In this document: positions 1 through 64,000 of the stretch, piece after piece
How the letters are laid out: the number at the start of each line of letters is the position of its first letter
Numbering within the stretch: the first letter of the stretch is position 1
Notes under the pieces: generated by a model
What the model was told of the DNA's origin: nothing
What the model saw: only the letters and a program-made list of their open reading frames with translations
Databases searched by the model: none
Position numbers and translations under genes: made by a program
NCBI GenBank assembly: GCA_040757335.1
Contig: JBFLXB010000018.1
Location: forward strand, 1 to 64,000
Direction of reading: 5' to 3'
Source of the DNA: Nitrospirota bacterium
GTDB lineage: Bacteria; Nitrospirota; Nitrospiria; 2-01-FULL-66-17
DNA: 64,000 nucleotides

Positions 1-1542
1 GCCGCCACCCCCACCGCCGGCCGGAGGAGGGAGGGCCGAGGCCACGGTCACGGCAAAGGCCTGGCTGCCGACCCCGCCACGGTTGTCATCGGCTTGGACC
101 TGAATGGTGATTGGATCGCCCACGAGCGACTCGGTGGGCGTCCAGGAGATGACTCCGGTGCCGGCGTCGATCGTCATCCCAGGAGGCGGGGCAACCAGGA
201 CGTACTGAACCAAATCAGTATCCGCATCAGTCGCAATGACGGTCACCGATAAGGGCGAGCCTGCGGTGAGGGTCTGGTCCGTGATCGGGTCGACCTGGGG
301 CACACTGTTGACGAACACATCGAACACTTGGGTGACCGGCCCGCTGCCGTTGTCCACCGAGACGGTCACACTGTGGGGAGCGCCAGCGATGAGCGCGCTG
401 GCATCGCCCGCGGCGGGGGCCCAGGTGAGCCGGCCGTTGCCGTCGATCGCCATGCTGGCAGGGCCCGAAACACCGTACGTGAGTGCGGCGTCAAGATTCG
501 CCCCGTCCACCGCGACCACGTCGTACACCAGGGTGTCGCCCAACGTCACGGCAGCGGGCGGCGATGACAGGATCGCCAAGCCGGCCAATGCGGAGTCGAT
601 GGCGCGGACCATGGTAATCATGCCGCCAGGGAACTGGTCCGCGTTCGTGATGTCCAACCGCCGGTCAAACAGGGGGTAGTCGCCTGGAACCGCGGCGGTG
701 ACAATCACGTCCCGGGTTTGGCCCGGGGCCATCACCACTGTAAACGCATCCTGGGGATAGGTCGTGAGGTTGGCATCGTCGGCAATGCCGCGCTGCGCCA
801 AGCCCTTGATCACGATCACGTGGTCTTGCGACCCTGCGTTGACGTACCGCAGGAGGAGCTTTTCGCCGGTCTTGACCAGCACGTCCTGGGTGTCGGGGTA
901 GGCCTTGCCGTTGATCAACCAGTATTTCGGAGCAAAGTAGATCGGGTTATAGGGGTTGCCCGCAGCCACCTCGGCGTGCCACGCCGGGTCAATGTCGCTC
1001 AGCACCACCACCTGCTCGCGGTCAAACGTCCCTGCCGGATACCCTTGCACCACCACCGCGCCGTACAGACCCATCTGGACCTGCTCGGCCTGGTTCGTGC
1101 CACTCTCATAGAGATACGTCCCAGGACCCGGGGGCGTGAACGTGAATGAACCGGATCCCCCTGCCGCAACCATTGCCGCCGTAAAGGTCCCGGCGCCGGT
1201 CGGCCCTGTGCCAGGAGTGGGCACGGCCTGGACGGTCATCCCAGGAACGAGGACCGAAACCGCTTCGTCCAGATCATTCTTCAGGTTGATCACCAGGCTG
1301 TCGCCGGCTGGAACCACCAGCGTGGGGCCGGGAAGGGTGGCTGGAGGGTTCGACGCGCAGAGGGGGTCGCTCCCGCAGTCCGCAAACCCCCGAATCTCCA
1401 CGGGTGTACCGTCCGGCATGGTCACGGACCCGGTGGTCGCGCGCAGGCTATAGGTCACGGCCTCGGCAGAGCCCGCTACCAACGCGCTCGCGAACACGGC
1501 CAGACCCCCGACAAAGAGCTGTAGTCTCGTTCGGCTTAACAT
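1..1542 (-). CDS. Multicopper-oxidase-like secreted protein with Ig/cadherin-like repeats, C-terminus off window
   Basis: The reading frame starts at the ATG at 1542, behind an AAGGGGAG ribosome site, and is still open at base 1 (at least 513 residues). Residues 1-28 form a signal peptide ending SAEA. Two cupredoxin-type domains follow (about 30-175 and 176-315), with the usual oxidase landmarks GTYLYESGTN (141-150) and EQVQMGLYGAVVV. Two putative-Ig/cadherin-like repeats lie at about 322-415 and 418-502, then a Pro/Gly-rich linker. The copper ligands look lost: the usual YHSG histidine is Glu (YESG), and no HxH or HCH motif is visible in the part seen. It is the last of three tandem oxidase genes on this strand. 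It may be a structural or substrate-binding paralogue, or its copper site may lie beyond the edge. Confidence 0.75.
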   Translation of the reverse strand, partial: MLSRTRLQLFVGGLAVFASALVAGSAEAVTYSLRATTGSVTMPDGTPVEIRGFADCGSDPLCASNPPATLPGPTLVVPAGDSLVINLKNDLDEAVSVLVPGMTVQAVPTPGTGPTGAGTFTAAMVAAGGSGSFTFTPPGPGTYLYESGTNQAEQVQMGLYGAVVVQGYPAGTFDREQVVVLSDIDPAWHAEVAAGNPYNPIYFAPKYWLINGKAYPDTQDVLVKTGEKLLLRYVNAGSQDHVIVIKGLAQRGIADDANLTTYPQDAFTVVMAPGQTRDVIVTAAVPGDYPLFDRRLDITNADQFPGGMITMVRAIDSALAGLAILSSPPAAVTLGDTLVYDVVAVDGANLDAALTYGVSGPASMAIDGNGRLTWAPAAGDASALIAGAPHSVTVSVDNGSGPVTQVFDVFVNSVPQVDPITDQTLTAGSPLSVTVIATDADTDLVQYVLVAPPPGMTIDAGTGVISWTPTESLVGDPITIQVQADDNRGGVGSQAFAVTVASALPPPAGGGGGG

Positions 1543-1590
1543 CGCTCCCCTTCCCTCTTCTCCAACAATCAGTGAAAGTGCGTCGCTCAG

Positions 1591-2883
1591 TTACGGTGTG
1601 GGCGGCATGATCATGATATGCGTCATCATGCCGCCGGGACCCTCGTCAAAGTTCTGAATCTCCTGCTCGTGGTGGCTGTGAAACATCATGTAGTGTTCAC
1701 CCATCCCCTCGTTGAGCGAGACGTGTTTAGCTCCCAACTCACCCGTCTGCCCCAAGAATGGGCTTCCGCTGTACAGCTCGCCGAATGTCAGGTCTGCGTT
1801 CGGATCATTGCTCGGCGGCCCCACCACCACGGGAAGCGCCTCGCCGTGCCCCAATGTCGACTCAGCGGTCTCCAGAGCATCGGCCGGAGCGTGCCCGTAG
1901 ACGTCCCACCCCAGATCTTTGCCCTCCCACGTATAGATCGCGTCCACGGTCTGGCCCGCGGACACCGACTGCGTGAACCGCCCGATCGCCAGATCAGCCA
2001 CTCCCGCCGACGGATCGCTCTGCAGCAACCGCCCGTCCTGCGCGATCACCTGGGCGTGGTTCCCGTGGTGGTGGAACGGGTGAAGATCGCGGTCCACCGT
2101 GGCCATGCGAAAGAGCACCCGCTCGCCGGGGAACATGGAGATCATCGAGCCCACGGGCTGACTTACCAGGTGCGGGACGTTATCCGGCAAGAGCGTGTCG
2201 GGATACCCGCGGCCATTGACGAACCAATAGGCCGGTAGATACGACGTGGCCTGATACGGTTGGCCCCGTTCCACCAGCTCGTGTTGGATGGGATCCATGG
2301 CGCTCAAGAGCAAAAAGTGCTCGCGATCGTAGGCCGTGTCGGGCGTGTCGTAGGCCTGGCCGGCCGCGGCGGGCCGCACGATGATGCCCCCGATCAATCC
2401 CATGTCGAGATGCTTGGTGAGGTACGTTCCGCTGTGGTAGTAGTACGTCCCGGGCTTCGTCGCCGTGAACGTATAGCTCACGGTTCCGCCGGGCGCTGCC
2501 TCGGGCGCCAGGGAGCGCAGCGTGGCGCGTTCGCCGACGGTTTCATACACCGGCGCCTGGTTGGGGACGTCCTGGCCGAAGAACACGATCGACACCGGAT
2601 CCGCCTTTAGAGGCCCGGCCCCGTCGGGATCCGGCAGGTTGTTGGTCAGATTGACCGTGACGTCGTCGCCGACGCTCACCTCGATCAACGGCCCCGGGTA
2701 GCGAAACCCGGTCGCATCCCCAAACGACCACGTGTAGACCTGGCCGCCGTCCGGTGTGCTGATGTACCCGGCCTTCGCCTGAAGGTCGTAGACCACCGAC
2801 GCAGCGGTCGCTGGTGCCGTCGCGCCCAGAAGGGTCGCGACCCCCAGAGCGACCATGAACAGCCGTTGCCCCGTGCTCAACAT
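1591..2883 (-). CDS. Periplasmic multicopper oxidase
   Basis: This is a 430-residue secreted multicopper oxidase. I chose the ATG at 2883 because AAGGAG lies 8 bases upstream and it begins a clean signal peptide (MLSTGQRLFM...ATA); an in-frame ATG 36 bases upstream has neither. Cupredoxin domains carry the histidine motifs YYYHSGTYLTKHLDMGL in the first third, HPFHHHGNH in the middle and MMFHSHHEQEI near the C-terminus, so trinuclear and type-1 copper ligands appear present. The C-terminus is Met-rich (GGMMTHIMIMPP). The family oxidises phenolics, metals or Cu(I) with reduction of oxygen; the substrate cannot be read from sequence. It lies 55 bases after the upstream oxidase gene and 48 bases before the next, consistent with one operon. 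Confidence 0.85.
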   Translation of the reverse strand: MLSTGQRLFMVALGVATLLGATAPATAASVVYDLQAKAGYISTPDGGQVYTWSFGDATGFRYPGPLIEVSVGDDVTVNLTNNLPDPDGAGPLKADPVSIVFFGQDVPNQAPVYETVGERATLRSLAPEAAPGGTVSYTFTATKPGTYYYHSGTYLTKHLDMGLIGGIIVRPAAAGQAYDTPDTAYDREHFLLLSAMDPIQHELVERGQPYQATSYLPAYWFVNGRGYPDTLLPDNVPHLVSQPVGSMISMFPGERVLFRMATVDRDLHPFHHHGNHAQVIAQDGRLLQSDPSAGVADLAIGRFTQSVSAGQTVDAIYTWEGKDLGWDVYGHAPADALETAESTLGHGEALPVVVGPPSNDPNADLTFGELYSGSPFLGQTGELGAKHVSLNEGMGEHYMMFHSHHEQEIQNFDEGPGGMMTHIMIMPPTP

Positions 2884-2938
2884 ATCGATCTCCTTCTGTC
2901 CCTCAAAGCCATGGTTCACACTGTTCCAGTTTGGAACG

Positions 2939-4264
2939 TTAGTTCACGATGCGGATTTCGGTGATCATGCCGTTCTGGTTCTCGGACTGCGCCCCGGCGA
3001 GTTGATCTTCCCGAGACAGGCCGCTCTGCTTGTTCAGCTCCCGCGCGTGCAGGAAATAGGTCTCGCCCGGGTTCAACCCGGTCGTGTCGATGATGATGTC
3101 GGCGGTCTTGCCGCCAGCCATCGAGTACACGGTCTTCTTAAACGACAAATCCTTCCCAACCAACGGCCCTGCGCCGTCAGGATCCGGGCCCCGCAGGAGC
3201 TTGGCGTCCTCACCCACCACGTGCATGCGAATGCCGGGGATTGTCACGGTGTGGGTCTGAAATCCCAGGTTCACCAGCCGGATCAGCACGCGCTGGTTGG
3301 GCTGCGCCGTGATCAGTGAGGAGATCGGCTGGGAAAAATAGTCTTCTCTGTTGTACATGCAGCCGGGCAGACACGGGGCGTCCCTTGAAACCACGGTGTC
3401 GGGATAGGAGCGGCCGTTGAGGGTATAGTAGTGCGGCCGGAAGGTGTGCCACTGGGTCTGCCCCTCCTGGATCGTGTCCAGGTTATGGTGCTTCTCGGCG
3501 TCCAGCTCTTGAAGGAGTAAGTTGTACGCCACGTCATACTGCGTGTTCGGCGCTAGTCCTCCGTCGTTATACGCGAACGTGGCGGAAGGCGTGTCCTGCG
3601 CCGGTTTGACGATGATCGTTCCGACCATGCCCAATTGGATGTGCTCGGTTGGTTCAAAGTGGCAGTGGTAGGGGTAAGTTCCCGGGTCATTGACCTTGTA
3701 GTAGTAGGTGAAGTCGCTGTATGGAGGCACCATCACCGACAGCTCGGGCACGCCGTCGAAAATCGCCATGGCGTGCGGAAAGCCGTGGAAGTGCAGGGTA
3801 TGCGGGTCAGCGAGATCCACCCGGACGAAAAATCCCAGGTTGGTCTCGGTGATGTACAGATCCTGCCCTTCTTTGACTTCAATGGTCGGCGCCGGGAGAT
3901 TCGCCTTGTACTTGTAGTCCACGATGTGTTCCTCCGGCACCCCGGTCAAATCAACGAATCCAAAGATGTAGTGGAAGGTGCCGTCCGACATCCTGATGGT
4001 TCCGTCCGTCACGCCAAGCCGCACACACTTGACGTTGGGGTCGGCATCAAAGATCCCGTTGCCGTTCCGGTCATTGTCCTCCGGACCCGGAGCGCCCCCT
4101 GACGACCAACCGGTCGGCATATTGTCGAGATCGTTCGGGCACTGCACACCAGGGCCCACGGGCGTTGAAGTCACCGCGGAAGCCGGACCAGCAAGGGCCA
4201 GCCCCCACGCGACCAGCGCGAGTCCGCCGATTACGAACCTGAAACCTCTCGAACATTCACCCAT
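2939..4264 (-). CDS. Periplasmic multicopper oxidase, first gene of the oxidase cluster
   Basis: The protein has 441 residues; the start at 4264 has AAGGAG 8 bases upstream. Residues 1-30 are a signal peptide (FVIGGLALVAWGLALAGPASA). A calcium-loop-like acidic stretch (DNDRNGNGIFDADPN) follows at about residues 63-77. Domain 1 has HTLHFHGFPHA and YPYHCHFEPTEHIQLGM, a type-1 and trinuclear copper signature placed in the first half, as in two-domain oxidases and Cu nitrite-reductase relatives. Domain 2 has THTVTIPGIRMHVVGEDAKLL. Together with the two genes downstream it forms a three-gene oxidase cluster. A palindrome at 4380-4402 may control it. Nitrite reductase and laccase-like activity are both possible. 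Confidence 0.85.
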   Translation of the reverse strand: MGECSRGFRFVIGGLALVAWGLALAGPASAVTSTPVGPGVQCPNDLDNMPTGWSSGGAPGPEDNDRNGNGIFDADPNVKCVRLGVTDGTIRMSDGTFHYIFGFVDLTGVPEEHIVDYKYKANLPAPTIEVKEGQDLYITETNLGFFVRVDLADPHTLHFHGFPHAMAIFDGVPELSVMVPPYSDFTYYYKVNDPGTYPYHCHFEPTEHIQLGMVGTIIVKPAQDTPSATFAYNDGGLAPNTQYDVAYNLLLQELDAEKHHNLDTIQEGQTQWHTFRPHYYTLNGRSYPDTVVSRDAPCLPGCMYNREDYFSQPISSLITAQPNQRVLIRLVNLGFQTHTVTIPGIRMHVVGEDAKLLRGPDPDGAGPLVGKDLSFKKTVYSMAGGKTADIIIDTTGLNPGETYFLHARELNKQSGLSREDQLAGAQSENQNGMITEIRIVN

Positions 4265-4379
4265 TGCCCACTCCTTAGTTGAATACGGCGATTGGTTGCC
4301 TGGACCTATCGATATCTGCTGGTACGCGGACCAGTCAGAACCCGCGAATCATCCCGGACATGGCCGACCACAGGGCGTC

Positions 4380-4402
4380 AAAATGGCTCCTGGAGCCATT
4401 TT
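4380..4402. promoter_or_regulatory. Perfect 23-bp palindrome, candidate operator
   Basis: AAAATGGCTCC-T-GGAGCCATTTT has two 11-base arms around one base. It lies about 115 bases upstream of the first oxidase gene and 130 bases beyond the LuxR-family gene. The one-base centre and lack of a T-tract favour a protein-binding site over a terminator. The LuxR-type regulator next door is an obvious candidate binder, but that is inference. Confidence 0.5.
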
Positions 4403-4455
4403 AGATGCTGTACCGATTTAGAGTACAACTATAAAGGTACTTGGATCGGTTCGAC

Positions 4456-4477
4456 AATCCCCTCGAAAGAGGGGATT
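4456..4477 (-). terminator. GAAA-tetraloop hairpin after the LuxR gene
   Basis: AATCCCCTC-GAAA-GAGGGGATT forms a perfect 9-bp stem with a GNRA loop on the plus strand. It lies 54 bases past the LuxR stop codon. No T-run follows, so a factor-dependent or processing role is as likely as intrinsic termination. Confidence 0.4.
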
Positions 4478-4531
4478 GAGCAGGGAATCAGCGACGCCGC
4501 GCCTGGTCCTGGCCGATGCCGCAGGCTCAGC

Positions 4532-5677
4532 TCAGGAGGACCCCGAGGGCCCGCGAGCGAGCACCGAGGAGATCCCTGACCGCGTTGTGACGCCGAGCTT
4601 GGGCATGATACGTTTGATGTGCTCTTTGATCGTGTACTCGGATAGTTCCAGGGCGCCGGCAATCTCCTTGTTGGTCTGGCCAAGCGCGATGGCCTGGGCG
4701 ACCGCGATTTCGCGCGGGGTGAGCCCGAACTGCGCGACGACTCGCCCCAGATCAATCCCGGTTTGCCTGATCCGCTCGATCAAGATGAGAACGTGCGGCT
4801 TGGAACTCCGATCTATGGCCTGAAGCATCGTGCAACGAATCGAGAACTTTTCCCCCCCAAGAGAACATAGGTACGCCGGGGACGGCGAAGACCGATAACC
4901 GCCCCCTTCGGGATCACTCGCCGGCCGTTCCAGAACTTGGTGGCACGTCTCAGCCAGTACCCTTGGAAGGGTCATGGGCCCGGCCTGACCACCAGCCTGA
5001 GCCTCCAGCAGTTCGATCAAATCGAGGGCTTCGCGATTCGCGGATGCCAGTCGGCCTTCGTGGTCGACGACCAGCACTCCGGGGTGGCCTCTCCGGCCGG
5101 CAAGCACCCCAAGCGGCTGCAGCTCGCCCGTCTCGTCGCCCGGGTTGAAGCCGCCGTCCAAGGCGCGTCCAAGTGCCACGGTCAGCGACGCCGCGAACGC
5201 GACGTCTACTTTTGAGAAGTCGGGTTGCCCGACAATTCGCCACACACAGAACTGGCCGATCCGGCTGCCATCCAAAGTCTGAACGCTGCCGATCAGCGAC
5301 GCCCCCAACCGGTTCGGATCCAGCACCGTCTCCGCGAGCCGGGCCTCGTGGTACACGCAGCGCACCGACGCCTCCGATCCGCGGATCACGGGTCTGGATT
5401 GCATGGAGTGGCGTTTGGTTCGAAGACAGCGTACGAGGGGATACAGATACCGGTGGTCCAGGTTCTCCAAAACGGCTCCGACAATTCGACCGCTCGCGGG
5501 GCAGAAGAACAAGAGTGCGGCGGCGTGAAAGGAGATTGTCGTTCGCAGCACCGCGAAGAACCGCCGCACCTTCTCCTCGCGCGAGATCGGAGAGGCCGCC
5601 AACGCTTCAATCGCGCAGACAACCTTTCGTTGGTAAGGCGACAGCACTTTTTTGGACAAACCCGTCTGCACCGGCAT
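4532..5677 (-). CDS. LuxR-family transcriptional regulator
   Basis: This 381-residue protein has a C-terminal LuxR/NarL-type helix-turn-helix at about 318-375 (LTPREIAVAQAIALGQTNKEIA followed by a recognition helix containing SEYTIKEHIKRIMPKLG). The N-terminal ~170 residues look GAF-like (FHAAALLFFCPASGRIVGAV) and a PAS-like segment follows (VLVVDHEGRLASANREALDL). No phospho-acceptor receiver domain is present, so it probably senses a ligand rather than a histidine kinase. Its 5' end overlaps the ankyrin remnant. Proximity to the oxidase cluster and the palindrome at 4380 suggests it controls those genes; this is inference. Confidence 0.8.
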   Translation of the reverse strand: MPVQTGLSKKVLSPYQRKVVCAIEALAASPISREEKVRRFFAVLRTTISFHAAALLFFCPASGRIVGAVLENLDHRYLYPLVRCLRTKRHSMQSRPVIRGSEASVRCVYHEARLAETVLDPNRLGASLIGSVQTLDGSRIGQFCVWRIVGQPDFSKVDVAFAASLTVALGRALDGGFNPGDETGELQPLGVLAGRRGHPGVLVVDHEGRLASANREALDLIELLEAQAGGQAGPMTLPRVLAETCHQVLERPASDPEGGGYRSSPSPAYLCSLGGEKFSIRCTMLQAIDRSSKPHVLILIERIRQTGIDLGRVVAQFGLTPREIAVAQAIALGQTNKEIAGALELSEYTIKEHIKRIMPKLGVTTRSGISSVLARGPSGSS

Positions 5678-6074
5678 CGCCGCTGACTTCTATCTTTACT
5701 CTGTTGCGGAGTAGACCTTTCTCGACCGGCCTTTCATCCGCCTGAGCGTTGCCGTTGCGTGCGATTTCAGGGGCCCGGCACACCTGCCCTACGCGTGCCG
5801 CCCACATCAGCGGCGTCAAACCGTCCTGGTCCGCTTCGTCGACGACCACCCCCCGGGTCAACAGCCGCGTGACGGACGCGTCGTCACCGTTGACCGAAGC
5901 CCTTGACAACGGGCTCAGCCCCGCGGTCTGTGCGACGCTCATCGACGGGGGAACATTCTCCTCGTGCCGCGGAAAAGGGACGTTCCTAACTGCCTCGATT
6001 CCGCCCACTGATGTTTGGGACGCGGACCAATCCCGAGACGTGCCCCCCGCACTAACTTCTTCCCCGAGAGCCAT
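5607..6074 (-). pseudogene. Ankyrin-repeat protein remnant
   Basis: One complete ankyrin-type repeat can be read (GLSPLSRASVNGDDASVTRLLTRG) and the start of a second (DGLTPLMWAAR). After MWAAR the frame continues into about 55 residues with no repeat character, overlapping the LuxR start by 71 bases. The expected continuation of the repeat is missing, so the 3' part was probably lost by deletion or frameshift. The ATG at 6074 lies just after the SHOCT gene stop. It could still be expressed as a short hybrid protein. Confidence 0.5.
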
Positions 6075-6081
6075 GACCTTT

Positions 6082-6312
6082 CTACGCGATGTGCCGTTTC
6101 TTCTCTTCGAATTCATCCTTTGAGACTTCGCCTCGGGCGTATCGTTTCTTCAGGATCTCCAGAGCCGTCTCCTCAGTTCTTCCCGCCCCTGTACCCTTCT
6201 GCACCGCCCAGACGACCAACAAGACGACCCCCACGATCACCAGGATCCAGAAAATCGTGTTCAAGAGCATCCATAGCCCGATCCCTCCGCCCATCATTCC
6301 ACCATCCATCAT
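6082..6312 (-). CDS. Small membrane protein with SHOCT domain
   Basis: This 76-residue protein has a Met/Gly-rich N-terminus (MMDGGMMGGGIGLW), one transmembrane helix (about residues 15-38, FWILVIVGVVLLVVWAV) and a C-terminal short SHOCT motif (ALEILKKRYARGEVSKDEFEEKKRHI). The ATG at 6312 has GGGAG about 9 bases upstream; an ATG five codons earlier has no ribosome site. SHOCT proteins are common in metal- and stress-related neighbourhoods and probably act as oligomerisation adaptors. The function is unknown. Confidence 0.75.
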   Translation of the reverse strand: MMDGGMMGGGIGLWMLLNTIFWILVIVGVVLLVVWAVQKGTGAGRTEETALEILKKRYARGEVSKDEFEEKKRHIA

Positions 6313-6416
6313 CGTCTTCGCTCCCATTCTCGTATGTGGGAATGACGCATCCTCTCGGTACGAATTCTATAGCGCCCGGTGGCAAACATTTGCCCTGTTG
6401 GCCAAGGTCCAACCTA

Positions 6417-7271
6417 TCAGGCGTGGGCATGGGGACGCACCAGCTCAGCCTGGTCGGACGGGTGAGGGGCTCGGCCTGATGTCAGCCATCGCACGGTCGA
6501 CTCGTACGAGCGGTGGATCAGCTCGGCCGCGCGACCGAAGTCCGCGGGAGAGACGTCGAGGGGACACAGCGGTGGAACAACGTGAAGCCTGCACTGTTGC
6601 TCGAAGCGCTGAACGTCCAGCGCAAGCCGCCAGCCGATCATGAGCGCGAGGGCTTGCAGCGCCATGCTGATCGCGGTCCGAGGGGTGTGCGGCAACGTGC
6701 ACGCGTATCCGGCGGGCAGGACATAGATCGATTTCGCGCCGAGGCCGACCGCATGAGAGATAGGGGTGTTGTCGGAGACGCCCCCGTCCATGAGGTCGCG
6801 CCCGTCGATGCGCACCGGCGGGAACACCGCCGGGACGGCGGTGCTGGCGAGAATCGCCTCCGCCGCATCGCCCCGGGAGAGCAGCACCGCGGCCCCGGTC
6901 CTGACCTCAGTCGCCACGACGTGGAGCGGAACAACGGCGTCTTCCAGGCGCGACAGCGCTACGTGTTGCCGGATGAGGCGGGTCAACGCATTCGGGCGCA
7001 CGAGCGAGTTGCGAAAGCCGTAGTACCCGAGCGCTCCCTGGATCGGCCCGATGGGGAACACGTCCTTGCGGCGCAGCGAGCGCCAGATACCGGCCAGGTG
7101 ATCGACGGCGCCCGCTTCCCGCCGCCCCGCGATGAACGCGCCGTTCAGCGCCCCGACCGAAGTCCCCACGATCAGGTCGGGGCGGATGCCGTGTTCGTCC
7201 AGAGCGCGCAGCATCCCCACCTGCACCGCGCCCAGGCTCGCCCCACCGGATAGCACGAACGCGATCGACAT
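6417..7271 (-). CDS. Patatin-like phospholipase (RssA/NTE family)
   Basis: This 284-residue lipid acyl hydrolase has an N-terminal oxyanion-hole loop (VLSGGASLGAVQVG), the nucleophile elbow GTSVG (about residue 38) and the partner aspartate in DGGVSDNTPI (DG-A/G motif). These make the complete Ser-Asp dyad of bacterial patatins. The start at 7271 has GGGAGAGG upstream. The length matches the RssA-type cytosolic family. No signal peptide is visible. It is followed by the SHOCT gene about 105 bases downstream. Confidence 0.88.
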   Translation of the reverse strand: MSIAFVLSGGASLGAVQVGMLRALDEHGIRPDLIVGTSVGALNGAFIAGRREAGAVDHLAGIWRSLRRKDVFPIGPIQGALGYYGFRNSLVRPNALTRLIRQHVALSRLEDAVVPLHVVATEVRTGAAVLLSRGDAAEAILASTAVPAVFPPVRIDGRDLMDGGVSDNTPISHAVGLGAKSIYVLPAGYACTLPHTPRTAISMALQALALMIGWRLALDVQRFEQQCRLHVVPPLCPLDVSPADFGRAAELIHRSYESTVRWLTSGRAPHPSDQAELVRPHAHA

Positions 7272-7316
7272 GACCTCTCCCTACTCGCCTTTGGTCAAAG
7301 GACTCCTCTTTGATCG

Positions 7317-7439
7317 CTAGGGGTTTTGAGAGCCCCTTCTTCTCGAGGCTACGTTCCGATCACCCTGGGCTCCTGCCAGGCTCAATGCGACCAACAGCGC
7401 GGACGGCCCGATGGTGTGCTTTCTCGTCTTGGCGTTCAT
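7317..7439 (-). CDS. Putative short secreted peptide or truncated gene
   Basis: A 40-codon frame starts at an ATG with a strong AAGGAG site 7 bases upstream. It begins like a signal peptide (MNAKTRKHTIGPSALLVALSLAGAQG) and then runs only 15 basic residues to a stop. The good ribosome site and export signal suggest a real gene start whose body has been lost. Upstream, at about 7510-7530, a second strong ribosome site (AAAGGAGG) precedes an ATG followed at once by a stop, so 7440-7669 probably also holds decayed sequence; I see no other gene there. Confidence 0.3.
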   Translation of the reverse strand: MNAKTRKHTIGPSALLVALSLAGAQGDRNVASRRRGSQNP

Positions 7440-7669
7440 CTGAATCTCCTTTCCGGTTGATGTATGTGTTGACCGACACCCTTACTCATACTGCTCACGT
7501 CATGCCGAGTGAGGATCAACTCATGCTGCCCTCCTTTCCTCGCTTGCGTCACCGCAACGCAACGCCTGCGTTGCTTCGCCACCTGGGTGGAACTGACCAT
7601 CCAGGTTCTCGGAGCGACGCTCGGAGATGCCTTTTGCCTCTCGTCCCTACTGCCGACCTCACGGCCGCG

Positions 7670-7966
7670 TCATTGATGCAGGGCCGACCGGCTCGATTTC
7701 TCGGATGGCTCGCTCTCCAGCTCGCATCCCCCGCGCGAGAAAAATAGCCCGCGATGAATGGCGCCGATGCTGACCATCCCGACCAGCTTGCCCTGCTCCA
7801 CGACCGGCATGCGACGGAAATTCTTCAGCCCCATATAGGAGGCCGCTTCGAGGATGGGCGTCTCCGGCGAGACCGTTAACGGCTTACGCACCATGATCTC
7901 CGCGGCCTTCTTGGCGAGCACTTCGGGATATCTCTGCTCCATTTCCAGAAAATTCCGGCCGTGCAC
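7670..7966 (-). CDS. CBS-domain protein, probably frameshifted at its 5' end
   Basis: The 98-residue frame contains one clear CBS motif pair (AAEIMVRKPLTVSPETPILEAASYM, FRRMPVVEQGKLVGMVSIGAI) and then a non-homologous tail where a second CBS motif is usual. The only start in frame is a GTG at 7966 without a ribosome site. An ATG at 7997 with AAGGAGG upstream lies 31 bases earlier, one base out of phase. A single-base indel would join them. CBS domains bind adenosyl ligands; partner unknown. Confidence 0.6.
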   Translation of the reverse strand: MHGRNFLEMEQRYPEVLAKKAAEIMVRKPLTVSPETPILEAASYMGLKNFRRMPVVEQGKLVGMVSIGAIHRGLFFSRGGCELESEPSEKSSRSALHQ

Positions 7967-8206
7967 GGTACTTCCGATTCGTATTCCTCGTCACCATCGG
8001 CCTCCTTGGACCAGCACCCTGTTCCGGTAGCTGTGCATTGCGTTGCTCGCCGACTTCACCGCTTGCGGTCAGTCCAATCGCCGCGAGGCCGCGGAGTACA
8101 CGGGTGCACGGCCGCTCTTAAGGCCGCCATAGAAATCGTTGAATGCGGGCGTTGTGAAAATCGGCCATGTAGCTGAATCCATCCCGATCTCCGCGGAGCG
8201 TACCAC

Positions 8207-9616
8207 TCAGGTGGCGCAGCACGAAAGCTTCTTCACGTCCCGATCGAACGCGAGCGCGGCCAATTTCAAACCTTCGGCCATGGTCAGGTACGGATGGAAG
8301 GTGTCGATCAGGTCACGGATCGCCAGACCATATCGAATCGCGAGCGTGGCTTCCTGCACCACATCTCCAGCCTCGGGCGCCAGGACGTGGGCGCCGAGCA
8401 ACCGGCCCGTGCGTTCTTCCGCCACCAGCTTGATCAGCCCCCGCGTGTTCCTGGCGACCACGGCCCGTGGGACATCTTTGAGATGAATCATCGCGGTCTT
8501 GATCGCGAGCCCCTGCTCGGCCGCGGCCTGTTCGGTCAGCCCCACGCTGGCGATCTGCGGGTCCGTGAAGGTCACGCGGGGCAGGACAGACAGGTCGTAC
8601 ACGCGGCCGACTCCGGTCAGCGCGTTCTCGGCGGCGAACGCGCCAGCGTACGCGGCCACGTACACGAACATGGGCTCACCCAACACGTCGCCGGCCGCGT
8701 AAATCGCGGGGTTGCGGGTCTGCAAGTGCTCGTTGACCAGGATCTCGCCGTGCACACCCAGCTCGACACCGGCCGCTTCCAGCCCGAACCCTTCGGTCGT
8801 GGGGCGGCGGCCCGTGGTGAAGAGGAGTTGCTCGGCAACGAACGTGCGCGCCTCGCCTGCCACTTCGGCGAGCACCCGATAGCCGCCCTGATTCCGCTCG
8901 ACCCGGGCCACGTGAACCCCGGTTTCGATCTGTAGCGTCTCTCGGCGCAGCGCGTCGGTCATAGCGGCGCTCACATCCGGTTCTTCCGCAGGAGCGATCC
9001 GATCGCCCGCCTCCAGGAGCGTGACGCGCACGCCGAATCGCGCAAGGAGCTGTCCGAGTTCCAAGCCAATGGCCCCGCCCCCGATCACGATCATCGACTC
9101 GGGAAGGGCGGGCAGGCTCAGGGCGTCGGTGCTGTCCAGGTATCCGGCCTCGGCCAGACCAGGAATCGGCGGCGTCCAAGGGTGGGACCCGGTGGCGACC
9201 AGGATCCCGCGCGGCCGATAGACGGCCCCGTTGATCGAGACCGCGGTGTCCGCCTCCAAGCGTGCCTCGCCTCGAACAATCGAGATCGTGGGATAGGCCT
9301 CGGCGACCTGGACGTATTTGCCTTCCCGGAGCGCGGCTACGAGTTCGTCCTTCTGCGCCACGACTCGCCGCCAATCCGAGGGCGGCGGGCATGCCGTCAG
9401 TCCCTGAAACTCGTGGTACGCGCAGCGATAGCAAATCTCGGCCGCGCGGATCAGGGTTTTGGACGGCACGCAACCGATGTTTACGCAGGTGCCGCCGATC
9501 AAGCCTTTTTCCGCAATGATGACCCGCGCGCCCAATTCCGCGGCCTTGATCGCGGCGGCAAATGCGGCCGACCCGCCGCCGATGATCAACAGATCAGTGT
9601 CGCTCTGCCCGTTCAT
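8207..9616 (-). CDS. merA: Mercuric reductase MerA (no N-terminal HMA domain)
   Basis: This 469-residue cytosolic flavoprotein reduces Hg(II) to Hg(0) with NADPH. It has an FAD-binding GGGSAAFAAAIKAAE at the N-terminus, the redox-active GGTCVNIGCVPSK, an NAD(P)-binding GGGAIGLELGQ and the dimer-domain C-terminus ending LSCCAT, the vicinal Cys pair that binds mercury. The start at 9616 has GAGGAGG upstream; a frame extension of 43 codons is not protein-like. It lacks the MerP-like domain of some MerA proteins. It is the last gene of the mer operon and overlaps merF by 23 bases. Confidence 0.93.
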   Translation of the reverse strand: MNGQSDTDLLIIGGGSAAFAAAIKAAELGARVIIAEKGLIGGTCVNIGCVPSKTLIRAAEICYRCAYHEFQGLTACPPPSDWRRVVAQKDELVAALREGKYVQVAEAYPTISIVRGEARLEADTAVSINGAVYRPRGILVATGSHPWTPPIPGLAEAGYLDSTDALSLPALPESMIVIGGGAIGLELGQLLARFGVRVTLLEAGDRIAPAEEPDVSAAMTDALRRETLQIETGVHVARVERNQGGYRVLAEVAGEARTFVAEQLLFTTGRRPTTEGFGLEAAGVELGVHGEILVNEHLQTRNPAIYAAGDVLGEPMFVYVAAYAGAFAAENALTGVGRVYDLSVLPRVTFTDPQIASVGLTEQAAAEQGLAIKTAMIHLKDVPRAVVARNTRGLIKLVAEERTGRLLGAHVLAPEAGDVVQEATLAIRYGLAIRDLIDTFHPYLTMAEGLKLAALAFDRDVKKLSCCAT

Positions 9617-9914
9617 GGCTGACCTCCTCGGGGGACGCCTCGCGGCCACAACACACCGCCCGTACTTTACGCCGGAGATACAGGCCGTAGGCCAGCACAG
9701 CCACGCAGACCAGCAACGAGGGAACGAGCACCGCGTCGAGACCACCGGCCATGGCGCCCAGCCCGACCGCGGTGAGCCCGATCACCAGCAGCGGCGTGAC
9801 GCAGCAGACCGCTGCGACGACCGACCCGATCATCCCGACCTTGACCAGGCGATCGGCCCGCGTCCTCTCCGTGCTCGCGGCGTGCGCGGCGCCATGTGAA
9901 CGATCCCCCGTCAC
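9594..9914 (-). CDS. merF: MerF-type mercury transporter
   Basis: This inner-membrane protein of about 106 residues has two hydrophobic helices and two vicinal Cys pairs, one in helix 1 (VVAAVCCVTPLLV) and one after helix 2 (KVRAVCCGRE), the pattern by which MerF passes Hg(II) inward. The start is uncertain: GTG at 9914 or 9923, neither with a strong ribosome site, so translation is probably coupled to the thioredoxin-like gene that ends at 9956. It feeds MerA encoded just downstream. Confidence 0.8.
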   Translation of the reverse strand: MTGDRSHGAAHAASTERTRADRLVKVGMIGSVVAAVCCVTPLLVIGLTAVGLGAMAGGLDAVLVPSLLVCVAVLAYGLYLRRKVRAVCCGREASPEEVSHERAERH

Positions 9915-9955
9915 GGTATGCACGCTCTGCTGCCTGGTCGCCAGCGCGCAGATCG

Positions 9956-10225
9956 TCAGCGAGTGGGCCGGCCGATGCCCGCCTCTCGCAGCGCCGCCTC
10001 CGTGGGACCGCCCTCTGCACAGCACGCGAGCAGGCGGCCGTCCACCGCCACTGCGGGCACGCGCGTGACCCCGTACCGGCGCGCGCGGTCCGCACCGGCC
10101 GAATCGCGCGTCGAGACGATCTCGACGGCGCACCACGGACACGCAAGACGCTGGACCATAATGACCGTTTCGTCACAGACCGCGCACCCCGCGCTGAACA
10201 CTTCCACTGTTCGTTGTGTGGACAT
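9956..10225 (-). CDS. Thioredoxin-like protein of the mer operon
   Basis: This 89-residue frame begins at an ATG with GGGAGG upstream. It reads VEVFSAGCAVCDETV, a CxxC active site at the usual thioredoxin-fold position, then ACPWC, the cis-proline-like stretch YGVTRVPAVAVDG and a C-terminal ACC pair. It matches the small glutaredoxin/thioredoxin_3 type found in metal operons. It may shuttle Hg or reduce the thiols of MerF and MerA. The same codons are also the 3' part of the merR frame, because no stop separates them. Confidence 0.7.
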   Translation of the reverse strand: MSTQRTVEVFSAGCAVCDETVIMVQRLACPWCAVEIVSTRDSAGADRARRYGVTRVPAVAVDGRLLACCAEGGPTEAALREAGIGRPTR

Positions 10226-10759
10226 GTCATCCTCCCTTCTTCGTTTGCGTGGCGCAGCATCGGCACACGTTCCAGCGCCGACGCCGCGAGACGCCCTTAA
10301 CGTAGTTCTGCCTCTCTGTGGTCGTGTCCTTCCCCAACTCTTCTTGTCCTGATCAATAGGTCTTTGGTCGACCACGTCGAGGATCGGACACTCGCTGGTG
10401 GGACCTTGCCCCCGACAAGCCGCCGCCAAGTTTCTCAACGCGTCGCGCATTCGCTTGAGTTCGACAAGGCGTTGATCGATCTGGGCGATCTTGCGTTCGG
10501 CCTCGCGCTTGACGTCCGCGCAGGTCTTCCGCTTGTCGACTTTCAGGTTCAACAATTCCGCGATTTCGACCAGCGAAAACCCCAGGTCTTTGGCCCGCCG
10601 GATGAAGCGCACGCGCGCGAGGTCCTCGTCGGTATACTCCCGATAGCCCGAGTCGCGCCGAGACGGCGGCAGGATCAAGCCCCGGCGCTCGTAATAGCGA
10701 ATCGTATCCACCCGAACGCCCGCCTCTCTGGCGAGCCACCCAATGGTCGAAGGTTTCAT
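9956..10759 (-). CDS. merR: Hg(II)-type MerR regulator, in frame with the thioredoxin-like domain
   Basis: The ATG at 10759 opens a 267-residue frame. Residues 1-131 are MerR: a winged helix (IGWLAREAGVRVDTIRYYERRG), a dimerisation helix and the three Hg-binding cysteines C80, C115 and C124, spaced as in classical MerR (82/117/126). Residues 132-178 are an Arg-rich, low-complexity linker. Residues 179-267 are the thioredoxin-like protein. MerR normally ends near residue 140. Either the stop was lost and a fusion is made, or the strong internal start at 10225 supplies most of the thioredoxin. It is transcribed from the adjacent MerR-type promoter and presumably autoregulated. Confidence 0.85.
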   Translation of the reverse strand: MKPSTIGWLAREAGVRVDTIRYYERRGLILPPSRRDSGYREYTDEDLARVRFIRRAKDLGFSLVEIAELLNLKVDKRKTCADVKREAERKIAQIDQRLVELKRMRDALRNLAAACRGQGPTSECPILDVVDQRPIDQDKKSWGRTRPQRGRTTLRASRGVGAGTCADAAPRKRRREDDMSTQRTVEVFSAGCAVCDETVIMVQRLACPWCAVEIVSTRDSAGADRARRYGVTRVPAVAVDGRLLACCAEGGPTEAALREAGIGRPTR

Positions 10760-10766
10760 CGAGCGC

Positions 10767-10798
10767 ACTATACACCCTGGACCTAGGTCCAGAGTCAA
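10767..10798 (-). promoter_or_regulatory. mer promoter-operator
   Basis: The minus strand reads TTGACT (10798-10793), a perfect 16-bp palindrome CTGGACCTAGGTCCAG (10792-10777), GGTG, then TATAGT (10772-10767). The 20-bp spacer between -35 and -10 is the hallmark of MerR-family promoters, which are untwisted on metal binding. It lies 7 bases upstream of the merR start and reads into merR-trx-merF-merA. Confidence 0.85.
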
Positions 10799-10841
10799 GC
10801 CCGCGAATCCGCTGGTTGTCAGCCCTCGCTCCATGCACGAA

Positions 10842-11918
10842 TTACTCGGGTGCCGGCCGGTAAATGGCCGTGTCCGGATGAAACGCGTACCAGGCAAACC
10901 AGAAGGCCGCCACAGACGGAATCGGCCGGTCGTTCGGATCAGTGGCGTGGGCTGTACGGGTCTTTGGGTCAAAGTGAACCGTGATCGGCTGATCCCCGAG
11001 CCGATCGCGGACGGGCGTGCGCTGGGTCTCAAGCACCGAGAAGGGATAGGCCTTGGCTTGGCCCCCGCGTTTGACGCCCAGGACCCAGGCTTTCGGAGGC
11101 AGGCGGGAATCGCGCGCCGCGACGTCGAAGAAGAGACGCGGGGTCGACGCGTACCCGCGGTAGGGATCGGTCTCGTAGTCGCGGGCGTGGCCGGTATCCG
11201 TGGAGAGCACGAGCGTCGCGGAATGCGTGGTGCGCCACGCTCCCCAGGTCGTATGGAGCGCCGGAAGCAGGGTCAACCTGGTGCCGATCCTGGGACCGGT
11301 CATGGCCTCCTGCCGAAGCTGGGACCAGAGACTCTCGGTGTCGCGGTCGTACAGGAGGACGTCGCTCTGGTAGAGCAGTCCGGACACGCCGAACAACGCG
11401 CGCCGGTCGTGGATGAGCGCGTCGAACACCATTCCGGTCCCGCACAGCGGGCAATAGGTCACGACCACCGGCGCGCCGCCCACGCGATCGTTGACCACCT
11501 CGTGCCAATTAAGGATCTTTATGGGATACGCCTTGGCTTGCTCGTTGAGCTGGATTCCGATCACCCGATCATCGTCCTGAAGGAACCCGCAGAACCCGCC
11601 GGGGCTGAGCCCTGGCGGGTTCTCGTCAACGGGCTTGTCGCCGCACGGGTGGCGCAGCAACGCGGCGGACGACGCCGGAACAAACGCGGGGTCGGTGAGC
11701 GCGGGAATCCCGTCACGCGGCGGACCGCCCGATACGATCTGATCCAAGGGCACGCTTCGCATGGTCAAGTCGAACCCGTTCATCACCGGGCCGCGAGCGC
11801 CAATCGTCGAGACCATGACGAGCGCACCCCAGACGGTCAGCGCGACATGACTCTGCCGTGTGGGGCCCCGGCAGCCCGCGGCCGGGGCTCGCTTCATAAA
11901 CGGCTTGCAGTCGTCCAC
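10842..11918 (-). CDS. DUF3179 domain protein, membrane anchored or secreted
   Basis: The 358-residue frame has an N-terminal hydrophobic segment (HVALTVWGALVMVSTIGA) and a DUF3179 body with its signatures: GGPPRDGIPALTDPAF, KAYPIKILNWHEVVND, the cysteine motif TYCPLCGTGMVFDA, GVSGLLYQSDVLLYDR and a histidine-containing TTWGAWRTTHS. The CPLC and His residues suggest metal or heme binding, but the family has no proven function. A GTG at 11918 or the ATG at 11897 could be the start; neither has a good ribosome site. It lies between the mer and DsrE genes. Confidence 0.8.
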   Translation of the reverse strand: MDDCKPFMKRAPAAGCRGPTRQSHVALTVWGALVMVSTIGARGPVMNGFDLTMRSVPLDQIVSGGPPRDGIPALTDPAFVPASSAALLRHPCGDKPVDENPPGLSPGGFCGFLQDDDRVIGIQLNEQAKAYPIKILNWHEVVNDRVGGAPVVVTYCPLCGTGMVFDALIHDRRALFGVSGLLYQSDVLLYDRDTESLWSQLRQEAMTGPRIGTRLTLLPALHTTWGAWRTTHSATLVLSTDTGHARDYETDPYRGYASTPRLFFDVAARDSRLPPKAWVLGVKRGGQAKAYPFSVLETQRTPVRDRLGDQPITVHFDPKTRTAHATDPNDRPIPSVAAFWFAWYAFHPDTAIYRPAPE

Positions 11919-11949
11919 GACAGGGAAACCGCCAACGGCCGGCCTCGCT

Positions 11950-12315
11950 TCAGAGCGTGATCACCTGGTAGCCGTCCCCGATCAGCTTGGCCACGCTCGG
12001 ATGTCCCATGTACTCGGAGATCGTCGAGACCTTGGCTTCTTTGACTTTCTGTTTGTCGACCTGGAACGCGCCGATGCAGTAGTCGCACGCGCCTTTGATC
12101 AACCCCTGGTCACGAAGCTGGATGAACAGCGGATGGAGCATGTGATCGTCCTTGTTCAGTTCGGGAACCCAACCCGTCCCGCCCCCGTCGAAAATGAGCT
12201 GCACCGCGTGCCCCGCTTCACGCAAGTCCTTGGTGTACACCAAACTATGTGCCGCTCGGCCCATGCTGTCGTGCGTGCCAGGTTCGGCGTGAAGGATGAC
12301 CGCGATCTTTGCCAT
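11950..12315 (-). CDS. DsrE-family protein
   Basis: This 121-residue cytosolic protein starts at the ATG at 12315 with AAAGGAGG upstream. It shows the DsrE/DsrF-like fold sequence MAKIAVILHAEPG, YTKDLREAGHAVQLIFDGGGTGW, and the Cys pair GACDYCIGAF with the late KVSTISEYMGHPSVAKLI. Relatives carry persulfide sulfur or are of unknown function. The Cys pattern is closer to the DsrE-like orphan group than to TusD. It stands alone, 32 bases upstream of the DUF3179 gene. Confidence 0.8.
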   Translation of the reverse strand: MAKIAVILHAEPGTHDSMGRAAHSLVYTKDLREAGHAVQLIFDGGGTGWVPELNKDDHMLHPLFIQLRDQGLIKGACDYCIGAFQVDKQKVKEAKVSTISEYMGHPSVAKLIGDGYQVITL

Positions 12316-12481
12316 GAGAATCCTCCTTTCCTCGCTTGCGAAGGGCAACGTAGGCGAGCTTTCCCGCGCCGAGGCTGCCAGATTCCTTCGCCCTTCGGTG
12401 TCTCTTGATTCCTTGCGAAGGATACTCCCGGAGCGGCCCTCAAGAATGTAGGCAGGATTACAAAAAGGAAAAAGAGAAAGA

Positions 12482-13213
12482 TTACCGGCTGTCTCTGGCG
12501 GCGAGAGACGAGGGCGTGCCGCTCCGTCGCTTGAGCACCTCCGGACGGAGCAGAGTGATCGAGCGGTCTTCGAAATCGATCAGCCCCGCTTTCTTGAAAT
12601 CGCCCAGCACTGCGCTCACGGTTTCTCGGATCGAGCCGATGAGGTTGGCGATCTCCTGGTGCGTGATTTTGATCTCGATGCGGATACCTCGGTCGGTCGT
12701 CCGGCCGTGCTCTTCCGCGAGTTGGACCAAGAGATGCGCCAACCGGGAGGGGACGTCCAGAAACACCAAATCTTCGACGCGGGTCTCGATCTTCCGGAGC
12801 CGCGAGCCGATCAACTTGGTCAGCCGAAACGAGAGTTCCGGTTTGTGCCGGACCAAGGCCAAGAACTGCTCCCGCGGAATGAGACAGATCGCGCTGTCGT
12901 CGAGCGCTTCGGCGATCGTGTCTCGCGGCGACTCGTCGAGGACTTCCACCTCACCGAAAATCTCGCCGGGTTTCAGCAGGGCCAGCGTGACCTCTCGCCC
13001 ATCTTCGGAGACGCGGGAGATCTTGACGCGGCCCGTCTTCAGCAGATAGACGTACCGACTCGGCTCTCCCGGCAGAAACAGTGCCGATCGCTTTTTGACG
13101 GACTCCATCTTGGTGGTGCGCTCAAGCTCGCGCATCTCCGCGGCGGTCATCTCTTGAAACAGATTGACGCGCTGGAGGTACCACAGCTTGCTTTCGAGCA
13201 CGCGAACGGTCAT
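12482..13213 (-). CDS. Crp/Fnr-family transcriptional regulator
   Basis: This 243-residue protein has a cyclic-nucleotide-binding fold (about 20-140; GRVKISRVSEDGREVTLALL, GEIFGEVEVLDESPRDTIAEA) and a C-terminal winged helix (about 165-235; THQEIANLIGSIRETVSAVLGDF). No N-terminal cysteine cluster of the Fnr iron-sulfur type is seen. The conserved Arg of cAMP sites is not clear (ESPRDT), so the ligand is open. It diverges from the LolA-like gene on the other strand, sharing a 380-base upstream region. Confidence 0.88.
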   Translation of the reverse strand: MTVRVLESKLWYLQRVNLFQEMTAAEMRELERTTKMESVKKRSALFLPGEPSRYVYLLKTGRVKISRVSEDGREVTLALLKPGEIFGEVEVLDESPRDTIAEALDDSAICLIPREQFLALVRHKPELSFRLTKLIGSRLRKIETRVEDLVFLDVPSRLAHLLVQLAEEHGRTTDRGIRIEIKITHQEIANLIGSIRETVSAVLGDFKKAGLIDFEDRSITLLRPEVLKRRSGTPSSLAARDSR

Positions 13214-13593
13214 GACATGGTCGCTCCGAAACCAGCCCCTCGTGTTTGACGCACCGCCGTGGCCGCCCTCCCGACGATCCTCCGGACTCCAAACGCCTCG
13301 CCACTATAAGACCCGACGACCGGAATGTTCAATAGCGCCCCGTTGGGGCGTCGCCATGGCGCGATGGTCCCTCCACCAAAGACGTCCTGAGCGCGGTAGG
13401 CCTTCGATGCTCCGGGCTCTCTACTTTGTAGGCCAGGCTACGTTTTGGCTCGTCGCCCGCGTGTAGAGTGAATAGTCGCACGCGTATGCGACGGGTATCG
13501 GTCGGTTCTATGAGTTCTGTATGCTGCCACTCGGACGGCTTCGGGGCGAGCTTCTTGGGTCGCCGCAGTCGAGCCGACCGCGAACACCGTTTC

Positions 13594-14409
13594 ATGGCCA
13601 GCGTCAAGCAATTCATCCCGGCGGCGATGATCTCTGCGCTCGCCGTTGCGCTCCCCTCCGAGGCCGCCGAGCTGCTCGTCGAAGACGTGGTTCGCAATGT
13701 GACCGTGCAGGACAATGCGATCCGTGACGAGACCGCGCAGGTTGTGATCCATCGGGATGACGGCCGAGGGGGCGACCAGCGGAGCGCGTACCGTCTCTAT
13801 TGGAAAAATCTCCAGGGCGAGAAGGGCGCGCTTGGCAAAATGCTCCTGATCACGCTTTCGCCGTTGGACAAACGCGGCGAGGGGTTTCTCCTGTGGCAGA
13901 TGGAGCGCGCGACCGACTCTCAGGCCTGGCTCTACTTACCAGATCTACGACAGGTCCGCCGCGTGACGATCTCGGGACACGAGCAGCACCAACACGATCG
14001 CGACCAGCGCTCCGACCTGGGGCTCGGATTCGAGCAGCTCGGAACGCGCTTGGCCGGCGTGCGCGGGGAGCTGGTGGGGCGCGAGGTGCTCGGCGGAGTC
14101 GAGCATCTGGTTGTCGAGACCAGATCCGTGATGAGCCCCGACCCGCTCCCCTTGCGTCGCTTCTGGATCTCGTCGGCCGACTGGACGATCGCCCGGATCG
14201 AATATCGCGACCTTGCCGGACGCCTGGCGCGCACCCAACGGATCGACTGGGCGCGCCTCGGCCAAGCGTGGGTGTGGACGCGCACAGAAATCCAGCAGGC
14301 GGATTCGCCCGCCAAGACGATCGTCGAACTGCGCGATATCGCGGTCAACACCAACCTCGCGGACCGTCTCTTCACAGTCGAGACCCTCAAGTCGGGAAGG
14401 ACTCCGTAG
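13594..14409 (+). CDS. Outer-membrane lipoprotein-sorting (LolA-like) periplasmic protein
   Basis: This protein has 271 residues from the ATG at 13594, which begins a signal peptide (MASVKQFIPAAMISALAVALPSEA). A longer frame from a GTG at 13468 exists but its first 42 codons are not export-like. The mature part has the LolA/LppX-like beta pattern: RSAYRLYWKNLQGEKGALGKMLLI, GEGFLLWQMERATDSQAWLYLPDL, RRVTISGHEQHQHDRDQ and a final FTVETLKSG. Such proteins (COG2834-like) bind lipids or lipoproteins in the periplasm, often beside RND exporters; none is seen here. Confidence 0.75.
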   Translation: MASVKQFIPAAMISALAVALPSEAAELLVEDVVRNVTVQDNAIRDETAQVVIHRDDGRGGDQRSAYRLYWKNLQGEKGALGKMLLITLSPLDKRGEGFLLWQMERATDSQAWLYLPDLRQVRRVTISGHEQHQHDRDQRSDLGLGFEQLGTRLAGVRGELVGREVLGGVEHLVVETRSVMSPDPLPLRRFWISSADWTIARIEYRDLAGRLARTQRIDWARLGQAWVWTRTEIQQADSPAKTIVELRDIAVNTNLADRLFTVETLKSGRTP

Positions 14410-14458
14410 CGTCCCGTGCCGGGCAGTCGGGATCTTCGCACCTCCTGTTCGTTCTTGA

Positions 14459-14850
14459 TCAGAACCGACCTGTGGACTCGAGGTCCTTCCACAGTCGCGC
14501 GCCGTTGTAAGAAAGCACCGGGGTCAGGGTCGCATCCTCAAACCCCTTGATCGCCTGTTCGAAGACCCGCACTAATTTTTCATCGCCGTCTTGGACGTAC
14601 CAGAACTGGGCGATATCCGAGTACTTCTTCAGGTTCGGCCAGGTGTTCATATCCATTCCCGGCGGCCCGGTCCGATAGAAGTTCTGCCACACTCCGAAGA
14701 CGCGCAGCTTATCTCCGAGCGGAATCCAGCTCACGTATAACGGGTCGCGGTCTGGCAGGAACTCGATCCCACAGAGCACCTCGGTAGCACCGGACTCCGA
14801 TCCGTACACCCTATCCTCCCCTCCGGTCAGGGGTGCCCGACCGCCAAGGA
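14459..14850 (-). pseudogene. 3' half of a secreted-protein gene split by IS1380
   Basis: From the IS end, the frame reads L-G-G-R-A-P-L-T-G-G-E-D-R-V-Y-G and then WIPLGDKLRVFGVWQNFYRTG to a stop at 14459, with no stop between. It lacks any start of its own with a ribosome site. The 5' half, at 16532-17425, ends KHIRY exactly at the other IS end. The two together would make about 425 residues. The family was not recognised. Confidence 0.75.
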
Positions 14851-14871
14851 CTAGCCCGCATTATTCATGAA
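14851..14871 (+). repeat. IS1380 terminal inverted repeat, left
   Basis: These 21 bases match the reverse complement of 16511-16531 at 19 of 21 positions, starting CTAGCCCGCATTATT. Confidence 0.9.
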
Positions 14872-15061
14872 GCCCATGGATAAAGCTCGAGTCGGGATAC
14901 CTCGCCTCGTCCGGACACCTGGCGGAGCGCCAACAGGCGCTTTGCCAGCCCTCGGGGGCTCGGCGAGCTCCCGAGGGCCCGGTCCGCGAGTAGGCTGCGC
15001 CCCTCGGAGACGCACCTCGCCCGCGGGAGCCAGCGGAACGTCGTGTTGGCCCTCGCCACGC

Positions 15062-16435
15062 CTAGCCCGCCCGCGCGCCGACGGCCAGGGCGACCTGGGA
15101 CCACGCCTCACGAAAGGGCGCCGAGGCGGGCAGGTGCAGCACGATGCGGCGCACCGACACGACGACGCGCGCCCCCAGCTTGAGCAGCCACTCGCGCAGG
15201 GTGGTGACTTGCGCCCGGGCACAGGCCGTTCGCGCCGCAGACCGTCGCAGTTCTTGCAGCACGACATACGCCGCGGCGGTCAGCAGCACGCGGAACTGGT
15301 TGGCCCAGAAGCGCGAGCAACTGGTCCGATCCAGTTCCAGCCCGTGGTGCAATTCTTTGATCCGATTTTCAATTTCGCCCCGGTAACAGTACCGCTGCTC
15401 GTAGACCACCTGCGCCCGCTCGGCCCGGTTGGTGACCACGAACCGCGGGTTGTCCTTGAGCGCCCGGCCGGGATGCGCCACCACCTCGGCTTTGATCACC
15501 ACCCGGCGCCGCCGGGCCCAGCTCTTCGCCGCATAGCGACACTCGGTATACCCCGTGGCCGTCTGCCCCGTCTCGCGCGCCCGGCGTCGGGCCTTGCGCA
15601 GGGCTTTCTCCGCCCGCCGTTCCAGGACGGCGTTGCTCGGCAGCCCGATGACGTACTCCACGCCCACGGCCTCCAAGCGCTCCAGCAGTTCAGGGCTGCC
15701 CAACCCGCCATCGAGCCGCACCAGCAGGCGAGCCGTGGGAAACGCCCCGCGCAGCCGCGCGATTGTGCGGACCAGCAGCCCGCTGATCCCCTCCCGCGAG
15801 GCCGTGCCCGGCCGCAACACGGCGGCGAACAGATACTGCTCGGGCTCGTCGTCGAAGCGCAGAAACCCCACCAGCGGCAGGTAGCACGTGCTCCCGTAGT
15901 GGCCGTTGAACAGCGCCAGCTGCTGCGCCCCGTGTGTGGGATCGTCCGTCGGGTCCAAGTCGATCGTGATCTGCCGGGCGCGGCCCTTGAGCCGCCGCTC
16001 GTGGTAGGCGAGCACGCCCTCGGCCAGCGCGGTCCCCAACCGCAGCAGGGCTTTGGGACCGACCGCGTTCTCAAAGCGCGAGAGCGTGGGCTGCGAGGCC
16101 AGGCCGTCGCCGGTCACCGGATCGCGATCCAGCAGCAGCTTGTGCACGGGGTCGTCCACCAACCGCGCCGCGTCGTTCGCATCGGCGTAGCCGCAGGCCA
16201 GGCCGAAGACGCGCTGCCGGACCAAGTCCACCAGCGGGTGCACCACCTTGCCGGGCTCGCGCACATCGGGCAGGCACGCCGCCAAGCGGGAGGTCAGCCC
16301 CAGGCGCTGATCGACCGCTTTCAGCAAGATCGCCCCGCCGTCCGAACTGCTGTGCGCCGCGTCGAACTGGGCGATCACCGGCCGATCCGCCAGGGCTGGG
16401 AACAGGACACGCTGTGTGCTATCATCCGCTCGCAT
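15062..16435 (-). CDS. IS1380-family transposase
   Basis: The transposase has 457 residues from the ATG at 16435, which has GGAGG upstream. It has the DDE (RNase H-like) family body: IAQFDAAHSSSDGGAILL near the N-terminus, TIDLDPTDDPTHGAQQ with the first catalytic Asp, NGHYGSTCYLPLVGF, LVRLDGGLGSPELLE, and a C-terminal ENRIKELHHGLELDRTSC with the catalytic Glu. These match the IS1380 group. No frameshift is seen. Confidence 0.92.
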   Translation of the reverse strand: MRADDSTQRVLFPALADRPVIAQFDAAHSSSDGGAILLKAVDQRLGLTSRLAACLPDVREPGKVVHPLVDLVRQRVFGLACGYADANDAARLVDDPVHKLLLDRDPVTGDGLASQPTLSRFENAVGPKALLRLGTALAEGVLAYHERRLKGRARQITIDLDPTDDPTHGAQQLALFNGHYGSTCYLPLVGFLRFDDEPEQYLFAAVLRPGTASREGISGLLVRTIARLRGAFPTARLLVRLDGGLGSPELLERLEAVGVEYVIGLPSNAVLERRAEKALRKARRRARETGQTATGYTECRYAAKSWARRRRVVIKAEVVAHPGRALKDNPRFVVTNRAERAQVVYEQRYCYRGEIENRIKELHHGLELDRTSCSRFWANQFRVLLTAAAYVVLQELRRSAARTACARAQVTTLREWLLKLGARVVVSVRRIVLHLPASAPFREAWSQVALAVGARAG

Positions 16436-16510
16436 CGACACGCCTCCGGAGTGGGAAATGCTGCGTCGCAACAGCACTTATACCACGCCGGAGGCGTTGT
16501 CGTTTCAAGT

Positions 16511-16531
16511 TTCGTGAATAATCCGGGCTAG
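16511..16531 (-). repeat. IS1380 terminal inverted repeat, right
   Basis: The reverse complement reads CTAGCCCGGATTATTCACGA, pairing with the left repeat with two mismatches. Confidence 0.9.
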
Positions 16532-17425
16532 GTAACGAATATGTTTCGGATTGCCCACGGCTCGGTGGTGAGCTGGCTGGGAACCGCTTGGGCAGAGGTA
16601 TGGCTCGTTCGACCGCTCGGCGTAACATACCGAGAGGTGATCGTCGGTTGGCCATGTCAGGTCGCGCCCGATCAGATAGGTCCGGAAATGATTGTGCTGC
16701 GCCAGCACAACAGCGAATGGGCGCTCCTCCCCCGACTTGAGGAGCACATGCACAGCCCCGTGGATGTCCAGCTCGTGCCAGGTGTTGAGGTCTCCGATCA
16801 GTCTGGCAACCACGCCCTGATACCAGGCCAGGCGGGCTGGCAAACCGCTGGCTGCGAAGGCCACGTTGTACTTGAGGATCAGCACCTCCATGGCGCGGGC
16901 CGGCTCGTCGCCGGGAGGGGCCTGCATCGTTTCTCGGTATAATCTGCCATACACCACGGCACGATGGTCGCGGCAGCCGGCTCCTCGGCACGGCGCGATA
17001 TCCCCTTGGAAGTCGAGGTTGAAACGCGGATTCCGCTCGATCTGCTTGAGAGACGTCCTGTCGGGCCTTTCGCGAACAACCCGCTTCTTTAAGTCTCGCA
17101 CCACCGTCTGCGGAAGATAGTCGCGGTAGAAGTCGATCGGAGGGATTCCCCGAGGCGCAATGAAGACTCGCGGCTGGAATCGCTCCAAGAATGCGCGATC
17201 CGCCTCGGGCGTTTCCTCGCCGAAGTCATCCGCCCGCCACTCCGAACTCGGGTAGGTGAGCGGTTCAAAGAAGGCCAAGGCATCCGCCGGCCACGACGCC
17301 GGCTCGGCCGAAGCCGGGACGGCCATCAGGAACATGGCGAGCACAACAAGACTCACGGTGACTGGCGCCACCGGTCGGATCGTTCCCCACCGATTTGCGG
17401 CATCTCGCTTCACCACCGGTTGCAA
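16532..17425 (-). pseudogene. 5' half of a secreted-protein gene split by IS1380
   Basis: The frame opens at TTG 17425 (GTG at 17416 or 17413 is also possible) with a signal peptide (VSLVVLAMFLMAVPASAEP). About 298 residues follow, including FLERFQPRVFIAPRGIPPIDFYRDYLPQ (seen in pieces), GAGCRDHRAVVYGRLYRE and LNTWHELDIHGAVHVLL. It runs into the IS after KHIRY and stops seven codons inside the IS end. It begins 31 bases after the ECF sigma gene, so it was probably in that operon. The family was not recognised; the missing part is at 14459-14850. Confidence 0.8.
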
Positions 17426-17456
17426 CCGACGACCTATTGATCACGAGCCTACTAGT

Positions 17457-18335
17457 TCAGACTTGCTCTACGGACAATAGGCGCTCGGAGCCCCGTGGTC
17501 GATCGCGCCAGTCCCCCCACCGCGCATCCGGAGCCACCGCCAAAGCGGGATGGGTCCCCCGCAGAACACGCTCCCCGAGAGCTGAGTGGCGACGAGGTTG
17601 TGGGGTTGCCGTCTGGTCACACTTATCCCTTCCACCATCGAGATATTGCTCGAGTGCCCGTCGGACCTTCGACCTCGCCCGGTGAAGCAGCACCCGCTGA
17701 TTCGTCTCGCCGATCTCAAGCAGGCTACAGGTCTCTTTTGCGTCCAAGCCCTCGACGTCTCGTAACAGGATGATCTGCCTCTGGTTTGGTGGAAGGGCTT
17801 CGATGGCTTTCACGAGATATTCACCCGCTTCTTTCGATAAGAGGAGTCGCTCTGGCGTACCTTCATCCCAAGAGTTGGGCGGTGAGGCCCAGTGATCCAC
17901 CCAGGGACCCGTTGTCTGAAATCTTGCCGGATCCACAGCGGGCTCATGAGGATCCTCATCAGAACTCCCGAGGGATGAAAATGGCACACTGCGACTCTCG
18001 CGGACTCCCCTGGTCTTGGCCCGGTTGATTAGGATCCGGAAGATCCAGGTCTTGAGCGAGGAACGGCCCTCGAACCGATCCAGTCCCTCCAACACCCCTA
18101 CCCAGGTTTCCTGGACGACTTCTTCAGCGACCTCGTGGCTTCGAACGAAACCCTTCGCCAGACGAAGCAGCACGGCATGATAACTGTCTACCAAGGAGGC
18201 GAACGCGGCTTCTTCGCCTCCTCGCAGCGCTGCCAGGAGTTGTCGTTCATTTGTCGATGCGTCAGCTCCCACGGGCCTAAGACTCGATTCCAGGGATCGG
18301 TCGGCTTCCTGAACCGTCTCGCTCGACAGCGACAT
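17457..18335 (-). CDS. ECF-type RNA polymerase sigma factor
   Basis: The protein has 292 residues from the ATG at 18335, with AAGGAG upstream. Region 2 is at about 45-115 (FASLVDSYHAVLLRLAKGFV, VVQETWVGVLEGLDRFEGRSSLKTWIFRI). A long variable linker follows, then region 4 at about 180-235 (IEALPPNQRQIILLRDVEGLDAKETCSLLEIGE). Group members normally end soon after the region-4 helix; here about 55 further Arg/Pro-rich residues follow. Those bases also encode, in another frame, what looks like a decayed zinc-finger anti-sigma. It is co-directional with the STAS-like gene and the giant sigma54 activator upstream. Confidence 0.88.
   Translation of the reverse strand: MSLSSETVQEADRSLESSLRPVGADASTNERQLLAALRGGEEAAFASLVDSYHAVLLRLAKGFVRSHEVAEEVVQETWVGVLEGLDRFEGRSSLKTWIFRILINRAKTRGVRESRSVPFSSLGSSDEDPHEPAVDPARFQTTGPWVDHWASPPNSWDEGTPERLLLSKEAGEYLVKAIEALPPNQRQIILLRDVEGLDAKETCSLLEIGETNQRVLLHRARSKVRRALEQYLDGGRDKCDQTATPQPRRHSALGERVLRGTHPALAVAPDARWGDWRDRPRGSERLLSVEQV
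17468..17638 (-). pseudogene. Possible decayed zf-HC2 anti-sigma gene overlapping the sigma factor 3' end
   Basis: In the frame beginning at 17638 the peptide VTRRQPHNLVATQ...PLWRWLRMR resembles the start of zf-HC2 anti-sigma proteins (VTCKxxTExxxDYLEG...WLRFxMHL), as in the paralogues at 24611 and 53548. The His and Cys ligands are not in place. The overlap with the sigma 3' end is the usual place for such a gene. The similarity is short and may be chance. Confidence 0.3.
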
Positions 18336-18411
18336 TATGGATCTCCTTATCCCTCGGGACAAACGTCCAGGTCCTTTTGACGACCCTCACAAACTCTCTG
18401 TCGCGTCGGGG

Positions 18412-18714
18412 TTAGTCCAGCACATTCCTGGATCGACCGGCAGTATACAGCATGTTCTTGACCCCGACAGGACAGTTAACCAAGTAGACTCCTTCTGAGA
18501 GTCGCTCTAACAGAATGTCCAGGCCCTTGGGGCAAATGGAAGATACCGAAGAGCATTCCAGAACAGTCTGATGGACCCCATTCCGGGTGATGCGTCCCAT
18601 CTCTTCAGCCCACGCACTCAGATTGTCCTCACAGATCGATCCTTCTATCTTGAGGATCGATGTCAGTTCATTTTCGAGGATTCTTCTTATACGAAACATA
18701 TCGCTCCTGGCCAT
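18412..18714 (-). CDS. STAS-like domain protein
   Basis: This 100-residue protein alternates strand and helix as in STAS or anti-anti-sigma folds (LTSILKIEGSICEDNLSAWAEE, HQTVLECSSVSSICPKGLDILLERLSEG, VYLVNCPVGVKNMLY). The usual phospho-acceptor Ser region reads SSVSSICPKG. It lies between the giant sigma54 activator and the ECF sigma gene, which fits a partner-switch role, but no cognate kinase is seen. Either ATG, 18714 or 18699, has a purine-rich site upstream. Confidence 0.6.
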   Translation of the reverse strand: MARSDMFRIRRILENELTSILKIEGSICEDNLSAWAEEMGRITRNGVHQTVLECSSVSSICPKGLDILLERLSEGVYLVNCPVGVKNMLYTAGRSRNVLD

Positions 18715-18840
18715 CTCGCCCTTTACTTACTACAGGAACTATGCCAAAAAAAAATCCATCGGATGATTTCCTAAGTGCTCAATTTCAAAAGGAATGATAA
18801 ATTTTTCGAGATTTCCTACTGAGGCTTGCACACTGATCGT

Positions 18841-18873
18841 GTCGAGATATCAACGCGACGTTGATATTTCGAC
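18841..18873 (-). terminator. Long inverted repeat after the sigma54 activator gene
   Basis: Arms GTCGAGATATCAAC and GTTGATATTTCGAC pair at 13 of 14 positions around GCGAC. The repeat begins 4 bases after the stop codon of the 1833-residue regulator, in an AT-rich gap. No T-run follows, so it may be a terminator stem or an operator for the STAS-like gene downstream. Confidence 0.45.
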
Positions 18874-18877
18874 AGCG

Positions 18878-21800
18878 TCATGGTGTCCGATTGATACCCA
18901 GCTTCTTCATTCTGGATAAGAGCGTTGTACGATTGATTCCCAGTAAGAGCGCAGCACCTTGAGGGCCGCCGATCATCCAGCGCGTCTTCTCCAGAGCCTT
19001 GAGGATATGCATCCGCTCCGCCTCATCGAGGGGTAGGACCTCCTCTTTTTTCTCCTGGACGACCGCCGCTACGTGAAGCTGATCGGTTTGGATAACTGGA
19101 CCATCGCAGAGAATGACCGCCCGTTCTATGACATTAGCTAACTCCCGCACATTTCCCGGCCAGTGATAGCTGGTCAGGAGGCCCATCGCCTCTGCGCCGA
19201 CACCGTCGATCCTCTTACCCATCCGCTGGGAAAACCGCCGCACGAACAACTCGATCAAGAGTGGTATGTCTTCGGCTCGCTCCCGGAGCGCCGGCAGATG
19301 GATGGGGAAAATATTGAGCCGATATAACAGGTCGGCGCGGAACGCTCCGTGCCGAACCTCTTGCTCCAGATCGCGATTGGTCGCCGCGATCACACGGACA
19401 TCCGTGCGCAACGTCTGGGTCCCGCCTACGCGCTCAAACTCGTGTTCCTGTAAGACGCGGAGCAGCTTGGTCTGCATGTCGAGCGGCAACTCGCCGATTT
19501 CATCGAGGAAGATCGTCCCGCCGTCGGCCAGCTCGAATCGCCCCTTCCTTCTCGCCGTCGCGCCGGTAAACGCGCCTTTCTCGTGACCGAACAATTCGCT
19601 TTCGACGAGTCCTGCTGGGATTGTGCCGCAGTTCACCGTGACCAAAACGTGTTGTTTCCGCGCGCTCAGATTGTGAATCGCCCTCGCGATCAATTCTTTG
19701 CCGGTGCCGGTCTCGCCCGAGACCAGGACCGTGGTCTCGGTGTGCGCGACCCTCTCGACCCGCTGAAAAACTTCCTTCATCGCGAGGGACGCACCGACGA
19801 TCTCCCCAAAATTGTGCTGGGTTCGGATCTCCTCCTGGAGGTACACCTTTTCGGCCTGAAGGCGATTCTTCAATTGCTCCACTTCCACGAGGGCGGCTCG
19901 GAGCCCTTCCTCGGCCCGCTTCCGCTCCGCGATCTCCGCTTTCATCCCGTCGTACAGTCGGGCATTCTCAAGGGAGACCGCGGCCTGGGATGAGAGCATC
20001 TGCATCACCCCGACGCGATCGGGCGTAAACGCATCGGCGGTCAGGTTGTTCTCGAGGTAGAGGATGCCGACCAGTCGGCCCTGGTTGATCACCGGCGTGC
20101 ACAGGATCGAACGCGGTTTTCGCTCCGTGATGTACGGATCACCGGCATACCGCTGGTCGCTCACCGCATCGGCGAGCACGACGCTCTGCGAGGTCCTCTT
20201 CACGTAATTGACGACGCTTTTCGGAAGACTCTTCGCTGCACTCAAGGGGATGGCTTCATGCACCGTCATCTCGGGGGCATCGACCGCTCCCTCGGCGCGC
20301 ACGAACAATTCGCCGTCGGACTCCACCATCAGACTGCCTCGCTCAGCCCCAGCATTCTCAATCGCGATGCGCATCAACTTCGCCAGCAGCTCCTCCAATT
20401 CGATCTCGCTGGACATGACCTGCGCAGCCTTCATCACACTGAAGAGGTCGAACGCACCGGCTTTGGTCTGGTCCATGGCCGGAACTCCGCCAACCGCTAA
20501 TGGGCGGCTATTCGCCTCTCGGCCCAGCAAGTCAGGATACTTGTGCTCCAGTTCGGCGACCTTGGCAGCCGCGCCCCACTGCGCATAACAGGTTCGAGCG
20601 TCGTCCATGAACACGGCGGCGATCTTTCCCTGTCCGCGTCCCAGCCAGAACTTGGCGCAAAGTTCGCTCGCCAGCGCTCGATGCTGGAGCATGTTGGTCT
20701 CGCCGGCGTAACGAATGGCGTGCTCGTACCGGTCCAGCGCCGCAAGGTGCCGGCCGGCAATGCGCTCGATCTCCGCCGACAGCAACAGTGCCTGACAGAG
20801 AAAGTTCTCGGGACAGTTCTGCGCCAGGACCGCAAACGATGTCTGCGCCTTTTCCATCTCCTCGAAATAGGCCCTTCGCTCATCCTCTGTGGCATCAGCA
20901 TAATTTGCGGCCAGGGTGAGACCAGTCCAGAAATCGAACATCACGGGCCAGATCGTTCCTGAAAGCCGATACACAATCCCGCGCGCGGTGCGGGCGGTTT
21001 CCAATGCCTTTCCATACTCCCCAAAGACATAAAAGAGATGTAGCTTGGCTACAGCATAAAACGTCGTAAAGAACGGATTGCCGCGGTAGGTCTCCGCGTA
21101 TTCGTTCTCGTCAAATGCTTCGTGGGAAAGCGACAGCGGTGCCCTGGTCTCTCCCTGCAACGCCCGGACCCAACTCAGCATGAGCATCAGGGCATCGCCG
21201 AAGCTCACAATCTTCAACTTCTTGATCAGCGCCAGATTAGGCGTGTAATCGCGGACGAATTGCGCGAGGTCCTGGGTTGAAACGATCGCCGACCAGGTTT
21301 CCGTACTGGCGCCGTAGGCTGCATACAGGAAATCACCGCTCTCAAGCCCGCTCCGGCATGCCTCGCGCGCGTGGGGAATGCAGGTTTGGATCGGCTGCCG
21401 CCAGAGATTCACGTGCGCATGGAACTGCTGATGAATCTTTGCCCGCCGCCGGGAGTCGTTAAAGCGCTCATTCACGCGCAGGGCCAACCTGCCGAATTCG
21501 TAGGCGGATTCGTAGTCTCCACACACCGGCCCTACCGTAATGGCGTGCGTGACATAGCCGTATGCCGACTCTTCCAGGTTGCCGTGGAGCAACGACAGGC
21601 GCACCATCGTGGCGGAGATCAGACGGGCGAGGACTTCTTCTCCAATGATGTAAGCCGAGGACCACATGTCGGTGAGAATAGTCATCACCATCCGCGTCTC
21701 GGGATGGATCATGACCGGCAGGTCGATGAGCGATTCAATGCGGCGCTGGCCCAATAGCGACCGAATGGATTCGATCTCGCTTTCCAGCGCGGCTTGCTTG

Positions 21801-24379
21801 CCCTCCACAGAATCGGGAAAGGACACGCCAAAGAGGGCGAGGCTTTCGCAGGCGACGGCGAGAGCATCCGCATAGCGCGACATGTTTTCATACTGGACGC
21901 TGCGCAAGTTGTAGACCCTGGCCTTATCCAGACTGCTCCGCGCGCGCTGCAGAAGCGACTCGAACTGCTGCTCCACCTCGTCGAAATGGCCGCACAGATA
22001 CAGGCATGCGGCGGCCTCGAGATGCAGAGCGAAGGCGAGATCGTAGCGGGACTCCCACTGCTCTGCACCGAGTAGGCTCAATCCCGCCTTGAGGTAATCC
22101 CGCGCCGCGACATAGGCGGTCGAGGATTTGGCCTTCCGTCCAGCGCTCAGATTGAGCCGGGCGAGCGCTACACGCTCCGTCTCTTCCGTGATCAAGCTTC
22201 TGCCGAGGTTCAAGTGGTGGACGACATCAAAGACCGTCTCATCGGTGTGTTCCGGATCAACGCGTTGCAACAGCAAGCGGCCCACCGTCAGATGAACGAT
22301 CTGTTGCCGTTCCGCCGGGATCAGCGCATAGGCGGCTTGCTGCACGCGGTCGTGCAGGAAGGCGTAGGACCGCGGATCGTTATCGGTCTTCGATCCGCGG
22401 TCTGCTGTGGTCGAAAGGATCAGCCCTTGGTTGATCGCCTCTTTGAGATCATCAGCCACCGCTTCCTGCGATTGCTCGCTAACAATCGCGAGAGTGTCCT
22501 GGTCAAACTGATTCCCGATGCAGGCGGCGAGCGTCAACGCGCGTTGAGTCTTGTTGGAGAGCCGCTGAATTTTTCGCGTCATCAGATCAATAACGTTGTC
22601 CGTCATCGTCGCGCCGGCTATGTCGTCGATGCGATACGCCCAGCGGCCCTGCGCGTAATCGAATTCCAGGAATCCCTCCTGCTTGAGCGTCTTTAAAAAC
22701 TGGATCACAAAAAACGGATTTCCGTCGGTCTTCTCAAAGACCAGAGCGGCGAGCGGCGCGGCCTCTGCAAGCTCGCCGTGCAGTGTGTCGCGGATGAAGA
22801 GCGTCAGGTCCGGGAGTTGTAGTGGCTCTAAAGTGACGCGGTGCAGTTCGACCCCCGCCGATTTGAGCGAGCTTAAGGTCCGCATCAGCGGATGGGCCGA
22901 ATCCACCTCGTTGTCGCGGTAAGCGCCAATCAGGAACAGGTGTCGAACGTTCGGACTCGTGAGTAACAGCTGGAGCAGATTCAAGGTTGCCGGGTCCGCC
23001 CATTGTAAATCATCGAGAAAGACGACCAGAGGATGATCGTGTTGCGTGAACACCTGAAGAAAGCGCTGAAAGACGAGGTTAAAGCGGTTTTGCGATTCCA
23101 CCGGCGGCAACTCCGCGACCGCAGGTTGCGGGCCGATCACCAACTCCACTTCGGGAATCACCGCAATGATGACCTGCCCGTTGGGGCCTAGGGCATGGAT
23201 CAGCTTCTCCTTCCACCCCTGGATCTGCTCCTCGCTCTCGGTCAAGAGCTGCCGAACCAATTCCTGAAAGGCTTGAATGATGGCGCTGTAGGGAGTACTG
23301 CGTTTGAATTGGTCGAACTTGCCTGAGATGAAATACCCCCTCCGTTCCACGATAGGCTTATGCACTTCGTTGACGAGGGTCGACTTGCCGATACCCGAAT
23401 ACCCCGAAACCAACATCACCTGGGTTGTTCCTTGAGCGACTTGCTCGAACGCCGCCAGTAGGGTTTCTAACTCCCGTTCACGCCCGTAGAGCCTTTGAGG
23501 AATCAGAAATTGATCAGAGAAATCATACCGACCGGGCGTGAACCCGCCGATCGTCCCGGAGGCCTGCCACTGTGCCAAGCACGCTTCCAGATCAGCCTTG
23601 AGACCATAGGCGCTTTGGTATCTCTCCTCAGCAGTCTTTGCAAGCAGTTTCACCACGATACTCGAGACCGCTTGGGGCACATCGGGATTTAGCTCACAAG
23701 GCGGTGCCGGAATTTTGGCGATATGAAAATGAACCAATTCCAAAGGGTCCATCGAATCGAAGGGCAGTCTTCCGGTGAGCATTTCAAAAAAGGTGACGCC
23801 GAGGGAGTAAAAATCCGTACGGTAATCCACCGCCCGATTCATCCGGCCGGTCTGTTCCGGAGACAGATAGGCTAAGGTCCCTTCAAGTAGACTGGGATGG
23901 CTAATTTTGGGGGTCTCATGGAGAAGGAACGAGGAAATAGTAAAATCGACGAGTCTGACTTTATTGGTTTTAAGGTCAACGACGATATTGTTCGGATTAA
24001 TATCATTATGAATAAAATTATTCTGATGAACTTCTGCTAAGGTCCCTGAAAGCTCAATGGCTATTTTTAGAAAGGAGACGAGGTCGATCCGTTGAGAGTC
24101 GATAAGGATCCGGAGGGGTTCGCCACCGATATCTTCGAGGATTAAAGCCAGTCGATTATGTTGTCTTTCAAGCCCATAGGCTTTAGGGATCCCATCGATC
24201 CGAAGATTCTGAAGTATTTCATACTCGCGCTTGAGAGCCGCAATATCCTTTTCAGCAGGCAAATCGGCTATCAGGGTTTTGATGAGAACCGTCGCTCGAT
24301 CCCGATCCCGTTGCCCGCGAAATACCACCCACTTCCTACTCCTATGAATTTCTTCCAGGACTTTGTAGCCGGAAATCAT
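18878..24379 (-). CDS. Ser/Thr kinase-AAA ATPase-GAF-sigma54 activator fusion regulator
   Basis: This is a 1833-residue multidomain signalling protein. Residues 1-275 are a protein-kinase domain whose catalytic loop is HNDINPNN (124-131) and whose metal motif is DFT (145-147), as is usual in this trifunctional family. A STAND-type ATPase follows, with Walker A GYSGIGKS (326-333) and [11 protein letters not shown], then about 700 helical TPR-like residues. A GAF domain lies near 1320-1480, followed by a short coiled coil. The sigma54 AAA+ domain has GETGTGKE (1555-1562) and GAFTGA (1602-1607), so contact with sigma54 is expected. The end carries a Fis-type HTH ([20 protein letters not shown]). 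The 5' ~500 bases are AT-richer than the rest. The regulon is unknown. Confidence 0.93.
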
Positions 24380-24610
24380 CTTTATCTCTTCTAAAGCGGT
24401 TTGAGACTACCCGCCGACGTTGAGTACTCTCGTCGCCGTCCCGGGGTACGAGAGGGTCCAGGTTCTTCCTTCTGGACATTCGTCCGCGCCTTCAAGGAGA
24501 GCTACCGACCGTTTTCGGGGAGAATGACTGGCCATACGAGGCACACCCTGGAATATCCGCGGTGCATTTTCTGAAACGCTTTGAGTCGCGTAGGAGCAGG
24601 ACAATAACTA

Positions 24611-24892
24611 TCAATCCGACCGATGGCTCTTCCACGTTCGGAATCGCTGGAACAGCTCCTCACGAACCGCTGGAGGGATCGGTTGTTCGGGAAGCTTTCC
24701 CAACGTCTCGACGGTCTGTTTCATTTGCTTCAGGTACCGACGGCAGCCCAGGCACATTCCGAGATGCATCTGAAATCGCAACCACGTGATAAAGGGCATG
24801 TGTCCTTCGAGGTAATCGGTGACGGCCTCGGTGAACTCTTTGCAGGTGACTTTGCCCGCCATGTAGTCGATCACGCGATCTTTCAGCGTCAC
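24611..24892 (-). CDS. zf-HC2 anti-sigma-like zinc-finger protein
   Basis: This 93-residue protein has a GTG start at 24892 behind GGAGG. It has VTCKEFTEAVTDYLEG and the zinc motif MHLGMCLGCRRYLKQM (H-x3-C-x2-C), then a helical tail, with no transmembrane helix. Soluble zf-HC2 proteins often hold ECF sigma factors. It lies upstream of the giant regulator, in the same direction, and is a clear paralogue of the protein at 53548. Confidence 0.85.
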   Translation of the reverse strand: MTLKDRVIDYMAGKVTCKEFTEAVTDYLEGHMPFITWLRFQMHLGMCLGCRRYLKQMKQTVETLGKLPEQPIPPAVREELFQRFRTWKSHRSD

Positions 24893-25184
24893 TGAATCCT
24901 CCGTCCTTGATCAGAATTTTAAAGCTGTGTCCGGCGTGGAACGACCCTCGGTGATGCTCATGGCCGTTGTCGGTTTTGAGGCACCCAGCATATCCGTGTT
25001 TTTTCCCGTCTGTCAATCATGCGAATTGAGACTGCGAATTGAGACGCGGGCTCATCACGACATCTCGTCTTCTAGCCTCATGAACCGCTCCGGAGGACGG
25101 AAGCCGATGGCCCGGGACTCCGCTCGAAAGTGGGAGCCCCGGGCCGCATGACGGGAACAGATCGATCGGTCGAATGTCTTGAAC

Positions 25185-27446
25185 CTACGGGTTGCCTTGT
25201 CCCGAAAGGAGTTTGAGGCTGTAACTCACCGGCGGCGCGTGGCCGTGCCGCTTGAAACGCAGCGTTTCGACGATGCTCTGGCCGGGGAGCAGGACGCCAT
25301 CGGGCAGGAACACGCGGAGATATGGATCGCCGGCGCTCGTGGTGCCGCTGACGTTCACCATGCGAATCTGGTCGGAAAGACCCTGGACCACGATGAGGAG
25401 GTGGGTATCGACGATCGACGTGCTGTTGTTGGTGATCTCATACCGGTCTCTCTGCCGCCGCTTACCTTTGCGGTCGGAGTCAATCAACTTCGCGTCCACC
25501 TGCGCGGTCACGTCCAGGAACTCGAGCCCCATGTCACGCCGCGACAGGGCATCGTCGTTGTCCGGCGGCCGGCCGCTGCCCGGCCGTCCGTCGACGGCGC
25601 CGAGCGCAGCGAGGTCGGGACGGTACACCGAGTAGGTCACGTCGCGCTCGTTCAACTTGATCGTGTCTGTCGTGGAGTTCGGATCGAAGTGCACGAACGC
25701 GGGATCGTAGAGGGCGTTCTCGATGAAGTTGGTGAGATCGTTCACTTGATCGTCGCTCAGGCCCAGGCCGCGCGGCGAGCCAGGTCCACGGGGGTGAGTG
25801 AACCGGTCCGTCAGCGTGTTCGCCGCGGCGGCCTGCGCGTTCTGCGGCATACCGGCGTTGAAGTACCGCACCACGTCCTTGACGCTCGTGAACGAGCCAT
25901 TATGGAAAAAGAATTTGGCGTCCCTGAGTTGCCGTAGCGTCAGCGTGCGGAACTTGAAGGCGTCGCTGTCGCGGAACGTGATTTCGCGCCTGCCCTCATC
26001 GAGGTGGTTGGGATCATTCCTCGCCGCGCGATTTAGGGCCTGGAGCGGGTGGTCGTCGAGTCCGAGGTTGTAGAAGTTCTCCTCCACGAACTCACCGACG
26101 CCAGCCACGTCGGGGTCGTTCACCTGCTTGTTCAGCATGGGGCCGCTGTGGCAGGTGTAGCACCCGGCCCCACCCGCTTCCGCTTCCGTGAAGAAGAGTC
26201 TGGCGCCGCGCCGCTGCGCAGGCGTCAGCGCGCCGTTCTCTCCGGCCAGGAACCGATCCCAGGGCGTGTTTCGTGTGACGACCGTGCGCATGAAGGTGGC
26301 CGTCGCCCGGAAGATGGTGACGTTGTTGATGAGATTGTCACACGCGCCAGCAACAGGAGCAGATTCTGGAACGCACCCTGGCGCCATGGCGGCCTCCGCG
26401 GGAAACGCGTCGCGGAAGAGCTTCCGATACACGGGGATTTGCTCCAGCACGGCCGACTGGAAGCGCACCGGGCCGCGCAGAGGATCATTGTCCAGGAGCC
26501 GGTGAGCGTCGAGTAGCAGGAGAGCCACGTTCTCTTGCGCCGGATGCTGGAACGGATTGAGGCCACCGTGCGTCTGATCGGGCTCGCCTGCCAACCCCCC
26601 GAACAAGAGGCGGTTGTTGAAGGCGGCTCCGATGATGCTCAGCGGATTTCGCGCCACGCTGTCCAGGGCATCAAGTCGACCGGTAGCCAGCAGCTGAACC
26701 GCGGCTGGTCGGGTATCTGTCGTATCATCCGGATACGTATCTTCCGGCAGAGGGCGGCGACCCCGGGCTGGTGTGTTCACTTCGATCGTGCCGTCCGCGA
26801 GCGAGTAGATGTCTGTCAGCGTGGGCAGCGCGTCCACCAGCGCGTCTCCCGGGAAGAGCGGGGTCTGCCGCAAGATCGGCAGGTCCGCAAGCGGCCGCCG
26901 ACGCGCAATGAAGTTCCCGTCCACATCCGTGTAGCCTCGCCCTTCCCCGCCCGAGGCGAAGTTGAGGCGCGTGCCGGACTTCGATGCCGCCTCACCGAGA
27001 TGACAGGTTCCGCAGGACGTGGTTCCGCGGTGTTCGAGTATGCCACCGAATTCCGGGATAATCCTGGTCGCTCGTGCCGGCTCGTGGAATAGCAGTTTCC
27101 CGAGGTAGCGCTTGGCCTCGGTGGTCTGGAAGACCGGGTCGGGGCTTCCATCGGAAAGTCGTGGCTGCGGAAGATCGGAATCGTTCGCTGGAACCATCAA
27201 CTTCTCAATCCCGCCCACCTGCTGGTCAATGAACTGGCGCAATTGGGTGGGGCTGTGGGTCGGGCTGTTTTCCTCAGCCGCGGCGACTCCGCCGGAAAGC
27301 ACGCCCACGGCCAGAGCCGCGGATACCGCCATCGCCGCGCGGAAGGGCCCGCCGCGAGGCGCAGGCGGGTGTTGCATGGTTCGGCGGACCGGGGCGCCAT
27401 GCGGCGTGCCTGGCTCCACAACCTGAGTGTTCGCTTCATTCTTCAT
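25185..27446 (-). CDS. Di-heme cytochrome c peroxidase / MauG-family protein
   Basis: The protein has 753 residues from the ATG at 27446 with GGAGG upstream. A signal peptide-like segment ends near AVGVLSGGVAAAEE. Two heme c sites are visible, CGTCH (N-terminal third) and CYTCH (middle), with FFTEAEAGGAGC and later NLGLDDHPLQALNRA as in CcpA/MauG proteins. About 150 C-terminal residues, rich in beta strands (ITNNSTSIVDTHLLIVVQGL), are an extension not typical of the 330-350-residue peroxidases. Periplasmic peroxide removal or a specific oxidation are both possible. Confidence 0.88.
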   Translation of the reverse strand: MKNEANTQVVEPGTPHGAPVRRTMQHPPAPRGGPFRAAMAVSAALAVGVLSGGVAAAEENSPTHSPTQLRQFIDQQVGGIEKLMVPANDSDLPQPRLSDGSPDPVFQTTEAKRYLGKLLFHEPARATRIIPEFGGILEHRGTTSCGTCHLGEAASKSGTRLNFASGGEGRGYTDVDGNFIARRRPLADLPILRQTPLFPGDALVDALPTLTDIYSLADGTIEVNTPARGRRPLPEDTYPDDTTDTRPAAVQLLATGRLDALDSVARNPLSIIGAAFNNRLLFGGLAGEPDQTHGGLNPFQHPAQENVALLLLDAHRLLDNDPLRGPVRFQSAVLEQIPVYRKLFRDAFPAEAAMAPGCVPESAPVAGACDNLINNVTIFRATATFMRTVVTRNTPWDRFLAGENGALTPAQRRGARLFFTEAEAGGAGCYTCHSGPMLNKQVNDPDVAGVGEFVEENFYNLGLDDHPLQALNRAARNDPNHLDEGRREITFRDSDAFKFRTLTLRQLRDAKFFFHNGSFTSVKDVVRYFNAGMPQNAQAAAANTLTDRFTHPRGPGSPRGLGLSDDQVNDLTNFIENALYDPAFVHFDPNSTTDTIKLNERDVTYSVYRPDLAALGAVDGRPGSGRPPDNDDALSRRDMGLEFLDVTAQVDAKLIDSDRKGKRRQRDRYEITNNSTSIVDTHLLIVVQGLSDQIRMVNVSGTTSAGDPYLRVFLPDGVLLPGQSIVETLRFKRHGHAPPVSYSLKLLSGQGNP

Positions 27447-27566
27447 GTTCGTATGCCTCCGCTGGTCCAAGTGGATGCGCGGCCACCCGGAGGGACGCGC
27501 CAGAGGTCCGGGAACAGTCCCCTCTGCCTGTTTCGGCGACCATGAACGAAACAAGATACCGAGTTG

Positions 27567-27716
27567 TCAACAACTGGGATCGCGATTTCCCAGTCGGTCT
27601 TGCCATCGTTTGAGCCAGCGCAACGCCTCGCGCTCGCGACGCGAGACGGCCTCTGCCTCACCTTCTAAGAAACGAGTCCATTGTCCCCTCCCATCTTCAG
27701 ACGATCGGGCGGTCAC
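27567..27716 (-). CDS. 49-residue ORF coupled to the PiT gene
   Basis: A GTG start at 27716 overlaps the PiT stop (GTGA), so translation could be coupled; there is no separate ribosome site. The peptide is charged and amphipathic (FLEGEAEAVSRREREALRWL, KRWQDRLGNRDPSC) and ends in Cys. Its codon pattern looks coding. Its position after a PqqD-radical SAM gene makes a modified-peptide precursor thinkable, but no core motif or leader signature is evident. It may simply be a small conserved accessory protein. Confidence 0.45.
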   Translation of the reverse strand: MTARSSEDGRGQWTRFLEGEAEAVSRREREALRWLKRWQDRLGNRDPSC

Positions 27717-28834
27717 CTGAGCACGGTAAAGGCCGTCCAGGCCAGCGCCGCCGCGACCGGCAGCGTGGTGACCCACGCCAAGGCGATCGAGCCGATGGCC
27801 TTCCAACGAGCCTGCCCTGTGACTGCGCCGATCCCGAACAAGGCGCCGCACGAGACGTGCGTGGTTGAGACCGGCAGTCCCCACCGCGAGGCCCAGATCA
27901 CTAGAAAGGCCGTGGCCAGGTTGGCCGTGAACCCCTGGCCGTGGTTCATCGCGGTGATCTTGTGGCTCATGGTCTCCGCGACCCGCCGGGCGCTGATGAG
28001 GCCGCCCACGGCCATCGCGACCGTCACGAGCGACGCCGCGAGCGGCACGTGCAGCGCCTGCGCCGTGACCAGGAGCGCCACGACCTTGGGTGTGTCGTTC
28101 AAGCCCCGCGCAAAGCACACCGCCCCCGCGCTCAGGTAGTGCAGCCGATCCAGGATGGTCTGGAGGCTCACCCCCGCCATGTGGCCGGCATACCGCTGAA
28201 AGCACTCTTGGGGATTGGCCATGGTGACCGAGGGCAGGGTGCCAGCGACCGACGCGGCGAGGGATCCCCCACGCGGCTCAACGGCCACCACGTGGACCTC
28301 TTCCCCCACGCACACGCAGGTCTCGCGTGCAAAGCCCAGGGCCTTCCGGGACGCGTGAAGGAGCGGATAGGCGAGGGCGGTGAGCGCGATCGCGGCGAGC
28401 GGGGCCATCACCAACGGCGCCACGAAGGCGGTGCCCAGCGACCCCACGTTCACGCCTCCGAGGCCGCGCGCGGCGAGCCCCGCGCCGACCAACCCGCCGA
28501 CGAGCGCGTGGGTAGTGGAGATCGGAAAGCCCAAGCGCGTGGCCAGAAACACCGTGGTGGCGGCGGCCAACGCGACCGCGGACGCGAAGCCCGAATCGGC
28601 AAGCACCGCGTCGGGCACCAGCCCTTTGCCCGAGAACTTGGCGACCAACCCCGCCCCGACCACGATCGACGCCAGCGAGCCGGCAAACGTCGTCGCGGTC
28701 GCCCACCGCAGCGCGCCCGTGTACTCGCTCGCGCCCGAGCCGAACAGCGTGGCCACGCCCTTGAAGTTGTCGTTGGCCCCGTTGGCATAGGCCAGCCAGA
28801 GCACGATCGTGCCGATCAAGAGGACAGTCGTCAT
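27713..28834 (-). CDS. PiT-family inorganic phosphate transporter
   Basis: The permease has 373 residues. The ATG at 28834 shares its A with the TGA of the radical SAM gene (TGATG), so the two are coupled. It has about ten hydrophobic helices and the two inverted PiT signatures, NGANDNFKGVATLFGSG near the N-terminus and ARGLNDTPKVVALLV in the second half, plus GFPISTTHALVGGLVGAG and GLPVSTTHVSCGALFGIG. PiT carriers move metal-phosphate and can take arsenate. Coupling to an ArsM-like fusion points to arsenic as well as phosphate. Confidence 0.92.
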   Translation of the reverse strand: MTTVLLIGTIVLWLAYANGANDNFKGVATLFGSGASEYTGALRWATATTFAGSLASIVVGAGLVAKFSGKGLVPDAVLADSGFASAVALAAATTVFLATRLGFPISTTHALVGGLVGAGLAARGLGGVNVGSLGTAFVAPLVMAPLAAIALTALAYPLLHASRKALGFARETCVCVGEEVHVVAVEPRGGSLAASVAGTLPSVTMANPQECFQRYAGHMAGVSLQTILDRLHYLSAGAVCFARGLNDTPKVVALLVTAQALHVPLAASLVTVAMAVGGLISARRVAETMSHKITAMNHGQGFTANLATAFLVIWASRWGLPVSTTHVSCGALFGIGAVTGQARWKAIGSIALAWVTTLPVAAALAWTAFTVLR

Positions 28835-31296
28835 CAGCAGCACCCCAAGTTGGGATCGCAGCCGCCGGCAGCAGGGTCGATCTCTCCTGTCACGCCCGTC
28901 ACCGTGAACAGTCCGGCGTACGGCAGGTGGGAGAGCTTCGCAGCCGTGTCGGTGCACACCTCGATGGCCACGTTGCGCGGGAACCAGTGTCCCTCTTCGT
29001 CGCTGATGCCTTTGAACGGCCCCAGGTAGGTGGCGGTCTGGCCGACGTAGAGGCAGCCCGCGGTCTTCTCGAACTTGTAGCCCCGCACGGTCACCGACGA
29101 GAAGCGGTAGCCCTCCACCTCTTTCCAAAACGTCTTCTTCAAAACCTGCAGGCCGTAAAACCCTGCCCGTTCCAGGTACGCGAGGAACTCCTCTTCGGTC
29201 AGCGCGCCGCTGATGCACTCGCCCCAGAGGCGCGGGTCCTTGCGCTGGTGCGGCGGGATTTCCTGATCCGCCACGATGTCGGCGATGACGATGCGGCCGT
29301 GGTCCTTCAGCACCCGCCACATTTCCGCGAACACGCGCGGTTTGTCGGGCGAGAGGTTGATCACGCAGTTGGACGTGACCAGGTCAACGGACTGGGTCTC
29401 GGCCGGGATCTGTTCGAGAAATCCTTCGCGAAACGCGACCACATCGTAGCCCAGCGCGTCGGCGACCCGCGTCTGCGCGTCGCGCGCCACCGCGAGCATC
29501 TGTGGCGTCATGTCCACACCGATGGCTCGACCCGTGGGGCCGACCTTCTTGGCGGCGATGAACACGTCGATGCCCGCCCCGCTGCCCAGATCCAGCGTGG
29601 TCTCGCCTGGTTGGATCCCGGCCGTGCCTACGGGCGAGCCGCAGCCGTAGAAGCGCTCGACGACCTCCGTGGGGATGTGGGCGAGGTCGTCGGGGTTGGG
29701 TTGCACGGGGCAGCACAGTTCTTCCTGCGGCGTCTCGGCGGCGTTGCCGTAGAACGCGCGCACGACCTTGCGGGGGGCGTCCAGGTCGAACGTCAGCACG
29801 CACTCGGATCGGCTGGTCAGCACTTCGCCCGGCGTCTCGTCGGTCGCGCAGGTGACCGCGGCCTCGCCCATGCCGGTGTAGACGATGGGCGCGGAGAACC
29901 CCGACTTGCGGTTGGTCACGAGGGCCTTTCGTCCTTCGGTCAGATCCTGCAAGGCGTCGGCGATCATGGCCTGGTGCAACTCGCAGTAGGGGTCGTGCGC
30001 CGCGATCGAGCCGCCGTAGCAGTAGGCGTGTTCGATGTCGCCCCCGCCGCAGAGAAACTTGAGTGGACAGGTCTTGCAGATCGCCTTGTCCTCCACGGTC
30101 GCGGATGCGAATGCACGCGCCACGTCGCTCCCCATCCAGATGTCCTGCAGCGATCGCTCGAGGATCGACCCGCACGCCAGCTCCGGCACGTTGGCCAGGG
30201 CGGCCGAGGGATAGACCTGACCGTCCGCGTACACGCACAGGCTGGAGACCCCGGCGCTGGCCAGGTCGCGCTTGGTGCCCGCCGGATAGCGCAGTCGGGC
30301 CTTCACCGCCTCGTGGTTATCCACTACGACGCCGAGCGATCGCCCCACCTCGCGGCAGCGCCGCACCACCTCGATCACCCGGTCCACCGCGGGCGTGCGA
30401 TCCACGCCCTGCGCATCCGCACGCCCGCGCTTGTGCAGCCAGAGCAAGTGGTGCGTGGTCCCGCCCAGTCGGGAAACCAGGCGGGTGACCTCGGGAAGAT
30501 CGTCCGCATTGGCCTCGGTGATCACGGTGCTGACCGTGACCGAGAGCCCAGCGCCGAGTGCTGTTCGGATGCCGTCCACGATGCGATGGAAGCTGCCCTT
30601 GCCCCGGATGGGGTCGTTGGTCTCGGGCGTGGAGCCGTCCAGGCTGATCTGGATTTTGAGCCGTGCGGGATCGCGCTGGCGAAGCGCCTCGATCCGACTC
30701 GGGGTCAACAGGATGCCGTTCGTGAGGATGGCCAATTCGGCTTTCGGGTCCTCCAGCACGGCGTCGATCAGATCGAAGAGGTCTTTCCTCAGAAACGGCT
30801 CGCCTCCGGTGAAGAAGAAGCGGCGAACGCCGAGCGCCCGGGCGTCGGCGAGCGCGCGCAGGAGCACGTCGGTGGGCAGGCCCTTGTCCCCGTCCGGGCC
30901 GGACGACACGAGGCAGTGGCTGCACGCGAGGTTGCACGAGTTGTTGGTGTGCAGCCACAGTTCGCTCAGGTGGCGCGGTCCCAGGTGCGACGCGCGGCCG
31001 CGGTAGGGCGCTCGCACGATCGGCCGTTCGGCTAGCATCCCGCGTCGGATCGCGTCGCGCGCGAACGTGTCCACGTGCTGCCACGCCGCGATCAGGTCAT
31101 GCTTGTGTTCGGCGGCGTAGGCGCGGACCACCTGGCCGAACGTCCGTACGCCGTCGAAGAGCTCCAGAATCCGCCGGCCGCGCTCGTCGGTCCCGATCCA
31201 GTTCGGCCCCGCTGGGTCGAGCAGGACGGTCAGGTCGTCGAGCGTCAGCGTTTCCCTGGTCGGCGCGTGCAGCACCGTGTCGTGGATCACGATCAT
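28834..31296 (-). CDS. PqqD-radical SAM-SPASM-ArsM-like methyltransferase fusion
   Basis: This 820-residue protein has AAGGAG upstream of the ATG at 31296. Residues ~20-95 resemble PqqD (VLLDPAGPNWIGTDERGRRI). The radical SAM core has CNLACSHC (C121, C125, C128) and TGGEPFLR (163-170). A SPASM-type cysteine set follows (C354, C375, C407, C410, C416, C426, C438). Residues ~505-745 are a class I methyltransferase (LDLGSGAGIDVFIAAKKVG, 568-586) closest to arsenite methyltransferase: YGNAAETPQEELCC, RFYGCGSP, SNCVINLSPDKPRVFAE, GECISGAL. All four ArsM cysteine positions are filled (C528/529, C552, C644, C694). The tail ends GGCDPNLGCC. ArsM and radical SAM chemistry are both known in organoarsenical synthesis; this single-chain fusion is not one I recognise. 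The product is unknown. Confidence 0.88.
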   Translation of the reverse strand: MIVIHDTVLHAPTRETLTLDDLTVLLDPAGPNWIGTDERGRRILELFDGVRTFGQVVRAYAAEHKHDLIAAWQHVDTFARDAIRRGMLAERPIVRAPYRGRASHLGPRHLSELWLHTNNSCNLACSHCLVSSGPDGDKGLPTDVLLRALADARALGVRRFFFTGGEPFLRKDLFDLIDAVLEDPKAELAILTNGILLTPSRIEALRQRDPARLKIQISLDGSTPETNDPIRGKGSFHRIVDGIRTALGAGLSVTVSTVITEANADDLPEVTRLVSRLGGTTHHLLWLHKRGRADAQGVDRTPAVDRVIEVVRRCREVGRSLGVVVDNHEAVKARLRYPAGTKRDLASAGVSSLCVYADGQVYPSAALANVPELACGSILERSLQDIWMGSDVARAFASATVEDKAICKTCPLKFLCGGGDIEHAYCYGGSIAAHDPYCELHQAMIADALQDLTEGRKALVTNRKSGFSAPIVYTGMGEAAVTCATDETPGEVLTSRSECVLTFDLDAPRKVVRAFYGNAAETPQEELCCPVQPNPDDLAHIPTEVVERFYGCGSPVGTAGIQPGETTLDLGSGAGIDVFIAAKKVGPTGRAIGVDMTPQMLAVARDAQTRVADALGYDVVAFREGFLEQIPAETQSVDLVTSNCVINLSPDKPRVFAEMWRVLKDHGRIVIADIVADQEIPPHQRKDPRLWGECISGALTEEEFLAYLERAGFYGLQVLKKTFWKEVEGYRFSSVTVRGYKFEKTAGCLYVGQTATYLGPFKGISDEEGHWFPRNVAIEVCTDTAAKLSHLPYAGLFTVTGVTGEIDPAAGGCDPNLGCC

Positions 31297-31341
31297 TCGT
31301 CACTCCTTTGTCGTGGTGAGTCTGGGCCCAGCCTCCGCTCG

Positions 31342-31860
31342 CTAACATCGCTCGCAACGCCGGCTATCCATGGCCTCTCCCCACGACCACACGGCTGCGC
31401 CCAGCAGCACCAGGTCCTTCAGCAGGAATTGACCGGGGGCCACCGACAGGGCCGGAAACCCGCCCAAGCTCGCTTCCCACACGGGGGGTGTCGAGACCAT
31501 AAAGCTCAGGGTGGTGAGAAACAGTCCTGCGGCTAGCGCGCTCCCGATCGCCGCGACCGTGGCCGAGATCGGTCGCACCGCGATCATCACACCGATCGCA
31601 ACCTCCACGACCCCGATCCAGTTGGACAGCGCCTGCACGCTGAAGAATTGGTACGTCCAGGCCAGCAACGGACTGTTCGCCACCAGCGGCTGGATGGCGG
31701 CGGCTTCGTACGCGGTGAATTTCATCGCTCCGATCCATACGAACACCGCGACCAGCCCGTACCGCGTCAACCAGGCTCCCAGCGCGGTCAACTTCCCGGT
31801 CATCTCCATTCGGCCTTCCATCATGTCCGTTCGTGTTGCGGCGGTGGATGCGCTTATCAT
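31342..31860 (-). CDS. DUF417 (YkgB-like) membrane protein
   Basis: The protein has 172 residues from the ATG at 31860 with AGGAGG upstream. It has four hydrophobic helices, with family features WIGAMKFTAYEAAAIQPLVANSPLLAW, VVEVAIGVMIAVRPIS and GFPALSVAPGQFLLKDLVLLGAAVW. The function of DUF417 is not established; relatives of this DoxX-like fold occur in stress and chlorine-response loci. It ends 45 bases upstream of the radical SAM gene and is probably cotranscribed. Confidence 0.85.
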   Translation of the reverse strand: MISASTAATRTDMMEGRMEMTGKLTALGAWLTRYGLVAVFVWIGAMKFTAYEAAAIQPLVANSPLLAWTYQFFSVQALSNWIGVVEVAIGVMIAVRPISATVAAIGSALAAGLFLTTLSFMVSTPPVWEASLGGFPALSVAPGQFLLKDLVLLGAAVWSWGEAMDSRRCERC

Positions 31861-31891
31861 GGCGTTGTCCTCCTGTTTGTCGTGATCGTGC

Positions 31892-32923
31892 CTACGGCTG
31901 GACGAGTACCACGGCGTGGCCGTCCGGATCCCGGACCAGCACCCCCTTGGAAAATCCCACCGCACCGTCCGATACCGTGACCACCCCCGGCGACACGAAC
32001 GCGGACTTCCCGCCGCGCAGACGGCCCGCAGCAGCATCCGCGTCTCGCGTCGCGATTTGTATCTGCCAGTGCGCGAGGTCATTTGCCCGGGCGTCCGCGG
32101 GTATCGGGCGCCCGTCCCGTGGGGCGAGGTACTCGAGAAACTCGATCCCCGGACCCGTGGCCGCCCGCAGCGCCGTGATCCGCAGCCTCGCGCCGAAGAC
32201 ATTGTTGAGGTGTTCTTGCTCGGTCCCGTAGTTCTCGCTCTCCCCGACCACCCGCATCCCCAAGGCGTCGCGATAGAACGCCAGACTGCGCTCGGTGTCG
32301 GCCACCACGATCGCGGTGTGGTCGATGCCGAGGAACAACTTCTCGCTGGGACGATGCCACTTCGGATCGCCTTTCCCCGCGGGGAAGTGGAGGATCTCCA
32401 GGTGGTGACCGTCGGGGTCCTTGAAATAAAAGGCCTGAATGCCACCCGCGTTCTTGTTCCAGTCCGGCAGCCGTTGCGGACCGGAGGAAGCGTGTTGGAT
32501 GCGGTGCTCGCGGAGTCGCCGATAGGCTCGATCCATATCGCTGACAATGATCGCGACGTGCTGGAACCAGCGGTCGTTGCTGCGGGAGTCCGCCGGAATC
32601 GGCCGGCCCTTGGGCGCGAGGTACTCGGTCAGCTCGATGGATTCGTCGCCCAGTTTCATGCGCACGACTCTCATGCGCAGCCCGAACACGCCCTGCAGGC
32701 GCTCGTACGCCTCGCCCGTGACCTCCACGTCCGAGATTTTCTCGAAGGACAGGACGTCGGAGTAGAACGCAATCGAGCGATCCATCTCCGCGACCGTCAT
32801 TCCAACGGCGGCCACGGATTCGACGATCCCCTCTCCGCGCGCCGCCATGCCGGGCGCGAGGATGAGGATCAACCAGAATGCGGCGACGAGCGTGATCCGC
32901 CTCACGAAGCCCTCGCGGTCCAT
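31892..32923 (-). CDS. Secreted protein with two VOC (glyoxalase-fold) domains
   Basis: The protein has 343 residues. Residues 1-30 are an export signal (ITLVAAFWLILILAPGMAARG). VOC domain 1 is at about 35-180 (VGMTVAEMDRSIAFYSDVL, HVAIIVSDMDRAYRRL, FKDPDGHHLEILHF) and domain 2 at about 195-342 (HTAIVVADTERSLAFYRDALG, VRDPDGHAVVLV). His and Glu residues at family metal positions suggest a dioxygenase, isomerase or lyase. No vicinal Cys as in ArsI is present. Its 5' end overlaps the GMC gene stop by 22 bases, so it follows the GMC genes in one transcript. Confidence 0.85.
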   Translation of the reverse strand: MDREGFVRRITLVAAFWLILILAPGMAARGEGIVESVAAVGMTVAEMDRSIAFYSDVLSFEKISDVEVTGEAYERLQGVFGLRMRVVRMKLGDESIELTEYLAPKGRPIPADSRSNDRWFQHVAIIVSDMDRAYRRLREHRIQHASSGPQRLPDWNKNAGGIQAFYFKDPDGHHLEILHFPAGKGDPKWHRPSEKLFLGIDHTAIVVADTERSLAFYRDALGMRVVGESENYGTEQEHLNNVFGARLRITALRAATGPGIEFLEYLAPRDGRPIPADARANDLAHWQIQIATRDADAAAGRLRGGKSAFVSPGVVTVSDGAVGFSKGVLVRDPDGHAVVLVQP

Positions 32924-34482
32924 GCCTCGACGCGCGCGCCCAGCCGTTCGAGGATGTGGTCTCCGACTCGCAACGCGTTCGCGATGATGGTTAACGACGG
33001 GTTCACCGCGGTACTGGATACGAAAAAGCTCGCGTCCACCACGTAGAGGTTGTCGAGATCATGCGTCTTGCAGTTCACGTCCAGCGCCGACGTCATGGGG
33101 TCGTGGCCGAAGCGGATGGTGCCGCACTGATGCGCGGTCCCGGCCAGCGGGATCTTTTTGCCCAGGTAGATATTCGACCCCAGCCGGCCACGTTTGCGGC
33201 CGATCGCGTCGAGCGCGCTCTTAAGCTTGGCGACGAGCCGCCGATGTCCCTCCAGGTTGTTTTGGGTGTAGTGGAGATGGATGTCACCGTTTGAGGCAAC
33301 GAGCACGCGATTGTCAGGGTCCGGCAAGTCCTCGGACGTGAGCCAGAAATCCAGCGAATGCGTGGCCATGCCGTCCAGGACCCAGCGCGGCGTCCACGTG
33401 GGCGCGTCGCCTTTGAGCATCTCGAGGTCGGTCTTCCCCAGCATCTGGATATGCCCCAAAGGAAAGTCCCAATCATCCGCGCTGAAGTAAAAGTCGTTGA
33501 GGGCGAGCGTCTTTTGGAAGGTCGTGGGATTGCGTCGCGTGGAGAGCGCCAAGAGCGCCGAGTTGTTGTGGCACATGTAGTGGCGTCCGACCACACCCGA
33601 CCGATTCGCCAGGCCGTTCGGGTGCTGGTCGTTCGCGGACTGGAGCAGCAGCGCGGCGGAGTTGACGGCCCCGCACGACACCACAACCAGATCAGCGGAG
33701 TAGGTCTCGGGCATCCCTCCCCGTCTGACGTGGACCGCGGTGATTTCGCGTCCCGAATAACTGGTCGCGAGACGCGACACGTACGCGTCGGTCAGCAGGG
33801 TGACGTTGGGATACGCGAGCGCCGGCTGCACGCACGTGGTATGGGCATCGGCCTTGGCCTCGACGAGGCACGGGAAGCCGTCGCAGGTGGCGCAGCGGAT
33901 GCACGGGCTGTGGTGCCGCTGGGCCTCATTGAGCCGGATGCCGAGCGGTAGCGGAAACGGAGTGTGCCCGATCCCACGCAGGTCGTCGCACAGCTCTTGA
34001 ATGCGAGGCTCGTGGCTGACCGGCGGGTGGCGGTAGGGCGCGCTGGCCGGACCCTCGGTGGGGTCGATCCCGCGTTGCCCGTGCACGTGGTAGAGATATT
34101 CCGCCTGGGTGTAATAGGGCTCCAGGTCTTGGTATCGAATCGGCCACGCCGGAGAGATCCCGCCGTGGTGTTTGACCTCTTCGAAATCTTCGCGGCGAAA
34201 TCGCAGCAGCGCCGCGCCGTACACCTTCGTGTTCCCGCCCACGTAATAGTGAATGCCGGGGTGGAAGCTTTTCCCCTGCTTGTCGTACCACGTTGTCTTC
34301 GCTCGGTACTTCGAGTCGGCGAAGACGGCGCGCGAATCCCAATTGGCTGTCTCCCGCGGGAGATAGCTCCCTCGCTCCAGCACCAAGATCCGCTTGCCGG
34401 ACGGCGCCAGGTGAAAGGCCAGCGTCCCGCCCCCGGCTCCGGTGCCGATGATGATGACGTCAAAATGTGTGTCGTTGGCCAC
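32902..34482 (-). CDS. GMC-family FAD oxidoreductase A
   Basis: The protein has 526 residues from a GTG at 34482 with GAGGGA upstream. It has an FAD Rossmann motif (VIIIGTGAGGGTLAFHLAPSG), ATG-rich GMC body landmarks (HYYVGGNTKVYGAALLRFR) and a C-terminal GMC_oxred_C block with HQCGTIRFGHDP and LYVVDASFFVSSTAVNPSLT. A cysteine cluster CIRCATCDGFPC (C-x2-C-x2-C-x4-C) lies near residues 192-203. Sugar and gluconate dehydrogenases of this clan carry cysteine clusters near this place. No signal peptide is seen. It is a tandem paralogue of the next gene. Confidence 0.9.
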   Translation of the reverse strand: MANDTHFDVIIIGTGAGGGTLAFHLAPSGKRILVLERGSYLPRETANWDSRAVFADSKYRAKTTWYDKQGKSFHPGIHYYVGGNTKVYGAALLRFRREDFEEVKHHGGISPAWPIRYQDLEPYYTQAEYLYHVHGQRGIDPTEGPASAPYRHPPVSHEPRIQELCDDLRGIGHTPFPLPLGIRLNEAQRHHSPCIRCATCDGFPCLVEAKADAHTTCVQPALAYPNVTLLTDAYVSRLATSYSGREITAVHVRRGGMPETYSADLVVVSCGAVNSAALLLQSANDQHPNGLANRSGVVGRHYMCHNNSALLALSTRRNPTTFQKTLALNDFYFSADDWDFPLGHIQMLGKTDLEMLKGDAPTWTPRWVLDGMATHSLDFWLTSEDLPDPDNRVLVASNGDIHLHYTQNNLEGHRRLVAKLKSALDAIGRKRGRLGSNIYLGKKIPLAGTAHQCGTIRFGHDPMTSALDVNCKTHDLDNLYVVDASFFVSSTAVNPSLTIIANALRVGDHILERLGARVEAWTARAS

Positions 34483-34500
34483 GAGTCCCTCGCAACGGCG

Positions 34501-36045
34501 TTACTTCATCCGCTCCACCAGATGGTCGCCCACCCTCAGCGCGTTGGCCAACAAGGTATGCGTCGGGTTCAGCGCGGCGCTGGAGGGGTAGAAACTCGAA
34601 TCCACGACGTAGAGGTTGTCCACGTCGTGGGCGCGGCAGTTGATATCCAACACCGAGGTGGCCGGGTCGGTGCCGAAGCGGACCGTCCCGCACTGGTGGG
34701 CCACGCCCTGGATACCGACCTTCACGCTCCGATAGAGGTTGCTCCGCAGAATGTGATCGCACATCTCCAGGCTCCGGAGAACTTCGATCCACCGCATCTG
34801 CAGCCGGTCGAATGACGCGCGGTTGTTCTCGGTGTAGCTGATCTTGACAGTGTTCCGCTCCCACGTGACCCGGTTATTGGGGTCGGGCACATCTTCAGTC
34901 ATGAACCACCAATCGGTGGAGTTGGCGGCCATTTCATCGAAGGTCATGCCCGGCAGCGGCTCCTTGAACATATCCGCGAGCATCTCCGGCAGGATCTGCC
35001 CGGTGCTCTGGATATTGCCCATCGGGTAGCGGTAGCCCTTCTCGCCCCAGTAGAAATCGTTCAAACCCACGGTCTTCTCGAACACCGTGGGATTGCCTTT
35101 GCTGGAGACGACGACCATGGCGCCGAGCAGGTGATACATGTAGTTCCGTCCGACTTGATCGGAGCGATTCGCCAAGCCGCGCGGATGTTTCTCGTTCGCG
35201 CTCCGCAAGAGCAGCGCCGCGGAGTTGATCGCCCCGCACGAGACGACCACGAGATCCCCTTTGAAGATCGTGGTCGCGCCGTTGATCTCGGTCTCGACCC
35301 CCGTGACCTCTCGCCCGGAGGAACTGGTGAGCAGCCGCTGGACCCTGGCTTCGGTGAGCAACGTCACGTTCCGGTGTGCAATGGCCGGGCGCGCGCCGTT
35401 CGACTCCGCGTCGGCCTTCGCTCCCAGGAGACACGGGAACCCGTCGCAGGTCTCGCAGCGGATGCACTCGCTCAGAAACCGTCGATCCTCGTTCATCCGA
35501 ATGGCGGTGGGCAGGTGAAACGGATGAAGCCCCCTGGCCTTGAGGCCGTCGACCAACGCCTGCATCGGCGGCTCGTGGCTGATGGGCGGATAGGGGTACT
35601 CCCGGCTCATCGGCGGCGCGGTGTGATCCTCTCCGCGCAGACCGTGGCAGTCGTACATCTGCTCGATCTTGGTGTAGTACGGTTCGAAATCTCGGTACTT
35701 GAGCGGCCATTCCGGGGAGATCCCGTCCGGGTGTTCGACCCGTTCGAAATCGCGTTCGCGGAAACGAAACAGCGCCGCGCCCCAGAACTTGGTGTTCCCG
35801 CCCACGTTGTAGTGCGCATTGGAGCGGACCGGTTTGTCGTCCTTGTCCAACCAGACCTCATTGGTTTGGTAGCAGCCCTTCACCGCGACCTCGTTGACGT
35901 CCCAATTGCGCTTTTCACGCGGAAGCCAGGGTCCGCGTTCCAGGATGAGGATCTTTTTCCCGCTGGGCGCCAGGTACCTCGCCAGCGTAGCGCCCCCCGC
36001 GCCGGCGCCGATGATGATGAGATCGAACCGGTTCTCAGATATCAT
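34501..36045 (-). CDS. GMC-family FAD oxidoreductase B
   Basis: The protein has 514 residues from the ATG at 36045, which has GGGAGG upstream; a frame extension of 12 codons lacks one. It shares with its neighbour the FAD motif (LIIIGAGAGGATLARYLAPSG), HYNVGGNTKFWGAALFRFR, the cysteine cluster CIRCETCDGFPC and the C-terminal HQCGTVRFGTDP and LYVVDSSFYPSSAALNPTHT. The catalytic His/Asn pair of GMC enzymes is in the last block. It lies 18 bases from the first paralogue. Likely substrates are sugars or alcohols; an SMP-30 lactonase gene directly upstream favours an aldose. Confidence 0.9.
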   Translation of the reverse strand: MISENRFDLIIIGAGAGGATLARYLAPSGKKILILERGPWLPREKRNWDVNEVAVKGCYQTNEVWLDKDDKPVRSNAHYNVGGNTKFWGAALFRFRERDFERVEHPDGISPEWPLKYRDFEPYYTKIEQMYDCHGLRGEDHTAPPMSREYPYPPISHEPPMQALVDGLKARGLHPFHLPTAIRMNEDRRFLSECIRCETCDGFPCLLGAKADAESNGARPAIAHRNVTLLTEARVQRLLTSSSGREVTGVETEINGATTIFKGDLVVVSCGAINSAALLLRSANEKHPRGLANRSDQVGRNYMYHLLGAMVVVSSKGNPTVFEKTVGLNDFYWGEKGYRYPMGNIQSTGQILPEMLADMFKEPLPGMTFDEMAANSTDWWFMTEDVPDPNNRVTWERNTVKISYTENNRASFDRLQMRWIEVLRSLEMCDHILRSNLYRSVKVGIQGVAHQCGTVRFGTDPATSVLDINCRAHDVDNLYVVDSSFYPSSAALNPTHTLLANALRVGDHLVERMK

Positions 36046-36070
36046 GACGTCCTCCCACGACCACGCGCTG

Positions 36071-37132
36071 CTAGAATCCACTGCCAGTTGTGCTCAGCCG
36101 AATCCGGTAAATGGCCGAACCTCCCGTGACGTAGAGGACCGACCCGTCGTCGCCCCAGGTCAGGTTCGATGTGGCCAGCCCGGTTTCGATGCTGCCCAGG
36201 TGGGTGCCATCGGGCGCAAACACGCTGATGCCGCCGGGACGCGCGCCAAAGACGTGGCCGCTGCGGTCCACCTTCACGCCGTCGGGACCAAAAAACGGCG
36301 GTTTCTTCCACCGGGCGGCGTCGAAGAACACGCGCCCGTTCTCCACGGTGCCATCGGCCCGAAGGTCATACGCTCGCCACGCCGCGCGATCCGGATCAAC
36401 GTCCGTGACGTAGAGCGTGCGTTCGTCCGGCGAGAGCGCGATGCCGTTGGGCGCCTTGAGGTCTTTGATCAGCAGGGCGAGGGTCCCATTGCGGGATAAC
36501 CGGTACACACCCTGGAACGGGAGCTCTTTCCCCGGATCGTCGAAGGCCTTGGGCAACCCAAAGGGGGGATCGGTGAAGTAGAGATCTCCGTTCGACGCGA
36601 ACACCAGGTCGTTGGGACTATTGAGTCGCCTGCCCTCGAAGCGATCGACGAGGACCGTGCGGCGACCGTCCGGTTCAAGCCGCGCGATGCGTCGGTCGCC
36701 GTGCTCGCAGAGCACCAACCGCCCCTGGGAATCCAGCGTGAGGCCGTTGGAACCGGGTTCCTTGCCCCGGAATGGTCGGGGACCCGCGTAGCCGCTGGGC
36801 GTCAGAAATACACTGATCCCATCCCCTTCCTTCCATTTGAGGACGGCGTTCGCGGGAATATCCGAGAACAACAGATACCGCCCGCTCCGCTGCCAGATCG
36901 GTCCCTCGACCCAGGTGAATCCGTCGGCCAGCTTTTCCAATGTCGCGCCGGGTGGCACGAGCTGGTCGAACCGCGGATCAAGCCGCACGAGTTTCGCGAG
37001 ACCGGACGGCGCGCTCGGGGCTTCGATCGCCCACCCCACACTGAGGGAAAGAGCCGCCGCCAGACCCACTGCCCCCTGTATCAGAAAGGCCCATCGCCGC
37101 TGCATCGCTGGCCCGCCTCGCCGAATCATCAT
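36071..37132 (-). CDS. SMP-30/gluconolactonase-family protein, secreted
   Basis: The protein has 353 residues. The ATG at 37132 overlaps the stop of the preceding lactonase-like gene (ATGATGA), so translation is coupled. A signal peptide is present (WAFLIQGAVGLAAALSLSVGWA). The beta-propeller has the family metal ligands in GFTWVEGPIW (Glu), LNSPNDLVF (Asn) and ALSPDERTLYVTD (Asp). The family hydrolyses sugar lactones. It precedes the two GMC genes and follows its paralogue, suggesting lactone hydrolysis after sugar oxidation. Confidence 0.88.
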   Translation of the reverse strand: MMIRRGGPAMQRRWAFLIQGAVGLAAALSLSVGWAIEAPSAPSGLAKLVRLDPRFDQLVPPGATLEKLADGFTWVEGPIWQRSGRYLLFSDIPANAVLKWKEGDGISVFLTPSGYAGPRPFRGKEPGSNGLTLDSQGRLVLCEHGDRRIARLEPDGRRTVLVDRFEGRRLNSPNDLVFASNGDLYFTDPPFGLPKAFDDPGKELPFQGVYRLSRNGTLALLIKDLKAPNGIALSPDERTLYVTDVDPDRAAWRAYDLRADGTVENGRVFFDAARWKKPPFFGPDGVKVDRSGHVFGARPGGISVFAPDGTHLGSIETGLATSNLTWGDDGSVLYVTGGSAIYRIRLSTTGSGF

Positions 37133-38763
37133 CGGGATACCGACTGAGACGGCGTCCCCGGAACGTTGAGTCGCATCCGGTACAACCCGCTCCGCGCGCA
37201 CAGGTACAGGGTCTTGCCGTCCTCGTCGCCCCACGCCATGTTGTGGATGTGCTTGGGCGCGACGATCGTGCCCAGGTGCGTGCCGGCCGGTGAAATCACC
37301 CAGAGCCCGCCGGGACCGGAGACGTAGAGGTTGCCTTGCTGATCGACTTTGACGCCGTCGATCGCGTCCTCCCCGGGTGCGCTGGTCATATCGAAGAACA
37401 CGGTGCCCTTGGTCACCGCGCCGTCGGGTTTCACCTCATAGCGCATCACCACTTTCTTCTTGTCGTCCCAATTGCCCACGTAGAGGTAGCGTTCATCGGG
37501 CGAGAACGCGATGCCGTTGGGGCCGCTCAGCTCCTGGCTGATCAGACGCAGCGTGCCGTTGCGCAGCGAGAACACTCCGCTGTACGGCAATTCCTTCCTG
37601 GGATCGTCGAAGACCCGGGGCAACCCGAAGGGAGGATCGGTGAAATAGAGCGTGCCGTCGGACCGGTAGACCAGGTCGTTCGGGCTGTTCAGTCGTTTGC
37701 CCTGGTACTGATCGGCCAGGACGGTCAGCGTGCCATTCGCTTCGAGCCGCGACACCCGATGGTTGCCGTGTTCGTTGATCGTGAGTCGACCCTGGGGGTC
37801 AAGGGTCAGGCCGTTCGATCCCGGCTGGCGATATTCGGCGACGTCGGCGCCGGCGTAGCCGCTGGGTTGGCGAAACACCGAGAGCTGCCCGTCCTGGTAC
37901 CGGTAGATGACGTTGCTGTTGGGGTCGCTGAACAGCAGGTATCCTCCGTTGCGGACCCAGATCGGGCCTTCCGTGAACTTGAAACCCTCGGCGAGCTTGA
38001 AGATCTTGGGGTTCGGCCCGACAAGGGCATCCATGGCCGGATCGAGCCTCACGATCTCGACGTTCACCTCGCGCGGGGCTATCGCCCTCGGTCCCTTGGG
38101 GCCCGGGTGGAATTCCAGCTTCGCGACGCGCATCCAGATGAAATTGGTCGGCGGATTGGAGAGCGGTCCGTTGCTGCCGAACACGGCGAGCTGGATGGTC
38201 TGGCCCGGCTGCACGTCGCGTCCGATCACGAGCCGATTGGGCGCGTTCCAGCCGCTCACGACCGATCCGCCCATCTGCCCGAGCGCGCGGGGCAACTCGC
38301 CGTCCACCCAGACCTCCGCGTAGTCATCGAGCGCGGTCTCGAAGACCACCGTGGAGCCGGTCGGATCGTAGGTGCCGATTCGCTCCGGAATCGTGACCGC
38401 AATGCGGTACCAGTTGAAGCAGATCCGGCCGGTGGAGCGACGCTGATTCAGCGTGGTGGGATCGATCACCTCCCACTGCGAGTCATCGAAGTCAGGGCCG
38501 CCGGCGTGAGGGGTAAAGTCGTACGTCTTGATCGGCCCGCCCGTGGGCTGGCCTTCGGGTCCCGGCGCGTTGAAGTCGACCTCGATGATCTTGGTATCGC
38601 TGTAGCGCCACGCGCCCTTCACCAACCGGACGCCTTCAACCGTGGCCAGATCAATCACGGCATCCGGTTTGCCGGCCGGCACGTCGTCGATGGTTCGGGC
38701 CTGAGCCTCACTGCATCCCAGAAGCGCGATCGTGGCGATCAGGGTGGCACCGAGACTTTTCAT
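37129..38763 (-). CDS. SMP-30/gluconolactonase lipoprotein with N-terminal beta-sandwich domain
   Basis: The protein has 544 residues with GGGAGG upstream of 38763. The N-terminus is lipoprotein-like (LIATIALLGCSEA). Residues ~30-220 form a jelly-roll, carbohydrate-binding-like domain (RICFNWYRIAVTIPERIG, FETALDDYAEVWVDGELPRA). Residues ~225-540 are an SMP-30 propeller with GFKFTEGPIW, LNSPNDLVY and AFSPDERYLYVGNWD. The extra domain may bind polysaccharide. It is coupled to the paralogue downstream. Confidence 0.87.
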   Translation of the reverse strand: MKSLGATLIATIALLGCSEAQARTIDDVPAGKPDAVIDLATVEGVRLVKGAWRYSDTKIIEVDFNAPGPEGQPTGGPIKTYDFTPHAGGPDFDDSQWEVIDPTTLNQRRSTGRICFNWYRIAVTIPERIGTYDPTGSTVVFETALDDYAEVWVDGELPRALGQMGGSVVSGWNAPNRLVIGRDVQPGQTIQLAVFGSNGPLSNPPTNFIWMRVAKLEFHPGPKGPRAIAPREVNVEIVRLDPAMDALVGPNPKIFKLAEGFKFTEGPIWVRNGGYLLFSDPNSNVIYRYQDGQLSVFRQPSGYAGADVAEYRQPGSNGLTLDPQGRLTINEHGNHRVSRLEANGTLTVLADQYQGKRLNSPNDLVYRSDGTLYFTDPPFGLPRVFDDPRKELPYSGVFSLRNGTLRLISQELSGPNGIAFSPDERYLYVGNWDDKKKVVMRYEVKPDGAVTKGTVFFDMTSAPGEDAIDGVKVDQQGNLYVSGPGGLWVISPAGTHLGTIVAPKHIHNMAWGDEDGKTLYLCARSGLYRMRLNVPGTPSQSVSR

Positions 38764-38775
38764 CGCTGCCTCCCG

Positions 38776-39699
38776 TTACCGAACCTTGACCACGTAGTAG
38801 TCCAGCGGACCCTTCACGTCCTTAAACCAGTGGGGCACACCGGCGGGCACGACAATCACGTCGCCCTCCCCGATGCGCCGGGTTTCGCCGCCCTGAATCG
38901 TGGAGCCCCGGATCTCGCTCGGCGCGGTGGGTTTGGTATCCGCGGCTGTGCCGCCGGTGACGAAGGTCGCAGACCCCTTGAGCACGTGGATGATATCCGT
39001 ATCCAACTCGTGCACCTCGGCCACCCCGGGTTTATCGCGGTGACTCGCGTGCACCATGTAATTGCGGCCGGCGTGCATCATCTGTTCGTCTTCACCCACC
39101 AGGACCGCCCCTTTTTCGAATGCCTGAGCCACCTGTTTGCTCGGGATGTACGTCACCGGGAGGGCAGGATCTCCTCCCATGGCGCCCAGCATGGTTTTCA
39201 TCGCATTGGCCCCCGCGATGGCCAACTCCTCGTCTTGCGCGGCGCTGGCCGCGCCGCTCACACCGACGCCGCCGACGATCTTGCCCTCAAACTCGATCGG
39301 CACACCGCCCTGCAGCGGGGTAAAATCGGGCAGGGCCACCATCGTCGTGCGTCCCTTGTTGACCAGGTCCTCGAACACCTTCGTGGGCCGCTTGAACAGG
39401 GCCGCGGTCCTTGCTTTCCCGATCGAGATATTGGCCCCGGCCGCAAAGGTATTGTCCAAGCGTTCGAGCGCCATCAGATTGCCGCCGTCATCCACCACCG
39501 CAATCACGCCGCCCGGCGCGTTCTTGCTCTTGGCCTCGGCCACCGCCGCCGCAATGACCTTCTTGGCTCCGTCCAGCGTAAGCGCCTGCTTGTCCACCAC
39601 CTGCGCCTCGGCGCCGACCGCCGCGAATACGATGCTGATCGCGACGCTACGCAGAACGTTTTTGGTTTGATACGGATCACTCATCCCGTGACGTGTCAT
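38776..39699 (-). CDS. HbpS/GlcG-type heme-binding domain fused to a cupin, secreted
   Basis: The protein has 307 residues with AGGGGA upstream of 39699. A signal peptide is present (SVAISIVFAAVGAEAQ). Residues ~35-175 match the HbpS/GlcG fold (LTLDGAKKVIAAAVAEAKSK, GGVIAVVDDGGNLMALERLD, GGVPIEFEGKIVGGVGVSG). Residues ~200-305 are a cupin (HELDTDIIHVLKGSATFVTGG, EGDVIVVPAGVPHWF) with the His/Glu metal-binding pattern. Proteins of this type bind heme or respond to redox stress. The position between lactonases and a Rieske protein suggests a redox role. Confidence 0.85.
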   Translation of the reverse strand: MTRHGMSDPYQTKNVLRSVAISIVFAAVGAEAQVVDKQALTLDGAKKVIAAAVAEAKSKNAPGGVIAVVDDGGNLMALERLDNTFAAGANISIGKARTAALFKRPTKVFEDLVNKGRTTMVALPDFTPLQGGVPIEFEGKIVGGVGVSGAASAAQDEELAIAGANAMKTMLGAMGGDPALPVTYIPSKQVAQAFEKGAVLVGEDEQMMHAGRNYMVHASHRDKPGVAEVHELDTDIIHVLKGSATFVTGGTAADTKPTAPSEIRGSTIQGGETRRIGEGDVIVVPAGVPHWFKDVKGPLDYYVVKVR

Positions 39700-39717
39700 C
39701 GCCGTCCCCTCTCTTCG

Positions 39718-40023
39718 CTACTCTCCATACACGTAGGTCAACATCCCGTTTTCGACCCGGGTCGGCAGCGTGATCAACTGACTCTCTCGGCTCGCGGGAC
39801 CCTTCAGGCACTTCCCTTGAGCACAGTCGAACTCCGCCCCGTGCCACTCGCAGATGAGCCGCTCCCCTTCACGCCGCATCGGACCGCCCAGGTGCATGCA
39901 GATATTGAGGATCGCTTTGGGCTGACCCTCCACCTTGAGCGCGACGATCTGGCGCCCGAAGAAGTCAACCGTTTTCGTTTTTCCTTCGGGAATCTCGTCA
40001 ACCCTGCACAGCGGTACTTTCAT
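39718..40023 (-). CDS. Rieske [2Fe-2S] ferredoxin-like protein
   Basis: This 101-residue cytosolic protein has the Rieske pair CMHLGGPM (Cys-x-His) and CEWHGAEF (Cys-x2-His) at about 43-67, with the later C70/C74 pair (DCAQGKCLKGPA). Such small Rieske proteins carry electrons to oxygenases or other redox enzymes. There is no oxygenase subunit nearby, so the partner may be a GMC enzyme or the HbpS-cupin protein. It has AGGAG upstream of 40023 and probably starts the lactonase-GMC operon, since hairpins precede it. Confidence 0.9.
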   Translation of the reverse strand: MKVPLCRVDEIPEGKTKTVDFFGRQIVALKVEGQPKAILNICMHLGGPMRREGERLICEWHGAEFDCAQGKCLKGPASRESQLITLPTRVENGMLTYVYGE

Positions 40024-40068
40024 CTCCCAAACTCCTCGTGACTGATGTGTGAGCCGCCCCCACCCTCA

Positions 40069-40089
40069 CCCTCCCCCACAGGGGGAGGG
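40069..40089. terminator. GC-rich hairpin between the DM13 and Rieske genes
   Basis: CCCTCCCCC-ACA-GGGGGAGGG is a perfect 9-bp stem with a 3-base loop, upstream of the Rieske gene. It has no T-run. It may be a repeat-type element or a transcription pause site. Confidence 0.4.
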
Positions 40090-40114
40090 CTCTGACGTGG
40101 GCGATGGTCGTTCT

Positions 40115-40130
40115 GCCGGGAAGTCCCGGC
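40115..40130 (-). terminator. Hairpin directly after the DM13 gene
   Basis: GCCGGGA-AG-TCCCGGC (7-bp arms) begins immediately after the stop codon at 40131-40133. It fits a transcript end for the DM13 gene, though no T-tract follows. Confidence 0.4.
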
Positions 40131-40541
40131 CTACATCACCGGCGCGTCAAAGGGGGCTTCTCCCAACAGGACCTCCGCCCACGCGCACCAGATCTGGACC
40201 TTGGCGATGTCGTGGACATAGTCGGGCACCGTGATGGTCTTGTTGTACTTGTCGCCCTTGATCACCAGCCGTTGCAGCAGGTAGGTATTCCCCTTCGAGT
40301 CGACCACCTGCCAGTGCGGCGCGGGAGCGTCGGGAACCTTGAAATCGTCGGACAACGTCAACGTCCGCGGGCTGGCCTTGGAAAATGTCGCCGTCCCGGT
40401 ATTCGCCTTGACCCCCTTGAACGGCTTGGTGGTGACGCGCACGTCGGCGGCAAAGCCACTGGCCGCGGTGAGCAGCGCCGCGGCCACTAGCCCCGTCAAC
40501 AACGCGCCTCGAATCGTTCCAATCTCCCGGATACTACGCAT
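40131..40541 (-). CDS. Secreted DM13-domain protein
   Basis: The protein has 136 residues from the ATG at 40541 with AAAGGAGG upstream. A signal peptide is present (GALLTGLVAAALLTAASGFA). The mature part resembles a DM13 domain: KPFKGVKANTGTATF, LTLSDDFKVPDAPAPHWQVV, and KVQIWCAWAEVLLGEA with the single conserved cysteine. DM13 domains are proposed to take part in extracytoplasmic electron transfer. The neighbours are redox proteins. Confidence 0.75.
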   Translation of the reverse strand: MRSIREIGTIRGALLTGLVAAALLTAASGFAADVRVTTKPFKGVKANTGTATFSKASPRTLTLSDDFKVPDAPAPHWQVVDSKGNTYLLQRLVIKGDKYNKTITVPDYVHDIAKVQIWCAWAEVLLGEAPFDAPVM

Positions 40542-40655
40542 GGCTTTCCTCCTTTTGATGAAATGGTTGTCGGAAGCATCGCCTGAACCTGCCTCGGCCG
40601 GTTCAGTGTCTTCCCGCTTCAATAGTCTCCGCAGCGCTCGATTCGTTTCAGCCCG

Positions 40656-41477
40656 TTACGACTTCCCGCAAAAAATGCAGCGCCGCGGGTTGTCGTGGTG
40701 TAGTTTCGGACACGCCATCAGCCCCGCTGTGCGGAACCGCAGGCACAGCTCCGAAGCCGCCAACATCCCCAGCGGCGGAGCCGCGAAGTAGATCCACCAA
40801 TCGGTCCAGAGATGGGCGGGCAGCGCTGAGGCGACCGTTCGGGCCGGATTCATACTCATCCCGGATAAAGGCGCTTCCACCGCAATGTAGGTCGCCACCA
40901 GCACGCCGGCGAAGATCCCGGTCCAACGATTCCAGCGAGCCGAGTTCGACGCGATCAGCACGACCAACATGAGACCCGCGGAGATGGCCAGTTCGGCCAC
41001 GAAGGCGATGACCGGTCCCGATGGACCTGGAACCGTCACGGCATAGTTCACGGCGGGATCCTTCAGATAGGGCCCGATCAACGCCGCCCCGAGCAGAACC
41101 CCGGCAAGGCCACCGGCGAACTGCGCCAGGACGTAACCACACGCATCAGGGACCTTCAGCTTGCCCATACGGAAGAACGTCAGGGTCACAGACGGGTTCA
41201 GGTGCGCGCCCGACTGCTTGCCCCACGGTGAGTAGATGATCCCGATGGCCGTCACGCCCATCGCAATTCCGATCAGGATCCGACGAAGCACGGGATGGGT
41301 GATGGCCGCCCTCAGCGGCGAAACCGGATGCTCAAGCAGGGCGGTGAAGAGGACGGCCGAGAGCATGAACGTCCCGAGGCCCGCGGCCTCCATCAAGTAC
41401 TCGGGCCAGTGGGTTTTGATCGCCTGGCTGACACCAGCGAGGCGGAAGAACTTTCGATCCGCGACCGCGACGGACAT
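40656..41477 (-). CDS. Aquaporin (MIP family) with a C-terminal Cys/His tail
   Basis: The channel has 273 residues with six hydrophobic helices. The pore motifs are GAHLNPSVT (first half; NPS in place of NPA) and GMSMNPART (second half). The selectivity-filter Arg follows the second motif. The end of the protein, ACPKLHHDNPRRCIFCGKS, looks like a small zinc-binding knuckle and is unusual for this family. It could be an aquaporin Z/glycerol-type channel, or a carrier of small uncharged acids. Confidence 0.88.
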   Translation of the reverse strand: MSVAVADRKFFRLAGVSQAIKTHWPEYLMEAAGLGTFMLSAVLFTALLEHPVSPLRAAITHPVLRRILIGIAMGVTAIGIIYSPWGKQSGAHLNPSVTLTFFRMGKLKVPDACGYVLAQFAGGLAGVLLGAALIGPYLKDPAVNYAVTVPGPSGPVIAFVAELAISAGLMLVVLIASNSARWNRWTGIFAGVLVATYIAVEAPLSGMSMNPARTVASALPAHLWTDWWIYFAAPPLGMLAASELCLRFRTAGLMACPKLHHDNPRRCIFCGKS

Positions 41478-41547
41478 CGACCGATCCTCCGGTTCTGCTC
41501 ACAGAGTCTCGGTTTGTCCGTGCTCGTTACATGCAGATACGGTAGGG

Positions 41548-41964
41548 TTAGGTCCAGCGGCGGCGACGGTGGTCGATCGCCCTGGTGTCGTCGTCCTGAA
41601 ACGCCCACAACACGAGACTTGCTGCGAAGATGATTACGGAAGGGAAGAACAAGACGTTACTTCCTTCCAAGACCCATCCCCACGGATCCAGGATCGACCG
41701 CCACACCCCCAACATCGTCGCGCCCGTGATTACGAGTAGAGGCGAGTACAGAACCTTTCGTGCGTAGCCTACGATGACCGATAGTCCCAAGAACGTCTGC
41801 AATGCCCCGAACGCCACCAATACGGCTGGGTGGCTGAATAACCCCAGATAGAACCCATCGGACACCGCAAGGGCATGCTGCACGTTGGCCAGCTTATCGA
41901 TCCCCCAGATCACCATGAGCAGGCCCACGGAAATCCTCAAGATGAGCAGCGAGGTGTGTCTCAC
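41548..41964 (-). CDS. DoxX-family membrane protein
   Basis: The protein has 138 residues and four hydrophobic helices ([75 protein letters not shown]). The GTG at 41964 overlaps the glucose dehydrogenase stop (GTGA), giving coupled translation. DoxX proteins relate to thiosulfate-quinone oxidoreductase subunits and to oxidative-stress membrane complexes; a role in passing electrons to quinone is possible. Confidence 0.78.
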
Positions 41965-43064
41965 AGGCTCGCCACCTCGCAGTAGACCTTGATCGCACCC
42001 CTGGCGGTGGTGAGCAAGTTGAGCAACTCGGCATAGTTCTCGAGTCCCTTTACCGGGTGTGTGAGCAGCCTCGACAACCAGCCCGGGTACTCCGCCTCGG
42101 CCTGGGCGAGGTCTTTGACACCCATTTCAAAGTATTCGCGGTTCGCGTTGACCGTACCCACCATCACCTTGTTCCCCAGCACGAACTCCAGGTTGATGCG
42201 GTCGGCCGGCACCTCGATCTTCCGATCGCCGCCCGTCACGCTCGACAGCACCAACACGCCGTTCTTGGCCAGGGCCTGCATGCTTTCAAAGACGATCGGC
42301 GAATAGCCCGTGGCCTCAAAAATCAGATCGAAGGGGCCGTGTCGTCTTGCAGCTTCCAACAACGGAACATCTTGGGTCGAGAGATAGCGGGCCCCGATCG
42401 CTTCAATGAGGTCGGCATTCATGGAGGGTTTGCGGGGCAGCGAAAAGGTCGTAACGTCGAGGCCCCGTAATCGCAAGCCCAGGGTCGCGAGCAGACCGAT
42501 CGTTCCCGCGCCCATCACCGCGGCACGGCGCGGCCGCCAAACCCGGAGACGACGCTGGATCTCGTAGGCCTGGGCGATGCCCTTCTCGATCACCGTTGTC
42601 GGCTCGAGCAGGACGCCGACCCGTTTGAGCCCCTGCGGGACCTTGACGACGTACTCGGGTTCGTCGACGTAGTACTCCGCCAGGTATCCGTGGCGCAGGT
42701 TGATCCCGCGCTCGAAGTAGGTGTCGTCGGTGGTCATGTCCGACGCGCCGATGCGGTCGTAAAGACTCATCCCCGGCCGGCGCACGGTCGCCACCACGTA
42801 GTCCCCGGGGCGAAGCTCGGACACGTTGGGCCCCACCGCCTCCACCTGTCCGAAGCTCTCGTGGCCGATGACCAAGACGTGGTCGCCGGGCGGGGGAGCG
42901 CCGTATTCGCCCGCGTTGATCTCCTTATCCGTGCCATCGACCCCCACCTGTAAGACTTTGACCAAGACTCCCCGTCCGTCCGACACCTCGTCCAGGCCGG
43001 GTTTAGGCATGGTCGCGAGATGGGCCGAGTTGGGTTTACCGGGGAAAACGGCGATGACCTTCAT
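41961..43064 (-). CDS. Zinc-dependent glucose 1-dehydrogenase-like MDR enzyme
   Basis: The protein has 367 residues from the ATG at 43064 with AAGGGAG upstream. It has the Zn-alcohol-dehydrogenase fold with [12 protein letters not shown], and a C-terminal domain of glucose-dehydrogenase type (KKG-free variant, [16 protein letters not shown] seen as [13 protein letters not shown]). The NAD(P) motif is [17 protein letters not shown]. The expected reaction is glucose to gluconolactone with NAD(P). It lies with the GMC and SMP-30 genes in the long block and precedes DoxX. Confidence 0.85.
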
Positions 43065-43149
43065 AGCAATCTCCCTTCCCCGCAAAGCGGGGTGCGCAAC
43101 GCAGGAACCGTCTTCGCGGCCCGGGGCTGCGAGGTGAACGTGACGTCTC

Positions 43150-44763
43150 TTACCGTGTCCAGGCAAACCATCGACTCAAGACCTTCTTCTTCCCCTCCGT
43201 GAACGTGGTCTTGCGCCAGGCATTGGCAACTCGCTTGATCACCTCCGCCTGCGTCGGGTAAGGATGGATGGTTCCCCCGATCTTTCCCAATCCCACCCCC
43301 GCTTTCATCGCCACGGTCAGCTCGCTGATCATGTCACCGGCGTGAGCGGCCACGATGGTGGCGCCGAGGATTTGATCCGTACCCTTCTTGAGGTGGACTC
43401 GCGCGAATCCTTCGTCCTCCCCGTCCAGGACCGCGCGATCCACTTCATCCAATCGGTAGGTGAAGGTATCGACCTCGATTCCCTTCACCTGCGCCTCCTT
43501 TTCGTACATCCCCACATGGGCCACCTCGGGTTCGGTGAACGTGGCCCACGGGATCAGCAGCGAGTCGGTGCTGGCGTAAGCCAGGCCGAATGGGTGGGGG
43601 AAAAGGGCGTTCTGAATCAGAATCTGCGCGGTGGCGTCGGCGGTGTGGGTGAACTTGAAGGGGAAGCAGACATCGCCGGCGGCGAAGATCTGGGGGTTGG
43701 TGGTTTGCAGTCTGGAGTTGACCTTGACCCCAATCATTGGATCGTACTCGACGCCCGCGTGCTCCAGACAGAGATCAACATTCGGCGCCCGCCCGATTCC
43801 GACCAGGATCTCGTCGACCGCCGCTTCCTTCACGGCGCCATGCGTTTCGTAGTGGAGGACCTTCTCGGTCCCGCGCCGTTCGACCCGAACCACGTTGGCG
43901 TCGAAGACGAAGCTCACCCCATCTTTTCCCATCTGCTCCTGGACGATGGCCGCGGCGTCGGCGTCTTCGCGCGGCAGAATGTGCGAACCCCGCTCGAAGA
44001 GGTGGGCCCGGGAGCCGAAGCGCGCGAAGGCCTGCGCCATTTCGCAGCCGATCGGCCCAGCCCCGATCACGGCGATCCGCGGGGGGAGCTCGGTCAACGT
44101 GAAGATCGTTTCGTTGGTGAGGTACCCGGTATCCATCAGCCCCGGAATCGGCGGAGCCGCCGCCCTCGCGCCGGTGCAGATGGCGGCCTTGGCGAACTTC
44201 AGCGTCGTGCCGCCGACCTGGACCGTATCGGGTCCGGTGAAATGACCATTACCGATGAAAAGATCGACGCCCAGTTTCTTGTAGCGATGGGCCGAATCGG
44301 TGTGACTGATGCGCGCCCGCAACCGGCGCATCCGCGCCATGGCGGTGCCGAAATCGTATCTGACCCCGTCGATGTTCGAGATCCCAAAGTCAGCTCCGTG
44401 GCGAATCTGCGACCAGACGCGGGAAGCCGAGATGACTCCCTTGGACGGCACGCACCCCACGTTGAGGCAGTCGCCGCCCATCAGATGGCGCTCGATGAGC
44501 GCGACTTTGGCGCCCAGGGCGGAGGCGATCGCGGCGGTGACGAGCCCGGCCGTGCCGGCGCCGATCACCACCAGATTGTAGCGACCCTGGGGCTCCGGGT
44601 TGATCCACGAGGGCGGGTGGACGTTGTTGACCAGCGCGCGATTGTGCTCGTCATCCGGCAGAATCGTGACTGGTCCGTTGTGAACCTCGTCGGTCGCGAC
44701 CGTGCAGGTCGCCGGCCCCATGTGGTTCGTCGCTTGATCGGCACGCGTGATCGATGATGGCAT
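43150..44763 (-). CDS. Mercuric-reductase-like pyridine nucleotide-disulfide oxidoreductase
   Basis: The protein has 537 residues from the ATG at 44763 with GGAG upstream. FAD motif [20 protein letters not shown], redox disulfide [17 protein letters not shown] motif [17 protein letters not shown] and the His-Glu-like [10 protein letters not shown] in the dimer domain are visible. The C-terminal vicinal Cys pair of MerA is absent (ends SRWFAWTR), so mercury is probably not the substrate. About 60 extra N-terminal residues precede the FAD domain. Such proteins are commonly found with VTT membrane proteins, as here. Confidence 0.88.
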
Positions 44764-44783
44764 GCGCGGACTCCTTTCTCGCG

Positions 44784-45545
44784 TCATCGCGCCGGCTTGA
44801 ACACGATGTCGCCGTAATACGCCGTGGCGGATTCTTGGGTGTTATCGGAATCCGTCATGATCGCCACCCCGTTGACCAACGGCGGTTCCTCGCCGAAGGC
44901 TCGACGGTAGTCGTCGTAGACGTTGCGCTCTTCGATCATCCATTGGTTGACGTGCTCGTCGCCGCTCTCGATCACGATCATCTTGACGAAGTCGGTGTAG
45001 GCGTTGTCGACGACCGTGCCCCGAGGCGTCCGGCCGTCCCAGATGTACGTGATGGCGCCGATCGGAAGATCCCCAACCAGCAGCCGGGCGGCGCGGTACT
45101 TGGCGCGCTTCGAGAATCCCACCTTCTGGGGATCGTAGGCGAAGGTGATGTAGATGCGGGCCGGGTAGTCATCCCCTTCTTTCTTGGTCACATCCCCCTT
45201 CGCGATCAGATTGGACACCTTCCATCGCCACTCGATGACGGGATAGGTCTTCAAGTCGATCGCGATTTCACGGATCAGCCCCGATGCGCCGGCTTGGCTG
45301 ACGGCGCGGACCACGGTCGTTCCCTCATCCCGCACCACGGCATACTGGGTGGCGACCGGCACCTTTTTGAAGGTCAACGGCGACCAGCCGGGCGGGGCTG
45401 CCGGCCCCTGCGGAGCCTGCGAGAATGCGCCGACCACGAGTTGCGAATCGGACTCGGCCCGACTCGGCGCGGCCACCGCGAGCAGCCCTGCGATCAGCAG
45501 GAGCGCCAAACACTCGTACCGCCTCCTCAGGACGTTCCAACTCAT
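44784..45545 (-). CDS. DUF3047 secreted protein
   Basis: The protein has 253 residues with a signal peptide (ECLALLLIAGLLAVAAPSRA). The body has the DUF3047 pattern: PPGWSPLTFKKVP, YPVIEWRWKVSNLIAKGDVTKKEGDDYPAR, ITYIWDGRTPRGTVVDNAYTD and a final SATAYYGDIVF. The function is unknown; a beta-sandwich is expected. The ATG overlaps the VTT stop, so it is coupled to the upstream gene. Confidence 0.8.
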   Translation of the reverse strand: MSWNVLRRRYECLALLLIAGLLAVAAPSRAESDSQLVVGAFSQAPQGPAAPPGWSPLTFKKVPVATQYAVVRDEGTTVVRAVSQAGASGLIREIAIDLKTYPVIEWRWKVSNLIAKGDVTKKEGDDYPARIYITFAYDPQKVGFSKRAKYRAARLLVGDLPIGAITYIWDGRTPRGTVVDNAYTDFVKMIVIESGDEHVNQWMIEERNVYDDYRRAFGEEPPLVNGVAIMTDSDNTQESATAYYGDIVFKPAR

Positions 45546-46285
45546 GACAGCGCCGCGCGATGGGCTTCCAACCGGTCGTGGAGGCCCCAGGGGTTGCGCC
45601 GAACGATCCATCGTGGGACCAGGAAGAACAGGAGCACCAAGACCCCGCCCAGGAGAAACACCGCAGTGGAATTCGAAAAGATCCCGCTGCCGAAATAGTT
45701 GACGACGAAGGTCGCGGGAATCATGCCGAGGAGCGTGGCGAGAGCGAACCCTCGGACCGACAAACGGGTCAGCCCCGCGCCGTAACTGACCAGATCGAAT
45801 GAGAAGATCGGCAGCAAGCGCGAGATCAGAATCGCCGTGAAGAGATGGTGTTCGGCGCAGCGAGGACAGAACCCCACTTCGCGCCCAAAGAACCGGACGA
45901 TCGCGTCTCGGCCGAGCGCGCGCCCGATGCCGAAACAAATCAGCGCGCCGGCTTCGGCCCCCAGCACGGAATACACCGTCCCCCAGAGCGGACCAAACAC
46001 CGCTCCCGCCGAGGCGCTGAGCGGAAAACTGGGAATCGGGCTGATAACCACCGCCGCCGCCATCGCGATGATGAGCGCAACGGGCGCCAGCACGCCAAGA
46101 CCCTGCAGGAACGGCACCAGTCGTGTGAGATCGACCCACTCCGCCAAACCGCCCAGCCAGGCAAGGCCCGCCAGAATCGCCGCCACCAGGCCGAGCCCGA
46201 CCAGGCGGATCGAGCGCGACCAGCCGGTCGCCGGGCTGCCGGTCGTGTCGATGGGACAGGTGTCGGTGGACGCCACGGGACTCAT
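45542..46285 (-). CDS. VTT-domain (TVP38/TMEM64, DedA-like) membrane protein 1
   Basis: The protein has 247 residues. The N-terminus has a TM helix, then the VTT core: ISPIPSFPLSASAGAVFGPLWGTVY, GAEAGALICFGIGRALGRDAI, LISRLLPIFSFDLVSYGAGLTRL and a final hydrophobic helix. These proteins are lipid scramblase or undecaprenyl-phosphate flippase-like. Its ATG overlaps the guanylyltransferase stop (ATGA). A second VTT gene lies at 47491. Confidence 0.82.
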   Translation of the reverse strand: MSPVASTDTCPIDTTGSPATGWSRSIRLVGLGLVAAILAGLAWLGGLAEWVDLTRLVPFLQGLGVLAPVALIIAMAAAVVISPIPSFPLSASAGAVFGPLWGTVYSVLGAEAGALICFGIGRALGRDAIVRFFGREVGFCPRCAEHHLFTAILISRLLPIFSFDLVSYGAGLTRLSVRGFALATLLGMIPATFVVNYFGSGIFSNSTAVFLLGGVLVLLFFLVPRWIVRRNPWGLHDRLEAHRAALS

Positions 46286-47235
46286 GCGTGAAGGGCGGCC
46301 GGCATGTCGGCGCGCTCCGCGTACGGCGAAACGGGACGGCGCAGGGACAACCCGTAGCGATCGAGCGTCTCGACGATCCGCTCTGCCCGTCCCCAATCGC
46401 TCCAGCCGATTCCCTCGACCGGGAGCACGAAAAGTCGGTTGGCGGTCTTTTGAAACAGATCGCGCGAGATATTCATCGACTCCATCCGCGCGTACATCCC
46501 GCGCAGGATCGCCGGCTCGCTCGGCATCCCGATGTTGTAAGAGAGCACATCGAAATACGCCACCATATGGGGCGCGACGTCGCGGGCCATGGCATAGAGG
46601 GTGGCGGCCTTGGCCACGAACACGAGCGTGTTCCACAGATAGCCGTTGCGCAGAAAGACGTCGCCGCGATTGGGTCCTGGCTTTTCGCAGAAGGAACGGA
46701 CCTTCAAGGCCATGGACCCGTCCGCAGTGGGTACGCGGCCGCCGGGCGCAATCCACCCGTAGTCCGACTCCGGAGCGTCCGGCTTGACCCCCAGCAGCAC
46801 CAATTTGTCGGGATACTGCTCGACGGCACTCACCCCCGCTCGCACGTACTCCATAAACTTCGCCTCGTCCCAGACAAAATGGTCGGATGGAAACACCGCG
46901 ACGGTCGCGTGGGGGTCCCGTTTCCGAATATGAGTCAGCGGCAGCAGGATCCCAGGCAAGGTCTCCAGGTTGCGCGGTTGGGCGATCACCGTGCCCGTCG
47001 GCCGATCGCCGAGCTGTCGTGCGACGTGCTCGGCGTGGTCGGGACTGACTACCGTGAAGATGCGCTCGCGCGGGATCAGCATCTCGACTCGATCCAAGGT
47101 GTGCTGGAGCATCGAGCGGCGGCCGGTGAAGACGTGGTACTGCTTGGGACACGCGCGGCCTTCAAGCCGTTGAATGAATTGGTCCACACGGTGGCCGTTG
47201 CCTCCGGCTAAGACGATTGCCGATACCTGATCCAT
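46282..47235 (-). CDS. Mannose-1-phosphate guanylyltransferase-like NTP transferase
   Basis: The protein has 317 residues from the ATG at 47235 with GGGAGG upstream. It has the nucleotidyltransferase start AIVLAGGNGHRVDQFIQRLEG with CPKQYHVF (G-x-G-x-R/P-K-Q signature), the active-site VFPSDHF and FCEKPGPN. The C-terminus has EGIGWSDWGRAERIV, typical of GDP-mannose pyrophosphorylases without an isomerase domain. It makes GDP-mannose for polysaccharide or glycolipid. Overlaps with the VTT gene point to an envelope lipid-sugar role. Confidence 0.82.
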   Translation of the reverse strand: MDQVSAIVLAGGNGHRVDQFIQRLEGRACPKQYHVFTGRRSMLQHTLDRVEMLIPRERIFTVVSPDHAEHVARQLGDRPTGTVIAQPRNLETLPGILLPLTHIRKRDPHATVAVFPSDHFVWDEAKFMEYVRAGVSAVEQYPDKLVLLGVKPDAPESDYGWIAPGGRVPTADGSMALKVRSFCEKPGPNRGDVFLRNGYLWNTLVFVAKAATLYAMARDVAPHMVAYFDVLSYNIGMPSEPAILRGMYARMESMNISRDLFQKTANRLFVLPVEGIGWSDWGRAERIVETLDRYGLSLRRPVSPYAERADMPAALHA

Positions 47236-47258
47236 GCCCCCCTCCCGTATTTCGAAAC

Positions 47259-47482
47259 GGCTGCTGAAAAAGTCCATCTACTGCGTACTCGGTCGTCTCC
47301 CGGCCGCCTCACCGCCTTGGCGGCGCGCGTGGCTTGGCGCCACGCCTTCGTGGCGCCACTCGCCCTCACGTACAACCCAGTACGCTCCCGTTTCCTTCTC
47401 CCTGCGGCCTTGCGACCCACCTCCAAGAAATCAAATGCTGGAAGTCCCCGAAGGGGGCAGCTGGAGCTTTTTGAGCAGCCTG
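47259..47482. mobile_element. MITE-like non-coding repeat element
   Basis: Outer ends GGCTGCTGAAAAAGTCC (47259-47275) and the reverse complement CAGGCTGCTCAAAAAGCTC (47482-47464) pair at GGCTGCT(G/C)AAAAAG. Inside are strong hairpins, CCGCC-TT-GGCGG (47312-47323) and GGCGCCACG-CCTT-CGTGGCGCC (47336-47357), but no gene. Ends of this GGCTGCTGAAAAAG type are widespread in bacterial genomes. The element lies between the guanylyltransferase start and the second VTT stop. Confidence 0.6.
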
Positions 47483-47490
47483 CAGGGCCT

Positions 47491-48249
47491 CTATGCCACC
47501 GCCGGTTTCTTGAGTTTTTGATACACCACTGGCACCAGCGCCAGGATTCCTAACAGGACGAAGGACCCCAGGACCCCCGGCGAAGCCACGTCTTTGAGCG
47601 AATTGATCGTGCCCAACTGGCTGCCCGCATTGCTGAACACGACGCTCCCGGGAAGAATCCCGATGGCGGTCGCCAGCACGTAGGTCGAAAGCCGAATCCG
47701 CGTCAGGCCCGAGGCCAGGTTGACCAGAAAGAACGGAAAGAGCGGAATCAACCGCAGGGTCAACAGGTAGTGAAAGGCGTTCCGATCGAATCCCCGCTGG
47801 ATCGACTCCAACTTCGCCCCAAACTTGCGCTGGATGCCGTCTCGAAAGAGATACCGCGCCGCGAGAAACGCGAGCGTCGCCCCTGAGGTGGCCGCGAGAT
47901 TGACGTAGACCGTTCCCAGCACCGTCCCGAACAAGAATCCCGCGCTCAAGGTCAGGACCGCGGCGCCGGGCAGAGACAACGCGGTCTGGAGGCAATAGAC
48001 GGCAATGAAGAGCAGAACGGTTGCGGCATAGTTCGCCTCGGTATACGCGCGCAGCGCGTCCTTGTTCTCCTTGAGCGACGCGAGCGTGAGATACTGCCCG
48101 GCATCGAAATAGAAGAAGGCCGCCACGCCGATCGCAAACACGGCGAGGAGGGCGACCTTCCCGACCGGAAGCGTTCGCTGTGTCGCCGGAGCGGCATGCG
48201 CGCTCATGGGTTGATCGCGGTCCTCGGTTAGTTCAAGCTTGATGTCCAT
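47491..48249 (-). CDS. VTT-domain membrane protein 2
   Basis: The protein has 252 residues. One N-terminal TM helix (VALLAVFAIGVAAFFYF) precedes the VTT core: LSLPGAAVLTLSAGFLFGTVLGTVYVNLAATSGATLAF, FHYLLTLRLIPLFPFFLVNLASGLT and SVVFSNAGSQLGTINSL (given in pieces). It belongs to the TVP38/TMEM64 group and is more like cyanobacterial homologues than VTT 1. A mercuric-reductase-like flavoprotein lies about 3 kb further on. The start at 48249 has AAGGGG upstream. Confidence 0.82.
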   Translation of the reverse strand: MDIKLELTEDRDQPMSAHAAPATQRTLPVGKVALLAVFAIGVAAFFYFDAGQYLTLASLKENKDALRAYTEANYAATVLLFIAVYCLQTALSLPGAAVLTLSAGFLFGTVLGTVYVNLAATSGATLAFLAARYLFRDGIQRKFGAKLESIQRGFDRNAFHYLLTLRLIPLFPFFLVNLASGLTRIRLSTYVLATAIGILPGSVVFSNAGSQLGTINSLKDVASPGVLGSFVLLGILALVPVVYQKLKKPAVA

Positions 48250-48329
48250 GGGATTCCCCTTCGCCAATCGGCATGCGCACGTTGCGAGGTATGGTCTCGG
48301 CCTCGACTCATTCGTTACAGCAGGCACCG

Positions 48330-50321
48330 CTACCCGTTCTCCGTGGCCACCCAGGCGCGGAGCACTTCCGCCACGGTCCACGCCTGGGCGATGCACCCCC
48401 GCGGCGTAAACGGCGCGTCGCCGTCGAAGATTTCGCTCATGCTCCCGACCCCGTGGGCGAGCAAGTGGGCGGCGATCGGCTCCAGGAACTCGCGAGCCCG
48501 GGTCGGGTCGCGGTAGACCCGCAGATGGGCAAGGACGAACGGCCCGATGAGCCAGCCCCAGACGGTCCCCTGATGGTAGGCGCCGTCCCGGCTCCGGGGA
48601 TCTCCCCCGTAGCGGCCCTGATACTGAGGGTGGTCGGATGCGAGACTGCGCAGGCCGTGCGAGGTCAACAGGTTTCGCGCGCACGCGTCGACCACCGCGC
48701 GCTGCTGGGCGGGTCGAAGCGGGCTCTGCGGGAGCGAGACCGCGAGGAGTTGATTGGGACGCAGCGCGAGATCATCGCCTTCCGGACCGTCGATCACGTC
48801 GTAACAATAGCCCGCGGCCTCGTTCCAGAAACGCGCGAATCCCGACTGCACCCGCGCGGCCATCGCCTCGTATTCCTCGACGGGCTTACCCAGCCGTCGG
48901 GCGAACTCCGCCATCGAACACAGCGCGTTGTACCACAGGGCGTTGATTTCGATCGGCTTGCCGATCCGCGGGGTGACGACCCAGTCCCCCACTTTGGCGT
49001 CCATCCAGGTGAGCTGTACCCCCGGCTCACCTGCGTAGAGCAAACCGTCCCGCGCATCCATCCCGATGCGGTAGCGCGTGCCGCGCACGTGCCAGACGAG
49101 GATCTCCTGCAGCACCGGGAAGAGCCGGCGGAGTCCGTCGGCGTCGCCGGTAGCGTCGTAATACGCGCGGACGGCGTCCACGTACCAGAGCGTCGCGTCC
49201 ACGGTGTTGTACTCGGGCGTTTCGCCGGCGTCGGGGAAGCGGTTGGGGAGCATGCCGCGATCCACGTACCGGGCGAACGTGGAAAGAATGGAGAACGCGA
49301 CGTCGGGGCGGCCGGTCGAGAGCGTGAGCCCCGGCAGGCTGATCATCGTATCGCGGCCCCAGTCCCCGAACCAGTGGTACCCCGCAATAATCGTGTGGCC
49401 TTCGCTCCCGTCTGCGAGCGGGCGGTCCACGACGAATTGGTCGGCGGCGAGCACGAGATGGGACACCCACGCAGGAGGCCCGTTCGCCCGGGGGGCTCTC
49501 GTTTTTTCCCAACGCCGGATCAACTGCTGTTCGTGCGCTCGACGCGACTCCAGCGCGGCCCGACCGTCGAGATCCGGTTTCTCATCCACGCTCGCGACGA
49601 ACGTCACGGCCTGCTCGGGTTCCAGCGTCACCTGGAAAGTCGCGACGTGGAGGTGGTCCTCCCGGTGATCGAGCCCGCGCGCGCGCTCGATGGCGAGGTC
49701 AAAGCCGACGTACCATTCGTGTGTCGGCGCGGCATCGGCGCGGTCGCTGAGGAGATACACCGGAGCGGCTCCGTGGAACGCGGTCACGCCGATCCCCTGC
49801 GTGACGGGCTCGACCCGCATCTGCCAGCCGTTCCCGTGGGTCGTCCCGTGGTAGTCACGGTAGTTGACAAGCGCCTGAACGGTGAGGGTCATGGGCTTCG
49901 TGGCCCGACGGAGCTCGTACCGCACATACGTGGTGTTGGCGCCCTGCTGCATCCAGATCCGCTTCTCGAGGACCGCATCGCCCACCGCAAAACGCCAGAC
50001 CGGCACGAGACCGTCGAGGAAGAAGCGTTCGATGTGGCGATAGCCGTGCGGATCGATCGTCCCGTCCGCCCAGCGGTTGGCGAACAGCGGATAGCGACGA
50101 CCATCGTACTCCGCCGTCTCGTCGAGCTTGGCCACCACCAGCGTCCGCCCCAGCGGGGGGTTGAGCGCGGCGACGAGGAGGCCGTGGTAACGGCGCGTCA
50201 GCAGGCCCGCCACCGCTCCCGAGGCGTACCCGCCGATGCCGTTGGTGACCAACCACTCCCGCGCCTCGACCGACGCGAGTTCGCCGCAGATGTCTCGTGC
50301 GAACCCAATGCCGCCGTTCAT
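48330..50321 (-). CDS. Amylo-alpha-1,6-glucosidase-like glycogen debranching enzyme
   Basis: The protein has 663 residues; the ATG at 50321 overlaps the stop of the larger glucosidase (ATGA). The N-terminal domain (1-230; [36 protein letters not shown]) matches GDE_N. The C-terminal (alpha/alpha)6 domain has [21 protein letters not shown] (about 345), [15 protein letters not shown] and [17 protein letters not shown]. This is the archaeal/bacterial GDE type (GH133) acting on alpha-1,6 branches. It is cytosolic. Confidence 0.9.
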
Positions 50322-53032
50322 GTCCGAACCTTTTTGATCAGCTCCGGCGCCTTGTGCCGCCCGCAGTACTCGCCGCACTGCTGGATCAACTTGGCGACCA
50401 ACCCGGTCCACCCGGTTTGGTGGCTCGCGCCGATGCCCGCCCCGTTGTCCCCGTGAAAGTACTCGTAGAACAGGATCAGATCGTGCCAGTGGGGATCGGT
50501 TTGAAAGGTCGCACTCCCCCCGAAGACCGGCCTCCGACCGGAGCCGTCTTCGATGAAGATCCCTATCAGCCGGTGGGATAATTCGGCCGCAACCTCCCAC
50601 AGGTTGAGCATCTTCCCCGATCCGGTGGGACACTCGACCTGAAAGTCGTCGCCCAGGTAGTAGTGAAACTTCTGGAGTGACTCCACAATCAGGTAATTCA
50701 CGGGGTACCACACCGGACCGCGCCAGTTCGAGTTCCCACCGAAGAGACCACTGGAAGATTCTGCCGGCTCGTACTCGACGCGGTGATACTGACCGTCGAC
50801 CCCGAACACGTACGGGCTCTCGGCGTGGTACCGCGACACGGAGCGGATCCCATAAGGTCCCAAAAACTCCGTCTCGTCCAACATCCGGCGGAGGATCCGC
50901 GTCAGTTTCTCGGGATTCACGATCGAGAGGAGCCGGCGCTTGCCCACGCCCGGCGCCTCCAGGCTCGCGACGTTGCGGGAGAGGTCGGGACGATTATTGA
51001 CGAACCACTCGAGCCGCTTCCGGAATCCCGGCAGGGCGTCGACGACGTCGGGCTCCAGGGTCTCGATCGCGAACAGCGGGATGAGGCCCACCAACGACCG
51101 GACCTTGAGGGGTAACGCCGACCCGTCGGGCAGATGCAGCACATCGTGGTAGAAGCCGTCCTCATCGTCCCACAGACCGCTCGTCATCCCGCCCACGTGG
51201 TTCATCGCGTCGGCGATATAGAGGAAGTGCTCGAAGAACTTACTCGCGATGTCCTCGTAGCTCGGACGTTCTTTCGCCAGTTCGAGCGCGATGGTGAGCA
51301 TATTCAGGCAGTAGAACGCCATCCAACTCGTGCCGTCCGACTGCTCGAGGTGGCCGCCGGTCGGAAGCGGCGTGCTGCGATCAAACACCGAAATATTGTC
51401 CAGCCCCAGAAAGCCGCCCTGGAAGATGTTCCTTCCCTCGGCGTCTTTGCGGTTAACCCACCACGTGAAGTTCAGCAGCAGTTTCTGGAACACCCGCTCG
51501 AGAAAATGCCGGTCCGCCCGGCCGTACAGCTTCTTTTCGATCTTATAGATCCGCCACGCCGCCCACGCCTGTACCGGCGGGTTCACGTCGCCGAACGCCC
51601 ACTCGTACGCCGGGATCTGGCCGTTGGGGTGCATGTACCACTCGCGAGTCAGCAGCACGAGCTGGTGCTTGGCGAACTCGGGATCGATCATCGCGAGCGG
51701 GATGACGTGGAAGGCCAAGTCCCACGCCGCGAACCAGGGATACTCCCACTTGTCCGGCATGGAGAGGATGTCGTCATTATAGAGGTGCGTCCACTCGCGG
51801 TTGCGGCCGTTGCGGCGGGAATCCGGCGGGGGTGGAGGCCCCGGATCGCCCTTGAGCCAGTCTTCAACCACGTAGTGGTAGTACTGCTTGTTCCACAGCA
51901 TGCCCGCGAACGCCTGGCGCTGCACGTTGCGCATGTCCTCGGACAGGGTGTCCGGAGTGACCCGGGCGTAGAACTCGTCGGCCTCGCGGAGGCGGTCCGT
52001 CATCGTGTCCTCAAACCCCACGCCAAACGGCGACGCGAGGCGGGCCGCGGGGCTCAGTCGCAGGTGGATCGTCTGCTCGGCCCCCGGCGGGGTCCTCAGC
52101 ACGTAATGCGCCCCCGCCTTGCTGCCGACTTGGTCGGGGTTCACGGCGTCCGCCCGCCCATGCACGAGATAGTCGTTGATGCCGTCTTTGGCGTAGCGGG
52201 ACGCCCCCTGCACGCCGAAAAGCCGGGCATCGTTGGTCTCGTTCTCCGTGAACAGCAGCTCGGTCGGTCCCTCGCAATACAGCCAACGCATACCCAACGT
52301 CGGGTGCGCGGCTTCGATCATGCGGAACCGCCCGTCGGTCGCGAGTTCCCGCAAGGTGGGCTTGTCTCCCCTCTCCTCGCTTGTCGATCCATTGGCCGAT
52401 TTCCAGGACCATGTGTTGCGAAACCACAGGGTTGGGACCAGGTGCAAGACGGCATCCTCCGGCCCCCGATTGATCGCTCGGATGCGGATCAGCACATCGT
52501 CCGGCGACGCCTTGAAATACTCGACCAGCACGTCCCAATACCGATCGTCGTCGAACGCGCCGGTCTCAAGGAGCTCGGCCTCCCGATGGGCCCTGCCGCG
52601 GCGCGCGTTCTCGTGGACCAGGTGCGCGTACGGAAACTCCCGGTGCGGGTACTTGTAGAGGTACTTCATGTACGAGTGCGTCGGCGTGTTGTCGAGGTAA
52701 AAGTAGTACTCCTTGACGTCTTCGCCGTGGTTGCCCTCGCTGCCCGTGAGCCCGAACAGGCGCTCCTTGAGAATCGGATCGCGGCCGTTCCAGAGCGCGA
52801 GCGAGAAGCACAGCCGCTGGTGGTTGTCGGAGATCCCAGCAATGCCGTCCTCGCCCCACCGGTAGGCGCGGGAGCGCGCCTGCTCGTGGGTCAAATAGTC
52901 CCAGGCCGTGCCGTGGGGGCTATAGTCCTCGCGCACCGTTCCCCACTGCCGCTCGCTCAGATACGGTCCCCAACGTCGCCAGTGGGCCTTTTTCGTCCGC
53001 GCGTCTTCGAGGCGTTGCTCTTCCTGCGTCAT
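50318..53032 (-). CDS. GH63-type glucosidase
   Basis: The protein has 904 residues. I chose the ATG at 53032 over a TTG seven codons earlier. It has an N-terminal beta domain and a C-terminal (alpha/alpha)6 domain with [55 protein letters not shown] and [17 protein letters not shown], as in GH63 bacterial glucosidases. Its substrate could be trehalose-, mannosylglycerate- or glucosylglycerate-type compounds. It is coupled to the debranching enzyme, so the pair probably works on one glucan or compatible solute. Confidence 0.88.
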
Positions 53033-53072
53033 GGCCACACCATCCTTCTGCAAGAGGGCCGAAGCGTCCTGG

Positions 53073-53243
53073 TCACGAGACGAGGGCGTAGTCGGCGGAT
53101 CGGCGATTCCGTACGATCAGCGGATCGACAATCTCGCCGCAGACGAGACAACGCCTCCCATAGAAATAGCCGTGACCAGAGTCATCCAAGAGGTCGTAGC
53201 ACTGATCGATCACCATCAAACCATTGCAGCGTGGACACGGCAT
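53073..53243 (-). CDS. Small zinc-ribbon protein, 56 residues
   Basis: This frame is too short for routine ORF calling. ATG 53243 has AGGAGG six bases upstream. The protein begins [13 protein letters not shown] and continues [14 protein letters not shown], giving C-x2-C twice, a zinc ribbon. It ends at a TGA at 53073, 40 bases before the glucosidase start. Small ribbons like this often serve as regulators or RNA-binding accessory proteins. No other gene lies between it and the zf-HC2 gene at 53548. Confidence 0.75.
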
Positions 53244-53547
53244 GGCATCCCTCCTGAACGTGCGCCTTCGCGCAGATCGCGGGACAACGCTGAGCCATCC
53301 CCCGCGTGCGCGACTCTCGATGACATAGTCCGAAGCCGTGGCGGTTCGTTACAGTTAGTTGACCGCCAATCCACAAACTCGCTCGCGGGCACTGGGCAAC
53401 GCCTCTCGCCCGCGGGGGATCCTTTCGTCGGCAGGTCTGTAACATTCTGGCCGTCAGCGAGACCAACTGACGAGTCCCGCTGCACTGTGCGCGGTTACGA
53501 GTCCGGCGCGACTTGGAGAACTACCTACGAACGGAGGAGACCGCCCG

Positions 53548-53847
53548 ATGACCCGACGGGAGCTGTGGTACCATGTTCTTAACCACGTGGGAACGAAGGT
53601 GACGTGCAAGCACATCACAGAAGTCATCACCGACTATCTTGAGGGAAAACTCGGCCTGGTCGATCGGCTTCGCTTCCAACTCCATCTCGGGGTCTGCCTG
53701 GGGTGCCGCCGCTACCTCCGCCAGATGAGACAGACCGTTCATACCCTGGGCCAGTTGCCGCCCGAGCCCATGCCGCCCGCTGTACGCGACGAACTGCTCC
53801 GCCGGTTCCAAACCTGGAAAACCACCCGCCCCGGATCCTCCGCGTAA
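53548..53847 (+). CDS. zf-HC2 anti-sigma-like zinc-finger protein, paralogue
   Basis: The protein has 99 residues with GGAGGAG upstream of the ATG. It has VTCKHITEVITDYLEG and the zinc motif HLGVCLGCRRYLRQM (H-x3-C-x2-C), strongly similar along its length to the protein at 24611. There is no sigma factor or TM helix nearby. It is on the opposite strand to both neighbours and so has its own promoter. Confidence 0.85.
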   Translation: MTRRELWYHVLNHVGTKVTCKHITEVITDYLEGKLGLVDRLRFQLHLGVCLGCRRYLRQMRQTVHTLGQLPPEPMPPAVRDELLRRFQTWKTTRPGSSA

Positions 53848-53964
53848 CGCTCCTCGCATCGGCACGGACCCAGTATCGCAACCCCGTATGCCGCGTCGAT
53901 GACGACGCAGTGGTGTTTTGATGACGTCCGCTCACGCCCCCGGCGAGGATCGCGGAGCGTCTCC

Positions 53965-54654
53965 CTACGGTGAGAGCGGTTCGGCGGCCGACCGGGGATC
54001 CAACATACCGCTCCGGCCGCGCGGCGCCGGACGGCTCGGGGAGAGCCCCCGGCTCCCATAGGCGAGGTACATGCGCGCACCGAGCAACGCGACCAAGAGC
54101 CCTGCGTAGATCAGCGGGGACCGGATGTCCGCCTTGACCAGCCAGAAGTAGTGTAAGACGCCACCGATTCCGATCAGATAGACCAACCGATGCAGCCTGC
54201 GCCACCTCGCCCCTCCGAGGCGCGCAATCATGCGATTGGTTGAGGTGACGGCCAGCGGGATCAGGAGCACAAAGCTTGCCATGCCCACGGTGATGAACGG
54301 CCGTTTGATCACGTCCTTCACGATGTCCTCCACGGCGAAGAATTGGTCCACGCCCACGTACATCATCAGGTGAAGGCATCCGTAGAAAAAGGCGAACAGG
54401 CCCAGCATCCGCCGGAACAGGATGAGTCGGCTGCAGCCTGGCAGGCGCCGAGCCGGTGTGACCGCCAACGAGATCAGCAGGAAGTTGAGCGCCCAGACCC
54501 CGGTTCGCCGGACCGCGGTCTCGATGGGATTCGCTCCCAAGTTCCCGCTCACGCCGTCCCACACCAGCCAGAGCAACGGGACAAGACACAACCCGAAGAC
54601 CGCCGGCTTGATCCCTGGCGTCGTCCACCCATTCCTGAAGAGCCGCTTATTCAT
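53965..54654 (-). CDS. msrQ: MsrQ, heme-binding membrane subunit of methionine sulfoxide reductase
   Basis: The protein has 229 residues and about six TM helices. It has TAVRRTGVWALNFLLISLAVTPAR, RRMLGLFAFFYGCLHLMMYV (heme-ligand His in helix), RPFITVGMASFVLLIPLAVTS and RLHRLVYLIGIGGVLHYFWLVK, all features of MsrQ (YedZ). It passes quinol electrons to MsrP. The C-terminal ~30 residues are Arg/Pro-rich and not conserved. It follows msrP by 48 bases. Confidence 0.92.
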   Translation of the reverse strand: MNKRLFRNGWTTPGIKPAVFGLCLVPLLWLVWDGVSGNLGANPIETAVRRTGVWALNFLLISLAVTPARRLPGCSRLILFRRMLGLFAFFYGCLHLMMYVGVDQFFAVEDIVKDVIKRPFITVGMASFVLLIPLAVTSTNRMIARLGGARWRRLHRLVYLIGIGGVLHYFWLVKADIRSPLIYAGLLVALLGARMYLAYGSRGLSPSRPAPRGRSGMLDPRSAAEPLSP

Positions 54655-54702
54655 CGCATCCCCTTCCCCCTCGTCTCCTCGCGCGAGCCCCGCAGGAGGT
54701 GC

Positions 54703-55665
54703 TCAAAAGTTCTTGGCCAAGTCCATCCCGGCATACAAGGACGCGACCTGCTCCGCGTAGCCGTTGAACGGCAACGTCTTGCGCTTGATCCAGTCCCCGA
54801 TCCGGCGTTCCCGCGCCTGACTCCACCGCGGGTGGTCCACGGTCGGGTTCACGTTGGCGTAAAATCCATACTCTCGCGGATTGATCTCGGCCCACGTGGT
54901 TCTCGGCTCCCGCTCCACCAGGCGCATCTTGACGATCGACTTGATGCTCTTAAACCCGTACTTCCACGGGACGACCAACCGAAGCGGTGCGCCGTTCTGG
55001 TTGGGCAGGACCTCCCCGTAGAGCCCGACTGCCAGGATCGTCAGGGGGTGCATCGCCTCGTCCAACCGTAACCCCTCGACGTACGGCCAATCGAGGATAG
55101 GCGATCGTTGACCCGGCATCTGCGTGGGATCGTACAGGGCGGCGAACTCCACGTATCTGGCCTTAGAGGTCGGCTCTGCGCGCCTGATCACCTCGGCCAA
55201 CGGAAAGCCCACCCACGGAATCACCATCGACCAGGCCTCCACGCAGCGCAGCCGGTAGACGCGCTCCTCGAGCGCGTACGGCTTGATGAAATCTTCCAGC
55301 GCGTACACCGCCGGGCGCCTGACCTCGCCCTCCACTGCGATCGACCACGGTCGGGGCTTGAAGTCCCTCGCGAGTCGGGCGGGGTCCTGCTTGTCGGTGG
55401 AGAACTCGTAGAAGTTGTTATAGGACGTCACGCTGACGTACGGGGTCAACGCCTCGTCGGTCCCATAGGGACCTTTCGTGACGCCATCCAACTTTGCACC
55501 CGCCTTGGCCGGCGTGGGGCTCAGGCATCCCGGAATCAGGGTCATGGCGGCTCCGGCCACGGCGAGGCGCCCAACCGACTCCAGGAAACGGCGGCGGTTC
55601 ATCATGTAGACGGCATGAGGCGTGATGTCGGATGACTTCACATCAGGTGCGCGCCGAATCAGCAT
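54703..55665 (-). CDS. msrP: MsrP, molybdopterin periplasmic methionine sulfoxide reductase
   Basis: The protein has 320 residues. It starts [16 protein letters not shown], the usual MsrP lead, followed by the Tat motif [16 protein letters not shown]. It has the Mo-cofactor site [18 protein letters not shown] with the single Cys ligand. The later [17 protein letters not shown] and [13 protein letters not shown] complete the family. Periplasmic, it repairs oxidised methionine together with MsrQ. The start has GAGGGAT upstream. Confidence 0.94.
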
Positions 55666-55704
55666 GGATCCCTCGTGTCCGGTCGCCTGGCCTAAGCCCA
55701 GGCT

Positions 55705-55734
55705 GTGTGATACGGTACCAAGGCCACATCACAC
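55705..55734. promoter_or_regulatory. GTGTGAT/ATCACAC inverted repeat upstream of msrP
   Basis: Two 7-base arms (55705-55711 and 55728-55734) are separated by 16 bases, 40 bases upstream of msrP. The repeat could bind a dimeric regulator of msrPQ; the Crp-like TGTGA half-site is suggestive only. Confidence 0.3.
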
Positions 55735-56341
55735 CGTCATCGCGCAGAGATGACGTGTTTGCGACATCCAACCCCGGCCTACCATCCCCATCGCAGCGCC
55801 CACCAGAGCGCCACGAGCTTGAGGCGTGCGACCGCCCCTAACGGTTGTGGGAGTGTATACATCGCCGCTCACCTTCTCTCGTCCCGTGTTGGGGTCCTTG
55901 CCTGTCCGTGTCCCATTTCCTCGGAGTCGAGGAGTGTGCGGGGCCTGCCCGTCCTGGGATCAGCCCACATTCCCGACCCCTCGACCCTCCACCCTATTGT
56001 CGCGGAGCCGCTCGAAACGTTACGGAGGTTGACATCCAGGACGAAGACACGCAACTAGCCGTAAGCAGGGCACAGGCCGCCTGAATAGACGACGGTCATG
56101 GTTTCTTAAGCGCTGAGTCTCGCCATGGCGCGCGACTCTCGCCCGGCCGATGGCCCGCTCACGCGAGCGCGATTTTCCGGCGAAACCGCGCCAGAGCGAC
56201 GGCGAAGAACGCCGCGCACTCTAAACTTTGCAGTTCCAGCGTGACGGAGTCCTGCTCAGAACGAGCCACACAAGAATGAACGAAGGAGATGGTTGCTTCC
56301 CGAGAATCCTCGAGAGTCCACTTGGACGATTGTCCCAACCC
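55735..56341. other. Stretch without a recognisable gene
   Basis: I see no supportable coding sequence, RNA gene or promoter here. Short frames lack ribosome sites and family features. It forms the boundary between the core block ending with msrP and the accessory region. Confidence 0.5.
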
Positions 56342-56493
56342 GCTTGTGCTAGATTCGTGCTGGAAATCGTCGAAAAGCACAAGGACTGGCGGAATCGCCA
56401 GAATCAGTGGAATCGACCCACGTCGCTGTTCTGACAGAGAAAACGGGGAAACCGTCGCAACATCAAGCCCGAAACCAGAACCCGTGTTGTCCG

Positions 56494-56538
56494 TTCGCAA
56501 TCAGCAGGTCACCGGTTCGATCCCGGTACCCTCCACCA
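56494..56538 (+). repeat. tRNA 3'-end duplication, copy 1 (putative att site)
   Basis: The sequence TTCGCAATCAGCAGGTC is followed by ACCGG-TTCGATC-CCGGT (a T arm), ACCCTCC, A and CCA. This is the 3' part of a tRNA from the anticodon loop to CCA, with no matching 5' half nearby. If the loop is TTCGCAA the anticodon is CGC (alanine). Identical copies are at 60196 and 63316. Duplicated tRNA ends are typical integration scars. Confidence 0.75.
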
Positions 56539-56561
56539 ATTCAAGCACTTATGAATCTTGC

Positions 56562-56586
56562 ACCTGCTGATTTGCACTCAGCAGGT
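56562..56586 (+). repeat. 9-bp stem, 7-base loop hairpin after the tRNA end, copy 1
   Basis: ACCTGCTGA-TTTGCAC-TCAGCAGGT is perfect and reappears at 60264-60288. The loop resembles an anticodon loop (TGC), and the right arm repeats the TCAGCAGGTCACCGG of the tRNA end, so it may be a second, rearranged part of a tRNA. Confidence 0.6.
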
Positions 56587-56639
56587 CACCGGAGCTCCCT
56601 CCCTTACGTTTTCAAATTCATCTGTGAGCCTTGTAGCTA

Positions 56640-56893
56640 GGCGTACAGTCGACTGCGTTGGGATTGTGCTGCGCCAGTCGGGTGAGCGTCTATTGCGCCA
56701 GGCTGTTCGTCAGGGTGAGATTCGGACTCTCTCGGATGAACGCGCAGCGGCACGCACCGTTGTCGCTTTTCTGATTGGCCTCAACACGGTTTTGAAAGTT
56801 GTCCGCGATGAAATGCAACTCTGGGCGATGTGTCGCCAATTCTTGGTCGGGCTGGGAGTTCCGAAGGTAGCTCTGGACCTAACGGGCAGCTGA
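56640..56893 (+). pseudogene. C-terminal fragment of a TetR-family regulator
   Basis: The frame ending at 56893 reads ERLLRQAVRQGEIRTLSDER, then ARTVVAFLIGLNTVLKVVRD and MCRQFLVGLGV, typical of the ligand domain of TetR/AcrR proteins. No DNA-binding half precedes it: upstream the frame runs into the 345-bp repeat. It was probably truncated when the repeat or an integrated element arrived. Confidence 0.6.
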
Positions 56894-57010
56894 CCGCCGG
56901 AGTCCTCAGGCGAGACTAGGCCAGACGTCACCCGCAACGCGTCGTTAGTCAGAAGCCCCCTCGCTGGACGCCTGTTGCTTTAACGCGAAGACAACTTCCG
57001 AGAAATACGT

Positions 57011-57298
57011 CTACATCGACCTCAATTCGTAGATTCGAATGCTCGCAATAAACGGGTTGCTCTTGGCGAGTTTCTCGGCCGCATCAAGACTCTCCGCCTC
57101 GATGATGTTGTAGCCGGTAATGGACTCCATGTTCCATGGGAGGTCCTTGGTTCCACTCTTCGAGATTTCTCGACCACCGCTGAACCCACCCTGGTCCACT
57201 TGCTGGTCGGCGATCGATTCAAACCAAGTCTGCCAAGCCTTCATGATTTCCGGCGTGGGTTTTTTGAATCCGAAATGCAGCAACATAAACTTTTTCAT
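57011..57298 (-). CDS. YciI-related (YCII) domain protein
   Basis: This 95-residue protein has AGGAG upstream of 57298. It has the dimeric alpha-beta barrel pattern of YCII proteins (MLLHFGFKKPTPEIMKAWQTW, ITGYNIIEAESLDAAEKLAKS, IRIYELRSM). Related DGPF/YCII proteins often accompany ECF sigma factors or SRPBCC proteins in cargo islands. The catalytic role is unknown. Confidence 0.8.
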   Translation of the reverse strand: MKKFMLLHFGFKKPTPEIMKAWQTWFESIADQQVDQGGFSGGREISKSGTKDLPWNMESITGYNIIEAESLDAAEKLAKSNPFIASIRIYELRSM

Positions 57299-57349
57299 GT
57301 CTCTCTCCTTTGGTTGAAGGGTGTCCTTTGCTTGCGGGAACGGGCTGTC

Positions 57350-57685
57350 TCACTTCTTCTTTTCCGGCAGAGAGGCCGCATAGCGCACCCCAACGTCGAC
57401 CCACTGTGCCAACATCCTGTCGTCGGCAAGCCCTTTCGCTTGCACCAGAATCCAGCCCTTCATGGGACGGCCGGACAGGTCGAAGATGCGAGTATACGGC
57501 TGGCTCAACGCGCGTTCGGCCTCGTCCGCGGGAAGACGCACGATCAGCTCCAGCCCGTGGACCCCGCAGCACATGTTGCCATTCACTAGAAAGGCCAGAC
57601 CGCCGAACATCGTTTTCTCGGTCACGTCGCGACGTTTACGAAGCTGCTTGCGAATCCGCTCTGACAGTTGGTCGTCAAACGCCAT
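57350..57685 (-). CDS. TfoX N-terminal domain protein 1
   Basis: The protein has 111 residues with the TfoX-N fold: LRKRRDVTEKTMFGGLAFLVNGNMCCGVHG, LIVRLPADEAERAL and SGRPMKGWILVQ. It lacks the C-terminal domain of competence TfoX. It lies directly after its paralogue; the pair is probably cotranscribed with the HxlR and SRPBCC genes. Confidence 0.85.
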   Translation of the reverse strand: MAFDDQLSERIRKQLRKRRDVTEKTMFGGLAFLVNGNMCCGVHGLELIVRLPADEAERALSQPYTRIFDLSGRPMKGWILVQAKGLADDRMLAQWVDVGVRYAASLPEKKK

Positions 57686-57688
57686 CAG

Positions 57689-58057
57689 CTACCGGTCACC
57701 CGCGCGCGGCTTTGCTGGATTCTGAGCGGAACGGTGTTCGAGCGTGGCGACGAACGTGGTGCCTCGCTCGACCCACTTCTTGACCGCCTTTTCGGTCCGG
57801 GAGCCGCCCGGCCCCACAAAGACGTAACCCCTCATCGGCCGACCCGTGAAATCCATCGGGCGCACGTGAGCTTCACCAAGCGCCGCTTCGTACCGCTCGG
57901 GCCCGATGCGCGCCACAAGGTCGTGCTTGATGATCCCGCAAAACATTTTCCCCTTCAGCAGGAAGGCCACGCCACCGAACATCTTCTTCTCGGTCACGTC
58001 CGGTCGGGGCCCCACGACTCGGCGCACTCGCTCAGCGAGCAACTCATCGTAGGCCAT
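57689..58057 (-). CDS. TfoX N-terminal domain protein 2
   Basis: The protein has 122 residues with VVGPRPDVTEKKMFGGVAFLLKGKMFCGI, LVARIGPERYEAAL and GRPMRGYVFVGPGG, clearly homologous to the adjacent protein. The C-terminal tail AQNPAKPRAGDR is not conserved. It lies 6 bases after the SRPBCC gene stop. Tandem duplication with divergence is likely. Confidence 0.85.
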   Translation of the reverse strand: MAYDELLAERVRRVVGPRPDVTEKKMFGGVAFLLKGKMFCGIIKHDLVARIGPERYEAALGEAHVRPMDFTGRPMRGYVFVGPGGSRTEKAVKKWVERGTTFVATLEHRSAQNPAKPRAGDR

Positions 58058-58063
58058 CCTCGG

Positions 58064-58528
58064 CTACTCCTTGCCCGACGGACGCCGCCCGGTCTCGACG
58101 TAGTGTTTGAGCCCGGAGAAGAAGCCCTGAATGCCTGCGTTCCACTTCTTCCGGACCATCAGCGCATCCATCAGTTTGCCTACCGGACCGAACTTGAGCT
58201 CGTACTCCATCCGCTGGTGCACGATCGTCCCTGAGCTGTCGGGGGCAAGCGTGTAGCTGTGCCTGAGACGGCGGACTGGGAGCGTGCATTCGAAGAGCTC
58301 GAATGACAGCGCGCGGCTTGGAATCCAGTCCACGACCCTCTCCGTAAACCACCCACCCGGCGCGAGGTCGCAGCGGCGCGCCGCCCCGGGCCCTTCCCGC
58401 GACGACGTGACGATTTCCGATTTCGTGACGCCGGGGTCGTATCGGTCCAGGGCGTCAAGGGACGCGAGCACGGACCAGACCTGCTCGGGTGACGCATCGA
58501 TCCGGATGGAGTTTTCGAGAATCGTCAT
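58064..58528 (-). CDS. SRPBCC (polyketide cyclase/START-like) protein
   Basis: The protein has 154 residues with the SRPBCC fold: NSIRIDASPEQVWSVLASLD, GWFTERVVDWIPSRALSFE and MEYELKFGPVGKLMDALMVR. It probably binds a hydrophobic ligand. Its start overlaps the HxlR stop by 4 bases (ATGA). Confidence 0.85.
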   Translation of the reverse strand: MTILENSIRIDASPEQVWSVLASLDALDRYDPGVTKSEIVTSSREGPGAARRCDLAPGGWFTERVVDWIPSRALSFELFECTLPVRRLRHSYTLAPDSSGTIVHQRMEYELKFGPVGKLMDALMVRKKWNAGIQGFFSGLKHYVETGRRPSGKE

Positions 58529-59010
58529 CTGGATGCCTCCTTCGTTCTTCGCACCTTGACGCGGTGGGTAGTCCCGCGATCGTCAGCGTGCGGTTCGCTC
58601 CACCTGGCGCGGAGTGCCGAGCGAAGCTCGGCTTCCAGCCCCTCACGATCGCGACGAATACGCCGCACGAAGCGGCGGTCAGCGGCTGTTCGCGGGTCGT
58701 ATTTTGCGCTCCACTCGATGATATCCAGCATGACCGGGAGGAGATCGATCCCCTTTGCGGTGAGCCGATATCGGCCAGTTCCACGCCCGTCACTGCTCGC
58801 GACCTTCTCGATCACTCCGTCCTCCTCCAGGCGCGCGAGCCGATCGGCGAGGACGTTGGTCGCGATGCCCTCTTCGGCTCGGAGAAAGTCGGTGTAACTG
58901 GTGCGGCCCTTGAACATGAGATCGCGGATGACGAGGAGAGACCACGCGTCCCCGAACACTTCAAGGGCGAAGTGCACGGGGCAGTCGGATTTCCGATGAC
59001 GACGTCTCAC
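58525..59010 (-). CDS. HxlR-family transcriptional regulator
   Basis: The protein has 161 residues with a winged helix (CPVHFALEVFGDAWSLLVIRDLMF, GIATNVLADRLARLEEDGVI, YRLTAKGIDLLPVMLDIIEW). HxlR proteins often have a Cys near the N-terminus that senses electrophiles; CPVHF provides one. It is the first gene of a small operon (HxlR-SRPBCC-TfoX-TfoX-YciI). An inverted repeat lies upstream at 59026. Confidence 0.88.
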   Translation of the reverse strand: MRRRHRKSDCPVHFALEVFGDAWSLLVIRDLMFKGRTSYTDFLRAEEGIATNVLADRLARLEEDGVIEKVASSDGRGTGRYRLTAKGIDLLPVMLDIIEWSAKYDPRTAADRRFVRRIRRDREGLEAELRSALRARWSEPHADDRGTTHRVKVRRTKEASR

Positions 59011-59025
59011 GGGCCGGGATCGAGT

Positions 59026-59044
59026 TACTTGCTTTTAACAAGTA
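59026..59044. promoter_or_regulatory. TACTTG/CAAGTA inverted repeat upstream of HxlR
   Basis: TACTTG-CTTTTAA-CAAGTA lies 16 bases upstream of the HxlR start in an AT-rich patch. It fits an autoregulatory operator for a dimeric winged-helix protein. Confidence 0.45.
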
Positions 59045-59162
59045 TTGTGTAGCACAACGACTTGCGGAAAGCCAGTGTGAACCAAAAGTGGACGTCTTCG
59101 GAGTCTCCGGCACCTAAGGGTGGCCGGACGATTCGCCAGGCTGATGCGTTCTCCATGCCCTC

Positions 59163-59192
59163 TTGACGCGTCTGTTCGCGGCCCCATATAGT
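59163..59192 (+). promoter_or_regulatory. Sigma70-type promoter of the RHH-PIN pair
   Basis: TTGACG (59163-59168), an 18-base spacer and TATAGT (59187-59192) lie 45 bases before the antitoxin start. The predicted transcription start falls in the operator at 59195-59212. Confidence 0.6.
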
Positions 59193-59194
59193 AT

Positions 59195-59212
59195 TGTCAT
59201 ACTTGTATTACA
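59195..59212 (+). promoter_or_regulatory. Operator-like inverted repeat at the toxin-antitoxin promoter
   Basis: TGTCATAC-TT-GTATTACA pairs at 7 of 8 positions and covers the expected start of transcription. It is suitable for ribbon-helix-helix antitoxin autorepression. Confidence 0.5.
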
Positions 59213-59237
59213 GCTAAACGACGGAAGGAGGTGTCTG

Positions 59238-59516
59238 ATGTTGAAAGCCCGAACCACCCGCGGGCGGGTCGCCGTCACTGTTTCCCTCCCCCCCGCGATG
59301 CTCAAGGCCGCGCAAGCCCGCGCACGCAAAGAACGGCGCAGCAAATCCGAAGTGCTGCGCGAAGCGTTCCGGCAGTACGAGGAGCGCGCCCGGACGCTGG
59401 AGGCGCTGTACGCGTACGGCGAGCAACAGGCCAAAGAACTGGGGATCACCAGCGAAGCGGATGTGGAGCGCATCGTCAGCGAGTACCGCCGAGAACAAGC
59501 CGCCAAGAGCGTATGA
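59238..59516 (+). CDS. Ribbon-helix-helix antitoxin
   Basis: This 92-residue protein has AAGGAGG upstream of the ATG at 59238; longer frames would begin inside the promoter. The N-terminal RHH motif is RVAVTVSLPPAMLKAAQARA with RRSKSEVLREAFRQYEER, and a helical C-terminus follows. It pairs with the PIN toxin by a 4-base overlap. It should bind and neutralise the toxin and repress the promoter upstream. Confidence 0.85.
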   Translation: MLKARTTRGRVAVTVSLPPAMLKAAQARARKERRSKSEVLREAFRQYEERARTLEALYAYGEQQAKELGITSEADVERIVSEYRREQAAKSV

Positions 59517-59926
59517 TCCCTCGGGTGGTCCTCGACACCAACACACTCGTCTCGGCGCTGTTATTCGGCGGAACGCCCCGCGAAGTCCTCAATTGCGCGC
59601 ACCGCGGCGAGATCCATATGCTCGTTTCGCCGCATATTTTGTCCGAACTCGGCGGCATTCTCCTTCACAAGCTCCAGCGCCCCCTGCCCCAAGTGGAACA
59701 AGCGTTGCGGACGGTCGCGGCGCTTGCCACAACGGTGCACCCCACGATCACCCTCTCTGTCATTCCGAACGATGATGTGGACAACCGGATCATCGAGTGT
59801 GCGGTGGCCGGTGGCGCCGGTCTTATCGTCACCGGCGATCATGCGCTGCTGCGGCTTCGCCGGTACGAGGACATCGGGATTGTCTCCGCGCGACAGTTTC
59901 TGGATGTGCTCAAAGGACTGCGATAA
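59513..59926 (+). CDS. PIN-domain toxin
   Basis: This 137-residue ribonuclease-fold protein of the COG1569-type PIN family has the acidic residues of the active site in RVVLDTNTLVSALLFGG (Asp), HILSELGGIL (Glu), NDDVDNRIIECAV (Asp) and LIVTGDHALL (Asp). The ATG at 59513 overlaps the antitoxin stop. The expected target is RNA or tRNA. It lies inside the tRNA-end-bounded cargo segment. Confidence 0.88.
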   Translation: MIPRVVLDTNTLVSALLFGGTPREVLNCAHRGEIHMLVSPHILSELGGILLHKLQRPLPQVEQALRTVAALATTVHPTITLSVIPNDDVDNRIIECAVAGGAGLIVTGDHALLRLRRYEDIGIVSARQFLDVLKGLR

Positions 59927-60195
59927 TCTCCCTTTTTTGATGAGCCCGATTGTAAACTTCCAACCTGTCTGATTTTTGGGTGCTGCTCAAACCGATCGGT
60001 GGGACAACCGAAAACTGTCTCAGCAAAGGGGTTCACGTCACCAGCTTGTGCTAAATTCGTGCTAAAAATCGTTGGGAAAGACAGGCACCGTTGGAATCCA
60101 ACAAATCACTGGAATGGAGCCACGTCGCTGTTTTGACTAAGAAAACGGGGAAACCGTCGCCACATCAAGCCCGAAGCCCCAACCCATGTTGTCCG

Positions 60196-60240
60196 TTCGC
60201 AATCAGCAGGTCACCGGTTCGATCCCGGTACCCTCCACCA
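60196..60240 (+). repeat. tRNA 3'-end duplication, copy 2
   Basis: This is identical over 45 bases to 56494-56538 and 63316-63360. It separates the RHH-PIN cargo from the methyltransferase cargo. Confidence 0.75.
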
Positions 60241-60263
60241 TTCCAAGCACTTATGAATCTTGC

Positions 60264-60288
60264 ACCTGCTGATTTGCACTCAGCAGGT
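60264..60288 (+). repeat. 9-bp stem hairpin after the tRNA end, copy 2
   Basis: ACCTGCTGA-TTTGCAC-TCAGCAGGT is identical to 56562-56586, in the same position relative to the tRNA end. Confidence 0.6.
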
Positions 60289-60537
60289 CACCAGTAGCTC
60301 CCTCCCTCATGTTTTCAAATTCATCTGTGAGCCTTGTAGGTAGGCGTACAGTCGACTGCGTTGGGATTGTGCTGCGCCAATCGAGTGATCGAGAACTCCA
60401 ACCCCGCCGGCGCGAGGCGTGAGTCGAGTGCCGGCGAGCGTCGCAAACAGGGTGTCCAACACCATTCTCTTTCCCTCGAGCGTCGTGGCTAGTGACTTGT
60501 TGGATTGGGCGACCGCTGCACGTTCGTTTCCACCGCG

Positions 60538-61209
60538 TTAGGCAGCGACTGTGAATACACCGAGATTGCCTCCTCCGTAGTAGCGAGCCGTCATGTTGTT
60601 TCGCTCACGAGCACTGAGCCAGCCCTCGAGGCCGCCAGTGCTCATGAATTCCTGGAAATTCTCGTAGTGAGCTGGATTGATACCGCCCATCTGTTTTTCG
60701 TCGTTGTCGATAAGCCGCCCGACCGCTCGGGAATACCACTTCAGATTTTTCGAAATCGTGAAGTCCAGCGCAATCAGCAGTCCGCCCGGTCTGACTGCGC
60801 GATGCATCTCGCCCCACACAGAATCACGTTGGGAAGCATCCATCTCGTGTAGCGCGAGACTAACTACCGCAGCGTCGAACGCACCAGAAAATGGCATATG
60901 GCAGGCGTCGCAATGCAGGAAGCGGGCTACCCGCTGCTTTGTTCTTGCGCGGTCAAGCATGGTTGGGGAGGAATCTACCCCAGTGACGTCAAACCCCGCC
61001 ATTGAAAGACGGCAGGCCAGGCAACCAGAACCGCAACACACGTCGAGCACGGTATGCGCACCCCCGCCTTGTAGTATTCTGAGAATACCCGTTCTCGCGC
61101 GACGGAGCATTAGCCCCTGTACCTGCTCTGCGACGGGCAGCGCTCTCCTCAGCGGTGCATAGAAATCGGGTTGATTGTTCGCCGGTTTGCTTTTGGTGTG
61201 AGCGGTCAC
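60538..61209 (-). CDS. Class I SAM-dependent methyltransferase
   Basis: This 223-residue protein has an N-terminal helix, then the SAM site TVLDVCCGSGCLACRLSMAG, DVTGVDSSPTMLDRAR and HCDACHMPFSGAFDAAVVS. The motif VRPGGLLIALDF completes a UbiE/methyltransf_11 fold. Substrate unknown. It lies in accessory DNA with a second, unrelated methyltransferase. Confidence 0.82.
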   Translation of the reverse strand: MTAHTKSKPANNQPDFYAPLRRALPVAEQVQGLMLRRARTGILRILQGGGAHTVLDVCCGSGCLACRLSMAGFDVTGVDSSPTMLDRARTKQRVARFLHCDACHMPFSGAFDAAVVSLALHEMDASQRDSVWGEMHRAVRPGGLLIALDFTISKNLKWYSRAVGRLIDNDEKQMGGINPAHYENFQEFMSTGGLEGWLSARERNNMTARYYGGGNLGVFTVAA

Positions 61210-61240
61210 GCACGTGTCTCCGATTCGCTACCGAACAGGC

Positions 61241-62152
61241 TCACCGGCACGCGCCGTCGTTGCGTGCGTCCGGTGGAGCGTCTTGTTGGGCCACGACATC
61301 GCCCATCCTACGCCGACGAACACGGCGCCGCAATAAGCATAGACCCAGTACCAGCCCTACGAGCAAGAGTGGGGCTGTTACCGAAAGTGGGCTGCCCTTG
61401 TAGACACCAGAAGTTGGATTATTGATTGGCGTGACCCCTTCCCGCCGTCGATAGTGGCGCACAGCAAGGCGATCGGCATACCAAACGCCAAACTCGACCA
61501 GAACATTGTCCGCACGAAGCAGAAAGCGAACGCGGCCCTCTCCATCCCATTCAGCGTTCGGACACTGCATCAAGACTTGTTGATAGCGCTTCTTTGGATC
61601 AAAGGGCGCGACGGCCTCCTGGTTCTGCCCATCTTTATAAAAGGAGCCGGGCTTCGGGAATGCCGAATTTCCCATCCTGCTCGCAGTATTCCCGCGAAAG
61701 TAGCCCAGAATCGTAGCCGTTGCCGCCTGGCCCGATGGGGTGAGTTCAGGCAGGTAAGTCAGTCCACCGCTATAGCGGAGTGTGCAATCAACGACATTCT
61801 TGAATGGCTCTCTGGCTCGTTCCGCTTGAACCGTGATGTTCGTGAATTCTCCACTGCGAGCAATGATCGCTTTCCCACTCGCGGGCTTCATCGGGGATAT
61901 CCAGTTCTCGGTCTCTTTTTCCAACTCCCAGATACCCTCCCACGAGGGGTCGAGTATCTGTGTAGTACTTTTCATCCCGTCGGGCACCCATTCGTGGTAT
62001 CCAACTCGGTGAAGGAGAAACACAGCCCAGGGTCTGGCAGATGTCGGCGTGGAGACGATAGACCTGGTCTTCACGGTTCTGAGCGGGTGTCGGCATCTAT
62101 CGACCTCAGAAGCCAGAATGGCTTTCGATGTTTCGAAATAACGATATACCAT
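61241..62152 (-). CDS. Hypothetical protein with C-terminal TM helix
   Basis: The frame has 303 residues; the ATG at 62152 has AAAGG upstream. The middle is rich in Trp and Pro (HRVGYHEWVPDGMKSTTQIL, DPSWEGIWELEKETENWISP) and the end has one hydrophobic helix (LSVTAPLLLVGLVLGLCLLRRR) followed by Arg. The opening ASEVDRCRH and later stretches recall DUF3592-type exported proteins, but the match is weak. It is possible that its true 5' end, in another frame at 62071-62274, was frameshifted. No function is claimed. Confidence 0.45.
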   Translation of the reverse strand: MVYRYFETSKAILASEVDRCRHPLRTVKTRSIVSTPTSARPWAVFLLHRVGYHEWVPDGMKSTTQILDPSWEGIWELEKETENWISPMKPASGKAIIARSGEFTNITVQAERAREPFKNVVDCTLRYSGGLTYLPELTPSGQAATATILGYFRGNTASRMGNSAFPKPGSFYKDGQNQEAVAPFDPKKRYQQVLMQCPNAEWDGEGRVRFLLRADNVLVEFGVWYADRLAVRHYRRREGVTPINNPTSGVYKGSPLSVTAPLLLVGLVLGLCLLRRRVRRRRMGDVVAQQDAPPDARNDGACR

Positions 62153-62270
62153 AGGCCTTTCTTTCGATTGCCGTCAAGCCCGATCCATGAACACGACAAA
62201 GAATCCCCGTCAACAGACGGGCCGAACCGCTTTCGCTTCGGAGTCATCGCAGCCTCCATCGTCTCGGGCC

Positions 62271-63017
62271 TCATCGCTGCCTCTCTGCCACGATGGCGAT
62301 AAACGCTCCCGCCCCTGGGAGGAGCCGCTTGAGCAGATGGTCCACCCTGCGTGCCCGTTTGAGGAACCCGCCGCTTCGAATGGGGGGGAGATGAAGGACG
62401 ACGCGCGCGTCGCGCGGCACCAGCCCGTTGCGCCGAAGGAGCCGCTCCAATTCCCGCCTGCTCCAGAAATGCGCTTGGTTGTAGATCGTGTCCTTCACCA
62501 GACCTTTCAGCCGTCTAACCAACGCCCACGAACTCCAGCGGTGCAACTCGCCGATCACGACTCGGCCGCCGGGCGCGAGCACCCGGCGCATTTCAGCGAG
62601 CGCCCGATCGGGCTCGGACACGAAGCAGAGCGACGTGACGGCCACGGCGAGGTCGGCGCTCGCCGACCGAAGGGGAAGCGCCTCGGCCGAGCCGCACACC
62701 CAGGAACCGGGAAGACCAGCCGCACGAAACTTTTCGCGGGCAATCGCGAGCATCTCAAATGACGTGTCGACACCGACCACGCGCACCCCTCGACGCGCCA
62801 GCTCCAGCGCGTAGGTGCCCGTTCCGCACCCGATGTCGATGGCCCGTGAGCCGGGTTTGACGTCGGCCAGACCAAAGATCGCCTCCTGCTCCAGGGTATG
62901 AGCAAAAGCTCCCAGGGGCGTCTGATACCAGCTATCGTAGCGGGCGGCGAGATCTTCAAAATCGGATGGTGCCACACTGGTATAGTGGAGCAGTGGGCGA
63001 GAGGACTCCATTCCCAA
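62271..63017 (-). CDS. Class I SAM-dependent methyltransferase (UbiE/Methyltransf_11 type)
   Basis: This 248-residue protein has the SAM site AIDIGCGTGTYALELARRG, VVGVDTSFEMLAIAREKFR and the acidic loop DLAVAVTSLCFV. EMRRVLAPGGRVVIGELHRWS completes the fold. A basic C-terminal tail (RARRVDHLLKRLLPG) may contact membrane or nucleic acid. The two methyltransferases and the membrane protein between them are co-directional. Confidence 0.85.
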   Translation of the reverse strand: MGMESSRPLLHYTSVAPSDFEDLAARYDSWYQTPLGAFAHTLEQEAIFGLADVKPGSRAIDIGCGTGTYALELARRGVRVVGVDTSFEMLAIAREKFRAAGLPGSWVCGSAEALPLRSASADLAVAVTSLCFVSEPDRALAEMRRVLAPGGRVVIGELHRWSSWALVRRLKGLVKDTIYNQAHFWSRRELERLLRRNGLVPRDARVVLHLPPIRSGGFLKRARRVDHLLKRLLPGAGAFIAIVAERQR

Positions 63018-63315
63018 AAGGAGGTATAGGACCGATTTGACGAATCGCAGAAGGGGTGCCGGGCGTTCCGACGATGCCCGACAGATACTCAGAGTTTTGA
63101 AGGCGAGAACCGCCAGTCACCTTGTCCGTGTCCTCAGGCAAAGGCGCGTTCCTCTGGCGGACAGTGCGTCTTTCTCGGCTGGCGTTGCTGCTACCAGGGT
63201 GCTACCAACCCCTCCGAAATCCGGCCATATTAAGGGAATGTCTTCTTACTCAATTTCATCGAGTTGTCGTGGGCTTAACTCTTCTTCGTTCTTCTCCGGT
63301 TGCCCCTCGATATTT

Positions 63316-63360
63316 TTCGCAATCAGCAGGTCACCGGTTCGATCCCGGTACCCTCCACCA
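63316..63360 (+). repeat. tRNA 3'-end duplication, copy 3
   Basis: This is identical to copies 1 and 2 over TTCGCAATCAGCAGGTC...CCACCA and followed by ATTCAA as in copy 1. It has no 345-bp repeat around it. A degenerate fragment of the same core (CAGTCAGCAGGTCACGG) lies 40 bases further on. Confidence 0.75.
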
Positions 63361-63499
63361 ATTCAACTACTTAGAAGCCTGATGACGTGCCCCGAACAGT
63401 CAGCAGGTCACGGCTCAAGAGCCGGCACCGTACCCCCATAGATCTCAAACACTTCTGAGCCCCGGAAGGTGGACATCCGGTCGTTGTGCTGAAACTGTA

Positions 63500-63744
63500 C
63501 TGGCGCCGTCCGCTTGGGGCGGTACGGCGCAGGATCACCTTCACTCGTGCCACCTCGCGGGGTGAGAACGGCTTGGTGACATAGTCGTCCGCGATCGCGA
63601 GGCCGACCGGCTTGTCCACTTCCTCCACGCGGGCGTCAGCACGAGAATCGGGACGTCCGATGTCTGGCGGATCCTTCGGAGTCGGCTCACGTTAGGGCAC
63701 GCCCATTCACCGAGGTTCCAGGAACTCCCCGATCTTCGATTCAT
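63500..63744 (-). pseudogene. Response-regulator receiver-domain remnant
   Basis: Two frames each give half of a receiver domain: [18 protein letters not shown] in one, then [20 protein letters not shown] and [17 protein letters not shown] in the other. A frameshift near 63630 joins them. The N-terminal acidic pocket and the DNA-binding domain are missing. It is a decayed OmpR-type regulator. Confidence 0.65.
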
Positions 63745-64000
63745 TCTGGGCGACCACCTTGGCCGCGGCTGTCACGACCAGGTCTCGATCGCACGTCGAT
63801 TTCAACCAGAGCCGCGTGACAATCCCGGCCAGGTGCTCGCCGACATCCTTCGGTGATTTCCAGTTGACCTTCTCTTCGCGGCAGGACTCCGGAAGATCGC
63901 TCAAATCCTCCTTCCACACCGCATCCGTGTGCCGGAGGACGACGACCGTCAGGGTGCGCTCGTCAGGCAAGAGCCCCTCCCGCTGTGCGACTCGGAAGAA
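63707..64000 (-). CDS. Partial hypothetical protein at the right edge
   Basis: The frame ending at 63707 is open to the window edge, so its start is outside. The visible ~97 residues include FRVAQREGLLPDERTLTVVVLRHTDA (in parts), ESCREEKVNWKSPKDVGEHLAGIV and ESKIGEFLEPR. It was not recognised. It overlaps the start of the receiver remnant by 38 bases. Confidence 0.5.
   Translation of the reverse strand, partial: FFRVAQREGLLPDERTLTVVVLRHTDAVWKEDLSDLPESCREEKVNWKSPKDVGEHLAGIVTRLWLKSTCDRDLVVTAAAKVVAQNESKIGEFLEPR

Follow-up and report, generated by a model that had tools for sequence, protein, structure and literature searches.

A single-chain radical SAM-ArsM fusion protein in Nitrospirota, a candidate replacement for ArsM plus ArsS

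The window, by which we mean the whole stretch of 64,000 nucleotides of Nitrospirota DNA analyzed here, encodes a protein in which a PqqD-like region, a radical SAM core, a degenerate SPASM domain, and an ArsM-type methyltransferase are joined in one chain. The fusion is a real and conserved enzyme architecture, and it is apparently undescribed; a search of essentially open-access literature found no described enzyme with this order of domains. Judging from its conserved residues and genome context, we consider it somewhat probable that the fusion acts as a one-chain replacement of ArsM plus ArsS at the entry to arsenosugar synthesis, with the radical-SAM half adenosylating methylated arsenic. 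ArsS itself adenosylates arsenic in oxo-arsenosugar synthesis (PMC12159101).

The fusion gene and its domains

The gene reads on the minus strand as 820 codons, from an ATG at 31296 down to 28834 (Table 1), so that the single 820-residue reading frame of the original prediction is borne out. Two details that accompanied that prediction are likewise present, namely, the CNLACSHC motif and the sharing of one base between the fusion stop and the PiT ATG (TGATG, TGCTGCTGATGACG). The DUF417 gene lies 45 bp upstream of the fusion and probably belongs to the same transcription unit. Close to the window copy there are only PiT and DUF417, and no glycosyltransferase adjoins it. A 49-residue peptide had also been proposed, but the region at 24-36 kb of the window holds no ATG-started open reading frame of 49 codons.

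Table 1. Features of the fusion gene and its immediate neighbors in the window
Feature	Position	Strand	Evidence
Fused PqqD-like / radical SAM / degenerate SPASM / ArsM protein, 820 aa	28834..31296	-	Open reading frame and translation, Pfam, NCBIfam, solved-structure matches
PqqD-like region, residues 23-88	31033..31230	-	PF05402, 23.2 bits (cut-off 23.4)
Radical SAM core, residues 119-273, begins with CNLACSHC (C121/C125/C128)	30478..30942	-	PF04055, 93 bits
SPASM domain, residues 351-411	30064..30246	-	PF13186, 27 bits; D420 lies just past the matched stretch
ArsM part, about residues 503-820: class I methyltransferase (C529/C552/C644/C694), then ArsM C-terminal domain (C748, C781, terminal CC)	28834..29790	-	Methyltransf_31 (PF13847), residues 562-712; PDB ArsM over residues 495-801; alignment with ArsS-linked ArsM
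PiT-family (PHO4) transporter, 373 aa	27713..28834	-	PF01384, 205 bits
DUF417 / RclC-like membrane protein, 172 aa, ATG start	31342..31860	-	PF04224, 111 bits

An assembly error as the source of the fused frame is ruled out by the three copies in this genome (the window copy and two further full-length copies at 88 and 86%) and by independent MAGs, in which the fusion occurs at 89, 71, and 45-52%. About 40 full-length relatives were found, in Nitrospirota, Elusimicrobiota, and one Planctomycetota MAG. Twelve loci in other MAGs span the whole protein; L011, one of these, is interrupted by one in-frame stop.

Comparison with solved structures by phmmer against the PDB matched the ArsM structures to the C-terminal part and SPASM radical SAM enzymes to residues ~88-442. 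A Foldseek search with an AlphaFold2 model agreed with this division, returning ArsM for one half and SkfB, CteB, and anSME for the radical SAM part. The model is mediocre (pLDDT 68, pTM 0.50), with low confidence in the linker at residues 474-512 and in the C-terminal tail, and convergence of the four ArsM cysteines was judged by alignment to solved ArsM structures alone; the cysteines of the window protein align to those of 5evj, 4kw7, and 4fr0. Both the CxxxCxxC motif and the core fold of radical SAM enzymes are present (PF04055 and Foldseek), and the four cysteines of the arsenic-disulfide cascade, set on a class I SAM methyltransferase fold, mark the other half as a predicted ArsM. The PqqD domain named at the outset can be seen as a region, but its score falls just below the Pfam cut-off.

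Neither half reaches the curated cut-off of a described family. The ArsM half scores 230 bits against a cut-off of 263 for NF008823, 152 against 400 for AsSugarArsM, and 197 against 500 for methyl_ArsM, as would be expected of a subfamily that has no model of its own. The best NCBIfam scores of the radical-SAM half, 117-136 bits against cut-offs of 265-500, are to the Rv1681/MoeX, NirJ2, AhbD, MftC, and TIGR04053 families; none of these carries an ArsM domain. The ArsS model TIGR04167 gives 47.7 bits against a curated cut-off of 300, over model positions 5-143 only, which cover half of the model. Pfam detects no DUF3641 domain in the window protein, a domain that is present in a Nitrospira-like ArsS.

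The ArsM half shares its C-terminal domain, including C748, C781, and the CC tail, with the ArsM that adjoins ArsS in Nitrospira-like genomes. Alignment shows these C-terminal features to be absent from the two other ArsM-like proteins that the window's genome encodes besides its fusions. All fusions form one clade (94/98) in a maximum-likelihood tree, nested in a 99/90 clade with the ArsS-linked, split, and distant-fusion ArsM proteins discussed below. Two long branches of unsure placement also fall inside the larger clade, one from contig C16 of the same genome and the other from locus L148.

Conserved cysteines and lost cluster ligands

Among 26 aligned full-length fusions, C121/C125/C128, C499, C528, C529, C552, C644, C694, and C748 are kept without exception, as is an intact radical SAM core, and C781 and the terminal CC are kept in 25. 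The ArsM-like cysteines that had been picked out from the window alone (C528/C529, C552, C644, and C694) are therefore invariant in this set, and four of them (C529, C552, C644, and C694) are also kept in the distant fusions; of the C528/C529 pair, C529 alone is conserved there. The relatives are accordingly not plain SPASM maturases lacking the ArsM cysteine set, the outcome under which the original prediction was to be given up.

The SPASM ligands present a different picture. A full SPASM cysteine set had been claimed, wrongly: the cluster-I ligand positions 364 and 420 are Ser/Thr and Asp in 26/26 fusions (S364 and D420 in the window protein). Cluster II (C407/C410/C416/C438) is complete in only the five nearest the window, being partly or wholly gone in the rest. 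At the same two cluster-I positions the distant relatives have cysteine, as seen in an alignment with the distant fusions of families f34 and f41 and the split genes of family f15. This distribution indicates that the cysteines are the ancestral SPASM ligands and that the auxiliary clusters are decaying in the fusions. Constraint thus acts on the radical-SAM cluster and on the cysteines that bind arsenic, not on the auxiliary clusters. The pattern of conservation and loss also provides a natural series, from a full SPASM domain through one cluster to none, in which the role of the auxiliary clusters could be asked.

Distribution and gene context

The fusion and ArsS rarely occur together. Among 58 relatives of the same class, 20 genomes have the fusion only, 33 ArsS only, 2 both, and 3 neither (Fisher P = 1.9e-10); counted by genus, the numbers are 14, 8, 1, and 1 (P = 1e-4). 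In these counts the fusion is present in 22 genomes, some copies being broken by contig ends, and ArsS in 35, of which 33 are over the cut-off and 2 fragmentary. One or the other is thus found in 55 of the 58, and most class relatives without ArsS have the fusion. Fusion genomes and ArsS genomes are found side by side in families f5 and f6, so the exclusion pattern does not reflect a single split of the tree. The main ArsS family is Nitrospira-like, and in 22 ArsS genomes a standalone ArsM lies 391-839 bp from ArsS.

None of the 12 fusion genomes among the other MAGs has ArsS over the cut-off. The class Elusimicrobia (147 genomes) has 17 with the fusion, 8 with ArsS, and no overlap, which is consistent with exclusion but without statistical power (P = 0.36). 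The exception is found among nine genomes of families f34 and f41, in which the distant fusions are at 37-42%: five, all of f34, combine a distant fusion with a TIGR04167 protein, TIGR04167 being a broad family. A B12-binding radical SAM protein adjoins the distant fusion in both families.

Family f15 (genomes G071, G080, and G088) has no fusion; the two halves are instead found as individual genes on different contigs. After the ArsM half, of ~320 aa at 51-54%, come a TVP38 protein and then a TIGR04283 glycosyltransferase. The radical-SAM half, of ~481 aa at 34-35%, stops just past the Cys499 motif and is followed by TIGR04282 in two of the three genomes. These contexts are strong evidence that both halves act in one pathway.

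The search for the same architecture and its neighbors returned conserved fusions, some of them with PiT or the same two glycosyltransferase families nearby. NCBI names both TIGR04282 and TIGR04283 "arsenosugar biosynthesis glycosyltransferase". Five loci have TIGR04283 no more than 8 kb from the fusion, compared to 0.17 expected (P = 1e-6), and three have TIGR04282 at such a distance, compared to 0.13 expected (P = 3e-4), all on the same strand. Apart from the window, PiT and the fusion are neighbors at 13 loci. Also on the same strand and within 8 kb are a MerA/Lpd-like FAD oxidoreductase (11 loci), TVP38 (9 loci), DUF3047 (7 loci), and DUF547 (4 loci). The window's own genome has a TIGR04282-TIGR04283 pair, over the cut-offs, at C4:88955-89512 and C4:89559-90215. 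Across the class, TIGR04283 is present in 57/58 genomes and TIGR04282 in 52/58, and the six genomes that lack TIGR04282 include all three in which both ArsS and the fusion are missing (P = 6e-4), although one of these three is just 65% complete. An ArsS-like replacement beside ArsM is found, then, in genomes that have arsenosugar-annotated glycosyltransferases.

Proposed function and alternatives

The ArsM half would methylate thiol-bound arsenite with SAM by way of the usual ArsM cysteines, as the invariant residues and the fold suggest. The radical SAM half would cleave a second SAM at the single universally conserved [4Fe-4S] cluster and, if genome context is a guide, place the 5'-deoxyadenosyl group on methylated As(III), giving a dimethylarsinoyl-nucleoside precursor that the TIGR04282 and TIGR04283 glycosyltransferases of the same genome could convert to an arsenosugar. 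More speculatively, As(III) may pass between the two sites by way of the conserved Cys499, where the radical-SAM half ends, and the CC tail at the C terminus. The PiT carrier probably imports arsenate or phosphate.

The fusion shares with the known ArsM plus ArsS system (TIGR04167 with DUF3641) an ArsM subclade, its C-terminal domain, and the CC tail, and genomes of both kinds alike carry TIGR04283 and nearly all of them TIGR04282. It differs in being one polypeptide with the radical-SAM part first, and in having a radical-SAM part of the PqqD-like/SPASM type without DUF3641. Since its scores with the ArsS model and with other families are all below the cut-offs, the replacement appears analogous, not homologous, to ArsS. 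An ArsS ancestry of the radical-SAM half was considered and is unsupported; the branch leading to ArsS in a small tree is very long, and its position is uncertain.

A broader evolutionary account is plausible but tentative. A non-ArsS radical SAM lineage with full-SPASM ancestors may have evolved independently into an adenosyltransferase for arsenic, shed its auxiliary clusters, and been joined to ArsM. One polypeptide would then form the two types of C-As bond, conserved cysteines passing arsenic between the sites. If this is true, one more lineage of radical SAM enzymes has come to form C-As bonds, and there is a one-chain version of a metalloid pathway, which can be produced and assayed in one piece. 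Arsenosugar-type chemistry would then extend to uncultured groundwater Nitrospirota and Elusimicrobiota without ArsS, where surveys that use ArsS as the marker would miss it.

The original prediction of a novel organoarsenical is well supported by context in its organoarsenical part, which ArsS exclusivity, the split genes, the arsenosugar-annotated glycosyltransferases, and PiT all favor; a novel product is not required. A radical-SAM core unlike that of ArsS nevertheless means that the reaction could differ from the ArsS reaction, and there is perhaps a one-in-several chance that the fusion makes an organoarsenical through some other C-As bond, e.g., by an ArsL-like 3-amino-3-carboxypropyl transfer or the transfer of another group. 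The account of arsinothricin synthesis in PMC8552651 describes ArsL moving the 3-amino-3-carboxypropyl group from SAM to arsenic, a precedent for radical SAM transfer of other SAM fragments. That system likewise pairs a radical SAM enzyme with ArsM for a C-As natural product, but as presented there it has separate genes, an ArsQ permease, another radical-SAM family, and other neighbors (PMC8552651). The lack of homology to ArsS outside the core suits a different bond, and the B12-binding neighbor in f34 and f41 hints at another product in those families. Against this, arsenosugar-annotated glycosyltransferases are both neighbors of the fusion and partners of the split genes, the fusion takes the place of ArsS phylogenetically, and no ArsL family model is among the best 25 NCBIfam matches.

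It is improbable that the protein is an ArsM detoxification enzyme with an accessory or redox radical SAM half that forms no second C-As bond. The decaying SPASM clusters would fit such a role, and PiT, DUF417, and the MerA-like neighbors suit metal or redox stress, but the CxxxCxxC motif and radical-SAM core are intact throughout, the genome already has its two other ArsM-like proteins, and the ArsM subclade of the fusion is the ArsS-linked one.

Modification of a peptide, the other function originally suggested, is unsupported. A RiPP maturase, with PqqD holding a leader peptide for modification by the radical SAM half and for methylation or metallation by the ArsM-like half, would have the PqqD/SPASM architecture and the Foldseek matches to the maturases SkfB and CteB in its favor, yet we regard it as very improbable. 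An all-against-all comparison of small open reading frames at 26 fusion loci gave no conserved small peptide, with no family in more than three loci and none recurring beside the fusion. Moreover, the PqqD score is below its cut-off, the split genes have a shorter PqqD-like region, and the auxiliary cluster ligands are lost while all ArsM cysteines are retained. Equally slim is the chance that the same chemistry acts on another metalloid or chalcogen (Sb, Se, or Te): ArsM-type enzymes may be promiscuous, but the full arsenic-binding cysteine set is invariant and the partners are arsenosugar-annotated. The TIGR04167 family does include selenoproteins (PMC13188914), which is a point in favor of this alternative.

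ArsM is also joined to another domain in the ArsM/AhpD and ArsM/DUF2284 selenoprotein fusions (NF041537 and NF041536), in which the partner is a different one and follows ArsM; the window protein scores far below the cut-offs of both.

Gene neighbors of the fusion in the window

The genes flanking the fusion, its PiT neighbor, and the DUF417 gene are listed in the table, together with features at two homologous loci. The 1,833-residue protein, which runs from a kinase to a Fis domain, is an uncommon single-chain regulator. The C-As lyase ArsI has a VOC fold, the domain type found twice in the predicted secreted protein.

Features near the fusion and its homologues
Feature	Location	Strand	Context
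Serine/threonine kinase-AAA_16-GAF-sigma54-activator-Fis protein, 1833 aa	window 18878-24379	minus	downstream of operon
MauG/di-haem cytochrome c peroxidase-like protein	window 25185-27554	minus	downstream of PiT
Predicted secreted protein, two VOC/glyoxalase domains	window 31892-32923	minus	just upstream of DUF417
Two GMC oxidoreductases	window 32902-36081		precede VOC/glyoxalase-domain protein
Fusion copy, Planctomycetota MAG	L011 8001-10409		PiT downstream
MNIO bufferin maturase with HvfC-like partner	L089 16622-18611		few genes downstream of second fusion copy, own genome (C2)

Further copies and distant fusions

The Planctomycetota copy, at 66%, carries one in-frame stop near residue 220, which may reflect either a sequencing error or gene decay. 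At the second copy in the source genome, the bufferin maturase scores over the NF050167 cut-off, and its HvfC-like partner falls below cut-off. A B12-binding radical SAM protein of 493 to 494 residues lies directly 3′ of the distant fusion (families f34/f41) at all six loci examined (L177 to L182), and it may catalyze a cobalamin-dependent step extending the product.

Other forms of the ArsS family

Open frames of 660 to 720 residues in G116, G106, G185, G105, and other genomes contain the TIGR04167 radical SAM domain and are a further fused form of the ArsS family. An in-frame TGA of the selenocysteine type occurs with TIGR04167 in several other genomes.
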